Of a stretch of DNA of 64,000 bases, positions 1 through 64,000 are shown in pieces (the first letter of the stretch is position 1; each line of letters starts with the position of its first letter). Below the pieces are notes generated by a model, which had not been told where the DNA came from, made no database searches, and saw only the letters and a list, made by a program, of their open reading frames with translations. Source of the stretch: Bacteroidia bacterium. GTDB lineage: Bacteria; Bacteroidota; Bacteroidia; B-17B0; Aurantibacillaceae. The DNA is taken from assembly GCA_021740825.1 (NCBI GenBank), contig JAIOZA010000002.1, positions 1 through 64,000 of the forward strand. Reading direction: 5' to 3'. The translations under genes and the position numbers were made by a program.

Positions 1-1
1 T

Positions 2-109
2 GCCAACGCTGAATCGTTTAACTCAAAAATAAAAAACTTTAGGGCAAATTTAAGAGGCGTTACTGATGTAAAATTCTTCCTCTTTAGACTGCAAAAATTA
101 TTTGCCTAG
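2..109 (+). CDS. C-terminal end of ISL3-like transposase (partial)
   Basis: An open frame enters from the left edge and stops at TAG 107-109. Its 35 residues (from NAESFNSKIK through RGVTDVKFFLFRLQKLFA) resemble the C-terminus of Bacteroidota ISL3/ISAon1-type transposases, whose last residues follow a similar FN-K-F---RGV---FFLFRL pattern. This is recognition from memory, not a search. The rest of the gene lies outside the window, so it cannot be said whether the element is intact. The bases just after the stop (about 110-145) would hold the element's right end, but no terminal repeat could be confirmed without the left end. Confidence 0.6.
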   Translation, partial: ANAESFNSKIKNFRANLRGVTDVKFFLFRLQKLFA

Positions 110-186
110 CAATTTATCCCCAACTTTTTAATGTGACCCGTTTTCTTCTATATAATAGACAATTGAACTAATAATTAATTGCGAGA

Positions 187-1566
187 TCACCTATACAATT
201 CTACCTTTGTTTCTACGTCAGATTTTATCGTGAACTTTTTTTCTATTGTATAAATAGAACCTTTAAGTTCTTTAGAACGCCATTCGATGCGATAATTACC
301 AGGTTGTAAATAATAAATCTGAGAGGTTGTAGTATTTAAATTACAAACCCATTCCATTTTTTTTGTGTCCTTATAAATACTGCCATCACCATTATCTAAT
401 GCTTTTACAGTTAGCATTCCTGCATTTGCAACTTCAACAATTTTAGTTTGAGATTGCACTATTGTAACTGAATTAATGTAGGTTCTTGGCAGTGTTAAAA
501 TTTCCAAATCATAATTACCGGTAATATATTTTTCAATAGTATTGATTTGCTGAACATGTAATGTTAGCATATTACTATTTGATTGACGCACAATAGTTTT
601 AACTTTTTCATTAAAATTATAAACGCCCATTGGTCGCCTTAATTCTATAAAACCTTGCGGTGCATCAATAGGAATAATGGTGTGCTTTCCTTGCGATAAT
701 TTAACTTCCTTACTTTCGATTGGAGGAATGGTGTGCGCTATAACTTTATATGTAGGGTAATCATCTAAATACAACGTATCAGGATTACCTTTTTGATTTA
801 AAGTGTGGATGTAATTATACACATAACTACCTTTAGCTGTGTTATAAAACGTCATATTTACGTTTGTTTCAGTTGGTAACGATTTTGAATCTAATAAATT
901 AACTTGTGAAGTAGTTTTATTTAATTTTTGTTTAGATATAATTGAACTTATGTCGTTAATCAATGAAGGATTATCAAAATCAAAATAATCTCCCACGCAT
1001 TCAAACGTTTTTATTTGTTCTACTGTTAATCCAATTCCAATAATAAATGGTTTAAAAACAATACCTTTTTCCATTAATTTTTGCCTCGCTTTGCAAGGGT
1101 CACCTTCACACTCCTCTATTCCATCTGTAATTAAAATAATCATATTCACCGCTTTTGAATCTGGAAAATCGTTTGCGGATTCAGTTAACGAATGTTCTAT
1201 TGGAGTAATACCTGTTGGCTTTGCTTCGGCAACTTTACTTTTAATAATCGCTATATTATTCTTACCAAATGGAACTACTAATTTTGAATCTTTACAATCT
1301 CCCGGCGGATATTTTACAGTATGACCATACATTCTTAAAGCAAACTGAGTGTTTTTTTGCTTACTTAAACTATCCAAAAACTTGTAAAATAATTCCTTTG
1401 CACCCTGAATACGAGTTTTAGAATTATGAATAGTCTTCATGCTTTTACTCGCATCAAAAACAAACAAAACTCTTGTTAATGTTGGATCTGTCTTTTTAGC
1501 TTGAGCACAAAGGCTATTTGAACTACATAAAACGAAACTAAATAGTATGACAATTATTTCTCTCAT
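187..1566 (-). CDS. secreted von Willebrand factor type A domain protein
   Basis: 459 residues with an N-terminal signal peptide of about 21 residues ending near LCAQ. A VWA domain spans about 30-215. The metal-ion-dependent adhesion site is visible: DASKS at 38-42, a Thr in the PTGITP stretch near 118-121, and the Asp of ILITDG at 148. Several Cys pairs in the domain (CKDSK, ECEGDPC) fit an exported, disulfide-bonded fold. The remaining 240 residues look beta-rich and match no family I know; they may be stalk or carbohydrate-binding-like modules. There is no T9SS sorting domain or lipobox, so it is probably periplasmic. The gene is monocistronic by spacing. A -7-like element (TAAATTTG, minus strand, 1588-1581) lies 14 bases before the start. 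The ligand is unknown. Confidence 0.8.
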   Translation of the reverse strand: MREIIVILFSFVLCSSNSLCAQAKKTDPTLTRVLFVFDASKSMKTIHNSKTRIQGAKELFYKFLDSLSKQKNTQFALRMYGHTVKYPPGDCKDSKLVVPFGKNNIAIIKSKVAEAKPTGITPIEHSLTESANDFPDSKAVNMIILITDGIEECEGDPCKARQKLMEKGIVFKPFIIGIGLTVEQIKTFECVGDYFDFDNPSLINDISSIISKQKLNKTTSQVNLLDSKSLPTETNVNMTFYNTAKGSYVYNYIHTLNQKGNPDTLYLDDYPTYKVIAHTIPPIESKEVKLSQGKHTIIPIDAPQGFIELRRPMGVYNFNEKVKTIVRQSNSNMLTLHVQQINTIEKYITGNYDLEILTLPRTYINSVTIVQSQTKIVEVANAGMLTVKALDNGDGSIYKDTKKMEWVCNLNTTTSQIYYLQPGNYRIEWRSKELKGSIYTIEKKFTIKSDVETKVELYR

Positions 1567-1580
1567 TTAAAATATAACTT

Positions 1581-1607
1581 CAAATTTAAGAGAGGTTACA
1601 ACTCAAA
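1581..1607 (-). promoter_or_regulatory. putative promoter of the VWA gene
   Basis: Read on the minus strand, TAAATTTG (1588-1581) matches the Bacteroidota -7 consensus TAnnTTTG. A TTTG (1607-1604) lies 15 bases upstream, shorter than the usual 18-20 spacer. The -7 match is good and the -33 assignment weak. Confidence 0.35.
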
Positions 1608-1711
1608 ACGGAAAGAAAACGGAAACTTATTAATAATGAAATGCTAAGAAAGAAATTATAGTGTCTTTTCAAATTAGATTTTTTTAGGCGAACAAATTTT
1701 TAAAAGCGCAG

Positions 1712-1750
1712 TCCGCCAGCTGGAGGATGAGCTCCCGATAATTATCGGGA
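1712..1750. repeat. double palindrome in intergenic region
   Basis: Two palindromes lie in tandem between the VWA gene and the T9SS gene. The first is TCCGCCAGCTGGAGGA at 1712-1727, symmetric except for one base pair. The second is a perfect 18-bp palindrome, TCCCGATAATTATCGGGA, at 1733-1750. Both are far more GC-rich than their surroundings. The layout resembles dispersed palindromic intergenic repeats of Bacteroidota genomes. It could also act as a transcript-end hairpin for the minus-strand T9SS gene's neighbourhood, although there is no T-run. Confidence 0.55.
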
Positions 1751-1793
1751 TTAAAAATGAAGTTTAACAACAAAAAAGCAATTTTAAAAGATG

Positions 1794-3851
1794 CTATCTG
1801 ATAATATTCAAATGCCCTTTCAATTGAATAAATTCTCCACGAGCATTTTTATATTCGATTAAATACACATAAACTTCATCAGTTGCAGCATCACCCGACC
1901 AAGCTTCCGTGTCATTAGATGTTTCAAACACCTTTGTTCCCCATCGGTTAAACACCATCACCTTGTAATCTGTTTTCTCAACATATTGAGCTATAGGCAA
2001 CCATACATTATTTATTCCTTTTGGAGCAAAAGCATTAGGAACAAAAACACTTGCTTCCACATAAGCGTCTGCGGGATTAGATTTGGCCGAATCTTTAAAT
2101 CCATAAACATTTCCTAAATCTTCAACAGCTTCAACGTAATAAGAAAATTTACCCTTTTCGCTGACAAAACTTTGAACATCATCAACATAAGTTTTAGTAG
2201 CAAATGGAACATTACTTATAGGTGTTTGATCAAAAACGCCATTAACTGCTCTATAAATATTAAATGATTCAACACCTGCATTCCACTTGTTGTAATCATC
2301 CCATGTTAATGTATTATAATAAATATTGTCGTTATCATTACTAACATGTAATAAAATTGTTTTTGAGGTATCACTCCAAACGCCTGGATTAAAACAATCA
2401 TCCGCTGCCTGAATTTTATAATAATAATTTTTATCAGTAGTGCTAACATCTTTATCGATGTATTTTTGAGGGGAAATAGATGAAAAAGGAACAAAGGCTA
2501 ATTTTGTATATGACATGCCATCTTCAGATTTATAAATAGTGCAGCCTTTATATGAAAAAGTATTATCTATAGTATATGATATTTCTACTTGCTTGTTCGA
2601 GGTAATTACGCTTACTGAATTTATGTAAACATAACTTGGTCCTGGAAGTCCTGTAGCCGTTATACTTTGCGCATTAGAACTTGCAGTAATTGACAAGTCT
2701 GTATTTTTAACTCTAATAATATACTTGTAAACACTTCCTAAATTTAAGGAGGCTTGCATAAAAGTTGTTCCACTAGTAGTACCAACAATAGAAAATGGAC
2801 TACCATTTATTGAACAATAAATATCGTAATTAAGAATTCCATTCGGCAAATTAGAATAAGGAGTCCAAGTTAAACTTGCCGACCTTTGACATAAATCATA
2901 AGTAGGTGCGTTTAAAAATATTGAATTATGAGAAATACTTGGAATACTGTAATTATTGCAACTATCAATTGCTGCCACACAATAACCTTCAGAATTAGAG
3001 CTTACAGCAGAGCCGACATCAATAAAGGATGTATTATTGTAACCATATATTGTATCAATTGAGGTTAATACATTTCCAGGAGAAACCGAATAAATAATAT
3101 AACTATTTACATCTGAAGACGATGCGGGCTCCCAACCTATAACAGCCTGCCCATTACTATTTACCGATACTGAATCTAAAACTAAAATATTTGGAGACTG
3201 AACGTTATAACACGTATCCCCAATAATATTGGAACTAGAAACGCAACCGTACGAATCAGAAATTTCAACTCTATAATTGTAATAAACTTTACATCTATAT
3301 ATTGTATCCTTATGGTTCAACTTATTACCAATATATATTGGCGACCAAACACCTGCTGGAGCTTCCCTCGAAACAGTATAGCTTGGCGATGACGTTAATA
3401 AAGAAGGTGTTTTTGTAGCATTCCAATTTAAATTAACCACACCATTACCAGGATTACCAATATTTAAATAAACAGACCTTAAAGTGTCTGATGATAAAGA
3501 AATGCTAGCAGCACTAACTGTTTTTAAATAATAATATTGTGATTGCAATCCAGCACTTGAAGGTGAATGAGTAAAAGAACTTTGAGTATATAAATTAACA
3601 GTGCCAATCATTGAGTACACTCCAAGCTGAGTGCTTGAACTCCATACTTGATATTGCGAAAATGAACCTAGTGGGTCTGCTGGAATTATCCAAGATAAGA
3701 CTGAAATTGTGGGTGAAGTAACAGAAACGCATCTTAATTGAGGAGCAGCAACTTGCGACTTTAAACTAAATGAGAAAAAAGTTATAATGATTACGAAAAA
3801 ATATGTTGATTTTTTTTTCAAAAAAGAGTCTAATAAACACTTGTTAATCAA
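1794..3851 (-). CDS. T9SS type B (gliding-motility C-terminal domain) surface protein with fibronectin III-like repeats
   Basis: 685 residues. A hydrophobic signal segment covers about 15-32 (FFVIIITFFSFSLKSQ). The body is a series of beta-rich modules with fibronectin type III character (repeated SWxP/NWNAT and TWTPY openings, YYLKTVSA/YKIQAADD strands). About residues 603-685 form the conserved T9SS type B sorting domain: VPNAFAPKGINNVW, then YKVMVFNRWGTKVFET, EAWSGD and a VYVYLIEY-KGHLNIIR end. Such proteins are exported by Sec, then moved across the outer membrane by the type IX system and held or released at the surface. The passenger role (adhesion, matrix) is inferred. Four or five Cys pairs suggest disulfides. 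It is isolated from the VWA gene by a palindrome-bearing spacer. Confidence 0.85.
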   Translation of the reverse strand: MINKCLLDSFLKKKSTYFFVIIITFFSFSLKSQVAAPQLRCVSVTSPTISVLSWIIPADPLGSFSQYQVWSSSTQLGVYSMIGTVNLYTQSSFTHSPSSAGLQSQYYYLKTVSAASISLSSDTLRSVYLNIGNPGNGVVNLNWNATKTPSLLTSSPSYTVSREAPAGVWSPIYIGNKLNHKDTIYRCKVYYNYRVEISDSYGCVSSSNIIGDTCYNVQSPNILVLDSVSVNSNGQAVIGWEPASSSDVNSYIIYSVSPGNVLTSIDTIYGYNNTSFIDVGSAVSSNSEGYCVAAIDSCNNYSIPSISHNSIFLNAPTYDLCQRSASLTWTPYSNLPNGILNYDIYCSINGSPFSIVGTTSGTTFMQASLNLGSVYKYIIRVKNTDLSITASSNAQSITATGLPGPSYVYINSVSVITSNKQVEISYTIDNTFSYKGCTIYKSEDGMSYTKLAFVPFSSISPQKYIDKDVSTTDKNYYYKIQAADDCFNPGVWSDTSKTILLHVSNDNDNIYYNTLTWDDYNKWNAGVESFNIYRAVNGVFDQTPISNVPFATKTYVDDVQSFVSEKGKFSYYVEAVEDLGNVYGFKDSAKSNPADAYVEASVFVPNAFAPKGINNVWLPIAQYVEKTDYKVMVFNRWGTKVFETSNDTEAWSGDAATDEVYVYLIEYKNARGEFIQLKGHLNIIR

Positions 3852-3945
3852 TTACAAAGGAACGAAAAACTAGATGTTTTAGTATATAAATAAATATAAA
3901 ACTATTAAAAAGCCTATTTTAATGAGTAAGTCTTAGTAAAAACAA

Positions 3946-3953
3946 TAATTTTG
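3946..3953 (+). promoter_or_regulatory. -7 promoter element upstream of thiolase
   Basis: TAATTTTG fits TAnnTTTG and ends 19 bases before the thiolase ATG. No convincing -33 TTTG at the expected distance. Confidence 0.35.
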
Positions 3954-3972
3954 TAGTACTAAACTTAAAACT

Positions 3973-5178
3973 ATGCAACAAGCTTATATTATAAATGGAG
4001 TCAGAACTGCTATTGGAAATTTTGGAGGAACACTTTCTACAATTAGAACTGATGATTTAGCAACTTTAGTTTTAAAAGAATTAATGTCAAAAAATCCATC
4101 GGTTGATTTTAGTAAAGTGGTAGATGTTATAATGGGCTGTGCTAACCAAGCTGGAGAAGATAATCGCAATGTGGCTCGTATGGCATCATTAATGGCGGGT
4201 TTACCAATCACAGTTCCAGGCCAAACTATTAATCGTTTATGTGCATCTGGCTTAAGTGCTACCGTTGATGCAGCAAGATATATACAATTAGGCGAAGCAG
4301 ATTTAATGATTTCTTCGGGTGTTGAAAATATGACTCGTGGACCATTAGTAATGAGTAAAGCAAGTTCAGCTTTTGGACGCGATCAACAATTATTTGATAC
4401 AAGTTTTGGATGGCGTTTTATCAATCCAAAATTAAAAGAACAATTCGGCGTTGATGCCATGGGAGAAACTGCTGAAAATGTTGCTGAAATGCATAAAATA
4501 AGTAGAGAAGACCAAGATGCTTTTGCACTATGGAGTCAACAAAAAGCAGCTATTGCGATAGCGTCGGGTAGATTTGAAAAAGAAATTATTCCTATTGAAA
4601 TTCCGCAAAAAAAAGGAGATGCTCTAATTTTTAAAACAGATGAATTTGCAAAAGTAAATACAACAATTGAAGGTTTACAAAAATTAAAAGCGTCTTTTAG
4701 AAAAGACGGAACAGTAACAGCAGGTAATGCTTCCGGATTAAATGATGGTGCTGCTGCTATTTTATTAGCAAGCGAAAATGCAATAAAATCTTATAACTTA
4801 AAACCTTTAGCGCGCATTGTGAGCAGAGCTGTGGTTGGTGTTGAGCCTCGAATTATGGGATTAGGTCCAGTTGAAGCAGCTAACTTAGCCTTAAAAAAAG
4901 CAGGCTTAACCTGGAATGATATTGATATTATTGAATTAAACGAAGCGTTTGCTGCGCAAGCATTAGGCTGTACTCGTCAATGGAAATTAGATGATAATGA
5001 TCCTCGTATCAATCCAAATGGTGGCGCTATTGCTTTAGGTCATCCATTAGGAATGAGTGGTGCCCGTATTATAAATTCAGCAGCTATCGAATTAAATCTT
5101 CAAAATAAAAAATACGCCTTAGCTACGATGTGTATTGGTGTTGGACAAGGTTACGCTGCTATTATCGAGAAAGCTTAA
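3973..5178 (+). CDS. acetyl-CoA C-acyltransferase (thiolase)
   Basis: 401 residues, the normal length of the thiolase family. The enzyme cleaves 3-ketoacyl-CoA with CoA, or condenses two acyl-CoAs, in the cytosol. All catalytic residues are visible: nucleophile Cys90 in NRLCASGLSAT, His357 in NGGAIALGHPLGMSGAR, and Cys387 in ATMCIGVGQGYA. The GVENMTRGP and NASGLNDGAAA motifs also fit. Whether it serves beta-oxidation (FadA/PcaF-like) or acetoacetyl-CoA synthesis cannot be settled; no hydroxyacyl-CoA dehydrogenase is adjacent. The next gene begins with the base after its stop codon, so the pair is probably co-transcribed although the functions are unrelated. Confidence 0.93.
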   Translation: MQQAYIINGVRTAIGNFGGTLSTIRTDDLATLVLKELMSKNPSVDFSKVVDVIMGCANQAGEDNRNVARMASLMAGLPITVPGQTINRLCASGLSATVDAARYIQLGEADLMISSGVENMTRGPLVMSKASSAFGRDQQLFDTSFGWRFINPKLKEQFGVDAMGETAENVAEMHKISREDQDAFALWSQQKAAIAIASGRFEKEIIPIEIPQKKGDALIFKTDEFAKVNTTIEGLQKLKASFRKDGTVTAGNASGLNDGAAAILLASENAIKSYNLKPLARIVSRAVVGVEPRIMGLGPVEAANLALKKAGLTWNDIDIIELNEAFAAQALGCTRQWKLDDNDPRINPNGGAIALGHPLGMSGARIINSAAIELNLQNKKYALATMCIGVGQGYAAIIEKA

Positions 5179-6306
5179 ATGATTTATCTCGATTATAACG
5201 CCACAACCCCAGTAGATGAAAGAGTATTAGCAGAAATGCTTCCTTTCTTTACAGAACATTTTGGCAATGCAAATAGTAATACACATCCTTTTGGCTGGTA
5301 TGCGCAAGGTGCTGTTGAAAAAGCACGACAACAAGTAGCCAATTTTATTGACGCAGAAAGTTCTGAAATCATCTTTACTTCAGGAGCTACCGAAGCTATA
5401 AATATGGCTTTAAAAGGGGTTTTTGAAGCATACCAATCAAAAGGCAATCATATCATTACATGTAAAACCGAACATAAAGCGGTTTTAGATACTTGTACTT
5501 TTTTGGAAGAAAAAGGTGCTACTATTACCTATTTAAGTGTTGACCGAGAAGGTCGCATTGATTTAGATGAATTACAGGAAAGCCTTACCAATAAAACAAT
5601 TTTAGTTGCCATCATGGCGGCAAATAATGAAACCGGCGTTTTGCAAGATTTGGAAAAAATAGCAGAAATCACCCATCAAAATGACTCTATCTTTTTTAGT
5701 GACACCACTCAAATGGCGAGTAAACTTCCCATTGATGTAAATGAAATGGGTTTGGATATGTGTTGCATTTCAGCGCATAAACTTTATGGTCCAAAAGGAG
5801 TCGGAGCATTGTACATCAGACGAAAAAATCCAAGAGTAAATTTAATTCCTTTGTTACATGGTGGTGGGCATGAAAACAATAAACGAAGCGGCACATTAAA
5901 TGTTTCTGGAATTGTAGGATTAGGAAAAGCTTGCGAAATTGCTCAAAATGAATTTTGGGATAATAACATGCATATTTCTAAAGTAAGAGGTTATTTAGAA
6001 CATCAATTACTTGAAATACCTAACTTAACAATCAATGGATCAACCAAATACAGACTTTATAACACCTCAAATCTTTACTTTCCAAAATTAAAAGACGGAA
6101 GTAGTGTATTTTCACACATTAAAAATCATTATGCTGTTTCTTTAGGTTCTGCATGCACTTCTGCAAATTCCGAGTCTTCTCATGTTTTAATGGCAATGGG
6201 TTTAAATAAAGAAGAATCGAATAATTGTGTTCGATTTTCTTTTGGCAAAAAAAACCAAAAAGAAGAGGTCGAAAAATTAGCAGAAATGATTTTGTCGTTA
6301 TATTAA
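5179..6306 (+). CDS. cysteine desulfurase (NifS/IscS family)
   Basis: 375 residues, a PLP enzyme removing sulfur from L-cysteine for Fe-S clusters or thionucleosides. It opens with the family signature IYLDYNATTPVDERV. The PLP lysine is Lys201 in SAHKLYGPKGVGALY. The persulfide-carrying Cys326 sits in SLGSACTSANSESSHVL, the longer loop of group I (NifS/IscS) enzymes. The GATEAIN and NNETGVLQD motifs are present. The ATG directly abuts the thiolase stop (TAAATG), indicating translational coupling. No IscU/IscA or Suf genes are close, so its acceptor cannot be named. Confidence 0.9.
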   Translation: MIYLDYNATTPVDERVLAEMLPFFTEHFGNANSNTHPFGWYAQGAVEKARQQVANFIDAESSEIIFTSGATEAINMALKGVFEAYQSKGNHIITCKTEHKAVLDTCTFLEEKGATITYLSVDREGRIDLDELQESLTNKTILVAIMAANNETGVLQDLEKIAEITHQNDSIFFSDTTQMASKLPIDVNEMGLDMCCISAHKLYGPKGVGALYIRRKNPRVNLIPLLHGGGHENNKRSGTLNVSGIVGLGKACEIAQNEFWDNNMHISKVRGYLEHQLLEIPNLTINGSTKYRLYNTSNLYFPKLKDGSSVFSHIKNHYAVSLGSACTSANSESSHVLMAMGLNKEESNNCVRFSFGKKNQKEEVEKLAEMILSLY

Positions 6307-6416
6307 GCTAATTCCTCTCATAAAAGAAGACATAAATCATTCATTTTCAACAATTTCAACTATTATTTGTTAAATAGTAATAGTTTTAAGGTATAAATTA
6401 TTTATTTTTAATAGCT

Positions 6417-6424
6417 TATCTTTG
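6417..6424 (+). promoter_or_regulatory. -7 promoter element upstream of desaturase
   Basis: TATCTTTG matches TAnnTTTG and ends 38 bases before the ATG. No TTTG at the -33 distance, so support is partial. Confidence 0.35.
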
Positions 6425-6462
6425 ACTTTAATAATACAAAACATAACCTAAACACAACATAA

Positions 6463-7563
6463 ATGAGTACTGCTTCAATAAGATTTAATAATGCTAACCG
6501 TTCATTTTACAATACTGCAAAAAAACGAGTTGACGAATACTTCAAAGAAAATAATTTATCTCGCTACGGTAACGCATCAATGGTAATCAAATCCATTTTT
6601 ATGTTCACTTTATATCTTACTCCATTTGTTTTATTAATTACAAATACTTTTGATAACCTTTGGATTCAGTCTTTACTTTGTGTATTAATGGGGTTTGGTA
6701 TGAGCGGAATAGGTTTATCAATAATGCATGATGCCAATCATGGTTCTTATGCTAGAAATGCAAAACTAAATGCATTAATGTGTCGTAGTATGAATTTTGT
6801 TGGAGGTAGTTCTTTAAACTGGCAATTGCAGCACAACAACCTGCATCATACATATACAAATATTGAAGGGCATGATGAAGATATTGCTCCTCCAGGATTT
6901 TTAAGATTTTCGCCTCATGCCGACTATAAAAAAATTCATAAATTCCAGTATTTATATGCTTGGTTTTTTTATGGTCTGATGACAATTATGTGGGCTACTA
7001 CTAAAGATTTTCAGCAATTAGCTCGATACAATAAAATGGGCTTACTAGCTATTAAAAAGACAACTTTTAAAAAGGAATTATACTTATTGATTTTAAATAA
7101 AATGTTTTATTTAGGATACAGTTTAGGATTACCGTTATTAATTATGGAAAGTCCGTGGTATCAAATTATAGCAGGTTGGGCAATAATGCATTTTACATGC
7201 GGAATGATATTAGCCCTAATATTTCAACCGGCGCATGTGATTGACTTAACTGAATTTCCATTACCAGATAATACAGGAAATATGCAAGATGATTGGGCAG
7301 CACATCAATTAAAAACTACTACCAACTTCGCTCAAAAAAGTTGGTTTTTCTCCTGGTTTGTAGGTGGTCTAAATTTTCAGGTAGAACATCATTTATTCCC
7401 CAATATTTGTCATGTTCACTACAAAAAATTAGCTCCAATTATTGAAAAAACGGCAAAGGAATTTAACTTACCTTATCATACTAAAAAAACTTTTGTTGGT
7501 GCTGTTGCAGCTCATGCAAAATTATTGTACCTATTAGGGCAGCCAAGTCCAAAGTTGGCATAA
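6463..7563 (+). CDS. membrane fatty acid desaturase (acyl-CoA/lipid desaturase)
   Basis: 366 residues, an integral-membrane di-iron desaturase introducing a double bond into acyl chains. The three His boxes that bind iron are present: HDANH (89-93), HNNLHH (124-129) and QVEHH near 311. Hydrophobic segments flank them (about 43-62, 66-87, and pairs around 160-180 and 205-250). The QxxHH third box and the N-terminal layout match the linoleoyl-CoA/front-end type (FA_desaturase), often annotated as acyl-CoA desaturase in Bacteroidota. No cytochrome b5 domain is fused. The gene stands alone and ends at a strong hairpin terminator. Regioselectivity cannot be read from sequence. Confidence 0.9.
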   Translation: MSTASIRFNNANRSFYNTAKKRVDEYFKENNLSRYGNASMVIKSIFMFTLYLTPFVLLITNTFDNLWIQSLLCVLMGFGMSGIGLSIMHDANHGSYARNAKLNALMCRSMNFVGGSSLNWQLQHNNLHHTYTNIEGHDEDIAPPGFLRFSPHADYKKIHKFQYLYAWFFYGLMTIMWATTKDFQQLARYNKMGLLAIKKTTFKKELYLLILNKMFYLGYSLGLPLLIMESPWYQIIAGWAIMHFTCGMILALIFQPAHVIDLTEFPLPDNTGNMQDDWAAHQLKTTTNFAQKSWFFSWFVGGLNFQVEHHLFPNICHVHYKKLAPIIEKTAKEFNLPYHTKKTFVGAVAAHAKLLYLLGQPSPKLA

Positions 7564-7584
7564 TTACTTAACAAATCATTGTTT

Positions 7585-7615
7585 AAAATGCAGACTCATA
7601 CAGTCTGCATTTTTT
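7585..7615 (+). terminator. rho-independent terminator after desaturase
   Basis: ATGCAGACT (7588-7596) pairs perfectly with AGTCTGCAT (7602-7610) across a 5-base loop. An A-run precedes it and a T-run (TTTTT) follows, extending the stem with A-T pairs. It sits 25 bases after the desaturase stop. Confidence 0.85.
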
Positions 7616-7657
7616 GTTTAAAAACACTTACTTCGTATAACCAATTTTATCAAAATT

Positions 7658-9025
7658 ATGCGCGTACATTTAATTGCAATAGGCGGAAGTGCCATGCACA
7701 ATATGGCTTTAGCTTTACACGAAAAAGGCTTTAAAGTTACTGGTAGTGATGATGAAATAAATGAACCATCAAAAACTCGTTTAAAAAATGCGGGTATTTT
7801 ACCTGAAGAAATTGGTTGGTTTCCTGAAAAATTAACGAGCGATAATGACGCTGTAATTTTAGGAATGCATGCTCGTGAAGATAATCCTGAATTAATTAAA
7901 GCTAAAGAATTGGGATTAAAAGTATATTCTTATCCCGAATATATTTATGAAGCTACAAAAGATAAAACACGTGTAGTAATCGGCGGTAGTCATGGAAAAA
8001 CGACAATTACCGCCATGATTTTACATGTTTTGAATTTTCATAAAATTGACACAGATTATTTAGTAGGTGCACAATTGGAAGGTTTTAATACCATGGTAAA
8101 ATTAACTAAAGAAGCACCGATTGCTATTATTGAAGGCGATGAATATTTAGCATCACCTATTGACCGCAGACCGAAATTTCATTTATATAAACCAAATGTA
8201 GCTATACTAAGTGGTATTGCCTGGGACCACATAAATGTCTTTCCAACCTTTGAAAACTATGTGAAACAGTTTGAAATATTTGTTAATTTAATTGAACCTA
8301 ATGGAAGTTTAATTTATTGTAATGAAGATTCAGAATTACAAAAAGTAGCTGCAAATTCTGGGCTATCTAATAACATTGAAAAAATCCCCTACTCTATTCC
8401 AAAACACCGAATTGAAAATGGAATAACTTTTATTGTAGAAGCACAAAATGAAATTCCCCTACAAATATTTGGAAATCACAACTTAATGAATTTAAATGGG
8501 GCTCGTTTAGTTTGCAATAAATTAGGGCTAAATGACTCACAATTTTATGATGCTATTCAAACATTTACAGGTGCAGCAAAACGATTAGAATTAGTTTCAA
8601 AAACGAATGAATTTTCTTTTTATAAAGACTTTGCTCACTCCCCTTCTAAATTAAAAGCAACCACACAAGCCGTAAAAAAACAATTTGAAAAACGTGAAAT
8701 TTTAGCTTGTATGGAATTGCATACATTTAGTAGTTTAAATGAAACTTTTTTAGCTGAATACAATGGTGCAATGAACGATGCTGACGAAGCAATAGTTTAT
8801 TTTAATCCGCATACCATTGCACATAAAAAACTGAAACCAATTACCGACGAGCAAGTCCTTAATTATTTTAATCGAGAAGATTTAAGAATTTTCACAAATA
8901 GTAACGATTTAGTCATTTACTTAAAATCAAAATCACTAAAAAATCATGTACTTTTGATGATGAGTTCAGGTAATTTTGATGGTATTGACTTTAAACAATT
9001 ATCAACTGAATTAAATTTAAAATAA
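7658..9025 (+). CDS. mpl: UDP-N-acetylmuramate:L-alanyl-gamma-D-glutamyl-meso-diaminopimelate ligase
   Basis: 455 residues, a Mur-ligase-family recycling enzyme that attaches the tripeptide freed from old peptidoglycan to UDP-MurNAc in the cytosol. The N-terminal Rossmann domain starts with VHLIAIGGSAMHNMALAL. The ATP-binding loop is GGSHGKTT (109-116). The central domain has EGDEYLASPIDRRPKF and the C-terminal domain KDFAHSPSKLKAT. The IGGSAM-x-N-x-A opening and HAREDNPEL favour Mpl over MurC. The next gene follows after only 4 bases with a TTG start, so the ligase probably heads or belongs to the cell-surface glycan run. Its presence implies meso-DAP peptidoglycan. Confidence 0.88.
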   Translation: MRVHLIAIGGSAMHNMALALHEKGFKVTGSDDEINEPSKTRLKNAGILPEEIGWFPEKLTSDNDAVILGMHAREDNPELIKAKELGLKVYSYPEYIYEATKDKTRVVIGGSHGKTTITAMILHVLNFHKIDTDYLVGAQLEGFNTMVKLTKEAPIAIIEGDEYLASPIDRRPKFHLYKPNVAILSGIAWDHINVFPTFENYVKQFEIFVNLIEPNGSLIYCNEDSELQKVAANSGLSNNIEKIPYSIPKHRIENGITFIVEAQNEIPLQIFGNHNLMNLNGARLVCNKLGLNDSQFYDAIQTFTGAAKRLELVSKTNEFSFYKDFAHSPSKLKATTQAVKKQFEKREILACMELHTFSSLNETFLAEYNGAMNDADEAIVYFNPHTIAHKKLKPITDEQVLNYFNREDLRIFTNSNDLVIYLKSKSLKNHVLLMMSSGNFDGIDFKQLSTELNLK

Positions 9026-9029
9026 AGCT

Positions 9030-10202
9030 TTGCCAAAGGTTCTAAGAATTATTAATCGTTTTAATATAGGTGGCATAACTTATAATGTAAGTTATTTATC
9101 AAAATATTTGGAACCTGATTATGAAACACTTTTAGTAGGTGGTCCAGAAGAAGAAGGTGAAGACAGTTCGTTATATATACCTGAAGGTTTAGGATTAAAG
9201 CCAAGAGTTTTAAAACAATTTCAACGTGAAATTAATTTAAAATCAGATTATGCAGCTTATAAGGAAATTAAAAAAATAATTCGTGAATTTAAACCGGATA
9301 TTGTTCATACCCATGCTTCAAAAGCTGGAGCGATAGGTCGTTTAGCAGCTATACATTGTAAAGTTCCAATTATAATTCATACATTTCATGGGCATGTTTT
9401 TCACTCCTATTTTGGGAAATTCAAAACAAATTTTTATAAAATAATTGAACGTTATTTAGCAAAGCACTCTACTGCCATTATTGCCATTAGTCATAAACAA
9501 AAACAAGAGTTATCGGAAGTATTTAATATTGCACAAAAAAATAAAATACATGTAGTTCCCTTAGGTTTTGATTTAAATAGATTTACGATAAATAAAGATC
9601 AAAACAGAAAAGAATTCAGAGAAAAATATAATCTTAAAGATAACCAACTTGCCATTGGAATAATAGGTCGTTTAGCACCAATTAAAAACCATGGTTTGTT
9701 TATTGAAGCCCTTGCATATTTAAAAAAATATGGGATAAAAGATTTTAAAGCTTTTATAATTGGAGATGGGGATACGCGCGATTCGATTATTAATACTTGT
9801 AAATTAAATAATATTACTTGGTCAAATAATCCAAAGGATGATGTAGATGTTATTTTCACCTCTTGGATTACTAATATAGAATGGGCTTTACATGGTTTAG
9901 ATTTGGTTACATTAACTTCATTAAATGAAGGAACTCCCGTTAGCATAATTGAAGCTCAAGCAGCTGGCAAATTTGTGGTTTCAACAAATGTTGGAGGCAT
10001 TGAAGATGTTTTGCATCCCGAATGTGGATTTTTATCTGAAATAAACGATAAAAACACTTTTTTTTCAAACTTATTATTGATATTAAATAATAATGAGCAA
10101 CTTTTAAAGTATTCAAAAATAGCTGAAGAATGGGCACTTTCTAAATTTAGTTATAATAGATTAGTGAATGATATGAAACTTCTTTATGACAAATTATTTT
10201 AA
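9030..10202 (+). CDS. glycosyltransferase family 4 protein
   Basis: 390 residues with the two-domain GT-B fold of GT4 enzymes, which transfer a sugar from a nucleotide donor to a lipid-linked or glycan acceptor at the cytosolic membrane face. N-terminal features: RIINRFNIGGI and DIVHTHASKAGAIGRLAA, then THFHGH-like TFHGHVFHSYFGK. The C-terminal half has IGIIGRLAPIKNH, the donor-binding stretch NEGTPVSIIEAQAAGK with the E-x7-E pair, and NVGGIEDVL. The start is TTG at 9030, 4 bases after the mpl stop; no better ATG fits, since the conserved first strand PKVLRIINRF would be lost. The sugar and acceptor are unknown; context points to exopolysaccharide. Confidence 0.85.
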   Translation: MPKVLRIINRFNIGGITYNVSYLSKYLEPDYETLLVGGPEEEGEDSSLYIPEGLGLKPRVLKQFQREINLKSDYAAYKEIKKIIREFKPDIVHTHASKAGAIGRLAAIHCKVPIIIHTFHGHVFHSYFGKFKTNFYKIIERYLAKHSTAIIAISHKQKQELSEVFNIAQKNKIHVVPLGFDLNRFTINKDQNRKEFREKYNLKDNQLAIGIIGRLAPIKNHGLFIEALAYLKKYGIKDFKAFIIGDGDTRDSIINTCKLNNITWSNNPKDDVDVIFTSWITNIEWALHGLDLVTLTSLNEGTPVSIIEAQAAGKFVVSTNVGGIEDVLHPECGFLSEINDKNTFFSNLLLILNNNEQLLKYSKIAEEWALSKFSYNRLVNDMKLLYDKLF

Positions 10203-10213
10203 ATAATATGATT

Positions 10214-10243
10214 TTTGATATTAGCATATAAATCCTAACTTTG
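10214..10243 (+). promoter_or_regulatory. promoter of the exopolysaccharide operon
   Basis: TTTG at 10214-10217, an 18-base spacer, and TAACTTTG at 10236-10243 fit the Bacteroidota -33/-7 consensus. The -7 element ends 20 bases before the ATG of the Wza-like gene. This suggests the operon can start here as well as by read-through from the glycosyltransferase. Confidence 0.6.
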
Positions 10244-10263
10244 CTTCACAACTATACAACAAC

Positions 10264-11019
10264 ATGCGATTAATTAAATATTTCTTCTATTTATCAATCT
10301 TAATTTACTTTTCATCATGTAAAGTATTTAGGTCTAACCTAATGCTTAAAACGCCAAAAGAATATACGTATGATAAAATTGTAGATTCTTTATCCAAACA
10401 AGATTATAAAATTGGTGTAAATGATATAGTTAATGTAAGTATTTTTTCGAATGATGGATTTAAAATTGTTGATTTAGCTACTACTAACTTAATAAATAGG
10501 AGTTTAAATATAGATTATGTTGTAACCAGAGATGGCACAAGTAAATTGCCATTAATTGGCAGAGTTAAATTAGCAGGACTAAGCATAAGAGAAGCAACAG
10601 AATATTTGGAGCAAATTTATGCAGATTATTACGTGAAGCCATTTGTTATACTATCTGTTGTTAATAAGCGAGTAATTGTTTTCCCTGGAAATGGTGGAGC
10701 AGCAAAAGTTGTAAGTTTAGTTAATGATAATACAACCGTTATTGAAGTGCTAGCTCTTTCGGGGGGAATTGCTGAGGATGGTAAAGCTTATAAAGTAAAA
10801 CTTATCAGAAATCAAGATAATGAAAAACCAAAAGTTTACTTAATGGATTTATCAAAAATTGAAGGATTAGCCGCAGGCAATTCTGTCGTTTTAGCACATG
10901 ATATTATTTATGTGGAGCCAAGATATAGGTTAGCTAGAACATTAGTTGCTGAAATAACACCACTTATTTCGTTAATCACATCCGCATTTTTAATTTATAG
11001 CCTAGTATCTAGAAAATGA
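10264..11019 (+). CDS. polysaccharide biosynthesis/export lipoprotein (Wza-like)
   Basis: 251 residues. The signal peptide ends in a lipobox with Cys19 (IYFSSC), so it should be lipid-anchored. A Poly_export domain follows (YKIGVNDIVNVSIFSNDG, then TRDGTSKLPLIGRVKLAGLSIREATEYLEQIY), then one SLBB-like domain (VFPGNGGAAKVVSLVNDNTTVIEVLALSGG). A C-terminal hydrophobic helix lies at about 228-246. This is the outer-membrane partner of Wzc-type kinases in Wzx/Wzy-type export. It is shorter than E. coli Wza, as is common in Bacteroidota. The stop overlaps the start of the kinase by 4 bases, showing tight coupling. Confidence 0.88.
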   Translation: MRLIKYFFYLSILIYFSSCKVFRSNLMLKTPKEYTYDKIVDSLSKQDYKIGVNDIVNVSIFSNDGFKIVDLATTNLINRSLNIDYVVTRDGTSKLPLIGRVKLAGLSIREATEYLEQIYADYYVKPFVILSVVNKRVIVFPGNGGAAKVVSLVNDNTTVIEVLALSGGIAEDGKAYKVKLIRNQDNEKPKVYLMDLSKIEGLAAGNSVVLAHDIIYVEPRYRLARTLVAEITPLISLITSAFLIYSLVSRK

Positions 11020-13454
11020 TACAACCAGAAGGAGATAATTCTTTAGATAAATATAGAGACAGAGTTTCTAAGTTTAGCAGTGAGTTAGATTTAGCATTAG
11101 TATTATATATTACAAAAAGAAGTTTTTGGTTTGTCTTAATCTTTTTTGTACTAAGTTTTGGCACTGCAACTATATATTTAAGATATAGTCAACCCGAATA
11201 CCAATCTTCAACCGTTATTCAAATTAATGAAAACAGCGAAGCATCTCAAGTGCTTCAAATGACTAAGTTTGAAAACACTGGGCAAAATAAAATAGCTGAA
11301 GCCATCGAGCAAATTCGTTCAAAAATATTTTTGAAGAGAGTTGTCGCAAAATCTGATATTCAAATAAGTTATTTTAACGAGGGTACATTTAAAAATAATG
11401 AACTTTACAATTCCTCGCCATATTTTGTAAAATTTAATGTAAAAAAAGATAACATATATGGGACAAAAATATATATAAAATTTAATACACCTAACTCTGG
11501 AAAAATTTCTTTTATAGCAGATGGAAAAAGTCAAGTCATTTCATTTACAACATTTAATGTTATTAATTCTCCCTACTTTGATTTAAGTATTTCACCAAAT
11601 TCTACTTTAAATAAACAAGCAGTTCAGCAACAATTATCAGAGAATGAAAAATCGTATTTTATCATTAATAATATTGATAATATTACAGCTAATCTTCAAA
11701 CAAAAATTGATATTAAATTAATAAATGAAGCAGCTAAAACGATACAAATTAAAGTAACTGATGTTAATGCACAAAAATCAAAAGCTTTAGTAAACCTTAT
11801 TTCAAAGGAGTATTTGGACTTTGATGTGGAACGAAAAAGTGAAAGTTCGAAAAGTATTTTGGCTTTTATTAGTCAGCAATTAGAATTAGTATATGGTGAT
11901 TTAAAATCATCTGAAAGTAATTTACAGGAATTTCGTAAAGACCATAATTATAATGTAAAGGACGATGCTGTAGATGTAAATACAATAAGATTGTCCAAAA
12001 TTGAAGATGATATTTTGAAAGTAGAATTAGATGAAAAAATATTAGCAGAGCTTCAACAAAATATCATTAAAAATAAAAGTATTGACACTTATCAGCTCAT
12101 TTCCCTTATTTCAGGAACTGAATATGAAAACTCAATTAAGGAGTATACTCAAAATATTCAAAAATTATTGTTAGAAAAAGAAACCTTGCTTTATATGCTT
12201 ACTCCAAATAGCGAAAACATAAAACAAATAAATTTTAACATTGAAACACAAAAAAAATTATTGATAGAAACCATTAATTCAGTTCGATTAAAGTATAAAT
12301 CGCGATATTCTGCACTAAATCAAAAATATGCCGAATATCAAGGTAAAAATGTTGGCAATCCCGATGAAGATCTTGAGCACTCAAGATTGATGAGATTATT
12401 TAGTATTAGTGAAAAATACTACACGATGTTACTTGAGAAAAAAACAGAATTTTCAATATCTAAGGCTGGTTTTGTTTCTCAAAATGTGATTTTAGAGGAA
12501 GCTATAAATGATGGCGCTTATGTTTCCCCAAACAAAAAAACAACACTAATTATTGCCTTTCTCGTTGCTATTTTATTATCCTTGCTTCTCATCTTTATAA
12601 GATATTTTTTGCATGATAAAATAACTTCTGTAAATGATGTTGTAAATAATATTGATGCGTCAATTTCTGTTTTAGGTATAGTTCCTAATTACGAAAGCGA
12701 CGTTCCTGTTTCTCAACTTGTTGTGGATAAAAACCCTAAATCACAAATTGCTGAGGCATTTAGAAGTATTAGATCTAATTTGCATTTTATTAATAATACA
12801 GAAGGTCCAAAAATAGTTGCTGTAACTTCATCTATATCAGGAGAAGGAAAAACGTTTGTTTGTTTAAATGTTGCTGGTATTTTAGCATATACAGGAAAGA
12901 AAGTCATTTTATTAGATTTGGATATGAGAAAACCTAAAATTCATAAAGGTTTTGGTGTAGCAAATGATGTTGGAATGAGTACTATATTAACAAACTTAAC
13001 GCCTACAAAAGATTGTATAAACAAAAGTCATTTCCCAAACTTAGATTATATTACGGCTGGACCAATTCCTCCTAATCCTTCAGAATTAATTATAAGTGAT
13101 CGTTTAAATTTATTAATAAATGAATTGAAAGAATCATACGATTATATTGTGTTTGACAACCCTCCAATTGGTTTGGTAACTGATGGAATTACAACTATTC
13201 AAAAAGCAGATTATCCAATTTATGTTTTTAGAGCAGATTATTCAAGAAAATCTTTTGTTCAAATATTAGATAAATTAATTAATGAAGGTAATATTAAAAA
13301 TTTATCGATAATTTTAAATGGCGTAGATACTTCTCGTTCTGCGTATGGTTATAAATACGGCTATGGTTATGGCTATGGTTATGGCTATGGTAACGGATAT
13401 TATTCTGACGATAAAGTTGAAAAAAAAACTGGTTTTTCTAAATTATGGAAGTAA
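11016..13454 (+). CDS. polysaccharide chain-length/tyrosine autokinase (Wzc-like)
   Basis: 812 residues. Transmembrane helices lie near 33-55 and 505-525. A large periplasmic loop with coiled-coil segments (about 280-480) lies between them, and a cytosolic BY-kinase domain follows the second helix. The kinase has Walker A SSISGEGKT near 605-613, Walker A' VILLDLDMRKPK, and Walker B YDYIVFDNPPIG. The C-terminus carries a tyrosine cluster (alternating Gly-Tyr from about 780), the usual autophosphorylation tail. It controls export and chain length together with the Wza-like lipoprotein encoded just upstream. The tail is encoded by imperfect GGCTATGGTTAT repeats at 13359-13392, which could slip. 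The end overlaps the next gene by 10 bases. Confidence 0.92.
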   Translation: MIQPEGDNSLDKYRDRVSKFSSELDLALVLYITKRSFWFVLIFFVLSFGTATIYLRYSQPEYQSSTVIQINENSEASQVLQMTKFENTGQNKIAEAIEQIRSKIFLKRVVAKSDIQISYFNEGTFKNNELYNSSPYFVKFNVKKDNIYGTKIYIKFNTPNSGKISFIADGKSQVISFTTFNVINSPYFDLSISPNSTLNKQAVQQQLSENEKSYFIINNIDNITANLQTKIDIKLINEAAKTIQIKVTDVNAQKSKALVNLISKEYLDFDVERKSESSKSILAFISQQLELVYGDLKSSESNLQEFRKDHNYNVKDDAVDVNTIRLSKIEDDILKVELDEKILAELQQNIIKNKSIDTYQLISLISGTEYENSIKEYTQNIQKLLLEKETLLYMLTPNSENIKQINFNIETQKKLLIETINSVRLKYKSRYSALNQKYAEYQGKNVGNPDEDLEHSRLMRLFSISEKYYTMLLEKKTEFSISKAGFVSQNVILEEAINDGAYVSPNKKTTLIIAFLVAILLSLLLIFIRYFLHDKITSVNDVVNNIDASISVLGIVPNYESDVPVSQLVVDKNPKSQIAEAFRSIRSNLHFINNTEGPKIVAVTSSISGEGKTFVCLNVAGILAYTGKKVILLDLDMRKPKIHKGFGVANDVGMSTILTNLTPTKDCINKSHFPNLDYITAGPIPPNPSELIISDRLNLLINELKESYDYIVFDNPPIGLVTDGITTIQKADYPIYVFRADYSRKSFVQILDKLINEGNIKNLSIILNGVDTSRSAYGYKYGYGYGYGYGYGNGYYSDDKVEKKTGFSKLWK

Positions 13455-13987
13455 TAAAAACAAAAATAGAAGGATTACTAATTATCAATCCAAGGGTATT
13501 TGGAGACGTTAGAGGCTATTTTTTTGAAAGCTATAATGATTCGGTCTTTAAAGATCATGGCATTGATGTTAAATTTATTCAAGATAATCAGTCATTATCA
13601 AATTCAGGCGTATTAAGAGGTTTGCATTTTCAAGCTCCACCTTATGATCAAGGAAAATTAGTTCGAGTTATTACAGGGGCTGTTTTGGATGTTGCTGTTG
13701 ATATTAGAAAAAACTCTCCTACCTATGGAGAACATATCGCAATCGAATTATCTGAAGATAACAAAACGATGTTTTATATTCCACCAGGTTTTGCTCATGG
13801 TTTTTTAACATTAAAGGATAGTACTATATTTTCATACAAATGCACCAATCTGTATAACAAAGCCTCAGAAGGCACTGTACTTTGGAACGACACTGATTTA
13901 AATATAAATTGGAATACATCAAACCCTATTTTATCAGAAAAAGATTTAGTTGGCACTAAATTTAAAGATTTTATCAGCCCTTTCTAA
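13445..13987 (+). CDS. rfbC: dTDP-4-dehydrorhamnose 3,5-epimerase
   Basis: 180 residues, the full size of RfbC/RmlC, a cupin enzyme epimerising dTDP-4-keto-6-deoxyglucose on the way to dTDP-L-rhamnose. Visible motifs: DVRGYFFESYND, QDNQSLSNSGVLRGLHFQAPP (with the catalytic His in LRGLHFQ), GKLVRVITGAVLDVAVDIRK, and YIPPGFAHGFLTL. The other rhamnose genes (rfbA, B, D) are not in the window, so it is an orphan here; they may lie elsewhere. It overlaps the kinase gene by 10 bases and is followed after one base by the next start, so it belongs to the same transcript. Confidence 0.92.
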   Translation: MEVIKTKIEGLLIINPRVFGDVRGYFFESYNDSVFKDHGIDVKFIQDNQSLSNSGVLRGLHFQAPPYDQGKLVRVITGAVLDVAVDIRKNSPTYGEHIAIELSEDNKTMFYIPPGFAHGFLTLKDSTIFSYKCTNLYNKASEGTVLWNDTDLNINWNTSNPILSEKDLVGTKFKDFISPF

Positions 13988-13988
13988 C

Positions 13989-15077
13989 ATGGTCTATTTT
14001 CAAAACAATGTATTATTATTTGTAGTTTTAACCATTGGCACTACTTTCATTTTATCAGTTTTATTTAATTCGATTCTTTTAAAATTTTCTCAAACACTTG
14101 GAGTTAGGAATCAACAAAATTTACAAAAGGAAATTCGCTGGAATCCGCAAATAAAACCTTCCATAGGTGGCATCTCGTTTTTTGTAATATTTTTAATTAC
14201 GTTTATTATCGTCAATTTTATTGACCATTTATTGCCGTTAAATTATAGCAGCGTTAAAATTATTGGAATTTTTGTTGTTTGCACAATCGCATTTTTAATG
14301 GGTTTAGCTGATGACGCTTATAATACAGAACCCTTACTGAAATTTGTTGCACAATTAGTTTGTGGACTAATTTTATATTTTTCAGGCACAAAAATTAATT
14401 TATTTTCAAACGAAGCATTAAATTTTGGCTTGACAATTATCTGGGTAATTGGACTTATGAATTCTATAAATATGCTTGATAATATGGACGGCATTACATG
14501 TATTGTTTCAATTTCAATTTTAATATTCATAATTGCATTAACCCTTAATTTAAATATTCTTCTTTCACCTTTACCAATTTTAAGTTTAGGTATTTTGGGT
14601 GCCTTACTCGGGTTTTTAGTTTATAATTGGCATCCAGCAAAAATGTTTATGGGAGATACTGGTAGTCAATTTTTAGGTGCCTTTTTAGCTGTAGTTGGTA
14701 TTGATTACTGTTGGAACTCAAATTCATTAGGTAGCAATTCTACGTTTTCAATTAACCCTATTTTACAAGGTTTTATTTCAATTGCTCTCATTTTTATTTT
14801 ACCTTTAACTGATACTATTACAGTTAGTTTTAATCGTATAAAAAGAGGACAATCTCCTTTTATCGGAGGTAAAGATCATACAACGCATCATTTGTTTTTT
14901 AGAGGAATTACAGAAAAAAGAATTGCTATTCTATTCTCCATAATTGGATGTGTTAGTTTATTTTTGGCTTTACAATTAATTCTAAATTATGAATTAATGT
15001 GGTTTATCATTTCTATTGTTTTTTGTGCAATCACTTTCCTATCTTTATACTTTAACACGATTATAAAAAGAAAGTGA
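13989..15077 (+). CDS. undecaprenyl-phosphate sugar-1-phosphate transferase (WecA/MraY family)
   Basis: 362 residues from the ATG at 13989, which follows the rfbC stop by one base. A longer frame from TTG 13950 would overlap rfbC by 38 bases and add non-conserved residues. About ten hydrophobic segments. Family motifs are present: GLADDAYNTEP (the Asp pair), NSINMLDNMDG, the Mg-binding FMGDTGSQFLG, and a C-terminal HTTHHLFFRG in place of the His-rich MraY loop. This pattern is closer to WecA/TagO-type GlcNAc-1-phosphate transferases than to MraY. It probably starts the lipid-linked repeat unit of the polysaccharide made by this cluster. The donor sugar is inferred only. Confidence 0.87.
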   Translation: MVYFQNNVLLFVVLTIGTTFILSVLFNSILLKFSQTLGVRNQQNLQKEIRWNPQIKPSIGGISFFVIFLITFIIVNFIDHLLPLNYSSVKIIGIFVVCTIAFLMGLADDAYNTEPLLKFVAQLVCGLILYFSGTKINLFSNEALNFGLTIIWVIGLMNSINMLDNMDGITCIVSISILIFIIALTLNLNILLSPLPILSLGILGALLGFLVYNWHPAKMFMGDTGSQFLGAFLAVVGIDYCWNSNSLGSNSTFSINPILQGFISIALIFILPLTDTITVSFNRIKRGQSPFIGGKDHTTHHLFFRGITEKRIAILFSIIGCVSLFLALQLILNYELMWFIISIVFCAITFLSLYFNTIIKRK

Positions 15078-16147
15078 CCATATCTGACTGGATATTAAAT
15101 TTTTTCCGCAAGCCAACTTCTCTCTATAAGAAAATATATGCGAGTCTTGCATCTTGGTTAATCATAGTTTTTTTAGTTAATTGGATAATATTTTATCCAA
15201 ATTTAAATTCTGTTGATTATGAAAATTCTAATTATAAGGTATTAGGATTAAATATTCCTACTAATTTAGAATTTGCAGGAGAGCGCGTTCCTCAAAATGA
15301 TTATGAAATTAAAGAAAGTTTAGAAAAAGAATTCTTTGCAAATAAATCATGGAAAAGTTCATCATTAGCCTTATTTAATAAAGCTCAAAAGTGGTTTCCA
15401 ATAATTGAGCCTATTTTAAAAAGAGAGGGTATTCCTGATGATTTTAAATACGTCGCTATGATCGAAAGTCATTTATCAAATGTTGTTTCTTCAATGGGAG
15501 CAACTGGATTTTGGCAATTGATGCCTATTACAGCGCAACATTATGGACTAATAGTTAACAGTGAAGTTGATGAGCGTTTAGATGTTGAAAAATCAACGGT
15601 AGTAGCTTGTAAACACTTTAAAGATGCTTATAATTATTTTAAAAACTGGACTCTTTCAGCTGCTGCATACAATGTTGGAATAGGTGGAATTCAAAATGCT
15701 TTAAAAAAACAAAAGTCCGATAATTATTATGATCTATTACTAAATAAGGAAACTGGAAGTTTTATTTATCGAATATTGGCTTATAAAACACTACTCTCCA
15801 ACCCTACACATTTTGGAGTTAAAAATAAAATAAAAAAAACAAATGGTTTCCCTACATTTAAAATAATAAAGGTGGATTCCTCAATAACAAATTTAACAGC
15901 TTTTGCAAAACATATTAATACTGACTTAACACTATTAAAAACATTTAATCCATGGATAATTGGAGAACAAATTCATAACCCAGATAAAATAATTTATCAA
16001 ATTAAAATTCCTAAAAACAAAAACATAGACATAAGTGTTTATTATAACGATGTGTTTCCAATAAAAATAAATAATGATACCACATTATTATTGAAACAAT
16101 CAACAGATACATTAAAAATAATTACAGACACTTTAAAGAAATGCTAA
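15074..16147 (+). CDS. membrane-anchored lytic transglycosylase (SLT domain)
   Basis: 357 residues from GTG 15074, which overlaps the previous stop as GTGA. A transmembrane helix at about 24-44 leaves the rest periplasmic. The SLT domain (about 110-250) has catalytic Glu in YVAMIESHLSN, then SSMGATGFWQLMPITAQHYGL, DVEKSTVVACKHF and LSAAAYNVGIGGI. These follow the MltD-type (family 1D) pattern of enzymes that cut peptidoglycan glycan strands to 1,6-anhydro ends. Residues about 265-320 resemble one degenerate LysM module. Its place at the end of the export operon suggests a role in opening the wall for the export machinery; that is inference. Confidence 0.87.
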   Translation: MTISDWILNFFRKPTSLYKKIYASLASWLIIVFLVNWIIFYPNLNSVDYENSNYKVLGLNIPTNLEFAGERVPQNDYEIKESLEKEFFANKSWKSSSLALFNKAQKWFPIIEPILKREGIPDDFKYVAMIESHLSNVVSSMGATGFWQLMPITAQHYGLIVNSEVDERLDVEKSTVVACKHFKDAYNYFKNWTLSAAAYNVGIGGIQNALKKQKSDNYYDLLLNKETGSFIYRILAYKTLLSNPTHFGVKNKIKKTNGFPTFKIIKVDSSITNLTAFAKHINTDLTLLKTFNPWIIGEQIHNPDKIIYQIKIPKNKNIDISVYYNDVFPIKINNDTTLLLKQSTDTLKIITDTLKKC

Positions 16148-16155
16148 AAGTTGAA

Positions 16156-16200
16156 AGATATAAGATTTAGGTCATTAATTAAATCTTTAATCTTATATCT
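16156..16200. terminator. inverted repeat / probable terminator before uvrA
   Basis: AGATATAAGATT (16156-16167) is an exact inverted match to AATCTTATATCT (16189-16200), a 12-bp stem with a 21-base loop. It closes the polysaccharide operon and is 17 bases before the uvrA ATG. It is AT-rich and has no clear T-run, so termination is likely but not certain. Confidence 0.5.
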
Positions 16201-16216
16201 TTAATCTGCACTCAAC

Positions 16217-19072
16217 ATGGAAGACGAACAAATAGAAGTTATTGGAGCTCGCGCACACAATTTAAAAGACATATCTCTCCATATTCCTCGCAATAAATTA
16301 GTTGTATTAACCGGATTAAGTGGTAGCGGTAAATCGTCGCTTGCATTTGATACGATTTATGCAGAAGGACAACGTCGTTACATTGAAAGTTTTTCGAGCT
16401 ATGCGCGACAATTTTTAGGAAATATGGAACGCCCGGATGTTGATAAAATTTCGGGATTAAGTCCTGTTATTTCTATTGAACAAAAAACAGTTAATAAAAA
16501 TCCAAGATCTACTGTAGGTACGATAACAGAAATTTATGATTTTTTACGTTTACTTTTTGCACGATCAGGAGAAGCTTATTCATATGTAACTGGCGAGAAA
16601 ATGGTACGTTATAGTGACGAGCAAATAATTGACTTAATTTTAGAAAAATATAAAGAAAAAAAAATAAATTTATTAGCTCCAGTTGTTAAAGGACGTAAAG
16701 GTCATTACAGAGAATTGTTTGAAGATGTTAGAAAAAAGGGATTTAATAAAGTCCGCATTGATGGTGCCATAGTTGATATTACGCCTAAAATGCAAGTGGA
16801 CCGTTATAAAATTCACGATATTGAAATTGTGATTGATCGTTTAGAAATTACCGAAGATATCAAACCTCGTCTTTACCAATCTTTACAAACTGCAATGAAA
16901 CAAGGTAAGGGAACTATTATGGTTTTGGAACAGGTTGAAGAAGTTGTGAAAGTCAAAAAGAAAACAACTTCTGCATTTGGTTTCGGTAAAGTTCAATTTT
17001 TTAGTCGTACGTTAATGTGTCCTACTTCTGGTATTTCATATGATGAACCAGCACCAAACTTATTTTCATTTAATTCTCCTTATGGTGCCTGTCCGCATTG
17101 CAATGGATTGGGAGTTGTATCTGAAGTCGATATTAGTAAAATTGTTCCTAATCAAAAAATATCAATTCGTAAAGGTGCCATAGCGCCATTGGGTCCCTCA
17201 AAAGGTATTTGGGTATTTAAGCAAATTGAAGCTATTGGTGAAAAATATAAATTTACCTTAGACACTCCTTTTGAAGACATTCCTGAGGAAGCAGTAAATA
17301 TTCTATTAAACGGAACTGAAGAATTATTTACCATAAAATCAGATACTAACTCTACCGGTTATAGCACTGCATTTGATGGAATAGCAACGCACATATCTCG
17401 ACAAGCAGAAGAAAACCCTTCGCCTGCAATGAGTAAATGGGTTGAAGGGTTTACAAATAAAATTAATTGTGAAATTTGTGACGGAACTCGGTTAAAGAAA
17501 GAAGCGCTGTACTTTAAAATTGATGGAAAAAACATTTCTGAATTATCTGAAATGGATATTAATATTTTAGGCGATTGGTTTAAAAATATTGAAAAGCGAT
17601 TAAACAAATCTCAAAACGTAATTGCAAAAGAAGTTTTAAAAGAAATTAGAACGCGCATTGGTTTTTTATTAGAAGTTGGTTTAGATTATGTAACATTAAA
17701 TCGTTCATCAAAAACATTAAGTGGAGGCGAAGCTCAACGAATTCGATTAGCTACTCAAATTGGCTCGCAATTAGTAGGCGTATTATATATTTTAGATGAA
17801 CCAAGTATTGGTTTACACCAACGTGATAATATGCGATTGATAGATGCTTTAAAAAATTTAAGAGATGTTGGAAATAGTGTGTTAGTTGTTGAGCATGACA
17901 AGGATATGATTATTGAAAGTGATTATGTTATTGATATTGGGCCTGGCGCTGGGGTGCATGGTGGAAGAGTAGTTGCCGCTGCACCTCCTAAAGAAATGTT
18001 AAAATTTAATACAGTTACTGCTGATTATATTACTGGTAAAAGAAGTATTGAAATACCAAAAGTTCGGAGAAAAGGAAATGGAAAAAAATTAGTATTAAAA
18101 GGTTGTACGGGGCATAATTTAAAAAATGTAAATATCGAAATTCCTTTAGGTAAATTTATTTGCATCACAGGAGTAAGTGGTAGCGGTAAATCAAGTTTGA
18201 TTAACGAAACCTTATATCCAATTTTAAGTAACTATTATTATAACTCAGAAAAACGTCCACTAGCCTATAAATCTTTTACAGGAATTGAAAACATTGATAA
18301 AGTAATAGATATTGATCAATCACCTATTGGTAGAACTCCAAGAAGTAATCCTGCTACCTATACAAGCGTTTTTTCTGACATAAGAAATTTATTTGCTGAG
18401 TTACCCGAATCAAAAATTAGAGGTTACAAACCCGGACGTTTTTCATTTAATGTAAAAGGTGGGCGCTGTGAAACGTGCGGCGGCGCTGGTGTAAAAACAA
18501 TTGAAATGAATTTTTTACCAGATGTTTACGTTAACTGTGACGAATGTAATGGGAAACGTTATAACAGAGAAACAATTGAAATTCGTTATAAAGGAAAATC
18601 AATTAGCGATGTGTTAAATATGACTATTGACCAAGCTTGTGAATTTTTCGAAAACCTTCCAACTATTTACCGACAAATAAAAACATTACAAGATGTTGGT
18701 TTAGGTTATATTACTTTAGGACAACAAGCAACAACCTTGAGCGGTGGCGAAGCGCAGCGGGTAAAATTATCTACTGAATTAAGTAAACGTGATACAGGCA
18801 ATACATTATACATTTTAGATGAACCAACCACTGGTTTACATTTTGAAGATATTAGAATTTTATTAGGCGTTTTAAACCGGTTAGTAGATAGTGGAAATAC
18901 AGTTTTAGTAATAGAACATAATATGGATATTATTAAAGTAGCCGATTATATTATTGATGTTGGCATGGAAGGCGGAAAAGGCGGTGGTGACATTATTTTT
19001 ACAGGAACACCGGAAGAGTTGGTGAAATCAAAAAAAGGATACACTGCTCCCTTCTTAAAAAAAGAACTATAA
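16217..19072 (+). CDS. uvrA: excinuclease ABC subunit A
   Basis: 951 residues, the normal size of UvrA, the damage-recognition ATPase of nucleotide excision repair. Two ABC modules are visible: Walker A GLSGSGKSS at 33-41 and GVSGSGKSS near 652, with signature motifs TLSGGEAQRIRLA and TLSGGEAQRVKLS and Walker B ILDEPSIGLHQRD and ILDEPTTGLH. Zinc-binding cysteines occur in CPHCNGLG, in NCEICDGTR, and in the C-terminal CETCGGAG...CDECNGKRY module. The gene is transcribed alone by spacing. Nothing is unusual about it. Confidence 0.97.
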   Translation: MEDEQIEVIGARAHNLKDISLHIPRNKLVVLTGLSGSGKSSLAFDTIYAEGQRRYIESFSSYARQFLGNMERPDVDKISGLSPVISIEQKTVNKNPRSTVGTITEIYDFLRLLFARSGEAYSYVTGEKMVRYSDEQIIDLILEKYKEKKINLLAPVVKGRKGHYRELFEDVRKKGFNKVRIDGAIVDITPKMQVDRYKIHDIEIVIDRLEITEDIKPRLYQSLQTAMKQGKGTIMVLEQVEEVVKVKKKTTSAFGFGKVQFFSRTLMCPTSGISYDEPAPNLFSFNSPYGACPHCNGLGVVSEVDISKIVPNQKISIRKGAIAPLGPSKGIWVFKQIEAIGEKYKFTLDTPFEDIPEEAVNILLNGTEELFTIKSDTNSTGYSTAFDGIATHISRQAEENPSPAMSKWVEGFTNKINCEICDGTRLKKEALYFKIDGKNISELSEMDINILGDWFKNIEKRLNKSQNVIAKEVLKEIRTRIGFLLEVGLDYVTLNRSSKTLSGGEAQRIRLATQIGSQLVGVLYILDEPSIGLHQRDNMRLIDALKNLRDVGNSVLVVEHDKDMIIESDYVIDIGPGAGVHGGRVVAAAPPKEMLKFNTVTADYITGKRSIEIPKVRRKGNGKKLVLKGCTGHNLKNVNIEIPLGKFICITGVSGSGKSSLINETLYPILSNYYYNSEKRPLAYKSFTGIENIDKVIDIDQSPIGRTPRSNPATYTSVFSDIRNLFAELPESKIRGYKPGRFSFNVKGGRCETCGGAGVKTIEMNFLPDVYVNCDECNGKRYNRETIEIRYKGKSISDVLNMTIDQACEFFENLPTIYRQIKTLQDVGLGYITLGQQATTLSGGEAQRVKLSTELSKRDTGNTLYILDEPTTGLHFEDIRILLGVLNRLVDSGNTVLVIEHNMDIIKVADYIIDVGMEGGKGGGDIIFTGTPEELVKSKKGYTAPFLKKEL

Positions 19073-19179
19073 ATTAATTTTTAATGTTTAGTTATTAGTT
19101 TTTAAGAAAAAGTACTAAATACATTGTATTAAAACTAAAAAAAATTAAATTCATACTTTATAAAAAACTAACAACTGTA

Positions 19180-19893
19180 ATGACTCACGATAAAGAAGAC
19201 AAAATAAGGAAAGCATTTGCTGCAAAAGAAACCAATCAGGTCATGGCTTCTGACAGTTGGAAGATTTTTAAAATAATGAGTGAATTTGTAAATGGCTTTG
19301 AACGTATGCAGGAAATTGGTCCGTGTGTATCCATTTTTGGTTCCGCTAGAACAAAACCTGAAAATAAATATTACCAATTAGCAGAAGAAATTGCTTTTAA
19401 ACTAACACAAGAAGGATACGGCGTTATTACAGGTGGTGGACCAGGTATTATGGAGGCAGCAAATAAAGGTGCTAAAAGAGGTAAAGGAAATTCTGTAGGA
19501 TTAAATATTAATTTACCTTTCGAACAAAAACCAAATGATTATATTGATAGAGATAAAAGTATTGATTTTAATTATTTTTTTGTCCGTAAAACTGTTTTTT
19601 TAAAATACTCTCAAGGTTTTATTGGAATGCCTGGTGGCTTTGGTACTATTGATGAACTATTTGAATCATTAACCTTAGTGCAAACAAATAAAATTGCTGA
19701 ATTCCCTGTAGTATTAGTTGGCCTTGATTATTGGAGTGGCTTAATTGATTGGATAAAAAAAACAATGTTACACGAAGAGCATAACATAAGCGAATCAGAT
19801 CTCGATTTATTTAAAATTGTTGATACTGCTGATGAAGCGGTAAAACATATTGTAGATTTTTATAGTAAATACATGCTTAAACCAAATTTTTAA
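19180..19893 (+). CDS. LOG family (TIGR00730-type Rossmann fold) protein
   Basis: 237 residues. The lysine-decarboxylase-like/LOG motif is plain: GYGVITGGGPGIMEAANKGAKRG and, later, MPGGFGTIDELFESLTLVQT. Characterised members hydrolyse nucleoside 5'-monophosphates at the N-glycosidic bond (cytokinin riboside phosphohydrolase in plants, nucleotide-specific relatives in bacteria). An N-terminal extension of about 40 residues precedes the first strand VSIFGSARTKPE, as in the longer bacterial subgroup. Cytosolic. Its true substrate here is unknown. It is followed by a palindromic intergenic repeat that separates it from the dehydrogenase gene. Confidence 0.87.
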   Translation: MTHDKEDKIRKAFAAKETNQVMASDSWKIFKIMSEFVNGFERMQEIGPCVSIFGSARTKPENKYYQLAEEIAFKLTQEGYGVITGGGPGIMEAANKGAKRGKGNSVGLNINLPFEQKPNDYIDRDKSIDFNYFFVRKTVFLKYSQGFIGMPGGFGTIDELFESLTLVQTNKIAEFPVVLVGLDYWSGLIDWIKKTMLHEEHNISESDLDLFKIVDTADEAVKHIVDFYSKYMLKPNF

Positions 19894-19902
19894 AAATTAA
19901 TT

Positions 19903-19962
19903 CCCGCAGATCTCACAGATTACACAGATAAAAAATCTGCGACTATTTGCGAAATCTGCGGG
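19903..19962. repeat. GCAGAT-type palindromic intergenic repeat
   Basis: CCCGCAGAT (19903-19911) and ATCTGCGGG (19954-19962) form perfect outer arms. The inner part is made of short degenerate direct repeats of the form CRCAGATYT, and the whole can pair imperfectly over about 28 bases per arm. Similar CGCAGATT-rich intergenic elements occur in many Bacteroidota genomes (recalled, not searched). It lies between the LOG gene and the dehydrogenase start, and makes an upstream TTG start at 19947 for the latter unlikely. Confidence 0.65.
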
Positions 19963-19982
19963 CAAACAAAAATAATATACAC

Positions 19983-20753
19983 ATGAAAACAATCTTAATT
20001 ACAGGAAGCACAAGTGGCATTGGACTTGGAATAGCAAATGAGTTTGCAAAAACAAAACACTATAACATTGTATTTAATGGCTTAGAAACTAACGGTCAGG
20101 AGATTGCGGAAGATGTAGCAAAAAAATGTGGCATTGAGGTAATGTTTAGTAATGCCAATATGCTTAAACCCGAAGAGTTAAGAAAAATGGTAGATGATGC
20201 CATTTTAAAATTTGGTAAGATTGATGTATTAGTTAATAATGCAGGCATACAGCACGTATCGCCGATTGAAGATTTCCCTGACGAAAAGTGGGCTTCCATC
20301 ATTGGCATTAATTTGACCTCTGCATTTTATTTAACCAAAGCCGTTTGGAAAGGAATGAAGGAACGGAAATTTGGTCGTATCATTAATATCGCGTCAGCGC
20401 ATGGCCTTGTTGCATCTGAATTTAAAAGCGCCTATGTAGCCAGCAAACATGGTATTGTAGGCTTTACAAAAACAATTGCTTTAGAGGGAGCTCCTTTCAA
20501 TATTACTGCAAATGCTATTTGTCCCGGTTATGTAAAAACACCTTTGGTTGACAAGCAAATTGCGGACCAAGCTAAAGTTCATAATATGAGCGAAGCAGAT
20601 GTTGTAAATAAAGTGATGTTATTAAAGCAAGCTGTAAAAGAATTTGTACCCGTAGAAGTATTAGGGCAGATGGCAGTATTTATGGCCTCAGAAAGTGCAA
20701 CTACATTAACAGGAACTGCTCTGCCAATTGATGGTGGATGGAATGCGCAATAG
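19983..20753 (+). CDS. 3-hydroxybutyrate dehydrogenase (SDR family)
   Basis: 257 residues from ATG 19983. The NAD-binding TGSTSGIGLGIA motif is at residues 6-17, so the open frame further upstream is non-coding repeat DNA. The SDR signature is complete: NNAGIQHVSPIEDF, catalytic Ser in NIASAHGLVAS, and the YVASKHG Tyr/Lys pair. The C-terminal NAICPGYVKTPLVDKQI and VPVEVLGQMAVFMASESATTLTGTALPIDGGW are typical of D-3-hydroxybutyrate dehydrogenases, which interconvert 3-hydroxybutyrate and acetoacetate with NAD. Cytosolic. A role in ketone-body or polyhydroxybutyrate metabolism is inferred from family; no partner gene is adjacent. Confidence 0.85.
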   Translation: MKTILITGSTSGIGLGIANEFAKTKHYNIVFNGLETNGQEIAEDVAKKCGIEVMFSNANMLKPEELRKMVDDAILKFGKIDVLVNNAGIQHVSPIEDFPDEKWASIIGINLTSAFYLTKAVWKGMKERKFGRIINIASAHGLVASEFKSAYVASKHGIVGFTKTIALEGAPFNITANAICPGYVKTPLVDKQIADQAKVHNMSEADVVNKVMLLKQAVKEFVPVEVLGQMAVFMASESATTLTGTALPIDGGWNAQ

Positions 20754-20955
20754 TGTATTAAATTAGTATGTAATGTACTTTTTTCTTCTTTATAAAGAAT
20801 GGTTTGCTTAAAATCATTCAAACTTATAAAGTCTCTCATTAATTTTATATTTCTAAAAAACTAATTTCGCAAGCAAGTGTTGCGGCTATGTATACCTCAA
20901 ATATAACATAGTTAATCACTAAAAAAGTAATTAATAAAACAAGAACTATCTACTT

Positions 20956-21696
20956 ATGCAAAAAGAAAATAAAACTATTATTGTTGGCTTACACAACAGA
21001 GAATTTTCGGCACTGAAAGAGCCTAAAATTATAGAAAAGGGTGTTGAAACTCTGGAATCCAAAACACAACAATCTAAGTTAAAAGAAAAATATGAACTAC
21101 CTCACCTACCTTATACTTACGATGCTTTGGAGCCTTTTATAGATAGAGCTACAATGGAAGTGCATTATACAAGGCATCATGTTGCTTATGTAAATAACCT
21201 AAACAAAGCGCTAGAAGGAATGGAAAATGTCCCTTACAATATTGAAGATTTATTAAAAAATATTAAGAAGGCAAATTATTCGATGGTTGTAAGAAATAAT
21301 GCAGGTGGACATTATAATCACTCCGTATTTTGGAAGTTAATGAAAGCTAGAGGCGGTGGTGCACCATCAGGAAAATTATCTGAAGCTATTATTACAACTT
21401 ATGGATCATTTGAAGATTTCAAAACTAAATTTACCGAAGTTGCCTCAAAAATTTTTGGTTCTGGTTGGGCATGGCTTGTCGTAAATAATGGGAAGTTAGA
21501 AATTGGAAGTACATCAAATCAAGATAGTCCAATTATGGATAGTTCTGATTTTAAAGGCCATCCCGTGCTTTGTTTAGATGTTTGGGAACATGCTTATTAT
21601 TTAAAACACCAAAATAAAAGAGCAGATTATATTAACGCTTGGTGGAATGTAGTTAATTGGAATCAAGCGAATGCCAATTTTGAAAAAGTAAAATAG
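20956..21696 (+). CDS. superoxide dismutase (Fe/Mn type) with N-terminal extension
   Basis: 246 residues. The core begins at about 45 with YELPHLPYTYDALEP. Metal ligands are seen as the His of MEVHYTRHHVAY, the His in AGGHYNHSVFWKLM, and the Asp and His of CLDVWEHAYYLKHQ near the end. NAWWNVVNW closes the fold. It converts superoxide to hydrogen peroxide and oxygen. About 44 charged residues precede the usual start; they contain no signal peptide and no internal Met before the core, so the extension seems real. Fe versus Mn preference cannot be decided by eye. Monocistronic. Confidence 0.92.
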   Translation: MQKENKTIIVGLHNREFSALKEPKIIEKGVETLESKTQQSKLKEKYELPHLPYTYDALEPFIDRATMEVHYTRHHVAYVNNLNKALEGMENVPYNIEDLLKNIKKANYSMVVRNNAGGHYNHSVFWKLMKARGGGAPSGKLSEAIITTYGSFEDFKTKFTEVASKIFGSGWAWLVVNNGKLEIGSTSNQDSPIMDSSDFKGHPVLCLDVWEHAYYLKHQNKRADYINAWWNVVNWNQANANFEKVK

Positions 21697-21814
21697 TCAT
21701 TCAACTAATAAATAAGAAATAGGATGAGCATTTAAAAAGACATCGATAAAGCAGCTAGTACTACTAAAATACATTAATAAAAAATGGAAAAAATTGGCCG
21801 ATGAGCTATATTAA

Positions 21815-22552
21815 TTATTGCTGTTCTCCTTTTAGGAACTTTTCAGTTTTAATAATTGTACCTTTTTCATCATAGTAAGTCCAGTTTCCTTCTTTTTGGT
21901 AATCACCTAAATCTTTTCGAAATATCATGGTACCTTCTTCTTTTAAACGGCCATTATCGTAATACTCTTTTTTAATATAAGTTTTAGATTTTTTATCAAC
22001 TAATTCAAATATAGAAGCAGGTGAGCCACTTTCAAAATATGAATTTCGCTTATATAAATATTCAATATTTTTATCATTTTCTTCAACATATTCGGGTGTT
22101 CCATTCTTAAAAAAGTCGTATTGATTTTGAGGATTACCAAGGAAATAATCAATTGTAGATTTAACTGTTCCGTTATCATAAAAAATTTCTAATTTACCAC
22201 GCTTAACATCTGTGCTTGAAAATGAACGTTCTAACTGTCCGTTTTCATAGTAGTTTTTAAATACTTTAATTGCTCCATCTGCATAAAATCCTTTATGCAA
22301 TAACTTTCCGCTAACATAATAATCTTCTTGGTAATTTTGTGCCTTAACTCCTTCTTTTGTATATCTTACAGAATCGCCACCCATCATTGGCACTAATTTA
22401 TTGTACATCATAATGCCATAATCAAGGTCAATTATTTCATTCGCTACATAGCGTTTAGATAATACTGATGGTTGATTTGAAAAATTTTGCGAAAAAATCA
22501 CATTAGTTATTACTAATGTTATTATAAAAAGTATTAATCTATTAAAAGTCAT
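21815..22552 (-). CDS. exported YwqK-type (MORN-like repeat) protein
   Basis: 245 residues from the ATG at 22552, which starts a clear signal peptide (TFNRLILFIITLVITNVIFSQ). A further-upstream in-frame start would put 12 polar residues before it. The body contains degenerate repeats of the YDNGRLKEEGT / FYDNGTVKSTIDYF / YYENGQLERSF type, about 22-24 residues each. This is the pattern annotated as YwqK-family antitoxin or MORN-variant repeat. In Bacteroidota such exported proteins are common; the antitoxin label comes from an unrelated Bacillus context and there is no toxin neighbour here. Function unknown; probably periplasmic or surface-associated. Confidence 0.75.
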   Translation of the reverse strand: MTFNRLILFIITLVITNVIFSQNFSNQPSVLSKRYVANEIIDLDYGIMMYNKLVPMMGGDSVRYTKEGVKAQNYQEDYYVSGKLLHKGFYADGAIKVFKNYYENGQLERSFSSTDVKRGKLEIFYDNGTVKSTIDYFLGNPQNQYDFFKNGTPEYVEENDKNIEYLYKRNSYFESGSPASIFELVDKKSKTYIKKEYYDNGRLKEEGTMIFRKDLGDYQKEGNWTYYDEKGTIIKTEKFLKGEQQ

Positions 22553-22618
22553 AATTTGTCTATTTGCAAATTTTATACAAAATAGCAAAATAATTTAGTA
22601 AATAAAGTTATATTATTA

Positions 22619-23569
22619 TTAATGTTTTCCGGATGCTGCTAAATACCTTTCAGCATCCAATGCGCCCATGCAGCCACTACCAGCAGCCGTTACAGCTTGT
22701 CGATATGTTTTGTCGGCACAATCACCTACAGCAAAAACACCTGCTATAGTTGTTTTTGTTGAACCGGCAATTACATCAATATATCCTAATTCATCCATAT
22801 TAATTTGCCCTTTAAAAATGTCTGTATTTGGTTTGTGACCAATAGCCACAAAAAAACCGGTTACATCCAAAGTACGCAGTTCATTAGTTAAACCGTTTTT
22901 TACAACAACTCCTTCAACCATTTCTTTCCCTAAAATATCATGGGTTTCGCTATTGTAAATAATTTCAATATTGGCTGTATTTTTCACACGATGTTGCATG
23001 GCTTTACTAGCGCGCATTTCATCCTTACGCACAATCATGTACACTTTTTTACATAATTTAGATAAGTATGTGGCTTCCTCAGCCGCAGTATCTCCTGCTC
23101 CAACAATAGCAACATCTTGCCCTTTATAAAAAAATCCGTCGCATACGGCACATGCAGAAACTCCACCAGCATTCATTCGTAAACGTGTTTCGTTTTCTAA
23201 ACCCAACCATTTAGCCGACGCACCTGTTGAAATAATAACAGTATCAGCAGTAATTTCAATAGTATCATCAATCCAAATGCGTTTTGGAGCTGAGTTTAAA
23301 TCTGCTTTGGTTGCTAAACCAAAACGCACCTGAGTACCAAAACGCTCTGCTTGCGCTTTTAAATCTTCCATTAATTCAGGACCGGTAATCCCTTTTGGAT
23401 AACCCGGAAAATTATCAACTTCAGTTGTTTCTGTAAGTTGGCCACCAGGTGTTAAACCTGTATATAAAACAGGATGTAAATCTGCGCGAGATGCGTAAAT
23501 AGCTGCAGTATATCCTGCAGGACCGGAGCCAATAATTAGGCATTTAATATGTTCGGTAGTAGTTGACAT
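22619..23569 (-). CDS. trxB: thioredoxin-disulfide reductase
   Basis: 316 residues, the usual low-molecular-weight TrxB. It has the FAD-binding GSGPAGYTAAIYASRA near 14-29, the redox-active pair Cys140-Cys143 in SACAVCDGFFY, the NADPH-binding GAGDTAAEEATYL, and the C-terminal GVFAVGDCADKTYRQAVTAAGSGCMGALDAERYL. It transfers electrons from NADPH to thioredoxin in the cytosol. It is well separated from both neighbours. A 17-bp tandem duplication lies just upstream at 23614-23647. Confidence 0.95.
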   Translation of the reverse strand: MSTTTEHIKCLIIGSGPAGYTAAIYASRADLHPVLYTGLTPGGQLTETTEVDNFPGYPKGITGPELMEDLKAQAERFGTQVRFGLATKADLNSAPKRIWIDDTIEITADTVIISTGASAKWLGLENETRLRMNAGGVSACAVCDGFFYKGQDVAIVGAGDTAAEEATYLSKLCKKVYMIVRKDEMRASKAMQHRVKNTANIEIIYNSETHDILGKEMVEGVVVKNGLTNELRTLDVTGFFVAIGHKPNTDIFKGQINMDELGYIDVIAGSTKTTIAGVFAVGDCADKTYRQAVTAAGSGCMGALDAERYLAASGKH

Positions 23570-23613
23570 AGTTTTTATTTTTTTGAGACCTCCAAATTAC
23601 TATATATTAAATT

Positions 23614-23647
23614 AAAAAGTTTTGAAAGTTAAAAAGTTTTGAAAGTT
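23614..23647. repeat. 17-bp tandem duplication upstream of trxB
   Basis: AAAAAGTTTTGAAAGTT occurs twice head to tail (23614-23630 and 23631-23647), about 45 bases upstream of the trxB start. Probably a slippage product; the remaining intergenic DNA to 23816 shows nothing else I can name. Confidence 0.7.
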
Positions 23648-23816
23648 TAGATTAAAAAAATAAGCATCCATATTGTTTAACTTGATTTAAGAAATTGAAG
23701 ATTTATAATCCAAAAAGCAGTATTACGTATATTTTTGATCGAGATAAAAAAAAATCAAATATACAATAGCAACGTAATTTTCAAATCAACGAAATCACAA
23801 ACAATGGTTGATTAAA

Positions 23817-24590
23817 TTACTTCGAAGATAACTCTACCCAGCCTTTTTTAACTCCAATACCACCATCAATTTCAAGTACATAAAAATAGGTGCCATTTGG
23901 CAAGGTATTTCCATTACTTTGTTTGCCATTCCAATAATTAGTGGTATTATTATAATTAGTGGTTGACCAAATTTTATTTCCCCATCTATTAAAAATAGAT
24001 AACGAATTAGTTGGGTAATTTTCAATATTATCAATAGTCCAATTATCATTAATACCATCGCCATCAGGGGTAAATCCATTATAAATTCTAATAAAACATG
24101 GCTCTGTACTTGCTAAAATTGTATGACTAAAACTTACTGAATCTACTACTACACTATTTGAATTTACAGCAAAAACGGTTACGCTATAGAAACCAGGCGC
24201 TAAGCTATCAACACTAGCACAATTTTGAGTTGGGCAAATAGAAGAAGGCGTCCAAACATATAAAAATTGTAAAGCACTGATTGGTGCAGTATTTAGTGCT
24301 AATGATATAAAACCATCGTTGTTCTTTAAACAACTTTCATTTTGAAATAACGGAGTGATGCTTAAATCAAAACTACCATTAATTTCAGGTTGCAAAAATC
24401 CTTGAGTGATAATAGTGTTGCTATTATTGATCGCAGAAATAAGCGGCTCGCCAATATTATAATATACTTCAACACCGGTTGCACCAACAGTTCCGCCTCC
24501 ACCTGCCGAATTAATAACCTGTGGTGCAATTGTTTGCCCATTAATAAATAGGTTTAAACATAATAGTACTATCAAAAGAAATTTCTGCAT
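23817..24590 (-). CDS. T9SS type B sorting-domain protein
   Basis: 257 residues with a signal peptide (KFLLIVLLCLNLFINGQ). The N-terminal region (APQVINSAGGGG... YNIGEPLISAI... TQGFLQPEI) is a recurring Bacteroidota surface-protein opening. A SprB-like repeat with Cys pairs follows (FLYVWTPSSICPTQNCASVDSLAPGFYSVTVF). The last 85 residues are a type B sorting domain: IYNGFTPDGDGINDNW, LSIFNRWGNKIW, NGTYFYVLEI. It starts 13 bases after the giant repeat protein's stop and is probably co-transcribed with it, so the two may be exported together. Passenger function unknown. Confidence 0.85.
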   Translation of the reverse strand: MQKFLLIVLLCLNLFINGQTIAPQVINSAGGGGTVGATGVEVYYNIGEPLISAINNSNTIITQGFLQPEINGSFDLSITPLFQNESCLKNNDGFISLALNTAPISALQFLYVWTPSSICPTQNCASVDSLAPGFYSVTVFAVNSNSVVVDSVSFSHTILASTEPCFIRIYNGFTPDGDGINDNWTIDNIENYPTNSLSIFNRWGNKIWSTTNYNNTTNYWNGKQSNGNTLPNGTYFYVLEIDGGIGVKKGWVELSSK

Positions 24591-24603
24591 GTTTAATTTC
24601 TTT

Positions 24604-27600
24604 TTATCTTGTTTCTATAACCATATAATTAAATATTCTTCCTCCTATTGACATTGTAGTCGAGAATTGCAACTTAAATCCAGTTGTAGTAATATTAGTA
24701 ACATAAATAGGATCCGATGCAGCTGGCTGATTTGCCGGTGTTATAATAACAATAGGAACAGATGTATAAGGTTTATTAAAAGTAATTGTAACATTAGCGT
24801 CTGCAGTAGTTAGTGAACTACCTGTAAAATTAGCTAAATTGATTTGGCCAGCCACATCTGTAGATGCTGAGGATAAAAAAACATTAGTTAAAGATGATGA
24901 TGGTGCAGCTATTGTTGGAGATAAACCTACTGTTGCTATATGACCATTTTCTATTAATAAAGCCAACGCAGAAGACGAATTTGTTGATGAAGTTACAGCA
25001 TGAATTGCTGCACCACTGCCTTCTGTTTTACTATAAACAGCATCAGTGCTAGTCGTGTTAACTACATGTAAAAGTGAGGTTGGAGAGGTTATTCCAATAC
25101 CAACATTTACTGAGTTAGTTCCGGTACCACCTAAAACCATACTATTACTTGCTCCGACTTTGGCATTATAACCAATTGCTGTGGCATTTGTAAGAGTACC
25201 TGATAATACATCAGCATTAGTTCCTATAGCCGTATTATAATTACCTGTATCATTATTTACTAATGCCGCATAACCAACCGCGACATTTTGCTGTCCAGTG
25301 CTATTTACATTCATAGCGTTTCCACCGATTGCAACGTTGTCATTACCTGTTGTATTAGAAAACAAAGCTTGTGCTCCAAGCCCAACATTAAATTGGCCAA
25401 TAGTGTTACTGCGCAGAGAAGATTGACCTCCTGCATAGTTATTATTACCAGTAGTATTGTTAAACAATGCATAACGACCAATGGATGTATTATCAAAACC
25501 AGTGGCATTATAATAAAGCGAGAATATACCAACTGCAGTGTTATTATTTCCTGTACTATTAGAATACATCGCATCCCTACCTACTACTGTATTTCCTATG
25601 CCCGTGTTATTTGCTGGTGTTGCAGATCCGCGCAAAGAATTGTATCCAACGCTAGTATTTGTATTGTCCCAAGCAGTAGTGGTATTATTTGCGAGGTATT
25701 GAGAAAAAGCTCCAAATGCTACGCCATTATTGCCAGCTTTACTGGTATACAATGCGTTATATCCATTTGCGGCATTATTACTTCCAATATTATTTGAGTA
25801 TAGTGCTTGAAATCCGCTGGCGACATTATTGGTACCAGTTGTATTACTGTATAAACTATAAACTCCATTTGCTGTATTTTGAATGCCCGTTGTATTAAAA
25901 TAAAGTGCTCTAACACCCGATGCTGTGTTCAAATTACCAGTAGTATTATAATACAATGCGAGATTTCCGTGTGCTGAGTTAAAATTTCCACCACTGTTAT
26001 TATTTAATGCATTATTACCAGTTGCTGTGTTATAGCTACCAGAAACGTTAGAATAAAGCGCGGCACCTCCATTTGCTGTGTTTTCAAGTCCAGTAGTATT
26101 TGCATTTAATGCTTGCACTCCTACAGCCGTATTGCTATTTCCCGAAGTATTTGCAAATAATGTTCTATATCCTAAAGCTGTATTATTTAATCCTGTATTA
26201 GAAGCAGCACTTGATGACCCTTGAAGTGCTTGATAACCTAAAGCTACATTGTTATTTGTAAATGGACTTGACGTACTATTTGAATAACGCATAGCGTGGT
26301 AACCAACTGCTGTGGCATAACTTCCAGCAACATTTTGAGACAACGCATCTTGTCCAATTGCTACATTGCCTGAACCAGTAATATTAAAATAATTTGCGGC
26401 ACCACCAATACTTACATTTTCTCCACCTGATGTGTTTGATCCGAGGGCGGAATAACCGACACTAACATTATTACCTCCAACTGTATTTTTGTTAGCAGCT
26501 AAATAACCAATTGCCACATTTAATGATCCGGTTGTATTATCATTCATAACAGCATTTCCTACTGCAGTATTATTTGAACCAGCAGAGTTATTATAAAGTG
26601 CAGCATTTCCAAGTCCTGTATTTCCATCTCCACTAGTATTATTATATAACGATGCCGAACCCATTGCAACATTTGAATTACCGATAGTGTTTGAATACAA
26701 TGCTGAGTAGCCATTAGCAGTATTATTGCTGCCTATGGTATTGCTTTGCATACTGGAAGCTCCTATTCCTGTGTTATTAATTCCTGTAGTATTAAAATAC
26801 ATACTATTTGCTCCATTAGCTGTATTATTTGTTCCTGTAGTATTTTGATTTAAGCTACCACCTCCATCAGCCGTATTGTTATATCCCGTAGTGTTAGAAA
26901 ACAGTGATGCATAACCATGTGCCGAATTAAATTGTCCTGTGGTGTTAGAGTTTAGTGCAACACTTCCTACTGCTGTATTGTTATATCCACTGGTGTTGGA
27001 AAGTAAGGCGCCTCTTCCAATTGCTGTATTATTTGATCCAACTGTATTTGCATTACCTGCTTCAAGTCCAAAAAAAGTACTAGAATAAGCAAGGTCAATT
27101 CTACCTGCATTTTGATTATTTACTTTAAAGTTTAACGGAACATTATCGGTCGTACCAATAAAATTAGTGCCATCAATCGTACCTGAATTTCCAGTTAATG
27201 TCCAACCAGATGAACCTCCGTTTGCATCAGTCCAAATAAGTTCGCCGCTTCCTGTTGTCGACAAAAATTGTCCAGAATTACCATGCACCTTTGGATAAGT
27301 TACATTGCCTAGTCTTAACCTACCACTGGTAATAACCGTATCAATTGCTGTATTACCTAATTGAATGGTGTTTGATGATTTAACAATAGCATTTGTTCCT
27401 ATAGCTGTTGCATTGTTAAGATTATCACTTCCAACATCAGCATACGAACCTAAAATTACATTTCCGCTTCCAACCGTATTTGTAAGCGCAGATTGAGCTC
27501 CTATAACTATATTATCACTTCCAATAGTATTGTTACCTAAGGCATTATATCCTATTGCATTATTATTAGAACCAGTTGTATTTTGGACCAGAGTACTAAA

Positions 27601-30252
27601 TCCAATAGCTGAATTTAGTTGACCTGTTGTATTGCTTTGAAATGTATTATCTCCCAACGTCGTATTCCAATTTCCTGTTGTATTTGAACTCATAGTGTTC
27701 CATCCAATTGCTGTATTAGATACACCTGTTGTATTATTGCCTAATGCATTATTACTTAAAATAACATTTCCTAATGCATTATTACTTCTATTTCCAACTA
27801 GTATTCCATTAACATTAATATCATCATTAAATGTTTTTGACCCAGCAAAAGTTTGTGCTGCAGTTGTAACAATACCTGCATTTGTAGCATCCGCAGGCGC
27901 CAAACTTAAAGCTCCCGAGTTTATAATTGCACCAGCTGGTGCAGAAGTGCCATTAATAGGTGCCATCGTGATAACTCCGGTTGGCAAAGTAACTGTGTTA
28001 CCGCCTGTAATTGAGAGCGTATTGCTATTAATTGTCAGTGATTGACTGGGGGATGACACCGTATAATTTGGAGCTGTACCAGTAATAGAAATATTATTGG
28101 ATGCTGTTAATACTGTAGCACTATAAGTAGGTATTGTTAAAGTTTGGGTTGGATACGTTCCAGATAAAGTACCACCAGTTACAGCTAAAGTTGGCGTAAT
28201 AGCTGACACTGTATAATTTGGTGCAGCACCTGTAATTGAAATATTAGTTGATGCACTTAAATTCGTTGTACTAGATGTTGGAATTGTTAATGTTTGGGAT
28301 GGATACGTTCCAGATAAAGTAGCGCCGGTTACTGCTAAAGTTGGCGTTATAGATGATACAGTATAATTTGGTGCTGTTCCAGTAATAGAAATATTAGTTG
28401 ATGCACTTAAATTTGTTGTGCTAGATGTTGGTATTGTTAACGTTTGGGTTGGATACGTTCCAGATAAAGTAGCGCCGGTTACTGATAAAGTTGGCGTTAT
28501 AGCTGATACAGTATAATTTGGTGCAGTTCCAGTAATAGAAATATTGTTTGATGCACTTAGATTTGTAGTGCTAGATGTTGGAATTGTTAATGTTTGGGTC
28601 GGATATGTTCCAGATAAAGTACCTCCGGTTACTTCTAAAGTTGGTGTAATTGCTGATACTGTATAATTTGTTGCAGCACCAGATACAATGACGTTTGTTC
28701 CCTGATTTATAGTCGTTGTTGGTGATGTTGGTAACAAAACTGTATTACCTCCTGGTCCATTTATTGTTAAGGAGTTAGAGTTTATTGTTAAACTTGGACT
28801 AGGCAAAGCAACTGCATTACCACCACTAATTGATAAAGAACCGCTACCAATGCTGAGCGTTGGATTTGGAACACTAACGGTAAACACAGTTCCTACTGTA
28901 GGTGAGACAGTTGCTAGTCCATTGCCAACAATGCTAACTGTGTTAACTCCTACTCCACTTAAAGTTGCTGTTGTTAGGCTTGTTCCTTGCAATAAACTTA
29001 GAACATTAGTAGCTCCATTAAAATTTAATGCCGGACTAGGCACATCCACATTAAATACATTTCCAGTTGTTGACGTTACGACTGCAATTCCTGAACTTGT
29101 TATAGTAGGTGTAACTGCAACTACAGTATTCGATATAACTCCATTAGTAATATCAATACCATTTCCGGGAGTATAAATTTGAGGTGTTGGACTTGTTACT
29201 GTAAATGTATTTCCTGAACTTGTTACTGAAGTAGATCCTGCCCCAACAATGGTTGGAGGTGTTGCAATTACTGTATTTGAAATAACACCATTGGTTATAT
29301 CAATTCCGTTACCCGGCGTATAAATTTGTGGAGTTGGACTAGTTACCGTAAATGTATTTCCAGAAGATGTTACAGTTGATGAACCAGCTCCAACAATGGT
29401 TGGAGTTACTGCTACTGCTGTATTTGAAATAACACCGCCAGTAATATCGATACCATTACCTGGAGTATAAATTTGAGGTGTTGGACTTGTTACTGTAAAT
29501 GTATTTCCTGAACTTGTTACTGATGCAGATCCTGCCCCAACAATGATTGGAGTTACTGCTACTGCTGTATTTGAAATAACACCACCGGTAATATCAATTC
29601 CATTTCCGGGAGTATAAAGTTGTTGAGTTGGACTAGTTACTGTAAACGTATTTCCTGATGATGTTACAGTTGATGAACCAGCTCCAACAATGGTTGGAGT
29701 TACTGCTACTGCTGTATTTGAAATAACACCGCCAGTAATATCGATACCATTGCCTGCTGAATAAACAGTTGAGGAAGGAATATTAATACTATAACTTCCA
29801 GCACCTGAAGTAACTGTATTTGGAGCATTGATTGTAATTGTAGGTGTTGAAGCTGCATTACCAGAAGTTTCAGCATATAAGGCATAAGGAACACTCATAA
29901 ATTGCTGAGTACCTATCGAAGAATAAGCTACTCCTCCCGTTGGATCGATTGATACTTCCATAAAATAGGGGCCGTTTGCCCAGTTAATTGCCGAAAAACT
30001 AACTCCATTTACCGAACCAATTCCTAGATTAAATAAACCAAAGGAATTAGTTACTTTACTATGAGTTTCAGTAAAAACAATAGCACCTGCAGCGCTTGTT
30101 TGATGTAAATCTAATTTAATTGAAATAGTTTGATTAGCTAAAACAGATCCCGTTGCATTTCTTGCTATTCCTTGATAACTAATTTGCTGAGGTGCTTGAC
30201 CGTATGATAAGTAAAAAAGAGCAATAAAAATTGTAGATAGAAGATTTTTCAT
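24604..30252 (-). CDS. giant repeat-rich adhesin-like surface protein
   Basis: 1882 residues with a signal peptide (KNLLSTIFIALFYLSYGQ). Residues 19-130 are a conserved opening module (ISYQGIARNATGSVLANQTI ... SVPYALYAETSG) that precedes tail-fibre-like repeats in many Bacteroidota proteins. Then come five 49-residue repeats (GNGIDITGGVISNT...), a linker, four or more 50-residue repeats (SGTYPTQTLTIPTSSTTNLS...), and about 35 copies of a 17-residue YadA-head-like unit (NTAxGxxALxxNTTGxx) in two blocks. A NVGIGITSPTSLLHV motif leads to a C-terminal beta domain (about 1790-1882). There is no T9SS domain and no S74 chaperone signature. It is probably a trimeric beta-solenoid adhesin; the export route is unclear. 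The repeats are Asn/Thr/Gly rich. Confidence 0.85.
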   Translation of the reverse strand: MKNLLSTIFIALFYLSYGQAPQQISYQGIARNATGSVLANQTISIKLDLHQTSAAGAIVFTETHSKVTNSFGLFNLGIGSVNGVSFSAINWANGPYFMEVSIDPTGGVAYSSIGTQQFMSVPYALYAETSGNAASTPTITINAPNTVTSGAGSYSINIPSSTVYSAGNGIDITGGVISNTAVAVTPTIVGAGSSTVTSSGNTFTVTSPTQQLYTPGNGIDITGGVISNTAVAVTPIIVGAGSASVTSSGNTFTVTSPTPQIYTPGNGIDITGGVISNTAVAVTPTIVGAGSSTVTSSGNTFTVTSPTPQIYTPGNGIDITNGVISNTVIATPPTIVGAGSTSVTSSGNTFTVTSPTPQIYTPGNGIDITNGVISNTVVAVTPTITSSGIAVVTSTTGNVFNVDVPSPALNFNGATNVLSLLQGTSLTTATLSGVGVNTVSIVGNGLATVSPTVGTVFTVSVPNPTLSIGSGSLSISGGNAVALPSPSLTINSNSLTINGPGGNTVLLPTSPTTTINQGTNVIVSGAATNYTVSAITPTLEVTGGTLSGTYPTQTLTIPTSSTTNLSASNNISITGTAPNYTVSAITPTLSVTGATLSGTYPTQTLTIPTSSTTNLSASTNISITGTAPNYTVSSITPTLAVTGATLSGTYPSQTLTIPTSSTTNLSASTNISITGAAPNYTVSAITPTLAVTGGTLSGTYPTQTLTIPTYSATVLTASNNISITGTAPNYTVSSPSQSLTINSNTLSITGGNTVTLPTGVITMAPINGTSAPAGAIINSGALSLAPADATNAGIVTTAAQTFAGSKTFNDDINVNGILVGNRSNNALGNVILSNNALGNNTTGVSNTAIGWNTMSSNTTGNWNTTLGDNTFQSNTTGQLNSAIGFSTLVQNTTGSNNNAIGYNALGNNTIGSDNIVIGAQSALTNTVGSGNVILGSYADVGSDNLNNATAIGTNAIVKSSNTIQLGNTAIDTVITSGRLRLGNVTYPKVHGNSGQFLSTTGSGELIWTDANGGSSGWTLTGNSGTIDGTNFIGTTDNVPLNFKVNNQNAGRIDLAYSSTFFGLEAGNANTVGSNNTAIGRGALLSNTSGYNNTAVGSVALNSNTTGQFNSAHGYASLFSNTTGYNNTADGGGSLNQNTTGTNNTANGANSMYFNTTGINNTGIGASSMQSNTIGSNNTANGYSALYSNTIGNSNVAMGSASLYNNTSGDGNTGLGNAALYNNSAGSNNTAVGNAVMNDNTTGSLNVAIGYLAANKNTVGGNNVSVGYSALGSNTSGGENVSIGGAANYFNITGSGNVAIGQDALSQNVAGSYATAVGYHAMRYSNSTSSPFTNNNVALGYQALQGSSSAASNTGLNNTALGYRTLFANTSGNSNTAVGVQALNANTTGLENTANGGAALYSNVSGSYNTATGNNALNNNSGGNFNSAHGNLALYYNTTGNLNTASGVRALYFNTTGIQNTANGVYSLYSNTTGTNNVASGFQALYSNNIGSNNAANGYNALYTSKAGNNGVAFGAFSQYLANNTTTAWDNTNTSVGYNSLRGSATPANNTGIGNTVVGRDAMYSNSTGNNNTAVGIFSLYYNATGFDNTSIGRYALFNNTTGNNNYAGGQSSLRSNTIGQFNVGLGAQALFSNTTGNDNVAIGGNAMNVNSTGQQNVAVGYAALVNNDTGNYNTAIGTNADVLSGTLTNATAIGYNAKVGASNSMVLGGTGTNSVNVGIGITSPTSLLHVVNTTSTDAVYSKTEGSGAAIHAVTSSTNSSSALALLIENGHIATVGLSPTIAAPSSSLTNVFLSSASTDVAGQINLANFTGSSLTTADANVTITFNKPYTSVPIVIITPANQPAASDPIYVTNITTTGFKLQFSTTMSIGGRIFNYMVIETR
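25200..27070 (-). repeat. 51-bp (17-residue) repeat array, main block
   Basis: Within the giant gene, the coding DNA repeats every 51 bases, each unit encoding a variant of NTAVGxxALxxNTTGxx. Fourteen consecutive units of exactly 17 residues can be read in the part nearest 27060-26350, and the array continues with a few insertions to about 25200. A second, shorter block of about seven units lies at roughly 27400-27790. Units differ enough at DNA level that recombination would not be trivial. Confidence 0.8.
28130..28750 (-). repeat. 150-bp tandem repeats in the giant gene
   Basis: The plus-strand sequence GGATACGTTCCAGATAAAGT (with one T variant) recurs at 28151, 28301, 28451 and 28601, exactly 150 bases apart. 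The unit encodes 50 residues including SGTYPTQTLTIPT and ISITGTAPNYTVS. Units are close to identical at DNA level, so they could recombine, and assembly collapse here is possible. Confidence 0.88.
29150..29770 (-). repeat. 147-bp tandem repeats in the giant gene
   Basis: The segment encoding PGNGIDITGGVISNT recurs with equivalent bases at 29154, 29301, 29448, 29595 and 29742, an exact 147-base period (49 residues). Five copies, with near-identical stretches such as ACCGTAAATGTATTTCC-like blocks. Confidence 0.88.
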
Positions 30253-30821
30253 GTTTTATTATAATGGTTTTTTATTTGTAATATGTCATAGCTCATTTAA
30301 TTATCTGCAGTTGTGTTCTGGCAATCAGGGCTACTTTATGTTTATATATAATTGTTTATGAGTTATCATTTTATAAAATACTTGCCTTTAGTTGAACAAA
30401 CTATCTACTTTTTTTAAAAACTATTTTTATTACTTTACTTAATAAATTAACAAGTTTAATGCTAGTAACTTCTTTCAAATTAATCATGAAATAGTTTAGG
30501 AATTAAAGAAAATGTATATAAAAGCATAGCATATAAAATTCTGTTAAAAATATGAAAATAAGTTGAAAAAAAATGGATTAGATTAAAAATAAATACCACG
30601 CTAATTAATTGTTAATTATATAGATACTAGAGTCATTTAATGATAATTTTAACAATAATCTTATCTCTAAGAAACTAATTTAACAGTAAAATATCGGGAA
30701 ATTTTAATTTATTAAAACTTTTTTTTGGAAAAATTGTAAATCACCTCTAAAACTGAAATAGATCATGGCATTCACAGCCAGACAATTGTAATATTAGTTA
30801 ATATTTTAAAACCATATAACT
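30253..30821. other. 569-bp gene-free, AT-rich spacer
   Basis: This divergent spacer separates the giant gene (minus) from the cysteine-rich gene (plus). I see no open frame of note, no tRNA-like fold, no strong hairpin and no full -33/-7 promoter match in either direction. It is about 75-80% A+T with many A/T runs. Its length and the size of the downstream gene make long regulatory leaders plausible, but nothing specific can be supported. Confidence 0.5.
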
Positions 30822-31148
30822 ATGACAATTTCAAAAAATTGTATTGATGCTTGTTTAGCGTGCTTAATTAATTGCGAAAAATGTATTACAGATTGCGTTG
30901 CAGCAGGCAATAAAGAATGTATTTTGCTATGTCGTGATTGCGCTGATATTTGCGCATTATGCGCTAGGTTCGAGGCAAGAGGTTCGCAATTTTCTAAAAA
31001 CTTACATGGTTTGTGTGCAGAAGTTTGCAAAGCTTGTAGTATTGAATGCGCAAAACATGCTTCTCACCATACTTCATGCAAAGAATGCGCTGAAACATGT
31101 ATTAAATGTGCAACAATTTGCGAGGAACTTTCAAAATCAAATTTTTAG
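30822..31148 (+). CDS. four-helix-bundle copper-binding protein (DUF326/Csp-like)
   Basis: 108 residues with 20 cysteines, many in CxxxC spacing (CIDACLACLINCEKCITDC, ECILLCRDCADICALC, CAEVCKACSIEC, CKECAETCIKCATIC). This is the pattern of copper storage proteins, in which the Cys of a four-helix bundle point inward and hold many Cu(I) ions. No signal peptide is present, so it should be cytosolic, like Csp3. A His pair (ASHHTSC) lies near the open end of the bundle. Cu(I) storage is known for the family; for this protein it is inferred. It stands alone between a long spacer and the convergent folP. Confidence 0.88.
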   Translation: MTISKNCIDACLACLINCEKCITDCVAAGNKECILLCRDCADICALCARFEARGSQFSKNLHGLCAEVCKACSIECAKHASHHTSCKECAETCIKCATICEELSKSNF

Positions 31149-31207
31149 AGAATCCAGCATATAACTTAATGATTTAATAAAAAGTGAATTGGATGAAAAT
31201 TTAGGAA

Positions 31208-32041
31208 CTAAATTCCCTTGTAATACTCAAATAAGTCAATTGCTTGTTTAGCTTCTTTAACATCATGCACTCTTAAAATAGATGCGCCATTTTGCAACGC
31301 AATTGTATTTAATACAGTTGTGCCATTTAATGCAGTAACTGCGGAAGAATTTATGATTTTATTAATCATCGATTTTCTGGAAAGTCCAGCCAATATTGGG
31401 AAATCTAAGATCGCAAAATCATTTAATTGTTTTAATAATTGAAAATTATGTTCTGTTGTTTTACCAAAGCCAAAACCTACATCTATAATTAATTTATCTA
31501 AGCCAAGGCTATTACAAAATTCAATTTTCTTTTCAAAAAAACTTAACACATCAACCACAACATTATTATAATTAGGATTAACTTGCATGGTTTGTGGTGT
31601 GCCTTGCATGTGCATCAGCACATAGGCAATTTTATGTTTGGCAACTAGTGGCAGCATATCTTTATCCATCTCACCGCCTGAAATATCATTAATCATATCA
31701 GCACCTAAATCAATTACAACATCCGCTACATCTGATAAATAGGTGTCAATTGATATGATAATATGAGGAAATTCCCTTCGCAACGCAATTAATGGTTCTT
31801 TCAATCTTACTATTTCATCTTGTGCAGAAATAGACACTGCGTTTGGTCTTGATGACGCTGCGCCAATATCTATAATAATTGCGCCTTCACTAATTTTCAT
31901 TTCAGCATCGTTTATTATATCCGTCAACGATGAAAACTTACCACCATCATAAAAACTGTCAGGAGTAAGATTAATAATAGCCATTACCTGAGCTTTTTCA
32001 AAACTTAATTGTTTACCATTTGTTAAGTAGCTTTTATTCAT
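31208..32041 (-). CDS. folP: dihydropteroate synthase
   Basis: 277 residues from ATG 32041, chosen because the family usually begins only a short distance before the first strand. The enzyme joins p-aminobenzoate to 7,8-dihydropterin pyrophosphate in folate synthesis and is the sulfonamide target. Visible motifs: VMAIINLTPDSFYDGGKF, IIDIGAASSRPNAVSI, ISIDTYLSDVAD, MINDISGGEMD, IIDVGFGFGKTTEHNFQLL, and LAGLSRKSMI. The second motif reads GAASSRPNA where many enzymes have GGESTRPGA. Convergent with the copper-binding gene. Confidence 0.92.
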   Translation of the reverse strand: MNKSYLTNGKQLSFEKAQVMAIINLTPDSFYDGGKFSSLTDIINDAEMKISEGAIIIDIGAASSRPNAVSISAQDEIVRLKEPLIALRREFPHIIISIDTYLSDVADVVIDLGADMINDISGGEMDKDMLPLVAKHKIAYVLMHMQGTPQTMQVNPNYNNVVVDVLSFFEKKIEFCNSLGLDKLIIDVGFGFGKTTEHNFQLLKQLNDFAILDFPILAGLSRKSMINKIINSSAVTALNGTTVLNTIALQNGASILRVHDVKEAKQAIDLFEYYKGI

Positions 32042-32116
32042 TTTTATTAATTTAGCACATTGCAAGTAATGAATTATTTATTATAAAAAATAAAAAATAA
32101 ATCCACCATAACTATT

Positions 32117-32680
32117 ATGGTTGAGAAAAACATCAATCAACAAATGAATACAACTCAATTACAATATGATTCTGCTATAAAATTATGCAAGGACCTTTTT
32201 TTAAAAAAAATGAAAGATTATGGCACGGCTTGGCGAAATCTAAGACCAACATCGCTAACCGATCAAATTTTTATTAAAGCACAACGCATTAAAAGTATTG
32301 AAGAAAAAGGCACCCAAAAAGTAGTAGATGATATAACTGGCGAATACGTTGGCATTATCAACTATTGCATCATTGCGTTAATTCAATTGCAATTAAAAGA
32401 TGATAACAGAGTTGAACTTCCTTATGAAGAAGTTGAACAACTATACAATAAATATGTAAAGCAAACCAAGCAATTAATGGAAGACAAAAACCATGACTAC
32501 GGCGAAGCTTGGAGAGATATGAGAATTAGTTCTTTAACTGATTTGATTCTAATGAAAATATTTAGGGTAAAACAAATAGAAGACAATAAAGGCCAAACCC
32601 TTGCAAGTGAAGGCGTTGATGCAAATTATATGGATATGCTTAATTATGCCGTATTCGCATTAATTAAGCTGAAAGGCTAA
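32117..32680 (+). CDS. tandem DUF1599 domain protein
   Basis: 187 residues made of two related halves. About 20-95 reads KKMKDYGTAWRNLRPTSLTDQIFIKAQRIKSIEEKG...YVGIINYCIIALIQL; about 113-187 reads EDKNHDYGEAWRDMRISSLTDLILMKIFRVKQIEDNKG...YMDMLNYAVFALIKL. Each half carries KxxDYGxAWR and an alpha-helical D/N-Y pair. The all-alpha, acidic pattern recalls MazG/dUTPase-like nucleotide pyrophosphohydrolases, but this is a guess. An internal ATG (32147) would also give the full domain pair. It is divergent from folP, a linkage that fits folate or nucleotide metabolism. Confidence 0.8.
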   Translation: MVEKNINQQMNTTQLQYDSAIKLCKDLFLKKMKDYGTAWRNLRPTSLTDQIFIKAQRIKSIEEKGTQKVVDDITGEYVGIINYCIIALIQLQLKDDNRVELPYEEVEQLYNKYVKQTKQLMEDKNHDYGEAWRDMRISSLTDLILMKIFRVKQIEDNKGQTLASEGVDANYMDMLNYAVFALIKLKG

Positions 32681-32719
32681 TTATCTAATGTTTGATTTGT
32701 TTCAAAATAAATTAAAAAA

Positions 32720-35074
32720 CTATTTTGTAGACTTAGCTTTCTGCATAGGATTACCACCTGTACTTTGTCCGCGACCAACTGTTTTTCCTTTAAATATATC
32801 AAAACGATTTGGAACTTCGGTTATATTCCAAGTATTATTCTTTTCATCAATGTCGCATGTTTCTTTATATGGATCTAATAAAATAGAAGCAACTTCTTTA
32901 TTCTTAGAATAAGTCTTTACCACATTCTTTTCGTTCTTGCGCCATACATAAGCGTTTACTCTATCAATTTCAGAGGTTCCATCTTTAAAATTCCATTGAA
33001 TTATTAAGGGTGTTACACATCCACCTTTATTGGTAAAGTAAATCTCATAATTATATTTACCCTTAATACTTTGAAAAGCAGAATCACTAACTGGTTCTAA
33101 ATTTTCATTACGATTTATTGGTTTCTTTTCTACTGTAGTTTTCACTTCTGGCTTGTAATGAAAATAAAAATCACGTAAAGTTGTATCTACATCTACTAAA
33201 AATTTAAGACCTTCCTGCTTGTTTCTTATTTTTGAAATATGTTCAAAATCTTTATTTTTAGGATACGTTCTAATTGTATCATTTTTAACTGGAACTTCTT
33301 TATTATTTATAAATGTATAGGCTTTTACTGAATCTAAAGATACATCAACCGGCTCTATATCATAAAACCATGCTCTCCAATACCAATCTAAATCAACTGC
33401 ACTTGCATCTTCCATACTTCGGAAAAAATCGGCAGGTGTAGGATGTTTAAAAGCCCAACGAGTACAATATTGTTTAAATGCAAAATCAAATAATTCACGA
33501 CCCATTACTGTTTCACGTAAAATATTTAAAGCTGTACAAGGTTTGCCATAAGCATTAGCACCAAAGTTGTTTATGTTTTCGCTATTAGTCATAATAGGTT
33601 CTAACTGATCTTTTGGTAAACGCATATAATCAACCATTTTATGAGCCGGACCTCTATTTGACGGATAGTTATTATCAAATTCTTGTTCTGTTAAAAATTG
33701 AACAAATGTATTCAAACCTTCATCTAACCAACTCCACTGACGTTCATCACTGTTAATAATCATTGGAAAAAAATTATGTCCTACTTCATGAATAATAACT
33801 CCTAACATACCATATTTAGTTCCTTCGGTATATGTTCCATCTTTTTCTGTCCGTCCAAAATTAAAGCAAATCATAGGATACTCCATTCCGTTTGCAGCTT
33901 CAATACTTTGAGCAACTGGATAAGTATAAGGCACCGTAAATTTCGAATAGGTTTTGATTGTATGAGCAACCGCTTTTGTAGAATATTTTCTGTACAAAGC
34001 TGCCGCTTCCTTTCCATAAAAACTCATGCACATAATTTTTTTTCCTTCTACTTTAATTGGCATTGCATCCCACATAAATTTACGAGAAGAACCCCAAGCG
34101 AAATCCCTTACGCTATCCGCTTTAAAAATCCAGGTTTTAGTAGCTGAGCTTTTTGTTTTTTCTGCATTCGTGCATTCATCTAATGTTACAATTTCAGTTA
34201 AATCAGCATAATTAGTGGATGCTTTTGTCCAACGTGCCATTTGATTTGGAGTTAATACTTGTGCGTAATTTTGACACTCACCTGTTGAACAAACTATATG
34301 ATCAGCCGGTACAGTCATCTTTACTGTATAATCTCCAAATGCTAATGCAAATTCCCCACGCCCTGTAAATTGTTTATTTTGCCATCCCTGAAAATCACTA
34401 TACACACACATGCGAGGATACCATTGTGTCATAGTAAATAAGTGATTTCCATCTTCTTTAAAAAATTCGTAACCACCACGACCGCCTATTTCCATTCGAT
34501 TTCCCATTTTATACTGCCATTTTACAATAAATTTTACTTTACTATTTGGCATTAAGGTTTTTGGTAAATCAATACGCATCATGGTTTGATTAATGGTATA
34601 TTTAATAGGTTTTCCTAATTCATCTGTAACCGCTAAAATTTGATCTCCTAAACCTTTCAAACGCTCGTTAACATCCATCCCTTTAACAGCACCTTCATCG
34701 TATGGAGCATTCATTTTATTACTGTCAAAAAAATTAGCATCAGATGTTGGGTTATGTTGATTTTCATCTAACTGCAACCATAAATAAGATAATTTATCTG
34801 GCGAATTGTTATGATAAGTCACCAACTCTTTTCCAATAAGCATTAAATTTTTCTCATCCAAAGTAGCCTCAATATTGTAATCAGCTTTTTGTTGCCAGTA
34901 TTTTCCGCCTGGGGCACCTGAAGCTGTTCGTTGTTCGTTTGGAGTAGGCAAGATAGTTCCTAACTGTTCAAACTTATTTCCGTGGTTTGATTGAGGATTA
35001 TTTTTTGTGTTTTGAGCTAAAGTAACAGAAGCAAAAAAGCAAACAGAAGCAGTAAGTTTAATAAATTTAATCAT
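32720..35074 (-). CDS. M1 family metallopeptidase
   Basis: 784 residues with a signal peptide (IKFIKLTASVCFFASVTLAQ). The zinc site HEVGHNFFP lies near residue 430 with the downstream Glu in WLDEGLNTFVQFL 18-19 residues on, the HExxH-x18-E arrangement of M1 (gluzincin) aminopeptidases. Here the motif is HEVGH. GAMEN is replaced by AANGMEYP, as in the Bacteroidota subgroup. The N-terminal part (DYNIEATLDEKNLMLIGKELVTYHNNSP) is the expected beta domain. It should act in the periplasm or outside. It follows the HupE-like gene by 1 base on the same strand and is likely co-transcribed. Confidence 0.9.
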   Translation of the reverse strand: MIKFIKLTASVCFFASVTLAQNTKNNPQSNHGNKFEQLGTILPTPNEQRTASGAPGGKYWQQKADYNIEATLDEKNLMLIGKELVTYHNNSPDKLSYLWLQLDENQHNPTSDANFFDSNKMNAPYDEGAVKGMDVNERLKGLGDQILAVTDELGKPIKYTINQTMMRIDLPKTLMPNSKVKFIVKWQYKMGNRMEIGGRGGYEFFKEDGNHLFTMTQWYPRMCVYSDFQGWQNKQFTGRGEFALAFGDYTVKMTVPADHIVCSTGECQNYAQVLTPNQMARWTKASTNYADLTEIVTLDECTNAEKTKSSATKTWIFKADSVRDFAWGSSRKFMWDAMPIKVEGKKIMCMSFYGKEAAALYRKYSTKAVAHTIKTYSKFTVPYTYPVAQSIEAANGMEYPMICFNFGRTEKDGTYTEGTKYGMLGVIIHEVGHNFFPMIINSDERQWSWLDEGLNTFVQFLTEQEFDNNYPSNRGPAHKMVDYMRLPKDQLEPIMTNSENINNFGANAYGKPCTALNILRETVMGRELFDFAFKQYCTRWAFKHPTPADFFRSMEDASAVDLDWYWRAWFYDIEPVDVSLDSVKAYTFINNKEVPVKNDTIRTYPKNKDFEHISKIRNKQEGLKFLVDVDTTLRDFYFHYKPEVKTTVEKKPINRNENLEPVSDSAFQSIKGKYNYEIYFTNKGGCVTPLIIQWNFKDGTSEIDRVNAYVWRKNEKNVVKTYSKNKEVASILLDPYKETCDIDEKNNTWNITEVPNRFDIFKGKTVGRGQSTGGNPMQKAKSTK

Positions 35075-35075
35075 T

Positions 35076-35678
35076 TTATAAATCGTTTAATCGTTGTATT
35101 AATAATAAAAAGGCAATTCCAAAAACAGCTGAAGAAATAAAAAATATAACATCATGTTTTTTGATTCTGGTAAATCTAACTAAAAAAACAGAAATTAAAA
35201 GCATTGAAAATACAATTATTAATTGCCCAAATTCTAAACCGATATTAAATGAAAATAATGGAATAATGATGCTGTTTTCTTTACCAAGCATAGATTTTAA
35301 CAAATAGGAAAAGCCCATGCCGTGAATTAATCCAAAACTAAGTGCTAAAGCATAGTTTAACCTATAATTATTATTTTTTTTATCTCTTGGTGATGACACT
35401 AAAAATCGATACCTAATATTTACCAAACAGGTTAAAATAATCGTTAAGGATATTAAAACCTCAATATAATTTTGTTTTATTGTAAAAATATTAAATGTGC
35501 TAATAGCCAAAGTTAAAGAATGACCTATCGTAAAAGCTGTTACTAAAATCAATAAGTTTTTCCATTGATTTACAGAAAATAAAACGCACAAAGCAATTAC
35601 ATATAAAATATGATCATAACCATTCCAGTCTAATATATGTTCAGTTCCGGCACTAAACCATAACCAAAATTCATCCAT
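35076..35678 (-). CDS. HupE/UreJ family membrane protein
   Basis: 200 residues from ATG 35678 (MDEFWLWFSAGTEHILDWNGYDH). A longer frame upstream would overlap the divergent gene and lacks family resemblance. Six or seven hydrophobic helices. The conserved NGYDHILYV and the later GLIHGMGFSYLL match HupE/UreJ proteins, proposed nickel or other metal transporters; in Bacteroidota the substrate is unknown. Its last base is 1 base from the start of the M1 peptidase gene downstream. The DUF6702-HupE-M1 peptidase neighbourhood recurs in Bacteroidota as far as I recall, which suggests a common process. Confidence 0.8.
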   Translation of the reverse strand: MDEFWLWFSAGTEHILDWNGYDHILYVIALCVLFSVNQWKNLLILVTAFTIGHSLTLAISTFNIFTIKQNYIEVLISLTIILTCLVNIRYRFLVSSPRDKKNNNYRLNYALALSFGLIHGMGFSYLLKSMLGKENSIIIPLFSFNIGLEFGQLIIVFSMLLISVFLVRFTRIKKHDVIFFISSAVFGIAFLLLIQRLNDL

Positions 35679-35687
35679 AAAAATTGT

Positions 35688-35695
35688 TACTTTTG
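35688..35695 (+). promoter_or_regulatory. -7 element in the 20-bp divergent gap
   Basis: TACTTTTG fits TAnnTTTG and lies between the divergent HupE and DUF6702 starts, 3 bases before the GTG at 35699. No -33 TTTG at the expected position. Confidence 0.35.
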
Positions 35696-35698
35696 CGT

Positions 35699-36247
35699 GT
35701 GTTAAAAATAAAAAATATAGCCGCATATCCAAAAATTATTACACCTGCGGCAAGAGGGTTGTTTCTTTGCCTTATAATTATTGGGTTTAGCTCATTTAAT
35801 GTGTTAAAGCATCCTTTTTTTATGTGTGTAACAGATATAAAACACAACATTAAACAACATAGTTTAAATATTAGCATTAAACTATTTACTAACGATATAG
35901 AAAATGCCCTAAAAAAAACAACTGGTAAACCCATCGACTTATTGAATCCAAAAAATAAACCAGAAATGGAACTAGAATTATTTAATTACATAAAAAAACG
36001 TTTTGTTTTAAATAATAATCAAAAACCAATTACTCTCGATTTTATTGGCTACGAAAAAGAAGAGGATGTTATCTGGGTTTATTTAGAAAGCAAAAAAGTA
36101 AATCAACCAAAAACTCTAAAAATAAACACCACCTTATTATACGACTACCTGCCACAACAAAGTAATATTGTTCACGCCGAAATTTATGGTATAAAAAAAA
36201 GTAGTAAAGTGCTAAATCCAGATAGTAAAATAGAATTTAACTTTTAG
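35699..36247 (+). CDS. DUF6702 family exported protein
   Basis: 182 residues from GTG 35699, giving a signal-anchor (GLFLCLIIIGFSSFNVLKH). An upstream TTG (35684) and a downstream TTG (35759) are alternatives; the last would fit best with a transcript starting just after the -7 element at 35688-35695. The mature part begins HPFFMCVTDIKHN, the typical DUF6702 start (H-x-x-x-x-S/C-x-x-x-I-x-H/Y-N). It has a beta-strand character (LNISIKLFTNDIENALKK, VWVYLESKKV). Function unknown. Its stop (TAG 36245-36247) shares its last base with the GTG of miaA. Confidence 0.75.
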   Translation: MLKIKNIAAYPKIITPAARGLFLCLIIIGFSSFNVLKHPFFMCVTDIKHNIKQHSLNISIKLFTNDIENALKKTTGKPIDLLNPKNKPEMELELFNYIKKRFVLNNNQKPITLDFIGYEKEEDVIWVYLESKKVNQPKTLKINTTLLYDYLPQQSNIVHAEIYGIKKSSKVLNPDSKIEFNF

Positions 36248-37161
36248 TGTTTTTGAAAAAAAATCTCATAATCATTGCAGGTCCCACAGCTGTCGGAAAA
36301 ACAGCTTTATCCATTGAGTTATCAAAGCATTACTCCTGCCCTATTATTTCTGCCGATTCACGGCAGTTTTATAAAGAAATGAGTATTGGAACAGCCAAAC
36401 CTAGTGTTGAAGAGATGCAGGGAATTACTCATTATTTTATTGACAACATAAGTATTCATGATACTTATAATGTGGGGCAATATGAAAGAGATGCTATTGA
36501 ATGCATTGAGCATTTATTTAAAGAACATGATACATTACTATTAGTAGGAGGTTCTGGATTATATATAAATGCGGTAATTAATGGTGTTGATGAATTTGAA
36601 GAAATTCCTGCAGAAATAAGGGAACAATTAATAAAAGACTTTGAAGAAAAAGGACTATCCTTTTTACAGGAAGAACTAAAATCCAAAGATGAAGTATATT
36701 ACAATCAGGTAGATTTAAACAATCCACAACGAATGATACGGGCTCTTGAAGTTTGTATTCACATAAAAAAACCCTACTCTAGTTTTAGAAAAAAACAAAA
36801 AAAAGAGCGCTCTTTTAATACTATAAATTTATTAATTAACACAGAACGAGAATTATTATATCAACGAATCAATAAGCGTGTTGATGTTATGATTCATCAA
36901 GGTTTATTGGAAGAAGTTAAAAGCTTGTACCCAAACAAGCACTTGAATGCACTAAACACTGTTGGTTACAAGGAACTTTTTGATTTTATGGACGATAAAA
37001 TAACATTTGAGGAAGCCGTAAATTTAATTAAACAAAATAGTCGCCGATATGCCAAACGACAACTGACTTGGTTTAATCATCAAGGCGATTTTGAATCTTT
37101 TGAGCCATCTGATTTAGAAAAAATAAAAGCTTACTTAGATATTTTGAAACAATATTTATAA
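36247..37161 (+). CDS. miaA: tRNA dimethylallyltransferase
   Basis: 304 residues, full length for MiaA, which adds dimethylallyl to A37 of tRNAs reading UNN codons. The start is GTG 36247, overlapping the previous stop by one base; it is fixed by the P-loop IIAGPTAVGKTALSIEL at about residues 7-23. Other motifs: ISADSRQFYKEMSIGTAKPS, HYFIDNISIHDTYNVGQYERDA, LLVGGSGLYINAVINGVD, and NTVGYKELFDFMDDK near the end, with RRYAKRQLTWF. Translationally coupled to DUF6702. Confidence 0.95.
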   Translation: MFLKKNLIIIAGPTAVGKTALSIELSKHYSCPIISADSRQFYKEMSIGTAKPSVEEMQGITHYFIDNISIHDTYNVGQYERDAIECIEHLFKEHDTLLLVGGSGLYINAVINGVDEFEEIPAEIREQLIKDFEEKGLSFLQEELKSKDEVYYNQVDLNNPQRMIRALEVCIHIKKPYSSFRKKQKKERSFNTINLLINTERELLYQRINKRVDVMIHQGLLEEVKSLYPNKHLNALNTVGYKELFDFMDDKITFEEAVNLIKQNSRRYAKRQLTWFNHQGDFESFEPSDLEKIKAYLDILKQYL

Positions 37162-37190
37162 ATCTTATCTAGCAGATACTTTTATTAAAA

Positions 37191-37327
37191 AACCACATAG
37201 AAACATAGAAATTGAACTTTAAAAAAGGAGAGAATAGAAAACAGGTTTTTGAACATAACAACCTATGCATAAAGCGAAGCTTCTCTAATAAACTTTTACA
37301 AATACACAACTATGTTCCTATGTGGTT
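37191..37327. repeat. CCACATAG inverted-repeat intergenic element
   Basis: The 18-base arm AACCACATAGAAACATAG (37191-37208) is inverted with one mismatch at 37310-37327. The arms enclose about 100 bases, including an A-rich GGAGAGAA segment and a GCGAAGCTTC inner palindrome. It fills the miaA-MFS gap. The look is that of a small non-autonomous mobile repeat; similar CCACATAG elements are recalled in other Bacteroidota. Confidence 0.6.
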
Positions 37328-37360
37328 AAAAAGCAATATCAATTCTCTATAAAATATACC

Positions 37361-38611
37361 ATGTTTGATTTTATAAAAGAATATAGAAGGTTAACACCCG
37401 CCATAACCAATGTAATAGTTGCTGAGTTTTTTATTCAATTAGTCAATGCAACTTTTATGTTGATTCTTCCTTTATATATGGATAGAAAAGGCTACAGCGC
37501 CGAAGAAATTGCACTTTTTATTACCTTTCGATTTTTAGGAGTATTTCTGTTAGCACTTCCAATTGGCAATATTATAAAAGGCCGAGTGATGAAACCTTTT
37601 TTTTATATGGCTACCATTTTAGTTCCACTATTTGGTTTATGTATAGTGTTGTGCATCTATTTAAAATTAACCCTACTCATATATATATCCTTATTACTTT
37701 GGGGTGCATCATTTACTTTTATGCAAATACCAATTACTCCCTATATTTTGCGTAACGAAATAAAAGAAAATCACACATCAGGAATCGCTTTAAGCTACAG
37801 TACCTGGAGTTTTGCAGGAATTGTTAGTGGTGTTATTATAGCTTTTTTAGACAAAATAAATCCCTATTATTTTGATGAAGAAAAAATTTTAATTCTATTT
37901 TCAATTTTAGGTTTTGGTGGACTTTTTTTTATGAATAAAGTAAATTTAGTGGAAGAAATTGATGACTCTAAAACATCAAAAATAAAAACTAAACTTCATA
38001 AAAATGATTGGTTCTTAATTTTTAAAGGCTTGGTTCCTACATTAATTATTGCAACTGGTGCTGGCTTAACTATTCCGTTTATTAGCCTCTTTTTTGATAA
38101 AGTACATCACATGGGCAAAGGCGATTTTAGTTTTGTAAGCGCTATTGCGGCCGTGTTAGTTGTTTGGGGCGCTTTAATGGTGCCACGCATAAAACACAAT
38201 ATCGGTTATAAAATTGCTATACCAACAACTCAAGCATTAGCAGTTATATCTTTAGTAGCATTAGCTACCACACAATTATATAGTCAGTATAGTATTGCTG
38301 TTTACATTGCAATTATTTGCTATTTACTCAGACAACCCTTAATGAATATGGCAGGTCCAATGACCTCCGAGTTAGTCATGAATTATGTTGGAGAAAAAAA
38401 CAGAGAAATTACTAGTGCTTTAACGTCTGCTATTTGGAGTGGAAGTTGGGTAATTAGTGGCTACATGGTAAAAATCATGTTTAGCAAAAACTATCCTTAT
38501 GTAAATATATTTTTAATTACCGCGGCCCTTTATGCCTTTGGTGTTATTATGTATTATTTCTTGATTGTAGATTATGGTAAGCGAGAAAAACAGGGTTTAA
38601 TTAAGTCTTAA
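37361..38611 (+). CDS. MFS transporter
   Basis: 416 residues from ATG 37361 (MFDFIKEYRRLTPAITNVIVAEFF). A longer frame from 37322 would begin inside the repeat arm and is rejected. About twelve hydrophobic helices with a central cytosolic loop (about 200-225, KTSKIKTKLHKND). The loop between helices 2 and 3 (GNIIKGRVMKPFF) is a weak match to MFS motif A. The substrate cannot be inferred. It is convergent with the anti-sigma-like gene, and their stop codons overlap by 4 bases (38608-38611). Confidence 0.85.
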   Translation: MFDFIKEYRRLTPAITNVIVAEFFIQLVNATFMLILPLYMDRKGYSAEEIALFITFRFLGVFLLALPIGNIIKGRVMKPFFYMATILVPLFGLCIVLCIYLKLTLLIYISLLLWGASFTFMQIPITPYILRNEIKENHTSGIALSYSTWSFAGIVSGVIIAFLDKINPYYFDEEKILILFSILGFGGLFFMNKVNLVEEIDDSKTSKIKTKLHKNDWFLIFKGLVPTLIIATGAGLTIPFISLFFDKVHHMGKGDFSFVSAIAAVLVVWGALMVPRIKHNIGYKIAIPTTQALAVISLVALATTQLYSQYSIAVYIAIICYLLRQPLMNMAGPMTSELVMNYVGEKNREITSALTSAIWSGSWVISGYMVKIMFSKNYPYVNIFLITAALYAFGVIMYYFLIVDYGKREKQGLIKS

Positions 38612-39783
38612 AATAGTAATGTAAATTCAACACTTGATGAAATTGCATTTCCATTTTGCTTAGCAGTATTCCATTTTTTCATCGTATTTAGTGCTTTTTT
38701 AATTTCTTCCTTACAACTACATTCTTTTTCCTTAATTTGTATAATTTCCGAAACAGTCAACTCACCTTTTAAATTAACATTTCCAAAGATTTTAAAACTA
38801 CCAAAAATAGGTTTAACAATTTGTTTAGATTTAAAATATGAAAGAATATATTCTTTAATAGCTAATTCATTTCCGGTATAAGATGGTTTAGAATATTCAT
38901 TGGAAATAGTTGCTGAAGTGGCAGGTAAAGTAACTGATTTTTTACTAATAATTGAATTAGCATTTTCAAACTTTATTGATTTTTCGGATTCCATTTCTGA
39001 TTCTATCGCTTTTTTAGAAGCGCTTTCTTTTCCCAAATTATTGGTTAATTTATCTGTTTCATCTATTTGAGCAATTGCAGCACTGCCATTTTCATCAGCA
39101 ACAGCAACACTAGTTGATTCTAACTTTTCTTTATTGCTGTTATCTTTTTTCTTAAATTGAGATTTCTCCTCTAATGAAACTTCTTTTTTTGCTAAAGCAT
39201 CTATATCGCCATCATTTCTATTTTTAGACTGATCTTTAGTATTAGTAAATGTTTCAGCCAAAGCAATTGTTGATTCCATTATCGTACTTTTGGTACCTTC
39301 ACTCCTTCCATTTTTCGATATAATTATTTCTTGAGATTTTGATTTCTCTTCAACTTTATCTGATTCAGTTGAGATTTTATTTTCTTCACTAGCTTCTATT
39401 GGTAAAATTGATGTAGATTGGGCATTCTCATCATTTTTCACTTCATTCAATACAATATTACTTTCAGAATCATTTTTAGTTTGATTTAAAAAGAAAATAG
39501 AAATTACAATTATCAAAACAATTGATGCCGCAGCGCTAAACCAAATAATTTTATTTTTTGAACCACCTTTAGTAGTATCAGCTATTTTTTTTGAAATGGC
39601 TAAATTTAACTCTTCGGTTAAAATCTTAGCTTTGTTTGCATTTGAATGATTCGAAAAGCCTTCAAAAGCATCTTTTTCAAAATCATCAAATTCTTCAGAA
39701 TTAATTGAATTATCAGATGACGAATCTAACAACTTAAATAATTCCTCTGCAGACGTTGGTTTATGTTTATCGGGTTTGCTCAC
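38608..39783 (-). CDS. putative anti-sigma-like membrane protein with TonB-C-like end
   Basis: 391 residues. The cytosolic N-terminus (1-80) is acidic, with a single transmembrane helix at about 81-102 (IIWFSAAASIVLIIVISIFFL). A low-complexity Glu/Lys/Ser region follows to about 300. The final 85 residues (IKEYILSYFKSKQIV ... SFKIFGNVNLKGELTVSEI ... EIKKALNTMKKWNTAKQNG ... SSSVEFTLLF) follow the TonB C-terminal pattern, including the MKKWNxAKQNG stretch. Its start overlaps the 3' end of the sigma gene by 17 bases. Position and topology suggest an anti-sigma factor sensing the periplasm; no ZAS zinc motif is seen. Confidence 0.65.
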   Translation of the reverse strand: MSKPDKHKPTSAEELFKLLDSSSDNSINSEEFDDFEKDAFEGFSNHSNANKAKILTEELNLAISKKIADTTKGGSKNKIIWFSAAASIVLIIVISIFFLNQTKNDSESNIVLNEVKNDENAQSTSILPIEASEENKISTESDKVEEKSKSQEIIISKNGRSEGTKSTIMESTIALAETFTNTKDQSKNRNDGDIDALAKKEVSLEEKSQFKKKDNSNKEKLESTSVAVADENGSAAIAQIDETDKLTNNLGKESASKKAIESEMESEKSIKFENANSIISKKSVTLPATSATISNEYSKPSYTGNELAIKEYILSYFKSKQIVKPIFGSFKIFGNVNLKGELTVSEIIQIKEKECSCKEEIKKALNTMKKWNTAKQNGNAISSSVEFTLLF

Positions 39784-40357
39784 TGTTTTTTTCTAATTTA
39801 ATTTTCAAATTTCTTTTGCCATTTTGAATAAAACTTTTTACTTCATTGACAGAGTATCCAGTAATATCAACTATTTCATGATAAGATTTTTGCTTCAAAT
39901 AAAATAACTCAATGCACTTTTTTTGTTCTTCGCTTAATTCTTCAATCGCCTTTTCTAATAAAGTATATTGTATTTCTTTTTCTTCTGCCTTATTAGGATG
40001 CGAACTACTCTCCGTTTCCATAAAAGAGTCAGCATGAATTTGCAAATCCATCTCCTTTTTTAATTTCGCTTGTTGAGATCTTATTATCATTAGACAATGA
40101 TTTTTTGAAAATGTATACAACCAACTTTTAAAATATTCAATGTTAAATTTTAACAAATCAGCTAACAGCTTTTCAAATATTTGCATTACTGCATCTTTTG
40201 CCTCGTCCTCATTTTTAAGATACTTTAAAGATAGACCCAATACTAAATGTGAATACCTCTTATATAGAATTCCCACAAAAACATTATTCTTTGTGTTTTT
40301 AAACTCTGTAATTAATTCATTATCAGATAAGTCATTATATTTTTCGTGGTAGAGCAA
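39767..40357 (-). CDS. ECF-type RNA polymerase sigma factor
   Basis: 196 residues, the sigma-70 group IV layout. Region 2 (about 12-85) has FVGILYKRYSHLVLGLSLKYLKNEDEAKDAVMQIFEKLL and FKSWLYTFSKNHCLMIIRS. Region 4 (about 130-185) has LEKAIEELSEEQKKCIELFYLKQKSYHEIVDITGYSVNEVKSFIQNGKRNLKI, a helix-turn-helix. It is divergent from the YfiR operon with 134 bases between, and is translationally coupled to the membrane protein that follows. This is the usual sigma/anti-sigma arrangement in Bacteroidota. Target genes are unknown. Confidence 0.92.
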   Translation of the reverse strand: MLYHEKYNDLSDNELITEFKNTKNNVFVGILYKRYSHLVLGLSLKYLKNEDEAKDAVMQIFEKLLADLLKFNIEYFKSWLYTFSKNHCLMIIRSQQAKLKKEMDLQIHADSFMETESSSHPNKAEEKEIQYTLLEKAIEELSEEQKKCIELFYLKQKSYHEIVDITGYSVNEVKSFIQNGKRNLKIKLEKNSEQTR

Positions 40358-40416
40358 AATGAAATCAAAGGTTAAAGATAAGCTATTTTAATCACAAAAA
40401 ATTAATAGACAAATCT

Positions 40417-40447
40417 TTTGAATAATGTTATGATACTAGTATATTTG
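40417..40447 (+). promoter_or_regulatory. promoter of the YfiR-TPR-SpoIIE operon
   Basis: TTTG (40417-40420), a 19-base spacer and TATATTTG (40440-40447) make a full match to the Bacteroidota -33/-7 consensus. The expected start site is near 40452, about 40 bases before the YfiR gene. Confidence 0.65.
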
Positions 40448-40491
40448 TTAGCTTTTAAAATGGCAAGCTATTTGTAAAACAATCTAATTAA

Positions 40492-41016
40492 TTGAAAATT
40501 TTAATAAAATATAGTTTATTACTTATTTTAGGTTTTTCGAACCTTAGATTTCAGCAACAGCAGGGTTTTGATCCAAATTCAAAATTGAAAGCAACCTACA
40601 TTTACAATTTCACAAAACATTTTGATTGGCCAGATAAAATGAAATCTGGAAATTTTATAATTCAGGTGGTTGGCACCAATTCTAGTTTAAATCAAGAGTT
40701 AAGTAAAATGGCTGCTTCAAAACAAGTTGGAAACCAAAAATTAGAAATCAAAAACTCTAGTATCTTTGATAATCAGCCACATATCATTTTTTTATTAAAT
40801 GATGCTTCTGACATGTTAAAAGAGGTGGCATCAAAATTTAAAGGAAAGGGATCATTAATTGTTACAGAAAAAAATGGATTGGCCAAAGCTGGTTCTGCAA
40901 TTAACTTTGTGGCAATAGATAGTAAGTTAAAGTTTGAATATAGTAAGCATAATGCAGTAAAAGAAGGGTTAAAAACTGGCGACGGCCTAAATAGTTTAGC
41001 TATTGTAATTGATTAA
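40492..41016 (+). CDS. YfiR family (DUF4154) periplasmic protein
   Basis: 174 residues from TTG 40492, starting a signal peptide (KILIKYSLLLILGFSNLRFQ). The mature region fits YfiR/DUF4154: LKATYIYNFTKHFDWPDKMKSGNFIIQVVGTNSSL, then IIFLLNDASDMLKEV, GSLIVTEKNGLAKAGSAINFVAIDSKLKFEYSKHNAV. In Pseudomonas, YfiR is a periplasmic repressor of the diguanylate cyclase YfiN. Here no GGDEF gene follows; the membrane-bound SpoIIE phosphatase two genes on is the likely signalling partner. First gene of a three-gene run driven by the promoter at 40417-40447. Confidence 0.8.
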   Translation: MKILIKYSLLLILGFSNLRFQQQQGFDPNSKLKATYIYNFTKHFDWPDKMKSGNFIIQVVGTNSSLNQELSKMAASKQVGNQKLEIKNSSIFDNQPHIIFLLNDASDMLKEVASKFKGKGSLIVTEKNGLAKAGSAINFVAIDSKLKFEYSKHNAVKEGLKTGDGLNSLAIVID

Positions 41017-41038
41017 ATAATTTTTTAAATTTGTACAA

Positions 41039-41947
41039 GTGTTAACAGTCTTAAAATCATATCATTACTTTAAAAGAAGCGTATTCTTTTTACTAGTATT
41101 TGTTTGTCATAACTATTATGCACAAACCGATTTATTATTTGATGCTCAAAAACTATGTAACGAAAAAAAGTTTGGTGAAGCAATTCCCCTTATTGATAAG
41201 GTAATTTTGCATCCTGAAACTAAAGAAGACCCGGCTTCTTGGCATATTCGTTCATTTGCTTATATTCAAAGCTTTAAGCTACTTGGAATTGCTAATATTT
41301 CAAAAACTTATTTGTTAGATACTGCAATGTCATCGGCTATAAAATCAATGCAATTAGATTCTTCAAAGAGTTACACTGAAAATAATAAAGCCTTCATTAA
41401 AAGTGGTGCAGGGTCTTACTACAAAATTAGCATTACGCTTTTAGAAGACTCCTTAAATAATGAGAAATCAGAAAAACACTATTTGAACTACAAAAAATAT
41501 ACATCTATTATTGATCCATCGTTTGATTTTAAAGAAAAAGATGTCAATTATTACAATTCAACAGGTAGTACGTTTGAGGATCTGTACATGAGAAATAATT
41601 TTAATCAAAAGTACGGAGATGTAGCAAAATATGCCTTATTAAAAGTATTAGATATTGATAGTAAAAATATCACTGCAAATATCAACCTAGGAATTTTATA
41701 TTATAATCAAGGCGCAACATTAATGCGCATGATGGACTATGACGTAGATTTAGCTCAGCTAGATGTCATTCAAGAAAATGCCAAAAAATTATTTAAACAA
41801 TCTTTGCCATTTATGATTAAGGTTTATGAACTTGATCCTAAAGCTGAAAAAGCAATAGAAAGTTTGGAAGGTATCTACTCAGCTTTAATGGACGATGAAA
41901 AGGCAAATGAATTCAAACAAAAGAAAGAAGCCTTAAACAAAAAATAA
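41039..41947 (+). CDS. exported tetratricopeptide-like repeat protein
   Basis: 302 residues from GTG 41039. A signal peptide (YFKRSVFFLLVFVCHNYYAQ) is followed by an all-helical body with degenerate TPR-like units, for example LLFDAQKLCNEKKFGEAIPLIDKVILHP near 31-58 and KYALLKVLDIDSKNITANINLGILYYNQG near 195-225. No catalytic motif. It lies between YfiR and the SpoIIE phosphatase with gaps of 22 and 11 bases, so all three are probably one transcript. A scaffold role in the periplasm is inferred. Confidence 0.72.
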   Translation: MLTVLKSYHYFKRSVFFLLVFVCHNYYAQTDLLFDAQKLCNEKKFGEAIPLIDKVILHPETKEDPASWHIRSFAYIQSFKLLGIANISKTYLLDTAMSSAIKSMQLDSSKSYTENNKAFIKSGAGSYYKISITLLEDSLNNEKSEKHYLNYKKYTSIIDPSFDFKEKDVNYYNSTGSTFEDLYMRNNFNQKYGDVAKYALLKVLDIDSKNITANINLGILYYNQGATLMRMMDYDVDLAQLDVIQENAKKLFKQSLPFMIKVYELDPKAEKAIESLEGIYSALMDDEKANEFKQKKEALNKK

Positions 41948-41958
41948 AAGGCTGTAAT

Positions 41959-43716
41959 ATGGCATTTAGATTTACGATTGGTAGAAAAATAGGGACTGGA
42001 TTTGGAGTTTTACTTGTATTAACTCTTGTAGCTTTTATATTTACTATAGTTATTGTTACCAAAAGCAAACACTCAACCGAATCCGTTGTGGGACAGGTAA
42101 CTCCATCTGTTTCTGCATTAAAAGAATATAACTTTATTTTGCAGAAATCCCAAACGTTAATCTCAAGATGGTATTTTAAGCAATCTGGAGATGATGATCC
42201 TTCAAAAACAGAATTAATTAATTTAATAAATAAAGATTATCCCCATATTAAATCTGAAATAAACACTTTATCAGAAAACTGGACCAAACAAGAAAAAGAT
42301 AAAGCTAAAACAATTATCAATTTTAGTGATGGTTTATTTAAACTCTATCAAGAAGAAATTATGACTCCTCTTAATTCATGGGAAAGCTATGACGATGCTA
42401 ATATCTACTTTTTGGTTACGTCTCCCTTTGAAGATAGTCAAGAGAAAATAAAAATGCTTTATGTGCAATTAAACGATTTAATTACTCAAAAGGAGTTAAA
42501 TGCTGAAAAAACAAAAGAGCAAATGTTTAGTTCTTTTAATTTTCTAGACAGATTTGTTAAGCTATTGGGAATTGGACTTTTTATTGGTGGAATACTAATT
42601 GCTATTTTTACAACTACATCTATCACCAAGCCAATACAAGTGCTAAAAAAGATGTTGCTATCCATGGGGTTAGGTATTTTGCCAAAAGACAGAATTACTT
42701 ACAGAACAGACGAAATTGGTGAGATGGGAATTGCGCTGAATAGCCTTGTAGAATCAATGGAAAGTACTACGGAATTTGCTAAACAAACTGGTGCTGGAAA
42801 TTTTGAAGCAGACTACAAACCGCTTAGTAAGGATGATCGTCTTGGACTAGCATTGTTGAAAATGAGGGATGATCTTTCTGAAAATGAAAAGGTTTTAGAG
42901 CAAAAAGTTATTGCTAGAACTGAGGAAGTAGTTCGTCAAAGACAAATAGTTGAAGAAAAACATAAAGAGATAACTGATAGTATTAATTATGCTGAAAGGA
43001 TTCAAAGAAGTTTCTTAGCAACGAGAGAAATCCTAGATGAAAATTTGCGTGATTATTTTGTTTTCTTTAAACCAAAAGATATAGTAAGTGGTGATTTTTA
43101 TTTTGCTCATAAATTAAATAATGACAACTTTTTATTAGCAACAGCAGATAGCACTGGGCATGGCGTTCCAGGCGCTATTATGAGTTTATTAAATATCACA
43201 AGTTTAGAAAAAGCAATTGAAAATCAAGTTCAACCATCTGATATCTTAAATACAACTCGCAAAATAATTATTGATCGTTTAAAAAACGATGGCAGTGACG
43301 AAGGTGGAAAAGATGGTATGGACTGCAGTATTATATGTTTTGACTTTAAAAATAGAAGTATTATTGTATCTGCTGCAAATAATCCAGTGTGGATTGTTAG
43401 AGGATTAGAAACAATTGAAATTAAACCAGATAAGATGCCGGTTGGTAAGCACGATAAACAAGACCTTTCCTTTACTCAACAAAAAATCGATATTCAAAAA
43501 GGTGATGTAATTTATACTTTAACAGATGGATTCTCTGACCAATTTGGTGGCTCATTAGGTAAAAAGTTTATGAGTAAAAAACTTCGCGAATTATTAGCTA
43601 AGAATGCAAACTTACCAATGGATGAACAAAAAACAATCCTTGAAAGTACATTTAATTCATGGGTAGGAGATTTGGAGCAGATTGATGATGTTACTTTAAT
43701 TGGAATTAGAGTTTAA
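41959..43716 (+). CDS. membrane sensor SpoIIE-type serine phosphatase with HAMP
   Basis: 585 residues. Transmembrane helices at about 16-37 and 198-219 flank a helical periplasmic sensor region (four-helix-bundle-like). A HAMP segment (TTSITKPIQVLKKMLLSMG) and a coiled coil (about 310-350) lead to a PP2C/SpoIIE domain (350-585). Metal-binding Asp motifs are seen in KPKDIVSGDFYF, LATADSTGHGVPGAIMSLL and LTDGFSDQFGG, with DDVTLIGIRV at the end. Such phosphatases usually act on STAS anti-sigma antagonists (partner switching). No STAS or HPK gene is in the window. The upstream YfiR-like and TPR-like proteins probably feed periplasmic signals to it. Confidence 0.88.
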   Translation: MAFRFTIGRKIGTGFGVLLVLTLVAFIFTIVIVTKSKHSTESVVGQVTPSVSALKEYNFILQKSQTLISRWYFKQSGDDDPSKTELINLINKDYPHIKSEINTLSENWTKQEKDKAKTIINFSDGLFKLYQEEIMTPLNSWESYDDANIYFLVTSPFEDSQEKIKMLYVQLNDLITQKELNAEKTKEQMFSSFNFLDRFVKLLGIGLFIGGILIAIFTTTSITKPIQVLKKMLLSMGLGILPKDRITYRTDEIGEMGIALNSLVESMESTTEFAKQTGAGNFEADYKPLSKDDRLGLALLKMRDDLSENEKVLEQKVIARTEEVVRQRQIVEEKHKEITDSINYAERIQRSFLATREILDENLRDYFVFFKPKDIVSGDFYFAHKLNNDNFLLATADSTGHGVPGAIMSLLNITSLEKAIENQVQPSDILNTTRKIIIDRLKNDGSDEGGKDGMDCSIICFDFKNRSIIVSAANNPVWIVRGLETIEIKPDKMPVGKHDKQDLSFTQQKIDIQKGDVIYTLTDGFSDQFGGSLGKKFMSKKLRELLAKNANLPMDEQKTILESTFNSWVGDLEQIDDVTLIGIRV

Positions 43717-43809
43717 TTCAAAACTCCTATTTTATCTTCGATGTACTTTTTTAATTGGTAATTCTTAAAATGTGCTATTAAAAAAATAAGTTTAAAGTAA
43801 ATTAAACCT

Positions 43810-44160
43810 TTACAAATGCATACTATCTTTTTTCGCTAAAAGTACGTCTTCAGTTTCAACATTATCTTCATCCTTTACACAACAGTCCACTGGGCAAACT
43901 GCTGCACATTGAGGTTCGTCATGAAAGCCTGCACATTCAGTACATTTATCAGTTGCAATATAATATACATCCATACTATATGGTATCTGCGGTGAATTAG
44001 CGTCTGCCGTAATTCCTGTATTCTTACCAGTAAATTCACCTTTAACTTTCGTACCATCTGCATAGCGCCACTCAGCGCCTCCTTCATAAATTGCATTGTT
44101 CGGACACTCTGGTTCGCAAGCGCCACAATTAATGCATTCATCCGTAATTTTAATAGCCAT
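43810..44160 (-). CDS. 4Fe-4S ferredoxin
   Basis: 116 residues. Two cluster motifs: [12 protein letters not shown] at about 11-22 and [22 protein letters not shown] near 75-96. The insertion between the third and fourth motif Cys ([13 protein letters not shown]) is typical of the Bacteroidota/'YfhL-like' ferredoxins with a 7-8 residue loop. About 50 residues separate the motifs, with a [13 protein letters not shown] stretch. It is a cytosolic electron carrier. It is divergent from the acyl-CoA reductase with 56 bases between; this pair recurs in Bacteroidota as I recall. Confidence 0.92.
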
Positions 44161-44167
44161 TTTTTGT

Positions 44168-44204
44168 TAGTTTTGTTTTCTGTAATAAAAAGATTACAAA
44201 TATA
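44168..44204. promoter_or_regulatory. overlapping divergent promoters with a central palindrome
   Basis: On the plus strand TAGTTTTG (44168-44175), and on the minus strand TATATTTG (44204-44197), both fit TAnnTTTG. The palindrome TGTAATaaaaagATTACA (44181-44198) lies between or over the two predicted start sites (about 44180 plus, 44192 minus). This is a natural place for a repressor acting on both ferredoxin and acyl-CoA reductase genes. Confidence 0.45.
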
Positions 44205-44216
44205 AGATTAATTTTT

Positions 44217-45263
44217 ATGACCTTAAAACAACGAGAACAAGCTTTTGTTCAACTAGGCTTGTTTATAAAAAGACATTTTTCTAATCAGTGGCTTAAAAAA
44301 GAAGAGCGCTTTCATAACGACCTCAATAAATTAACAGAAATTTCGTATTCTTACAATGGTTGGTTTACTCCAGAAAGCATTAGTAGATCTTTAAACGGAA
44401 TTGCTTTCATGCTAGATGAAGATGGCATAATAAAATTCACGAAAACGATTAAGGAACCTATTGCTAAGAAAACGGTTGCTGTTATTATGGCTGGTAATAT
44501 TCCAGCAGTTGGTTTTCATGATTTACTTTGTGTTTTACTAAGTGGTCATAATATTTTAATTAAAGTATCATCTGATGATCCAACATTAATTCCGTTTTTA
44601 GCAGGAATGCTTATTTATTATAATGAAGGCTTCGCTCCATCAATTAATTTTTCGGAAGGAAAACTTATTAATTTTGATGCTGTAATTGCAACAGGCAGCA
44701 ATAATACAGCCAAGCACTTTGAATATTATTTTGGTAAATACCCTCATATTATAAGAAAAAACAGAAGTTCAATTGCTATTTTGAATGGCAAGGAAACTAA
44801 AGAAGAACTAACTGAATTAGGAAAAGATATTTTTTACTATTACGGATTAGGATGCCGAAATGTAAGTAAAATTTATGTGCCCCAAGGTTATAAATTTGAT
44901 ACTTTATTTGAATCCATTTACGATTATAAATATGTTTTGGATAACAAAAAGTATAACAATAATTACGAATATAATCGTGCAATTTATTTACTTGACCTTA
45001 TTCCTTTTTTAGATAATAACTTTTTAATAATTAGAGAAAAGGAAGATTTACACGCCCCTACTTCGGTACTTTTTTATGAAACATATACTAATCAAGAATG
45101 CATTGTTGAAAAGATAAACTCACTAATGCCAAACTTACAATGTATTGTAAGTAATTTTGAAATAACTGGAATGAATACGATTGCATTTGGGCATACACAA
45201 AAACCAAACATTTTTGACTTTGCAGATAATGTAAATACAATTGATTTTTTAAATACTATTTAA
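44217..45263 (+). CDS. LuxC-like acyl-CoA reductase
   Basis: 348 residues. The sequence follows the LuxC/acyl-CoA reductase family: KKTVAVIMAGNIPAVGFHDLLCVLLSGHNILIKVSSDDPTLIPF, FDAVIATGSNNTAKHFEYYFG, IIRKNRSSIAIL, and YYGLGCRNVSKIYVPQGY with the likely nucleophilic Cys. The family reduces acyl-CoA or acyl-protein to aldehyde with NADPH. It is shorter than bioluminescence LuxC (about 480), as usual for Bacteroidota homologues, and no lux genes are near. The true product is unknown. Divergent from a ferredoxin with which it may share control. Confidence 0.85.
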   Translation: MTLKQREQAFVQLGLFIKRHFSNQWLKKEERFHNDLNKLTEISYSYNGWFTPESISRSLNGIAFMLDEDGIIKFTKTIKEPIAKKTVAVIMAGNIPAVGFHDLLCVLLSGHNILIKVSSDDPTLIPFLAGMLIYYNEGFAPSINFSEGKLINFDAVIATGSNNTAKHFEYYFGKYPHIIRKNRSSIAILNGKETKEELTELGKDIFYYYGLGCRNVSKIYVPQGYKFDTLFESIYDYKYVLDNKKYNNNYEYNRAIYLLDLIPFLDNNFLIIREKEDLHAPTSVLFYETYTNQECIVEKINSLMPNLQCIVSNFEITGMNTIAFGHTQKPNIFDFADNVNTIDFLNTI

Positions 45264-45274
45264 TTTACAAGTTA

Positions 45275-45661
45275 TTGAAAGGCTTTAAGCAAATATTTTT
45301 TTTATTTTTACTTACATTATCTTTTCAAAGGATAAAAAGCCAAACATTTGACACTAATGATTCTATTTCTAATATAATTATACCAAATGTTTTCACTCCA
45401 AATTTTGATAGCATCAATGATGTGTTTAAACCCTATTTGGATGAAATAGAAGAATTAAACTTCAGTATTTATAACCGCTACGGAATCATAATTTTTGAAA
45501 CAAATCGCGTAAATGGTTTTTGGGACGGAAGAACAACTAGTGGAGAACCTTGCCAAGATGGCGTCTACTTTTGTATTTTAAATGCTATTGGAATTGAAGG
45601 GAAAAAGTATAAAGAAAAAACAACTGTCCAGATATTCACAGGTGGATTCTATAACAAGTAA
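45275..45661 (+). CDS. minimal T9SS type B sorting-domain protein
   Basis: 128 residues from TTG 45275: a signal peptide (KGFKQIFFLFLLTLSFQRIKSQ), about 12 spacer residues, then straight into a complete type B sorting domain (IIPNVFTPNFDSINDVFKPYL, LNFSIYNRYGIIIFE, FWDGRTTSGEPCQDGVYFCILNA, KTTVQIF). There is almost no passenger. It could be a decoy or structural surface protein, or the end of a once-longer gene. It begins 11 bases after the acyl-CoA reductase stop and overlaps the ABC ATPase start region. Confidence 0.8.
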   Translation: MKGFKQIFFLFLLTLSFQRIKSQTFDTNDSISNIIIPNVFTPNFDSINDVFKPYLDEIEELNFSIYNRYGIIIFETNRVNGFWDGRTTSGEPCQDGVYFCILNAIGIEGKKYKEKTTVQIFTGGFYNK

Positions 45662-46646
45662 GCTTATTTTAAAAGTTAACAAAATATCATTTAACTATCC
45701 TAACTCTACCCAATTTAAAGGTATACATAACGTAACGTTAACTACTGAGCCTTGCAAAATTTTAGCTATAATAGGTAAAAGTGGCAGTGGAAAAACAACT
45801 TTACTAAAATGTATTTATGGTTTAGAAGATTTAAAAGATGGTGAAATTACTATTGGTAATAAATTAGTTTTAGGGCCAGCTTATAATTTAATTCCAGGAC
45901 ATAGCGATATGCGCTTTGTAAGTCAGGACTTTTATGTGTTAGATAATCATACAGTTGAGGAAAACATAAAAGATAAATTAGCGGGCTATACTGATGATTA
46001 TAAGCAAAAACGCGCAAATCAATTACTGCGTTTATTAGACTTAACAAATTTCAAAAACTTAAAAGCAATCACATTATCTTCTGGACAAAAGCAGCGTGTA
46101 GCTATTGCTCGGTCTTTGGCTGAATTCCCGAAAGTACTTTTGTTAGATGAACCTTTTAGTAATTTAGATTTACCGTTACGGGATAAAATATTCACGTACA
46201 TCCGCCAGCAAATAAAAAAAGAAAATTCTTCAGTTATTTTAGTAACCCACCAACCAGAGGAAGCACTTCGCTACGCTGATTCAACTGCTGTAATGGAAAA
46301 TGGTAAACTTGTACAACTTAACTCAACCTTTGATGTTTACTATCAACCAAAATCAAAAAACATCGCTGCCTTAATGGGTCGTTACATTATTTTGGAACAG
46401 GAAGATTTAATTTCCACTAAAGTAAAGTTAAAGAAAAACCAAACATATATTCGTCCCAACCAATTGCAGATTGTTGAATCTAAACTAGAAGCTCACTTAA
46501 AAGTTAAGGTCACAAATGTTTTTTTTAATGGTTATGGATTCGAATATTTTGCTGAAACGATCAAGGGTAATTCAGTCTACTTTTATTCAAAAGATAATAC
46601 TATACAAATTGACGATAGTATTTTTTTAAAAGTAAAATGGTATTAA
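45642..46646 (+). CDS. ABC transporter ATP-binding protein (PotA/FbpC-like)
   Basis: 334 residues from GTG 45642, the closest usable start before the first strand (SKLILKVNKISFNYP); a longer frame from 45582 would overlap the previous gene by 80 bases. Walker A IGKSGSGKTTLLK, Q-loop VSQDFY, signature LSSGQKQRVAIARSLA, Walker B VLLLDEPFSNLD, and the switch His in VTHQPEEA are all present. A C-terminal beta domain (about 240-334) resembles the TOBE-like region of spermidine/iron importers. No permease or binding protein is adjacent, so it is an orphan ATPase. An IS remnant starts 12 bases after its stop and may have displaced partners. Confidence 0.85.
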   Translation: MDSITSKLILKVNKISFNYPNSTQFKGIHNVTLTTEPCKILAIIGKSGSGKTTLLKCIYGLEDLKDGEITIGNKLVLGPAYNLIPGHSDMRFVSQDFYVLDNHTVEENIKDKLAGYTDDYKQKRANQLLRLLDLTNFKNLKAITLSSGQKQRVAIARSLAEFPKVLLLDEPFSNLDLPLRDKIFTYIRQQIKKENSSVILVTHQPEEALRYADSTAVMENGKLVQLNSTFDVYYQPKSKNIAALMGRYIILEQEDLISTKVKLKKNQTYIRPNQLQIVESKLEAHLKVKVTNVFFNGYGFEYFAETIKGNSVYFYSKDNTIQIDDSIFLKVKWY

Positions 46647-46657
46647 TTAGTCGCTCG

Positions 46658-47200
46658 TCAAAAAGTCAATTTCAAATCTTTATTATAAAACAAAGTTTCA
46701 AAAACAATTTTTAATTTGAAGTTAATGAGTCTCTGCTTCAAGAGATTAATGACTCGTTTAAAATTCATAGCAGCTGCTGATAATAATAAATTCATTTCAT
46801 CTCCTATTACTCCTTTTAAAAAATTTCTATTCATTCTGTAATCACTTTTTAGGTGACCTATTACTGGCTCAATAGCGGCTCTTGTGCTTTGCCTTCTGCG
46901 TTTTGTTTTTGTGATATTTTTATTTGGTTTTGGAACACAGATTGTTTTTTCATTAACCGTTTTAGGACCACAATAACCTCTATCCACAAAAACCATCTTA
47001 ACTGTTTTACCCGTTAAATTAGTGTATTGGGTTAGTGCCTTTTCTAGTGTTTTACTATCATGTTCTGTATTATTAAAATTTAGTGCGCCAACTATGACTC
47101 CTTTTTTTTGTGCAACAGTAATAGACACCTTACTTCCAAATTCAAAACGTTTATGCTGTTTTCCTTTAGTGTAACATTCTACATCACGAGAATTTGAGTT
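46658..47200 (-). pseudogene. IS5-like transposase remnant (5'-truncated)
   Basis: The minus-strand frame ends at TGA 46658 and stays open to about 47213, past its first GTG (47128), reading back through FEFGSKVSI, TKGKQHKR and SRDVECY. Motifs of the C-terminal half of IS5-family DDE transposases are clear: VFVDRGYCGPKTV (second Asp), RRRQSTRAAIEPVIGHLKSDYRMNRN (catalytic Glu, in EPVIGHLKSD), FLKGVIGDEMNLLLSAAAMNFKRV. The N-terminal half, including the first catalytic Asp, is absent; DNA upstream is the methyltransferase gene. So this is a dead 3' fragment, not an active element. Confidence 0.85.
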
Positions 47201-47204
47201 GCGA

Positions 47205-47804
47205 CTATTTATGTGCCATTACCTGGATAACAAAAGAAGTTCCTTTATGATATTTTCCTTCTTCAATTTCTTTAATAGACGTTTCAATAGATCTATTTTT
47301 AAATTCAGAAAAATCAATTTGTAATTCTTCTGCACTATATAATAAATCAGCAACTTGCGGGCCACCAGTTTTATAATTAATCTGATCTTTATGATAAGCT
47401 TCCATTAAAAAAACACCATCTTTTTTTAAAGCTGAATAAACTTGATTAAAAACTGTTTGTCTTAATGGCTCAGGAAAATGTCCGAAAATGCAAATAATGG
47501 CATCCCATTTATTCTCCTCAATTTTATAATGATTCAAATCAATGCAAACAGTTTCAACTGATAGATTTTTATCAGAAGCCAATTTTTGAAGTTTTTTTAA
47601 GCCTTCCAGAGAATAATCAATAGCGGTAACATCATGTTTATGTTCTGCTAAAAAAATTGCATTCCTCCCCTCGCCTTCTGCTAAACATAAAATTTTAGAA
47701 TTAGGCTTAAAAACTTGAATCTTTGATTTTAAAAAATCATTTGGTACTGTTCCATAAGCAAATTCTGCTTCTTTGTAGCGTGTATTCCAAAAATTAACAT
47801 CCAT
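47205..47804 (-). CDS. class I SAM-dependent methyltransferase (TehB-like)
   Basis: 199 residues. The SAM-binding motif I reads KILCLAEGEGRNAIFLAEHKHDVTAIDYS; later motifs are WDAIICIFGHFPEPLRQTVF and LKKDGVFLMEAYHKDQ. The N-terminal WNTRYKEAEFAYGTVPNDFL is typical of the small TehB-like methyltransferases annotated in many bacteria as tellurite-resistance or thiopurine-type. The substrate is unknown. Its stop abuts the IS remnant, so the last few residues could have been replaced; the end (TSFVIQVMAHK) still looks normal. It follows the DUF202 gene by 1 base. Confidence 0.85.
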   Translation of the reverse strand: MDVNFWNTRYKEAEFAYGTVPNDFLKSKIQVFKPNSKILCLAEGEGRNAIFLAEHKHDVTAIDYSLEGLKKLQKLASDKNLSVETVCIDLNHYKIEENKWDAIICIFGHFPEPLRQTVFNQVYSALKKDGVFLMEAYHKDQINYKTGGPQVADLLYSAEELQIDFSEFKNRSIETSIKEIEEGKYHKGTSFVIQVMAHK

Positions 47805-47805
47805 T

Positions 47806-48117
47806 TTATTGTTTTAAATAATCGGTTTTATAATCTCCGATATGAATTTCACTATTTTGTATTAATCGTTTCTGTTTAAAATAGTTGTACAATCCAATAA
47901 CCGTCGTTGAAAAGGAAACCACATAAAATGTAATTTGAAATAATAAACTATTCTCGAGTTTTAAAAGACTTTTTAAACTTAATCCAGCTACCAAAAAATA
48001 AAGAGAAGTTCTAATAAATGACAATAAAGTTGTTTGATTTGCCATCACCGTTCTTTGCACTGCTAATTTCTCTCTCAGAATTAAATCTTTATTAATCTTT
48101 GTTTCAATAGTATTCAT
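47806..48117 (-). CDS. DUF202 family small membrane protein
   Basis: 103 residues from ATG 48117. Two transmembrane helices (about 37-55 and 62-82) follow a conserved amphipathic LAVQRTVMANQTTLLSFIRTSLYFLVAGLSL stretch, the signature of DUF202 (YidH-like) proteins. Function unknown. It lies in a minus-strand run with the methyltransferase downstream and the Kelch-like gene upstream, with gaps of 1 and 18 bases. Confidence 0.82.
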   Translation of the reverse strand: MNTIETKINKDLILREKLAVQRTVMANQTTLLSFIRTSLYFLVAGLSLKSLLKLENSLLFQITFYVVSFSTTVIGLYNYFKQKRLIQNSEIHIGDYKTDYLKQ

Positions 48118-48135
48118 CCGTTTAAAGTACAAATT

Positions 48136-49743
48136 CTACTCTGCTATTACTACTTTTTCAACGGCACTATATTTACCATCAAAGGTGAAATTGAAAAAAT
48201 AAATCCCTTTGGTCAATTTTAAACTATTAGAGATGTTTAATGATTGCTTTCCTTTTTGTAAATCAGTAAAATATTTCTCAGAAACAATTTTACCTGTTGC
48301 ATCTGTTACATATAATTCTAAATTACCTTTATAAGGTAAATCCATATTCAAACTTAATTGTGTTTTACTTGGATTTGGATATACATTTAACTTTAATGGA
48401 TTTTTACCATCTAAAGGCAATAAACCTGTTACTTGATCTTTTACCAACCATACTTCATAAATTACATTATGTGCATTTGTAACACTTGTATTATTAGCCG
48501 TAAACGCATCTATTTGAGGACTATAAATTCCACCATAAATATGTCCAATTAAAACTGAATCAGTTGTAATTCTAGATAGTTTTACAACCTCAGATTTATA
48601 ATGAGGAATAGAGTGATTATGAATAAACTCAGCACTAGCACCCAATAAAGCAGGCATTTGAGTTAAAAACACATTCTCTTGTAAATTCCCACTTGCATCT
48701 CTTGATACTCTGCTGATTGTTTTTACAAAAGGTACATTATTATCTTGAGTTAAAATATTATTTACATAAGAATACTGACTCATACCACCAAAGAAAATGG
48801 AATGCATTACATTATTAACGCTATCATACAAGGAAGCTTTAGCAGAATGATAGTTACTTAAATATTGATTAAATGAAGTCACTGGCGTATGTCCGCTTTT
48901 TTTAATATCAACAGGATACAAAAATGGCAAATCAACTCCTATTTGAAATACACCTGAAGAAATGGTATAACCTTCTTCTCCATTTGGAAATATTTGAGGC
49001 ATCAAATTATAATCTCTTCTATGAAGATGGGCTTGATCTGTAATCAAAGTATAGTTAGTATAACTTAATTGAGTGCCTGAATTATTAATCTTGAATTTCT
49101 TTAAGCCATCCACATAGGTTTGAGTATAAGTTGGATTTCCCATTGGATTATACCTTCCATCAAATCGATGCCCGCCCACTAAATAAAAAGTAGAATCAAT
49201 TTTACCCAATTGCCCACCATTAACTGCAAAATTTTGATCAGTCAGTTGTTTGAAGTACGGAATTATGGAAGTTCCATTAACGACAGCATTTATTAAACCG
49301 CTTACTGAAACGGATGTTAGATTAGGATATGTAATATGATCAGCAGCGGCGGCGCTATAACCATAACCTCCAATCATATACAATGAATCTTCATCTTGAT
49401 AAAAATTCATATTAGTAGACTGCATTTGCTCAGCTAAACCTGTTGCTAAAACAGTCACTGGAGATGTCCAAAATTGTTGAATATTAATATCAACAACATA
49501 AATATCTGTATTATTACTAGCAGCAGGAAAAGCGTTAAATGGTTGACGGGCGTGCAATCCATCTTTTCTTCCACCAATAATCAACCACTTACCACCTGAT
49601 TGAGCCACCACATAAGAATGTAATCCAGAAAGATTTGAAATAGTAAATGGTTTCAATTTAACTGAATAATCAAATGGAATAGTTTGAGCATAGCCAAATA
49701 ACATTGATGCTATAAAAGCAATCATTAAAATTTTAGTCTTCAT
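48136..49743 (-). CDS. Kelch-like T9SS type A sorting-domain protein
   Basis: 535 residues with a signal peptide (KTKILMIAFIASMLFGYAQ). Repeated GG-containing strands (WLIIGGRKDGLH, LYMIGGYGYSAAA, TFYLVGGHRFDG, HSIFFGGMSQYS) suggest a Kelch-type beta propeller over residues about 40-430. The last 80 residues form a type A T9SS sorting domain (LKLNVYPNPSKTQLSLNM, LYVTDATGKIV, KGIYFFNFTFDGK, VVIAE). So it is exported and probably surface-attached. A -7-like element (TAACTTTG, minus strand, 49767-49760) lies 16 bases before the start. The ligand is unknown. Confidence 0.85.
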   Translation of the reverse strand: MKTKILMIAFIASMLFGYAQTIPFDYSVKLKPFTISNLSGLHSYVVAQSGGKWLIIGGRKDGLHARQPFNAFPAASNNTDIYVVDINIQQFWTSPVTVLATGLAEQMQSTNMNFYQDEDSLYMIGGYGYSAAAADHITYPNLTSVSVSGLINAVVNGTSIIPYFKQLTDQNFAVNGGQLGKIDSTFYLVGGHRFDGRYNPMGNPTYTQTYVDGLKKFKINNSGTQLSYTNYTLITDQAHLHRRDYNLMPQIFPNGEEGYTISSGVFQIGVDLPFLYPVDIKKSGHTPVTSFNQYLSNYHSAKASLYDSVNNVMHSIFFGGMSQYSYVNNILTQDNNVPFVKTISRVSRDASGNLQENVFLTQMPALLGASAEFIHNHSIPHYKSEVVKLSRITTDSVLIGHIYGGIYSPQIDAFTANNTSVTNAHNVIYEVWLVKDQVTGLLPLDGKNPLKLNVYPNPSKTQLSLNMDLPYKGNLELYVTDATGKIVSEKYFTDLQKGKQSLNISNSLKLTKGIYFFNFTFDGKYSAVEKVVIAE

Positions 49744-49759
49744 AGTAATAAATTTTCAT

Positions 49760-49767
49760 CAAAGTTA
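49760..49767 (-). promoter_or_regulatory. -7 promoter element of the Kelch-like gene
   Basis: TAACTTTG on the minus strand matches TAnnTTTG, 16 bases upstream of the ATG at 49743. No -33 found. Confidence 0.35.
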
Positions 49768-49808
49768 ACCAGCATGAATTTTAAACTCTGCTAAATAAGT
49801 CACATAAA

Positions 49809-49842
49809 ACACAAAAGCATCTATAATTAGAGGCTTTTGTGT
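49809..49842 (-). terminator. terminator after the DUF2892 gene
   Basis: ACACAAAAGC (49809-49818) pairs exactly with GCTTTTGTGT (49833-49842) across a 14-base loop. On the minus strand a T-rich tract (TTTATGTG) follows. It lies 18 bases past the DUF2892 stop and isolates the sulfur block from the Kelch-like gene. Confidence 0.75.
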
Positions 49843-49859
49843 AAACTTTAAAAATAATC

Positions 49860-50066
49860 TTATTTATCTTTAGTACAAGTATTTATACCAACTAAGGTAT
49901 AAAGAGGACAAAAACTCATTACACTAGTCAATACAAACACTCCAGCTAATACTAAGAGCACAATACCTAATGTTCCAGAAATAACGTTTCTAAAGAATAA
50001 TACAGCAATTACAATTGCAACAAGTATTCTAATAATCTTGTCGATGTTACCCATGTTTTTTTTCAT
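49860..50066 (-). CDS. DUF2892 (YgaP-like membrane) protein
   Basis: 68 residues with two hydrophobic helices (about 8-26 and 31-48) followed by the family signature SFCPLYTLVGINTC. In E. coli YgaP this membrane part is fused to a rhodanese and helps export or handle sulfur species; here the rhodanese is a separate gene nearby. An upstream palindrome (50121-50136) and a -7-like TAATTTTA (50099-50092) suggest its own regulated promoter. Small, probably inner membrane. Confidence 0.8.
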   Translation of the reverse strand: MKKNMGNIDKIIRILVAIVIAVLFFRNVISGTLGIVLLVLAGVFVLTSVMSFCPLYTLVGINTCTKDK

Positions 50067-50091
50067 AATATGTATGCTTTATAATTTGACA

Positions 50092-50136
50092 TAAAATTAC
50101 AACCTTAAAACAATTCGCCCTGTAACATTTGTCACA
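50092..50136 (-). promoter_or_regulatory. regulated promoter of DUF2892 gene: operator plus -7-like box
   Basis: Operator TGTAACATTTGTCACA (50121-50136) has one mismatch to perfect symmetry. On the minus strand TAATTTTA (50099-50092) is one base off TAnnTTTG. Operator centre to first -7 base is 29.5 bp, the same as at two other promoters of this block. The operator overlaps the last bases of the DUF6132 gene. Confidence 0.55.
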
Positions 50137-50353
50137 TATTAGGATTTTCTTTCTGACTAATGTCAGTTGGTTTAATCAAATTAACAATTAAACCACCCAA
50201 AGCAGCAAAATATAACGTACTATTTACAGGACTAGAGGTAATACCACAAGTTCCACTAGCACATCCTACAAAATAATAATATAGATAACCTCCTATCGCT
50301 CCAAAAATTACGCCTATTACCGTCAATTTATTATTTAGCAACCACTTCTTCAT
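50132..50353 (-). CDS. DUF6132 family small membrane protein
   Basis: 73 residues from ATG 50353 (MKKWLLNNKLTVIGVIFGAIGGYLYYYFVGC). Two transmembrane helices flank a loop with a Cys pair (GCASGTCGIT) that matches DUF6132 as seen beside rhodanese and TauE genes in Bacteroidota. The two cysteines could carry or sense sulfane sulfur; that is inference. The start lies within the preceding gene (overlap of about 23 bases), so it is translated from the rhodanese transcript. Confidence 0.78.
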   Translation of the reverse strand: MKKWLLNNKLTVIGVIFGAIGGYLYYYFVGCASGTCGITSSPVNSTLYFAALGGLIVNLIKPTDISQKENPNM

Positions 50354-50573
50354 ATTCAACATCTGTTATTTGTTTGGTAGAATCATCCTTCATGTAATTT
50401 GTTTCGCAGCCATTAGAACCACAGCAATCAACATTAAAAAATGCCATGCCACCTATTACTAATCCTAATATTCCTAAAACAATATCCAAGGTTATTATTG
50501 CTTGAACTAAAGAAAATGCCCCGAAAACAAATCGAAGCACTCGCATAAAACCCCATGATTTTAATAAATTCAT
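50331..50573 (-). CDS. small Cys-containing membrane protein (DUF2892-like)
   Basis: 80 residues, two hydrophobic helices (about 11-30 and 33-46) then FFNVDCCGSNGCETN. The layout (helix hairpin, then a Cys motif) is that of short YgaP-type membrane proteins, but the CPLY signature is replaced by a CC-x4-C cluster. The start follows the rhodanese stop by one base; the end overlaps the DUF6132 gene. Probably works with the rhodanese at the membrane. Confidence 0.7.
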   Translation of the reverse strand: MNLLKSWGFMRVLRFVFGAFSLVQAIITLDIVLGILGLVIGGMAFFNVDCCGSNGCETNYMKDDSTKQITDVEYEEVVAK

Positions 50574-50574
50574 G

Positions 50575-50946
50575 TTATTTAGTTTTACATGTTACATTTT
50601 GCCAAGGTCCTAAGTTTTCAATTTCCTTAGTATAACCTGCACTTTGTAATTGCCCTTTAGCAATACCCGCTCTGTTTCCACTGCGGCATACTAAAATTAC
50701 TTTATCATACTTTTTTAATTCTTCTATTTTACTAGCAAATTGATCTAATGGGTAATTTACAGAGCAGTCAGCATGACCGTCTTCATTCCATTCTTCTATT
50801 GATCTTACATCTACAATTATTTCTTTTGTATTTGTTTTTGTTGCGACATTTGTTTCCATAGTTGTTGTTGTTTTAGTTTGAGAATTACATTGTGTTAATG
50901 AAAACACTAACGTCATTAATGCAATAATTGATTTAATTTTTATCAT
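50575..50946 (-). CDS. rhodanese-domain lipoprotein
   Basis: 123 residues. The signal peptide ends in a likely lipobox (LVFSLTQC, Cys19), so it should be anchored in the periplasm. A single rhodanese domain follows (EIIVDVRSIEEWNEDGHADCSVNYPLDQF) with active-site loop VCRSGNRAG. It transfers sulfane sulfur between thiols. It is the first gene of a tight run with the two small Cys-bearing membrane proteins. A hairpin separates it from the fusion enzyme upstream. Confidence 0.88.
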   Translation of the reverse strand: MIKIKSIIALMTLVFSLTQCNSQTKTTTTMETNVATKTNTKEIIVDVRSIEEWNEDGHADCSVNYPLDQFASKIEELKKYDKVILVCRSGNRAGIAKGQLQSAGYTKEIENLGPWQNVTCKTK

Positions 50947-50962
50947 ATTTTTATTTTTAATA

Positions 50963-50997
50963 AACTGCCACAGTCAGTTTCACCAACTATGGCAGTT
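50963..50997 (-). terminator. hairpin between fusion enzyme and rhodanese genes
   Basis: AACTGCCA (50963-50970) pairs with TGGCAGTT (50990-50997) over a 19-base loop. On the minus strand a T-rich stretch follows, so it may terminate or attenuate the transcript from the fusion enzyme. No separate promoter for the rhodanese gene was recognised, so partial read-through is likely. Confidence 0.6.
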
Positions 50998-51004
50998 AAT
51001 TTAA

Positions 51005-52420
51005 TTACGTTTTTTGTAATTTGCTTTGGCAAACAAAATCTGTTTTTGCTACGCCAGCTTCTGCAATTGCTTTAAATCCACCTTCAATTTCTTTAAAGTT
51101 ATGCACTCCACGAGATTTTAAAATACTAGCTGCAATCATACTTCTGTAACCACCAGCACAATGAAGGTAAAAAGGTTTTTGAGTATCCATTTCAGCAAAC
51201 CAACTGTTAATTTGATCTAAAGGTTTGTTGTAAGATTCTTCAACGTGCTCTGCTCTATATTCGCTTTCTCTTCTTGCATCAATCACAGTATCTGCTTTTA
51301 CATCAACTTCTTTAGCAAATTGTGCCGCAGTAATTCTATTTACTGTATCAATTTCTTTTTCAGCTTGTTTCCAACTAGCAAAACTTCCTTGCAAATGTCC
51401 AATCACATTATCAAATCCAACACGGCTTAAACGCGTAACAGTTTCTTCTTCCATTCCAAGTTCTGTCACTAACAGAATAGATTGCTTCACATCCTTAATC
51501 AAAGCACCAACCCAAGGCGCAAAATCTCCGTTGATACCAATGTTAATTGAACGAGGTATAAATCCTTTTGCAAATTCAGCCGCATCTCTTGTGTCAAGCA
51601 CAATGGCATCCGTTGTTTCTGCAGCTGCTTCAAAAGCTACTGGAGATAAAGTTCTCATTCCGTTATTTAAAACAGTTTCAAAACTCTCTATTCCTTTTTT
51701 ATTCATGGCAACGTTGCTACCAAAATAACCTGGAGGAGGTAATAATCCATCAGTAACCGCTTTTACAAACTCTTCTTTGTTTGGTTGATTTAAAGCATAA
51801 TTCATTTTCTTTTGATTACCTAAAGTATCAACCGTTTCTTTCATCATGTTTTTACCGCACGCTGAACCAGCGCCGTGAGCAGGATAAACAATAACATCAT
51901 CCGCTAAAGGCATAATCTTATTATTTAACGAATCATATAATAAACCCGCTAATTCATCTTGAGTCATAGATGCTGCTTTTTGCGCTAAATCTGGGCGACC
52001 AACATCACCTAAAAACAAGGTGTCTCCACTAAATAAAGCATGATCTTTACCATTTTCATCAATTAATAAAAAGCACGTACTCTCCATTGTATGACCTGGT
52101 GTATGTAATACTTTAATTTTAACCTTTCCAACTGTAAATACCTCTCCATCATTAGCAGAGATAAATTCAAATTCTGGTTTTGCACTTGGGCCATAAACAA
52201 TTGGCGCTCCTGTTTTTTTGCATAAGTCCAAATGTCCTGAAACGAAATCAGCATGGAAATGTGTTTCAAAAATGTATTTTAATTTCACACCATCCTTTTG
52301 AAGTCTCTCCATATAAGGTTGTGTTTCGCGAAGCGGATCAATAATTGCAGCTTCTCCGTTAGAAGTAATATAATAAGCTCCTTGAGCTAAACATCCTGTA
52401 TAAATTTGTTCTATTTTCAT
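51005..52420 (-). CDS. persulfide dioxygenase-like MBL / double rhodanese fusion (CstB-like)
   Basis: 471 residues. An N-terminal metallo-beta-lactamase domain (1-240) has the ETHFHADFVSGH metal motif, HTPGHTMES and SGDTLFLGDVGRPDL, as in ETHE1/CstB persulfide dioxygenases. The first rhodanese domain (about 265-355) lacks the active Cys (ILLVTELGMEEE), a pseudo-domain. The second (about 365-465) has LHCAGGYRS with the active Cys. This order is that of S. aureus CstB, which oxidises persulfide to thiosulfate. Its promoter carries two operator palindromes (52498-52513, 52537-52552) and a -7 TACCTTTG. Confidence 0.92.
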   Translation of the reverse strand: MKIEQIYTGCLAQGAYYITSNGEAAIIDPLRETQPYMERLQKDGVKLKYIFETHFHADFVSGHLDLCKKTGAPIVYGPSAKPEFEFISANDGEVFTVGKVKIKVLHTPGHTMESTCFLLIDENGKDHALFSGDTLFLGDVGRPDLAQKAASMTQDELAGLLYDSLNNKIMPLADDVIVYPAHGAGSACGKNMMKETVDTLGNQKKMNYALNQPNKEEFVKAVTDGLLPPPGYFGSNVAMNKKGIESFETVLNNGMRTLSPVAFEAAAETTDAIVLDTRDAAEFAKGFIPRSINIGINGDFAPWVGALIKDVKQSILLVTELGMEEETVTRLSRVGFDNVIGHLQGSFASWKQAEKEIDTVNRITAAQFAKEVDVKADTVIDARRESEYRAEHVEESYNKPLDQINSWFAEMDTQKPFYLHCAGGYRSMIAASILKSRGVHNFKEIEGGFKAIAEAGVAKTDFVCQSKLQKT

Positions 52421-52468
52421 TTGATTGATTTTTTATAATTATTTTATGATTTGTTTATTTTTATGAGT

Positions 52469-52513
52469 CAAAGGTACTGTGGTTTTATTTTTTTTATTGT
52501 AACATTTATTACA
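52469..52513 (-). promoter_or_regulatory. regulated promoter of the fusion enzyme: operator plus -7 box
   Basis: Operator TGTAACATTTATTACA (52498-52513) and minus-strand -7 element TACCTTTG (52476-52469). Operator centre lies 29.5 bp from the first -7 base, so near -41.5 from the predicted start site, a class II activator position. Confidence 0.62.
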
Positions 52514-52536
52514 CTCAACTACTTGATTTTACTATG

Positions 52537-52552
52537 TGTAACAATGGTTACT
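52537..52552. promoter_or_regulatory. second upstream operator copy
   Basis: TGTAACAATGGTTACT is symmetric except at the outermost base. Its centre is 39 bp from that of the first operator. It lies 3 bases beyond the tauE stop, so it acts, if at all, on the fusion-enzyme promoter. Confidence 0.5.
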
Positions 52553-52554
52553 TA

Positions 52555-53352
52555 CTATTTTAAAAGGGTTTCTTTAATGATTATATACACTCCCATGATT
52601 AAAACGAACCAACCAAAAATTGGTTTTAATTTTGCGCCATCTATTTTTTTAGACAGATAAATTCCTATAAAAATACCAACTGTTGCAAAAGCCGCTACGG
52701 AGGTTAATAGTGTCCAATCAATAACAGTTTCTCCACCCTCTCCAAAAAATCCGATTAATGATTTAGCAGCAATAATTACTAACGATGTTCCTACAGCTTC
52801 TTTCATAGGTAGTTTAGATAAAAGAACTAAGGCAGGTATAATTAAAAAACCTCCGCCTGCTCCAACTAAACCAGTTACAACACCAACTACTGCACCTTCT
52901 AATAAAATAACAGGATAATTAAATTTTTGCGGTCCTAAATCTTCTTCTTTTTTCTTCTTATCTTTCTTAATCATACTAAATGATGCCACAACCATTAAAA
53001 TGGCAAATAGCAACATCATTAAAATACTTTTAGTAACCATAAAATCCCCCACAGAAAACACTTCTTTGGGAATGGCTGGTACTATATAAGCTCTCGTTAA
53101 AAAAACTGCAACGATGGATGGTGCACCAAAAACCAAAGCGGTTTTGATATTTACTAATCCTTTTTTGAAATAACCTACCGAGCCAATAGCTGCAGTAAAT
53201 CCAACAATAAACAAGGAATATGCCGTGGCTGCAACAGCATCAACTGAGAATAAATATACCAATACTGGCACTGTTAAAATACTCCCGCCACTTCCAATAA
53301 GACCTAAAGAGATTCCAATTAAAATTGATGAAATGTATCCGATTACTTCCAT
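52555..53352 (-). CDS. TauE/SafE family sulfite/sulfur anion exporter
   Basis: 265 residues with about eight hydrophobic helices. Family motifs: IGISLGLIGSGGSILTVPVLVYL near the start and GVVTGLVGAGGGFLIIPALVLLS in the second half, the duplicated GxxxGxxGxGGG pattern. A polar loop KKDKKKKEEDLGPQ lies in the middle. TauE proteins sit in cst-type sulfide-detoxification operons and are thought to export sulfite or related anions. The gene lies just upstream of the fusion enzyme and has its own operator-bearing promoter. Confidence 0.9.
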   Translation of the reverse strand: MEVIGYISSILIGISLGLIGSGGSILTVPVLVYLFSVDAVAATAYSLFIVGFTAAIGSVGYFKKGLVNIKTALVFGAPSIVAVFLTRAYIVPAIPKEVFSVGDFMVTKSILMMLLFAILMVVASFSMIKKDKKKKEEDLGPQKFNYPVILLEGAVVGVVTGLVGAGGGFLIIPALVLLSKLPMKEAVGTSLVIIAAKSLIGFFGEGGETVIDWTLLTSVAAFATVGIFIGIYLSKKIDGAKLKPIFGWFVLIMGVYIIIKETLLK

Positions 53353-53387
53353 AATATTGCGGTTTAAATAAATTTACAATTATGGTA

Positions 53388-53432
53388 CAAAGATAATATG
53401 ACAATAATCATTTGACGGTTACATTTGTTACA
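53388..53432 (-). promoter_or_regulatory. regulated promoter of the TauE gene: operator plus -7 box
   Basis: Operator GGTTACATTTGTTACA (53417-53432; inner GTTACATTTGTTAC-like core) and minus-strand -7 TATCTTTG (53395-53388). Operator centre to first -7 base is 29.5 bp, identical to the fusion-enzyme promoter. Confidence 0.62.
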
Positions 53433-53453
53433 ATTAAAAATGCACTACTCTAT

Positions 53454-54431
53454 TTAAGAATATTTTTGAGGTATTGAAAATAATAACTCTCTAATTTCTT
53501 CAATATTATTAGTAGTTACTAATTTCATACGCGTATCTTTAAAATTATCAATTCCTTTAAAATAATTACTATAGTGCGGACGCATCTCTAGCACTCCTAA
53601 AGTTGGTCCTTTCCATTCAATTGACTTATTAAAATGTGATAAGGCAACTTCCACTCTATTTTGTATTGTTGGTTTTGGTAAATGCTGACCCGTTTTAAAA
53701 AAATGTTTAATTTCATTAAAAATCCACGGATAACCAATAGCTGCGCGCCCAATCATAATACCATCCAGGCCGTATTTATTTTTATACTCTAATGCCTTTT
53801 CAGGCGTTGTAATATCTCCATTACCAAAAATAGGAATATGCATCCGAGGATTATTTTTTACAGCTGCTATAGGCTCCCAATTAGCATTACCTTTATACAT
53901 TTGCGCGCGTGTTCTACCATGCACCGTTAAAGCTTTAATACCAACATCTTGAAGGCGCTCTGCAACCTCCATAATATTAATCATACTATCATCCCAACCT
54001 AAACGCGTTTTTACAGTAACAGGTAAATTAGTAGATTTTACAACCGCTTTTGTCAAACGAACCATTAAGTCAACATCTTTTAAAACACCTGCTCCTGCTC
54101 CTTTACAAACAACTTTTTTTACAGGACAACCAAAATTAATATCCAATAAATCAGGCTGGGTAGCATCAACTATTTTTGCAGACATAGCCATTGCTTCCTC
54201 ATCACCTCCAAAAATTTGAATACCAATTGGTTTTTCATAATCGAAAATATCCAATTTCTGACGGCTTTTTATAGCGTCTCTGATTAAACCTTCGCTACTA
54301 ATAAATTCAGTATACATTAAATCAGCGCCATATTTTTTGCAAACAAATCTAAAAGGTGGGTCGCTCACATCCTCCATAGGAGCTAGTAATAATGGAAATT
54401 CCCCAATTTCTATGTTTGCAATTTTTACGAT
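53454..54431 (-). CDS. dusB: tRNA-dihydrouridine synthase B
   Basis: 325 residues if translation starts at ATC 54431. The ATG at 54377 falls inside the conserved FMN-binding APMEDVSDPPFR motif and would remove the first strand (GEFPLLLAP). The frame upstream, from a TAA stop, has no ATG, GTG or TTG before it, and the segment VKIANIEIGEFPLLLAPMED matches the family N-terminus. Other motifs: DINFGCPVKKVVCKGAGAG, with catalytic Cys, TVKTRLGW, TVHGRTRAQMYKG and GLDGIMIGRAAIGYPW. It reduces specific uridines in tRNA. The -7 element (TACTTTTG, 54443-54436) ends 5 bases before this start. Confidence 0.88.
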   Translation of the reverse strand: MVKIANIEIGEFPLLLAPMEDVSDPPFRFVCKKYGADLMYTEFISSEGLIRDAIKSRQKLDIFDYEKPIGIQIFGGDEEAMAMSAKIVDATQPDLLDINFGCPVKKVVCKGAGAGVLKDVDLMVRLTKAVVKSTNLPVTVKTRLGWDDSMINIMEVAERLQDVGIKALTVHGRTRAQMYKGNANWEPIAAVKNNPRMHIPIFGNGDITTPEKALEYKNKYGLDGIMIGRAAIGYPWIFNEIKHFFKTGQHLPKPTIQNRVEVALSHFNKSIEWKGPTLGVLEMRPHYSNYFKGIDNFKDTRMKLVTTNNIEEIRELLFSIPQKYS

Positions 54432-54435
54432 GCAG

Positions 54436-54443
54436 CAAAAGTA
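54436..54443 (-). promoter_or_regulatory. -7 promoter element next to the dusB start
   Basis: Minus-strand TACTTTTG matches TAnnTTTG. The expected start site falls on or next to the proposed ATC codon, so the mRNA may be leaderless. Confidence 0.4.
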
Positions 54444-54538
54444 AGGAATTTATATGTAATTGTTGAAGAAACTAAACTTCGTCCTATGCTAATAATTTTT
54501 ACATCTATGATGAGTAGATTTCTTAATTCAAATTGATA

Positions 54539-55549
54539 TTAATTGTACTTGATATAAGGATCCGCAAAACGTTTATCAAATACAAATTCACGATCAGATA
54601 AAGTTATCAAAAATGCAATAATATCAACCTTCTCATTTGAAGTTAAAGTAATTTTTTGCTTTAATTCACTTGCTAAAGTTTTACTACTTTGAATTTGTGA
54701 AGTATAGTGCGTCATAACCTGCGATAATTTCTTAAATCTGCCATCATGCATATAAGGAAATGTAAATTCTATATTTCGTAAAGTAGGAATTTTAAATTTT
54801 AAGGAATCGCTTGGATTTTTAGTAATTATAAATCTTCCATAATCATTTAATAGAGTATCAATTGACAAACCATTATTTGCAAAGTCATTCGTTGTAAACA
54901 GGGGCTCTTTGTGACACGTATTACAATGTTTTTGGAAAAGTCGATAACCATTTATTTCTTGAGAAGTGAAAATTTCTTGTTTTTTCATCACCCGGTCGTA
55001 TTTTGCATTACTACTAATAAGAGTTAATAAAAATTGTGAGATAGCCTTCAGTGTTTTTTCGCCAGTTGCTATGCTATCACCGAATGCATCTTTAAACAAG
55101 TGTTTATACAATTTGATTGTATTTAATTTTTGAACTAATGATTTAATATCATTTGCCATTTCGGCTTTATGCGTTATTGGTGCTAATGCTTGCATATCTA
55201 AATTATTGATGGCTCCATCCCACATAAATGTTTTTTGCCAAGCAAGATTAATTAGCGCGGGCGAATTACGTGCGCCAATACTATCATGAATACCGTGACT
55301 TAAAGCATGATCAATATGAGTAAAAGCAGAAAACGGTGAATGACAACTTGCACAGGAAATTGTATTATCCTTAGAAAGGATAGGATCATAAAACAAAACC
55401 CTTCCTAACTCAACTTTACTTTTTGTAAGTGCATTATTGGTAAAATTATAAACTGGTTTAGGCCAATTTTTAGGAGTAATAAATAAATCATCATGCTGTG
55501 CAAATGATAACGATATAACAATAAAGAAAATATATTTAAGTACTTTCAT
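54539..55549 (-). CDS. dihaem cytochrome c peroxidase family protein (MbnH-like)
   Basis: 336 residues with a signal peptide (KVLKYIFFIVISLSFAQ). Two haem c sites: CASCH at 66-70 and CNTCH at 209-213. The fold pattern (ELGRVLFYDPILSKDNTISC, RNSPALINLAWQKTFMWDG, PTLRNIEFTFPYMHDGRF) is that of CcpA/MauG-type peroxidases; MbnH is the member paired with MbnP. It lies 2 bases from the MbnP-like gene and shares a transcript with it and the YHYH gene. MauG-like enzymes modify Trp or Cys residues in a partner; whether it acts on the MbnP-like protein is inferred from context. Confidence 0.87.
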   Translation of the reverse strand: MKVLKYIFFIVISLSFAQHDDLFITPKNWPKPVYNFTNNALTKSKVELGRVLFYDPILSKDNTISCASCHSPFSAFTHIDHALSHGIHDSIGARNSPALINLAWQKTFMWDGAINNLDMQALAPITHKAEMANDIKSLVQKLNTIKLYKHLFKDAFGDSIATGEKTLKAISQFLLTLISSNAKYDRVMKKQEIFTSQEINGYRLFQKHCNTCHKEPLFTTNDFANNGLSIDTLLNDYGRFIITKNPSDSLKFKIPTLRNIEFTFPYMHDGRFKKLSQVMTHYTSQIQSSKTLASELKQKITLTSNEKVDIIAFLITLSDREFVFDKRFADPYIKYN

Positions 55550-55551
55550 TT

Positions 55552-56280
55552 TTACTTTAAACTAAAGCATTGACTTATTAAATAAGAAAGACGAACGGCT
55601 TCAGAGCTGGGAGACATTATATGATCTATACTTGATAAGTTAAAAGTTTCCATTATTTTTTTTACATCAACATATATAACTAATGTGTTTTTTGATTCAA
55701 CATCCAAAGAAATTTTTTGAAGCGCTGAAAATGGAAACTGATACCCTCCTAAATGAAATTGAAATTCTTTCCTTTTATTGTTACATAAACTACTTGTGCC
55801 CTCAATTTTAAAATTTACATATCCACTTTGCCAAGTCCAATACATTCCTTTCGTAGGATCTAAGTCTCCACCCATAGCACCTGATGTATTTGTTAAACTA
55901 TCAATCCCAAAATTAAAATTTAACTCTGTAAATAAAAGTCCTTTGGGGATTGTAAAAGTAAAATTTTGTGATTTTATGTTGCTGGCATCAAACAAATGAA
56001 AGCTATTTGATTCTTTAAATACGATTTTTTCGTTCTTAAGAAATTGTAAATTTGAAATGTAGAATTTTAAGGTTGAGAATTCTATTTGTCCATTTTCAAA
56101 CACATACGTTGAATCTAAAATAAGCGGATAACTCCCAAAAAAAGGCTGAAAAACAACTTTTATTTCATTTTTATTTTGGCTATTTAAAACTGCGCATTGT
56201 AAGCACAAAAAAACAACAGCCGCTAGATATTTTTTACCTAACAGCTGCTTAATTATTTGTATAAATTTATAGTTAGTCAA
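55552..56280 (-). CDS. MbnP-like protein
   Basis: 242 residues, N-terminal hydrophobic segment (KKYLAAVVFLCLQCAVLNSQ). The beta-rich body matches the MbnP domain: VVFQPFFGSYPLILDSTYV, IEFSTLKFYISNLQFLKN, SFHLFDASN, GALGGDLDPT-like GAMGGDLDPTKGMYWTWQSGYVNFKIEG, and HLGGYQFPFSALQKI. In copper-related systems MbnP carries a kynurenine made from Trp by MbnH and binds copper; the GMYWTWQSGY stretch contains the Trp pair expected. Exported to the periplasm. Lies between the dihaem peroxidase and the YHYH protein in one run. Confidence 0.85.
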   Translation of the reverse strand: MTNYKFIQIIKQLLGKKYLAAVVFLCLQCAVLNSQNKNEIKVVFQPFFGSYPLILDSTYVFENGQIEFSTLKFYISNLQFLKNEKIVFKESNSFHLFDASNIKSQNFTFTIPKGLLFTELNFNFGIDSLTNTSGAMGGDLDPTKGMYWTWQSGYVNFKIEGTSSLCNNKRKEFQFHLGGYQFPFSALQKISLDVESKNTLVIYVDVKKIMETFNLSSIDHIMSPSSEAVRLSYLISQCFSLK

Positions 56281-56284
56281 TTAC

Positions 56285-57679
56285 CTATTTTGATATAGAT
56301 ATTTTTTTTGAATAACTTTTACCCTCCGAATTGTATAAAGTAATAGTATAAATTCCATTATATAAAGTTTTAGTATCAAAATATACGATTGTGCTACCTT
56401 GATACAATGTCTTTTTTTCTACAATTTTACCAGTGATATCATATAAAATTACATCATAATTTTCTTTTACTAAATCATTAATTTGAACAGCAATTAAATC
56501 AGAAGCAGGATTTGGAAAGATGTTTACCTTAATGTCATTTAAAACTGTATTCGCAAGTCCTGTAGCTGAGGATTGGGTATAAGTTGTTGTAGCTTCAGTA
56601 ATTGAGGTTACTTTTGTAGCTACCTTTGTTCCATAAAAAGTTGGGCCCACAACATACGGGTACGCTGAATTCCAATTTGAAGTAACAGTTGCAAAATAAC
56701 AATAAATACCATTTGGATATTCCGGTGTAACACAAAAACGACCATTATGAATATCTAAATAATCAGGAGTTGCTGCAGAAGTTGCATTGTACTGATAATC
56801 TTCTCTAAAATATCCTAAGGGATAAGTTGTACTTACTGCTGGACCCGGTGTTACAGTGGCAGTGCTTGTATAATAGGTTGTTCTAGTAGTTATATTCCTT
56901 AAAGTAAAACTTGATTTCATGCGAACAATACCGCCAGTGCCATCAACATTTTTAAAGCCATAAGCACCATAAATTGGAAATCCATCATATGCAAAACCAA
57001 TAAGTGGAGAATGAACTGTACTATCAATAGCATACAAACCATCGGCGTCATACAAATTACAAACAGTTGAAATAACATTTAAATCTAATTTAAATGCACT
57101 TGGACTTTGATGATGATGATAATTTGTTCCAGCTGGATGACCTTTAGAACAATCGAAACCTAAACGTTCTCCAACAATAGCATCTCTATTCCAAACTCCA
57201 TCTCCCATGCAAGGCGGCTGAATTGGACCTCCGCATAAAGAACTTGTAGAATTTTTCCACGAAACACCATCTCTATAATCAAATAACGCTACTCCATTAA
57301 TAAACACACCTATATTACCGCCGGTTGTAGATGCTAATGTTCCTGTATTTTGAACTGGATTCAAAGGAAATTTAAAAATAGCATTTTGATTACCAGCTTG
57401 ATTAGGGTTGCCATCTAAAAAAGGACCAGTTACATAAGTAGGGATACCTTGTGTAGAAACATATGAAAAATTGGAAGAATATTGTACAGATTGAACATTG
57501 GCGGTATATGTATCAGTAATAGGAGTTGAATTACCAGACACATAGTGACGACCTTTAATAGACGTATTTTGTAACCAACTAGTAATAGCAGGATTTGTTT
57601 GTGTAAATGCTTGTACACTAAAAATTAATAGTGCAGCTGTAAAAATATTTTTATGAATAGTACTAATATTTATTTTCAT
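56285..57679 (-). CDS. YHYH-domain T9SS type A protein
   Basis: 464 residues from ATG 57679 (signal peptide KINISTIHKNIFTAALLIFSVQAFTQ); a longer frame adds 15 residues. The YHYH domain is marked by NYHHHQSPSAF and GFAYDGFPIYGAYGF, with a DGDGVWNRDA-like segment; it may bind metal through its His cluster. The last 80 residues are a type A sorting domain (IKVNIFPNPASDLIAVQI, VILYDITGKIV, YNGIYTITLYNSEGK, KISISK). It is upstream of the MbnP and MbnH-like genes and 4 bases from the first, so all three are probably co-expressed. Confidence 0.82.
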   Translation of the reverse strand: MKINISTIHKNIFTAALLIFSVQAFTQTNPAITSWLQNTSIKGRHYVSGNSTPITDTYTANVQSVQYSSNFSYVSTQGIPTYVTGPFLDGNPNQAGNQNAIFKFPLNPVQNTGTLASTTGGNIGVFINGVALFDYRDGVSWKNSTSSLCGGPIQPPCMGDGVWNRDAIVGERLGFDCSKGHPAGTNYHHHQSPSAFKLDLNVISTVCNLYDADGLYAIDSTVHSPLIGFAYDGFPIYGAYGFKNVDGTGGIVRMKSSFTLRNITTRTTYYTSTATVTPGPAVSTTYPLGYFREDYQYNATSAATPDYLDIHNGRFCVTPEYPNGIYCYFATVTSNWNSAYPYVVGPTFYGTKVATKVTSITEATTTYTQSSATGLANTVLNDIKVNIFPNPASDLIAVQINDLVKENYDVILYDITGKIVEKKTLYQGSTIVYFDTKTLYNGIYTITLYNSEGKSYSKKISISK

Positions 57680-57757
57680 AAGATTATTATGTAATTTGTT
57701 AATATACAATAGTAATAAATTCATTGATACTAATTAATTTATTGCGATTAATCTGCT

Positions 57758-57808
57758 TATTTTTGAGGTAAAACAAATTAAGCAAAATTGCTTTATAATT
57801 GCTTAATT
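57758..57808 (+). promoter_or_regulatory. gap promoter element and leader inverted repeat
   Basis: TATTTTTG at 57758-57765 matches TAnnTTTG. AATTAAGCAA (57776-57785) is inverted exactly at 57799-57808, a 10-bp stem with a 13-base loop in the predicted 5' leader, ending 20 bases before the ATG. It may be an mRNA stem or a protein-binding site. Confidence 0.4.
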
Positions 57809-57828
57809 TTAACTTTAAAATACGAGCT

Positions 57829-58827
57829 ATGAAAAAGATAAATGTTGCCATTAATGGTTTTGGAAGAATTGGACGAGTTTTTTTTAGAATTGCATTCGCT
57901 AATCCAAATATTAATATAGTAGCAATTAATGATATTACAGATTCTAAAACCTTAGCTCATCTTCTAAAATATGATTCGGTTCATGGTAAATTTAACGGCG
58001 ATATAAAACACGATAGTGATCATATTTATATTGATGGAAAAGAAGTTAAAATTTTTGCTTCAAAAGATCCTGAAACTTTACCTTGGAAAGCATTAGATAT
58101 TGATATTGTTATTGAATCAACCGGGCATTTTTTAACCAGAGAATCTGCGCAAAAACATATAACAGCTGGCGCCAAAAAATTAATTTTATCTGCCCCAGCT
58201 ACTGATGATACTATAAAAACAATTGTATTAGGAGTAAATGACGAGTTATTATCTTCTGATGATATTATTGTTTCAAATGCATCTTGTACAACAAATTGTG
58301 CCTCACCAATGTTAAAAGTTTTACAACAATGGGGCATTGAAGAAGCCTATGTAACAACCGTGCATTCATACACCGGCGACCAACGCCTGCATGATGCACC
58401 GCACAAAGATTTACGCAGAGCAAGAGCTGCAGCCATGAGCATTATACCCACAACAACTGGTGCAGCAAAAGCGTTAGGCAAAATTTTTCCCGATTTAGAA
58501 AATAAATTAGGTGGTTGTGGAATGCGTGTTCCTGTTCCTGATGGATCTTTAACTGATATTACTTGTGTATTAACAGATTATCCCAGTGTTGAACAAATTA
58601 ATACCGCCTTTAAATTAGCTTCTGAAAATGATTTGAAGGGGATTTTAGAATACTCCGAAGATCCTTTAGTTTCAGTAGATGTTATTGGAAATGGACATTC
58701 TGTAGTTTTTGATTCGGATTTTACAAGTGTGGTAGGTAACTTAGTGAAAGTAATTGGTTGGTATGACAATGAATTTGGATATAGTAGCCGATTAGTGGAT
58801 TTGATTATTAAGATGCAAAATATGTAA
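57829..58827 (+). CDS. gap: glyceraldehyde-3-phosphate dehydrogenase (type I)
   Basis: 332 residues from ATG 57829, chosen because KKINVAINGFGRIGR is the usual N-terminus; an upstream in-frame start adds 10 residues. The nucleophile is Cys153 in SNASCTTNCASP. Other motifs: NDITDSKTLAHLLKYDSVHG, TVHSYTGDQRLHDAPHKDLRRARAAAMSIIPTTTGAAKA, and NEFGYSSRLVDL. Asp-Ile after the first strand (INDITD) fits NAD specificity. The glycolytic enzyme is cytosolic. Monocistronic. Confidence 0.95.
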   Translation: MKKINVAINGFGRIGRVFFRIAFANPNINIVAINDITDSKTLAHLLKYDSVHGKFNGDIKHDSDHIYIDGKEVKIFASKDPETLPWKALDIDIVIESTGHFLTRESAQKHITAGAKKLILSAPATDDTIKTIVLGVNDELLSSDDIIVSNASCTTNCASPMLKVLQQWGIEEAYVTTVHSYTGDQRLHDAPHKDLRRARAAAMSIIPTTTGAAKALGKIFPDLENKLGGCGMRVPVPDGSLTDITCVLTDYPSVEQINTAFKLASENDLKGILEYSEDPLVSVDVIGNGHSVVFDSDFTSVVGNLVKVIGWYDNEFGYSSRLVDLIIKMQNM

Positions 58828-58962
58828 CACCAATTTAGAGATTAAGGTAAATTGTCATGTTTAAAATCTTTATAATTTGAGTACTATTAATTTAACTATT
58901 ATTGTGCAATCTAAAAAAACTAGCATAATTTACTTTAGTATTTTAGCGGCAAGCAAAATTAT

Positions 58963-61701
58963 ATGAAGAGAAACATACTTTATTTTCTATTATTTATTTC
59001 AATTTCTTCATTTGCGCAGAAATTAACTATTTCAGGAAATATTCAAGACACAACTGCAAAAACTCCTCTATCAAACGCCATTATTATGGCTATTAAATTG
59101 ATGGACTCAACATTAGTTGATTTTACAAGAACAGATAAAACAGGTAATTTTAAATTAAGGCCAATTCCAATTGACACTTATCAGGTAGTAATAACACATC
59201 CAAAGTTTTCTGATATGGGTTATTTTATTTTTGGCGACAAAAAAAATCTGGACTATGACTTTGGTAAAATTATTTTGCTTCCCAAAAATGTATCGCTAGA
59301 TGAAGTTACTATTTTCGCATTTAAAGACCCCATTTATTACAAAGGTGATACACTTATATATACTGCTGATTCGTTTAAAACAAAAGCAAATGCAACCGTT
59401 GAAGATTTACTTAAAAAACTTCCTGGTTTAAAAGTTGATAAGGATGGTAAAATCACGTCACAAGGTAAAGCTGTAGATAAAGTATTAGTAGATGGTGATG
59501 AATTTTTTGGTGGAGATCCTACAATAGCTACAAAAAACTTAAATGCAAGTTCTATCGAATCTGTGCAAGTTTATGAAAAGAAAAGTGATGATGTTGCCAA
59601 TTCAAGCACTGGAGAAGAAACGCAAAAAATATTAAACTTAAAACTAAAAGACGACGCCAAAAAAGGTTACTTCGGAAAAATAAGCGGAGCAAGTGATTTT
59701 CAGAAATTTTATGAAGGTGAAGTCTTAACAAATTACTTTAAAAAGAAACTTAAAGTGTCTGTTTTTGGTTTGGCGAGCAATACTCCAAATTCGAGTTTTG
59801 ACTGGGGTGATGTTTATAAATACGGACTAAATAATGAATTTAATCAATCAGAAAATGAAGATGGAGGTATGTATATGTCCTTTAGTAATAATGAAGGGCA
59901 GGGAATACCACAAACTATTAAAACTGGTTTTTATTACTCTGATAGATTATCTAAAAACACAAAATTATATATAAACTATACTTATAATAACAGCGAGATT
60001 GTTTCAAAAAAGACACAGAATTCGCAATATTTTTTGACTGACACCAGCTACACTTCAAATAATATAACACAAGCCAACCAAAAAAATGAAGCACATGCCA
60101 TAAATTTTGGTATCGAACAAAGAATCGATTCGCTGACCGATTTTTTCTTCAACACAAAAATAAAATTATTAAATAATAACTCTACAAGCTCCGACGAAAC
60201 TGATTTTTTAACCAGTGATAATTTAAAAACCAGAAATACGAATATATACAGCACCAGCAAAGGATATGGATATGACGTTACCAACAATTTAAAATTATTG
60301 AAACGCTTTAAGAAAAAAGACCGATTACTGACTTTAAATTACAACAATACTCTATCAAAAAACAATACTGATGGCGTTTTAAAAACCGATAACTATTCCT
60401 ACAAAGATAGTATTGATTTTTTACTTTCAGTTAATCAAAAAAAAGCAAGCGAAAACAATAACCAAAGTCATTTTGGAGGCGTTTCATTTATTGAACCTAT
60501 CACAAAAAAAATCAAAATTGAAGCTTCCTATGATTTCATGTATTATAACAGTAAACAAGATAAAAAAGCATTTAATAATATTGGAGGTGAATACAACGAA
60601 TTAGATTCATCCTTAACTAATAACTTTATAAATGTGAAACTAATTAATCGAGCTGGATTAAAATTTATTTACGAAGTAAAAAAAATGCGTTTCACAATTG
60701 GCACCAAAGCACGTAATGTCTTCGTAAACAATAATAACATTTTTACAAACCAACAAATCACTCAAAATTTTAATAATATTTTACCTTTTTCTACTATTCG
60801 CTATAAATTTTCCGAAAACAAAGTCATTGACTTAAAGTATACAACCAGCTCCCAAAATCCTACTATTAGTCAATTGCAGCCAGTGTTTGATAATTCAAAT
60901 CCAAATTTTATAAATATTGGAAATCCAAATTTGTTGCCAACTTTTACACATGGTGTCAATTTGAATTTTAATTCGTGGAAAGCTATTAGTGGCAAATATA
61001 CATGGCTTGGTATAAATTATAACTATACCAATAATGATATAATTAACTCCACTGCCTTTGATACTATTGGCAGAACAATTTCTCAAGCTGTAAATGTAAA
61101 TGGTAACTATAATGTAGGTGGTTATTTTGGTACTAGTTTACCTTTCTTTTCAAAAAAATTAGAAATTGGACCCAATTTTAATGGTTCGTATTCAAGTAAT
61201 AAATCATTCGTTAATAATTTAGAAAATATTACTCAGGATTTAAGGTCAACAATTACACTTGATGTAAGATTAAATTTCGATAAATTTAATGCTGGAGTAT
61301 CTGGCTACTATTCCTACAATTCGGCTTATTCCACTTTAAATTCAACAAGCAGCACCCCGTATTCTTCGCAAGGACTTTCTGGAGAAATTAGCGCTAAATT
61401 ACCGAAGAATTTTTTATTGGAAAGTGATGCCAATTATACCATAAATAGTAAACGAAGTAATGGATATAATGTAAACTTCCTTGTATGGAATGCTTCATTT
61501 TCAAAAACATTCTTTAAAAATGAAAATTTTATACTCGGTTTTTATGCATATGACATACTAAATCAAAACATTAGTATTGACCGAGATATTAGCAGTAATG
61601 TAATTACAGATATTAAAACAAATATTATTTCACGTTACTTTTTATTAAAAGCAACATTTAAGTTTAATAGCAATAAAACAAAGGAAGAAGATGATTTTTA
61701 A
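58963..61701 (+). CDS. outer-membrane beta-barrel protein with carboxypeptidase-regulatory-like domain
   Basis: 912 residues. Signal peptide (KRNILYFLLFISISSFAQ). A CarboxypepD_reg-like beta sandwich (about 19-110) is followed by a plug-like region (VEDLLKKLPGLKVDKDGKI...VLVDGDEFFGGDPTIATKNL) and a long barrel of alternating strands (about 250-912, ending ...SRYFLLKATFKF). No TonB box was recognised, and the domain order is that of the Bacteroidota OMP family that sits beside GLPGLI genes. Substrate unknown. The next gene overlaps by 11 bases. Confidence 0.88.
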   Translation: MKRNILYFLLFISISSFAQKLTISGNIQDTTAKTPLSNAIIMAIKLMDSTLVDFTRTDKTGNFKLRPIPIDTYQVVITHPKFSDMGYFIFGDKKNLDYDFGKIILLPKNVSLDEVTIFAFKDPIYYKGDTLIYTADSFKTKANATVEDLLKKLPGLKVDKDGKITSQGKAVDKVLVDGDEFFGGDPTIATKNLNASSIESVQVYEKKSDDVANSSTGEETQKILNLKLKDDAKKGYFGKISGASDFQKFYEGEVLTNYFKKKLKVSVFGLASNTPNSSFDWGDVYKYGLNNEFNQSENEDGGMYMSFSNNEGQGIPQTIKTGFYYSDRLSKNTKLYINYTYNNSEIVSKKTQNSQYFLTDTSYTSNNITQANQKNEAHAINFGIEQRIDSLTDFFFNTKIKLLNNNSTSSDETDFLTSDNLKTRNTNIYSTSKGYGYDVTNNLKLLKRFKKKDRLLTLNYNNTLSKNNTDGVLKTDNYSYKDSIDFLLSVNQKKASENNNQSHFGGVSFIEPITKKIKIEASYDFMYYNSKQDKKAFNNIGGEYNELDSSLTNNFINVKLINRAGLKFIYEVKKMRFTIGTKARNVFVNNNNIFTNQQITQNFNNILPFSTIRYKFSENKVIDLKYTTSSQNPTISQLQPVFDNSNPNFINIGNPNLLPTFTHGVNLNFNSWKAISGKYTWLGINYNYTNNDIINSTAFDTIGRTISQAVNVNGNYNVGGYFGTSLPFFSKKLEIGPNFNGSYSSNKSFVNNLENITQDLRSTITLDVRLNFDKFNAGVSGYYSYNSAYSTLNSTSSTPYSSQGLSGEISAKLPKNFLLESDANYTINSKRSNGYNVNFLVWNASFSKTFFKNENFILGFYAYDILNQNISIDRDISSNVITDIKTNIISRYFLLKATFKFNSNKTKEEDDF

Positions 61702-62419
61702 AAAAATAATACTAACTCTTTGCTGCTATTTTTTTATTGCTCAATGTGCAATGAGTCAAATTACGTATGGAAAAATTACATTTGAGCGCAAAACAAATCT
61801 CTATAAGAAATTCAAAAACAATAGCGATGTTAAAGAATGGCTAAAGGAAGAAGATAAAAATAAAGTAGATGTATTTGAATTGTATTTTAATGATTCAATC
61901 TCTGTATTTAAACCTCAAGAAAGTGAATTAGTAGAGCGTATGAGTTGGTCAACAACAAAAAATGTCGTTTATCAAAACAAAAAGAATATGAAACGCTTAA
62001 CCGAAAAGAAAATTTGGGGCGAAGCATTTTTAGTAGCTGATACAATTCGTTCGTTTAATTGGAAAATAACAGAAAGTAAACGTTCTATTTGCGGTTATCA
62101 ATGCCGCAAGGCCATATGGCAAGCCAATGACACCACACGAATTTATGCCTGGTTTTGTTCTGAAATTGATGCCTCAATTGGCCCTGAGAGTTTTGTTGGC
62201 TTACCTGGCGCAATATTAGGACTTGCAACTGAAGATGGAGGCGTTATCTATTTTGCTAAAAGTATTGATGTTGTAAAGCCTGATTTAGCTCTACTTTTAC
62301 CGAAAAAATCAAAACAAAAAATATATCAATCAACTGAATTGAAAGCTCAATTAGAAAAAGATTTTGGCAAAGAGAAATGGGGCAAAATGATGATTTATAA
62401 CAATTTTGCAATTTGGTAG
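61691..62419 (+). CDS. GLPGLI family protein
   Basis: 242 residues with a signal peptide (FKKIILTLCCYFFIAQCAMSQ). The family signature is present as VGLPGAILGLATEDG near 175-189, and a CGYQCRKAIW segment gives a Cys pair. The ATG overlaps the barrel gene's end by 11 bases, so the two are co-translated, the usual pairing in Bacteroidota. Function is unknown; periplasmic or outer-membrane assistant role is inferred. Confidence 0.88.
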   Translation: MIFKKIILTLCCYFFIAQCAMSQITYGKITFERKTNLYKKFKNNSDVKEWLKEEDKNKVDVFELYFNDSISVFKPQESELVERMSWSTTKNVVYQNKKNMKRLTEKKIWGEAFLVADTIRSFNWKITESKRSICGYQCRKAIWQANDTTRIYAWFCSEIDASIGPESFVGLPGAILGLATEDGGVIYFAKSIDVVKPDLALLLPKKSKQKIYQSTELKAQLEKDFGKEKWGKMMIYNNFAIW

Positions 62420-62473
62420 TGGCTTTTGCACTAAATCATTAATGACTTAATCGGTATATTAAATTTCTTTTTT

Positions 62474-62481
62474 TAAATTTG
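62474..62481 (+). promoter_or_regulatory. -7 promoter element just before the T9SS gene
   Basis: TAAATTTG matches TAnnTTTG and ends 6 bases before the ATG at 62488, so the transcript may start at or near the start codon. Confidence 0.4.
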
Positions 62482-62487
62482 CACTGA

Positions 62488-63540
62488 ATGATTAGAATTG
62501 GTTTTTATATAAGTTTATTTTGCTTTTTAATTAACCAAAGTTACGCACAACTTAATGTAAATGCAGGTCCTGATATAACAGTATGTATTAATACGAGTGT
62601 TACTATTGGCGGAACACCGAGTGCATTTGGTGGAACACCACCATATAAATACTTGTGGCAACCCTCTACTTTTCTAGATTCTATAACTGCTGCTAATCCT
62701 ACTGCTTTTAATATTACAAGCGATATAACTTATACTTTAACTGTTATAGATTTGGACAGCACTATAGTTTCAAATACAATGTATATTAATCTTGATAAAA
62801 TTTTTGCTTTTAACGCGGGGATTGATACTGGTTTTTGCTACGGACAAGAGGCTGGGGTAAAAATTGGAGCACCATATAATAATAATGCATGGCATAATTT
62901 CAATTGGACTCCGGCAACTGGATTAAACAGTTCCACGCTGCCTACTCCATTAGCTTCTCCTTCAGTTACTACTGTATACACTCTAACAGTATCAGATGGC
63001 TTATGTCCAGATAATATATCTCAAGTTACAGTTTCTGCTTTTTTACCGCCATATGTTGATGCAAGTGCCGATACAACTATTGATGAAGGGCAGACTATTA
63101 CCTTATATGGAATTGGAGCTACCACATTTTGGTGGCAGCCAGATTACAACATAAAATACAGGGGAACTTCAAACGCAGATGTTTGGCCTATATCATCCAC
63201 AACTTATACTTTAACCACGCAAGATCAGCACGGATGTTACGCTAATGATATTGTAACTGTTAATGTGAGAAGTGGGGAGTTACTATTTTTTTACAGCGCA
63301 TTTACACCGAATAACGATGGCGACAATGATTTTTTTTATATAGGTAACTTAAATAAATATCCTGAAAATAATTTAAAAATATACAACCGCTACGGCAAGT
63401 TAATTTATAATATTAGTAATTATGATAATTCTTGGGACGGCACTTATTTAGGCAATGCTGTGCCAACTGGCACTTACTTTTATATTTTTAATGATGGCAA
63501 AGATAAATTATATAAAGGTTCCGTAAGTATTTTAAGGTAA
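62488..63540 (+). CDS. T9SS type B sorting-domain protein with PKD-like repeats
   Basis: 350 residues. Signal peptide (IRIGFYISLFCFLINQSYAQ). Three beta-sandwich modules of the PKD/SprB-like kind start at NAGPDITVCINTSVTIGG, NAGIDTGFCYGQEAGVKIG and DASADTTIDEGQTITLYG, each with W-rich turns (YLWQPSTF, FNWTPATG, FWWQPDYN) and an end like TYTLTV. A complete type B sorting domain (FYSAFTPNNDGDNDFFYI, LKIYNRYGKLIYN, GTYFYIFND) closes it. Exported surface protein, function unknown. The -7 element is 6 bases upstream. Confidence 0.87.
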   Translation: MIRIGFYISLFCFLINQSYAQLNVNAGPDITVCINTSVTIGGTPSAFGGTPPYKYLWQPSTFLDSITAANPTAFNITSDITYTLTVIDLDSTIVSNTMYINLDKIFAFNAGIDTGFCYGQEAGVKIGAPYNNNAWHNFNWTPATGLNSSTLPTPLASPSVTTVYTLTVSDGLCPDNISQVTVSAFLPPYVDASADTTIDEGQTITLYGIGATTFWWQPDYNIKYRGTSNADVWPISSTTYTLTTQDQHGCYANDIVTVNVRSGELLFFYSAFTPNNDGDNDFFYIGNLNKYPENNLKIYNRYGKLIYNISNYDNSWDGTYLGNAVPTGTYFYIFNDGKDKLYKGSVSILR

Positions 63541-63628
63541 TTTCTTCCTAAATTTTTAGTGCATTAAAAGATAAAAAAATGTGTGTAACAAGTGATCAAA
63601 ACTTGCAATAAACCCTAAATAGTTTTTT

Positions 63629-63636
63629 TATATTTG
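63629..63636 (+). promoter_or_regulatory. -7 promoter element of purC
   Basis: TATATTTG fits TAnnTTTG and ends 20 bases before the purC ATG. No -33 TTTG at the right distance. Confidence 0.35.
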
Positions 63637-63656
63637 TTGCCAAAAAATTATACACT

Positions 63657-64000
63657 ATGTCCGCTTTAACCGCCACTCAATTTAATTTTCCGAAGCAAAA
63701 AAGTTTTTATAAAGGAAAAGTTCGTGATGTATATAACATTGATGATAAATACCTTGTAATGGTAGCAAGCGACCGTATCAGTGCTTTTGACGTTGTATTA
63801 CCAAAAGGTATTCCCTACAAAGGGCAAGTTTTAAATCAAATTGCTGCTAAGTTTTTAGAAGCAACTAAAGATATTGTGCCAAATTGGGTAGTCAATGTTC
63901 CTGATCCTGTCGTTACTATGGGGCGTGTTTGCGAACCTTTTAAAGTAGAAATGGTAATACGTGGATACTTGGCGGGGCATGCTGCCAGAACTTATGCAAA
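63657..64000 (+). CDS. purC: phosphoribosylaminoimidazolesuccinocarboxamide synthase (partial)
   Basis: The frame begins at ATG 63657 and runs off the right edge (114 codons visible). It reads [46 protein letters not shown] and later [27 protein letters not shown] and SDRISAFDV, with the RGYL-G segment, are the SAICAR synthase signature; it is the bacterial type joining aspartate to CAIR in purine synthesis. A -7-like TATATTTG at 63629-63636 precedes it by 20 bases. Confidence 0.93.

Follow-up and report, generated by a model that had tools for sequence, protein, structure and literature searches.

The window, meaning the whole 64,000-nucleotide stretch of Bacteroidia DNA that was analysed, carries a run of minus-strand genes in which three promoters combine a palindromic operator with a -7 box. 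The genes and promoter elements were located as follows.

53417..53432, minus strand: operator of the TauE promoter, minus-strand TGTAACAAATGTAACC, 2 mismatches, centre 53424.5
53388..53395, minus strand: -7 box of the TauE promoter, TATCTTTG, fitting TAnnTTTG
52555..53352, minus strand: TauE/SafE-type sulfite exporter gene, 265 aa (PF01925, E 1.3e-45)
52537..52552, minus strand: second, upstream operator of the fusion gene, TGTAACAATGGTTACT, 1 mismatch, at about -80.5
52498..52513, minus strand: main operator of the fusion gene, minus-strand TGTAATAAATGTTACA, 1 mismatch, centre 52505.5
52469..52476, minus strand: -7 box of the fusion gene, TACCTTTG
51005..52420, minus strand: metallo-beta-lactamase/rhodanese fusion gene, 471 aa (Pfam Lactamase_B and two Rhodanese stretches)
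50575..50946, minus strand: small rhodanese gene, 123 aa (PF00581), downstream of the fusion gene
50331..50573, minus strand: 80-aa membrane-like ORF without a Pfam match
50132..50362, minus strand: DUF6132 gene, 76 aa (PF19628), its 3' end overlapping the next operator
50121..50136, minus strand: operator of the YgaP-like/DUF2892 promoter, minus-strand TGTGACAAATGTTACA, 1 mismatch, centre 50128.5
50092..50099, minus strand: -7 box of the YgaP-like/DUF2892 promoter, TAATTTTA, non-consensus
49860..50066, minus strand: gene for a YgaP-like transmembrane protein, 68 aa (PF11127), the DUF2892 gene of the preliminary description

Mismatches were counted against TGTAAC-N4-GTTACA, and TAnnTTTG was taken as the -7 consensus of Bacteroidota. 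The fusion gene would be of the persulfide-dioxygenase (PDO) type; because its protein scored 59.9 bits against NCBIfam Blh, far under the cut-off of 625, its enzyme activity is treated here as a prediction. SoxB-, SoxA-, TsuA- and Blh-type matches all fell under their NCBIfam cut-offs. It was noted that the small rhodanese gene adjoins the fusion gene also in relatives such as L047-L050.

The palindrome sequences and coordinates that the preliminary description had given at three genes were re-read and found correct. Since the -7 boxes begin on the minus strand at 50099, 52476 and 53395, the distance from operator centre to box start is 29.5 bp at all three promoters, the same value as had been reported, and this spacing is referred to below as gap 21. 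The palindromes had been called near-identical, which holds for the two with 1 mismatch each and less well for the TauE operator with 2. All three sites are confirmed in the sequence, and a fourth at 52537-52552 had been overlooked; its centre lies 39 bp upstream of the main fusion-gene operator, and the relatives L047 and L050 also have a second site there. A second operator as a general feature was rejected: of the 51 loci with a site scoring 16/17 or better, just 6 had another one 27-29 or 39 bp upstream. The box TAATTTTA differs from TAnnTTTG in its last base, and the identical box and spacing are kept in the sister genome L047.

We assessed how often such elements occur elsewhere in the same genome. 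Without the spacing, the palindrome with up to 2 mismatches was found at 271 places against 201 for the reversed pattern, and it was rejected as a genome-wide marker for its excess of matches; the palindrome alone is weak evidence. This slight over-representation is what would favour a chance origin, in which AT-rich DNA would abound in palindromes and -7-like boxes and their equal spacing would be luck. Outside the window, 19 of the 22 examined sites with at most 1 mismatch lie inside ORFs, the remainder being C20:6360, which is a promoter site, C32:38976, and the intergenic C20:4513, which has a plus-strand -7 box TACCTTTA at gap 22. Two further candidates were rejected as intragenic, namely the perfect palindrome C24:60753 and C17:30015, which is near-identical to the 50121 site and has no -7 box at the spacing. 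When operator and -7 box were sought together with the gap left free from 7 to 37, 7 places were found, 5 of them at the window spacing, against 1 in the reversed control, although this pattern was written after the earlier spacing result had been seen and is not independent of it. The combination was also found upstream of an MFS gene, of a DUF983-thioredoxin-OsmC run, and of a rhodanese-to-crp operon. Operator plus spacing is thus far beyond chance, as had been argued from the equal spacing, and the tests in relatives agree. Many random genome-wide matches, named beforehand as a point that would count against the operator, do occur for the palindrome alone and do not for the palindrome with its spacing. 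In a sigma-70 scan, promoter-like sites were not in excess (21 vs 19.2 in shuffles).

The spacing was then followed in other Bacteroidota. Palindromicity upstream of TAnnTTTG, measured motif-blind across 80 loci of relatives, peaked at gap 21 (z 5.8 overall); as these loci share kinship, they count for fewer than 80 independent events. At gap 21, 60 of the 80 loci have a site of at least 15/17, against 0-7 loci for any other gap between 10 and 35, and complete 17/17 sites were found in 31 loci at gap 21 and in none at other gaps. Twenty loci fell under 15/17, eight of which have a linked class B regulator (L056, L057, L083, L085, L101, L104, L108 and L118). Among the 143 matches listed from other genomes, the own genome being excluded, 61 were at gap 21 and 20 at gap 22, with a mean of 2.1 and at most 10 at the other gaps. 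A strict gap-21 scan of 296 Bacteroidota genomes gave 79 sites in 43 genomes, compared to 4 matches for the reversed control. The spacing is not absolute, since three gap-22 sites (L141-L143) also precede TauE genes. Eight sites at gap 20 or 22 were kept apart, of which 4 are in long open frames and 4 stand before TauE or cytochrome bd-like genes. In the class C loci, gap 45 slightly exceeded gap 21 in the motif-blind measure (3.05 vs 2.95).

At these promoters, a -33 TTTG was not enriched, being encountered 17-20 bp upstream of the -7 box in 4 cases among the 79 sites, i.e. 1 per position with about 0.45 per position expected. The -7 box itself is degenerate in several loci (CAnnTTTG or GAnnTTTG).

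The genes behind the sites were next considered. The 78 ORFs downstream of strict gap-21 sites included 34 with rhodanese, 27 with metallo-beta-lactamase and 5 with TauE domains, and half of the 78 are fusion, rhodanese or TauE genes. Fifty of them match the window organism's own 16-protein set, 28 of these being the fusion protein. In contrast, none of the 18 ORFs behind other-gap sites carried these domains; this control comprised 28 sites in fetched stretches, a part of the other-gap matches, less 8 without an ORF and 2 whose ORF also lies behind a gap-21 site. DUF6132 genes stand behind 3 sites in other genomes, and some downstream genes, such as ruvB (L177), MsrAB (L202) and Hcp (L178), have no clear sulfur role. 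The strict scan with its control, the gap sweep and the downstream gene content together contradict luck as the source of the spacing, which we regard as vanishingly improbable.

A search of the genome with HTH_Crp_2 (PF13545) found two Crp/Fnr genes, one of them on the window's contig. Neither is in the window, in agreement with the preliminary description, which had taken this family as the natural candidate.

C46:159932-160564: 210-aa Crp/Fnr regulator gene, on the window's contig about 96 kb past the window end

This gene is the last of the rhodanese-to-crp run, whose first gene has the operator at the window spacing; the run is probably co-transcribed. Its product is over the cut-off for both PF00027 and PF13545 (cNMP-binding fold and Crp-type HTH), and it stays below those of the CRP equivalog NF008732 (54.9 bits, cut-off 266) and the NtcA equivalog TIGR03697 (44.4 bits, cut-off 244.95). 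The related proteins were divided by motif into classes A, B and C. Cys76 is invariant across them (30/30), and of the 14 class B proteins listed 13 have no other Cys; the 210-aa protein keeps Cys76 and Met78 and has Glu at position 85.

The family was detected in 61 of 72 same-class genomes, of which 37 also have a strict site and 24 have none, while 2 genomes have a site without the family (Fisher p 0.018). Of 71 sites, 24 lie within 10 kb of a regulator-family gene. When fusion-gene starts were scanned in genomes lacking a strict site, 10 of the 22 that have the family showed a relaxed site, and none of the 5 that lack it did (27 of 35 genomes scored, as 5 had no fetched locus and 3 no start found). 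In the two same-class genomes with a site and no family gene (G230, G238), the sites stand before genes for DUF2492 and Hcp proteins, and a search at 1e-60 found no fusion gene, which suggests that similar sites can also serve other Crp/Fnr proteins.

We assessed whether the regulator and its site vary together. The residue at the CRP-181 position of the linked family tracks the half-site, with exceptions (G162, G049, G186): where it is Glu, 20 of 23 sites have a GTCAC-type proximal half, and where it is Val, 7 of 43 do. This comparison used 66 of the 79 sites, omitting G202 (both residues), G130, G007, G002, G158 and G095 (no helix match), G230 and G238 (no family gene) and three genomes outside the class. 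Twelve of the 16 Glu genomes are of one genus, and Glu is present as well in proteins whose Cys motif is class-A-like or class-B-like (G190, G162, G273, G214).

The same data bear on whether another protein occupies the operators, either the product of the second Crp/Fnr gene (C42, a response regulator-cNMP-HTH fusion) or a regulator absent from the incomplete assembly. The PF13545 search does find a second protein, and a further regulator could be missing because the genome is 87.6% complete. The C42 recognition helix, TESLIRTL, nevertheless differs from the SRVVISRLL type found to covary with the half-site, and its gene neighbour is kinase-like (2 kb, contig end), whereas the family of the 210-aa protein is linked to sulfur genes. 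We consider a different binder quite improbable.

Judged from the sites, spacing, gene content, linkage, co-occurrence and specificity-residue covariation observed in these sequences, the main reading is that a class II Crp/Fnr activator at about -41.5, here the 210-aa C46 protein, would control a sulfide/persulfide regulon (probability roughly 80%). The proposal of a class II activator near this position had been made for the window and is supported by the spacing, the relatives and the linked Crp/Fnr family. A distance of 29.5 bp between its centre and the start of the -10/-7 element puts the operator at about -41.5, where it takes the position of a good -35/-33 element. The 210-aa protein would bind the palindromes as a dimer, stand in for the absent -33 element and bring RNA polymerase to the TAnnTTTG promoter, as at class II CRP or NtcA sites. 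The regulon would dispose of sulfide, persulfide and sulfite and handle thiosulfate, through the MBL-rhodanese fusion, rhodaneses, TauE and YeeE-type transporters, thioredoxin, OsmC, a SoxA/TsdA-like cytochrome and a SoxB-like protein. A sulfide- or persulfide-derived signal may be sensed via the invariant Cys76, bound heme, or both. As the regulator gene is last in its own target run, the loop is probably autoregulatory.

The same protein could instead repress from the -33 region and be released by sulfide or persulfide, like SqrR, BigR and CstR. The operator does overlie the place of the -33 element, and the persulfide regulators CstR, SqrR and BigR all repress, according to the open-licence text of PMC9774590. 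A repressor would not need one exact spacing, however, and gap 21 predominates across the class; -7 boxes that lack a -33 TTTG partner and are in several cases degenerate are as expected of activator-dependent promoters. Repression appears improbable, and activation by the 210-aa protein remains the preferred reading.

Several known systems were compared. PgRsp of Porphyromonas gingivalis (207 aa), the only relative for which a study was found, is reported in the text of PMC6955866 to bind heme and to act in oxidative stress and virulence gene expression; its mutant is oxidant-sensitive, a gel shift links it to the hmu and bcp promoters with no link drawn to sulfur, and autoregulation is described. 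Cys76, Met78 and His85 of PgRsp have identical counterparts in the 207-aa protein of Porphyromonas circumdentaria (L120), whose gene is beside TauE and fusion genes, whereas the 210-aa protein has Glu at the position of His85. The family's best solved relative here, 3DV8, was also the template in PMC6955866. Judged by residue positions, the regulator family would include PgRsp. In the main text of PMC6955866, "sulf" appears once, in a detergent name, "palindrom" and "consensus" are absent, and sulfide is unmentioned.

From PgRsp comes the possibility of a heme, redox or oxidative-stress regulon within which the sulfur genes are induced, in line with the properties of that protein and with the peroxiredoxin, MsrAB and thioredoxin genes that some sites precede. 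The commonest downstream genes are nonetheless fusion, rhodanese and TauE genes, and catalase and superoxide dismutase are absent among the best 25 of 35 downstream Pfam families. We hold this account to be fairly unlikely relative to sulfide/persulfide control.

NtcA binds GTAN8TAC in class II position at about -41.5, and in one described case 22 nt separate the site and the -10 box, according to the available text of PMC3898017; this equals the present spacing when counted from TAC. Its recognition helix TRVTVTRLL resembles SRVVISRLL, but NtcA controls nitrogen via 2-oxoglutarate. E. coli CRP shares the fold family, the class II geometry and both helix arginines, which are invariant in the regulator family at the positions of Arg180 and Arg185, described as base-contacting in the text of PMC12531629. 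It differs in Glu181, mostly replaced by Val in classes A and B, and the TAnnTTTG promoter and the invariant pocket-segment Cys are found on the regulator-family side. In other phyla, gene sets similar to this one (persulfide dioxygenase, SQR, sulfurtransferase) are under CstR, SqrR/BigR and FisR, which belong to protein families other than Crp/Fnr; CstR and SqrR/BigR are repressors and FisR an activator (open-licence text of PMC9774590). Term searches within three papers, that one included, turned up neither a Crp/Fnr persulfide sensor nor the string "Bacteroid-". Within the open-licence text of PMC9774590, PMC8148161, PMC12531629, PMC10100741, PMC12937710, PMC3898017, PMC12423496 and PMC6955866, no Crp/Fnr protein was tied to persulfide genes in Bacteroidota, and how Bacteroidia sense sulfide was not stated.

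These results provide a candidate regulator family, an operator defined to the base, a promoter geometry and a regulon, and the conserved spacing can serve as a ruler for class II sites at TAnnTTTG promoters. Bacteroidia are common in sulfide-rich guts, mouths and sediments. A wider proposal is put forward tentatively, as a possibility somewhat short of an even chance: the family may be a dedicated Bacteroidia sulfide/persulfide sensor, acting directly via its invariant pocket Cys with or without heme, PgRsp may be a sulfur regulator, and Glu or Val at the CRP-181 position may retune the half-site between GTGAC and GTAAC. If true, Bacteroidia would possess a Crp/Fnr activator of persulfide detoxification, and PgRsp, reread as a sulfur regulator, would gain a possible new function.

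The preliminary description had placed a palindromic operator (TGTAAC-N4-GTTACA) at one distance from the -7 box (TAnnTTTG) of three genes, encoding a metallo-beta-lactamase/rhodanese fusion (51005..52420, minus strand), TauE and a DUF2892 protein. The positions of all three palindromes and boxes were confirmed, each centre lying 29.5 bp from its box (21 intervening bases, here gap 21), and the observed spacing is real. It was also noted that the fusion-gene site has another operator 39 bp upstream of it, TGTAACAATGGTTACT (52537-52552), the fourth in the window. The suggested genome-wide scan gave a divided answer: the palindrome alone proved unspecific (271 places versus 201 in the reversed control at up to two mismatches), and 19 of the 22 palindromes with at most one mismatch that were examined outside the window fell within ORFs, whereas palindrome and spacing together were selective. 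When up to three mismatches were allowed, a composite of operator, 21 unspecified bases and TAnnTTTG was found at 17 places versus 10 in the reversed control, which was not split by mismatch; up to two mismatches left six places, the three window sites and three elsewhere. With the gap left free from 7 to 37, a pattern designed after the gap-21 result was known, five of seven genome places had gap 21 and the control yielded one. The sites outside the window and two further window features are as follows.

Contig C20: gap-21 site upstream of a major-facilitator gene
Contig C42: gap-21 site upstream of a DUF983-thioredoxin-OsmC run
Start of contig C20: gap-21 site upstream of a rhodanese gene that leaves the contig there
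Window 50963-50997: AACTGCCA ... TGGCAGTT, an inverted repeat separating the fusion and small rhodanese genes, terminator-like by eye
Window 50132-50362: DUF6132 protein with the motif GCASGTCGITS

The inverted repeat was absent from the output of the scan run on the window; the small rhodanese gene and those beyond it may rely on read-through past it. DUF6132 genes lie behind the same operator in the loci L170, L197 and L198, so the protein may be a sulfur-related membrane protein.

We then considered 80 relatives' loci, found by the fusion protein, asking only where palindromic 16-mers sit upstream of TAnnTTTG. Mean palindromicity across all loci peaked at exactly 21 bases (z 5.8 versus other gaps, duplicates removed), and many of the top pairs were TGTAAC-type and upstream of the fusion gene. 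In the class C loci alone (classes follow a motif of the regulator discussed below), gap 45 was slightly above gap 21 (3.05 vs 2.95); palindromicity in these loci (L073-L125) was also raised at gaps 45-47. A relaxed composite of operator and -7 box reached at least 15/17 positions at gap 21 in 60 of the 80 loci, against 0 to 7 at each other gap from 10 to 35, and 17/17 in 31 loci at gap 21 and in none at those other gaps. These loci are not independent events because they are related, many being Flavobacterium. L054, L088 and L117, titled Bifidobacterium breve, Rhizobium and Sphingomonadales, are Bacteroidota-type loci, and the MAGs appear mislabelled.

The strict gap-21 pattern returned 79 sites in 43 of the 296 Bacteroidota genomes scanned (reversed control, 4), with a site in 40/73 genomes of the same class versus 3/223 others. 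Among the 143 free-gap matches listed outside the window genome, 61 had gap 21 and 20 had gap 22, the remaining gaps averaging 2.1 with a largest value of 10. Only 5/79 gap-21 sites lay inside long open frames, compared to 16/28 control sites. The first ORF was obtained for 78 of the 79 sites, including the organism's own five, and Pfam domains included rhodanese (34), metallo-beta-lactamase (27), TauE (5, the fifth in L137), outer-membrane efflux (4), sulfate permease (3) and DUF6132 (3). Thioredoxin-like, SoxA/TsdA and DUF983 domains also occurred, and others, cytochrome bd among them, were seen once each. Rhodanese, metallo-beta-lactamase and TauE were found in 0/18 ORFs behind other-gap control sites. 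By BLAST, a set of 16 window-organism proteins accounted for 50/78 ORFs (28 fusion, 6 rhodanese, 4 TauE, 4 DUF983, 3 thioredoxin, 2 MFS, 2 cytochrome and 1 YeeE). The efflux (OEP) genes lie immediately behind the operator in L157, L166, L193 and L204. L163 also carries a flavoprotein (Pyr_redox_2) resembling sulfide:quinone oxidoreductase.

The last 139 bases of C46, the contig holding the window, are identical to the C20 start, so the rhodanese gene there extends into C46. Behind it, in order, are genes for:

a universal-stress protein
two YeeE/YedE halves (Sulf_transp)
a SoxA/TsdA-domain cytochrome
a DsrE protein
an OprD porin
a SoxB-like protein
a 210-aa Crp/Fnr regulator, the final gene

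The SoxA and SoxB matches were under the NCBIfam cut-offs (53 vs 110 and 259 vs 550 bits). In the sister genome, the window cluster and the YeeE/cytochrome cluster share one 20-kb locus (L047); here they are far apart on C46. Only two HTH_Crp_2 genes were detected in the genome, the other being a response-regulator fusion with the recognition helix TESLIRTL. Both CRP and NtcA are similar to the 210-aa protein, which scores far under both equivalog cut-offs and whose helix SRVVISRLL aligns with TRVTVTRLL of NtcA. As described in extracts of PMC3898017, the NtcA site is GTAN8TAC, positioned at about -41.5. The window organism's palindromes have this core.

A search with a 30-member alignment of the regulator (1e-20 permitted) detected the family in 61/72 same-class genomes, the weakest match being about 1e-50. 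Family and strict site occurred together in 37 genomes, the family alone in 24, the site alone in 2 and neither in 9 (Fisher exact test; p 0.018), and 24/71 sites had a family gene no more than 10 kb away. Among strict-site-negative genomes, a relaxed site preceded the fusion gene in 10/22 with the family versus 0/5 without. Neither site-only genome gave a fusion-gene match at 1e-60, and the sites there lie upstream of an Hcp (prismane) gene (L178, genome G238) and a DUF2492 gene (L130, genome G230); another Crp/Fnr regulator probably uses a similar site there. In E. coli CRP, classic genetics showed that Glu181 to Val shifts preference at the corresponding base. The CRP-181 residue covaried with the proximal half-site, which was GTCAC-type in 20/23 sites with Glu versus 7/43 with Val (by genome, 15/16 versus 2/16); 12 of the Glu genomes are from one genus, and G162, G049 and G186 break the rule.

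Taken at the level of sequence, the proposed Crp/Fnr class II activator near -41.5 holds, that value following by convention when the first T of the -7 box is set at -12. Activation appears favoured over repression because the exact spacing predominates, TTTG is not enriched at the -33 position of gap-21 boxes, and some relatives' -7 boxes are degenerate (CAnnTTTG, GAnnTTTG). In several class B loci, among them L085, L101 and L104, TauE is preceded by TGTAACAAAAGTAGCT, whose proximal half has decayed, and by a CAnnTTTG box; this operator variant accompanies ESCIMSFLGG regulators.

Extracts of the review PMC8148161 describe how Acinetobacter baumannii responds to sulfide by inducing persulfide dioxygenase, SQR, TauE and cytochrome bd, and as this set resembles the downstream genes here, a sulfide-derived signal is proposed. 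Cys76 was invariant in 30/30 aligned family proteins and was the sole cysteine in 13/14 class B proteins listed. According to extracts of PMC6955866, PgRsp of Porphyromonas gingivalis is a 207-aa heme-binding Crp/Fnr protein of unassigned family that retains heme after single exchange of Cys76, Met78 or His85. These residues and the length recur in the Porphyromonas circumdentaria L120 protein, whose gene adjoins TauE and fusion genes, with TGTAACCAAAGTAACA placed 21 bases upstream of GACCTTTG at the TauE gene (15/17); from these residue positions we infer that PgRsp probably belongs to the family. Since Cys76 alone is dispensable for heme in PgRsp, its invariance calls for another role, and our preferred guess is a thiol sensor of persulfide. 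A pairing of this regulator family with a sulfur regulon was not found in the literature searched. The architecture and fold are already known in kind; the putative regulator, its gene run, the predicted class-wide regulon and the likely link to PgRsp would be new.
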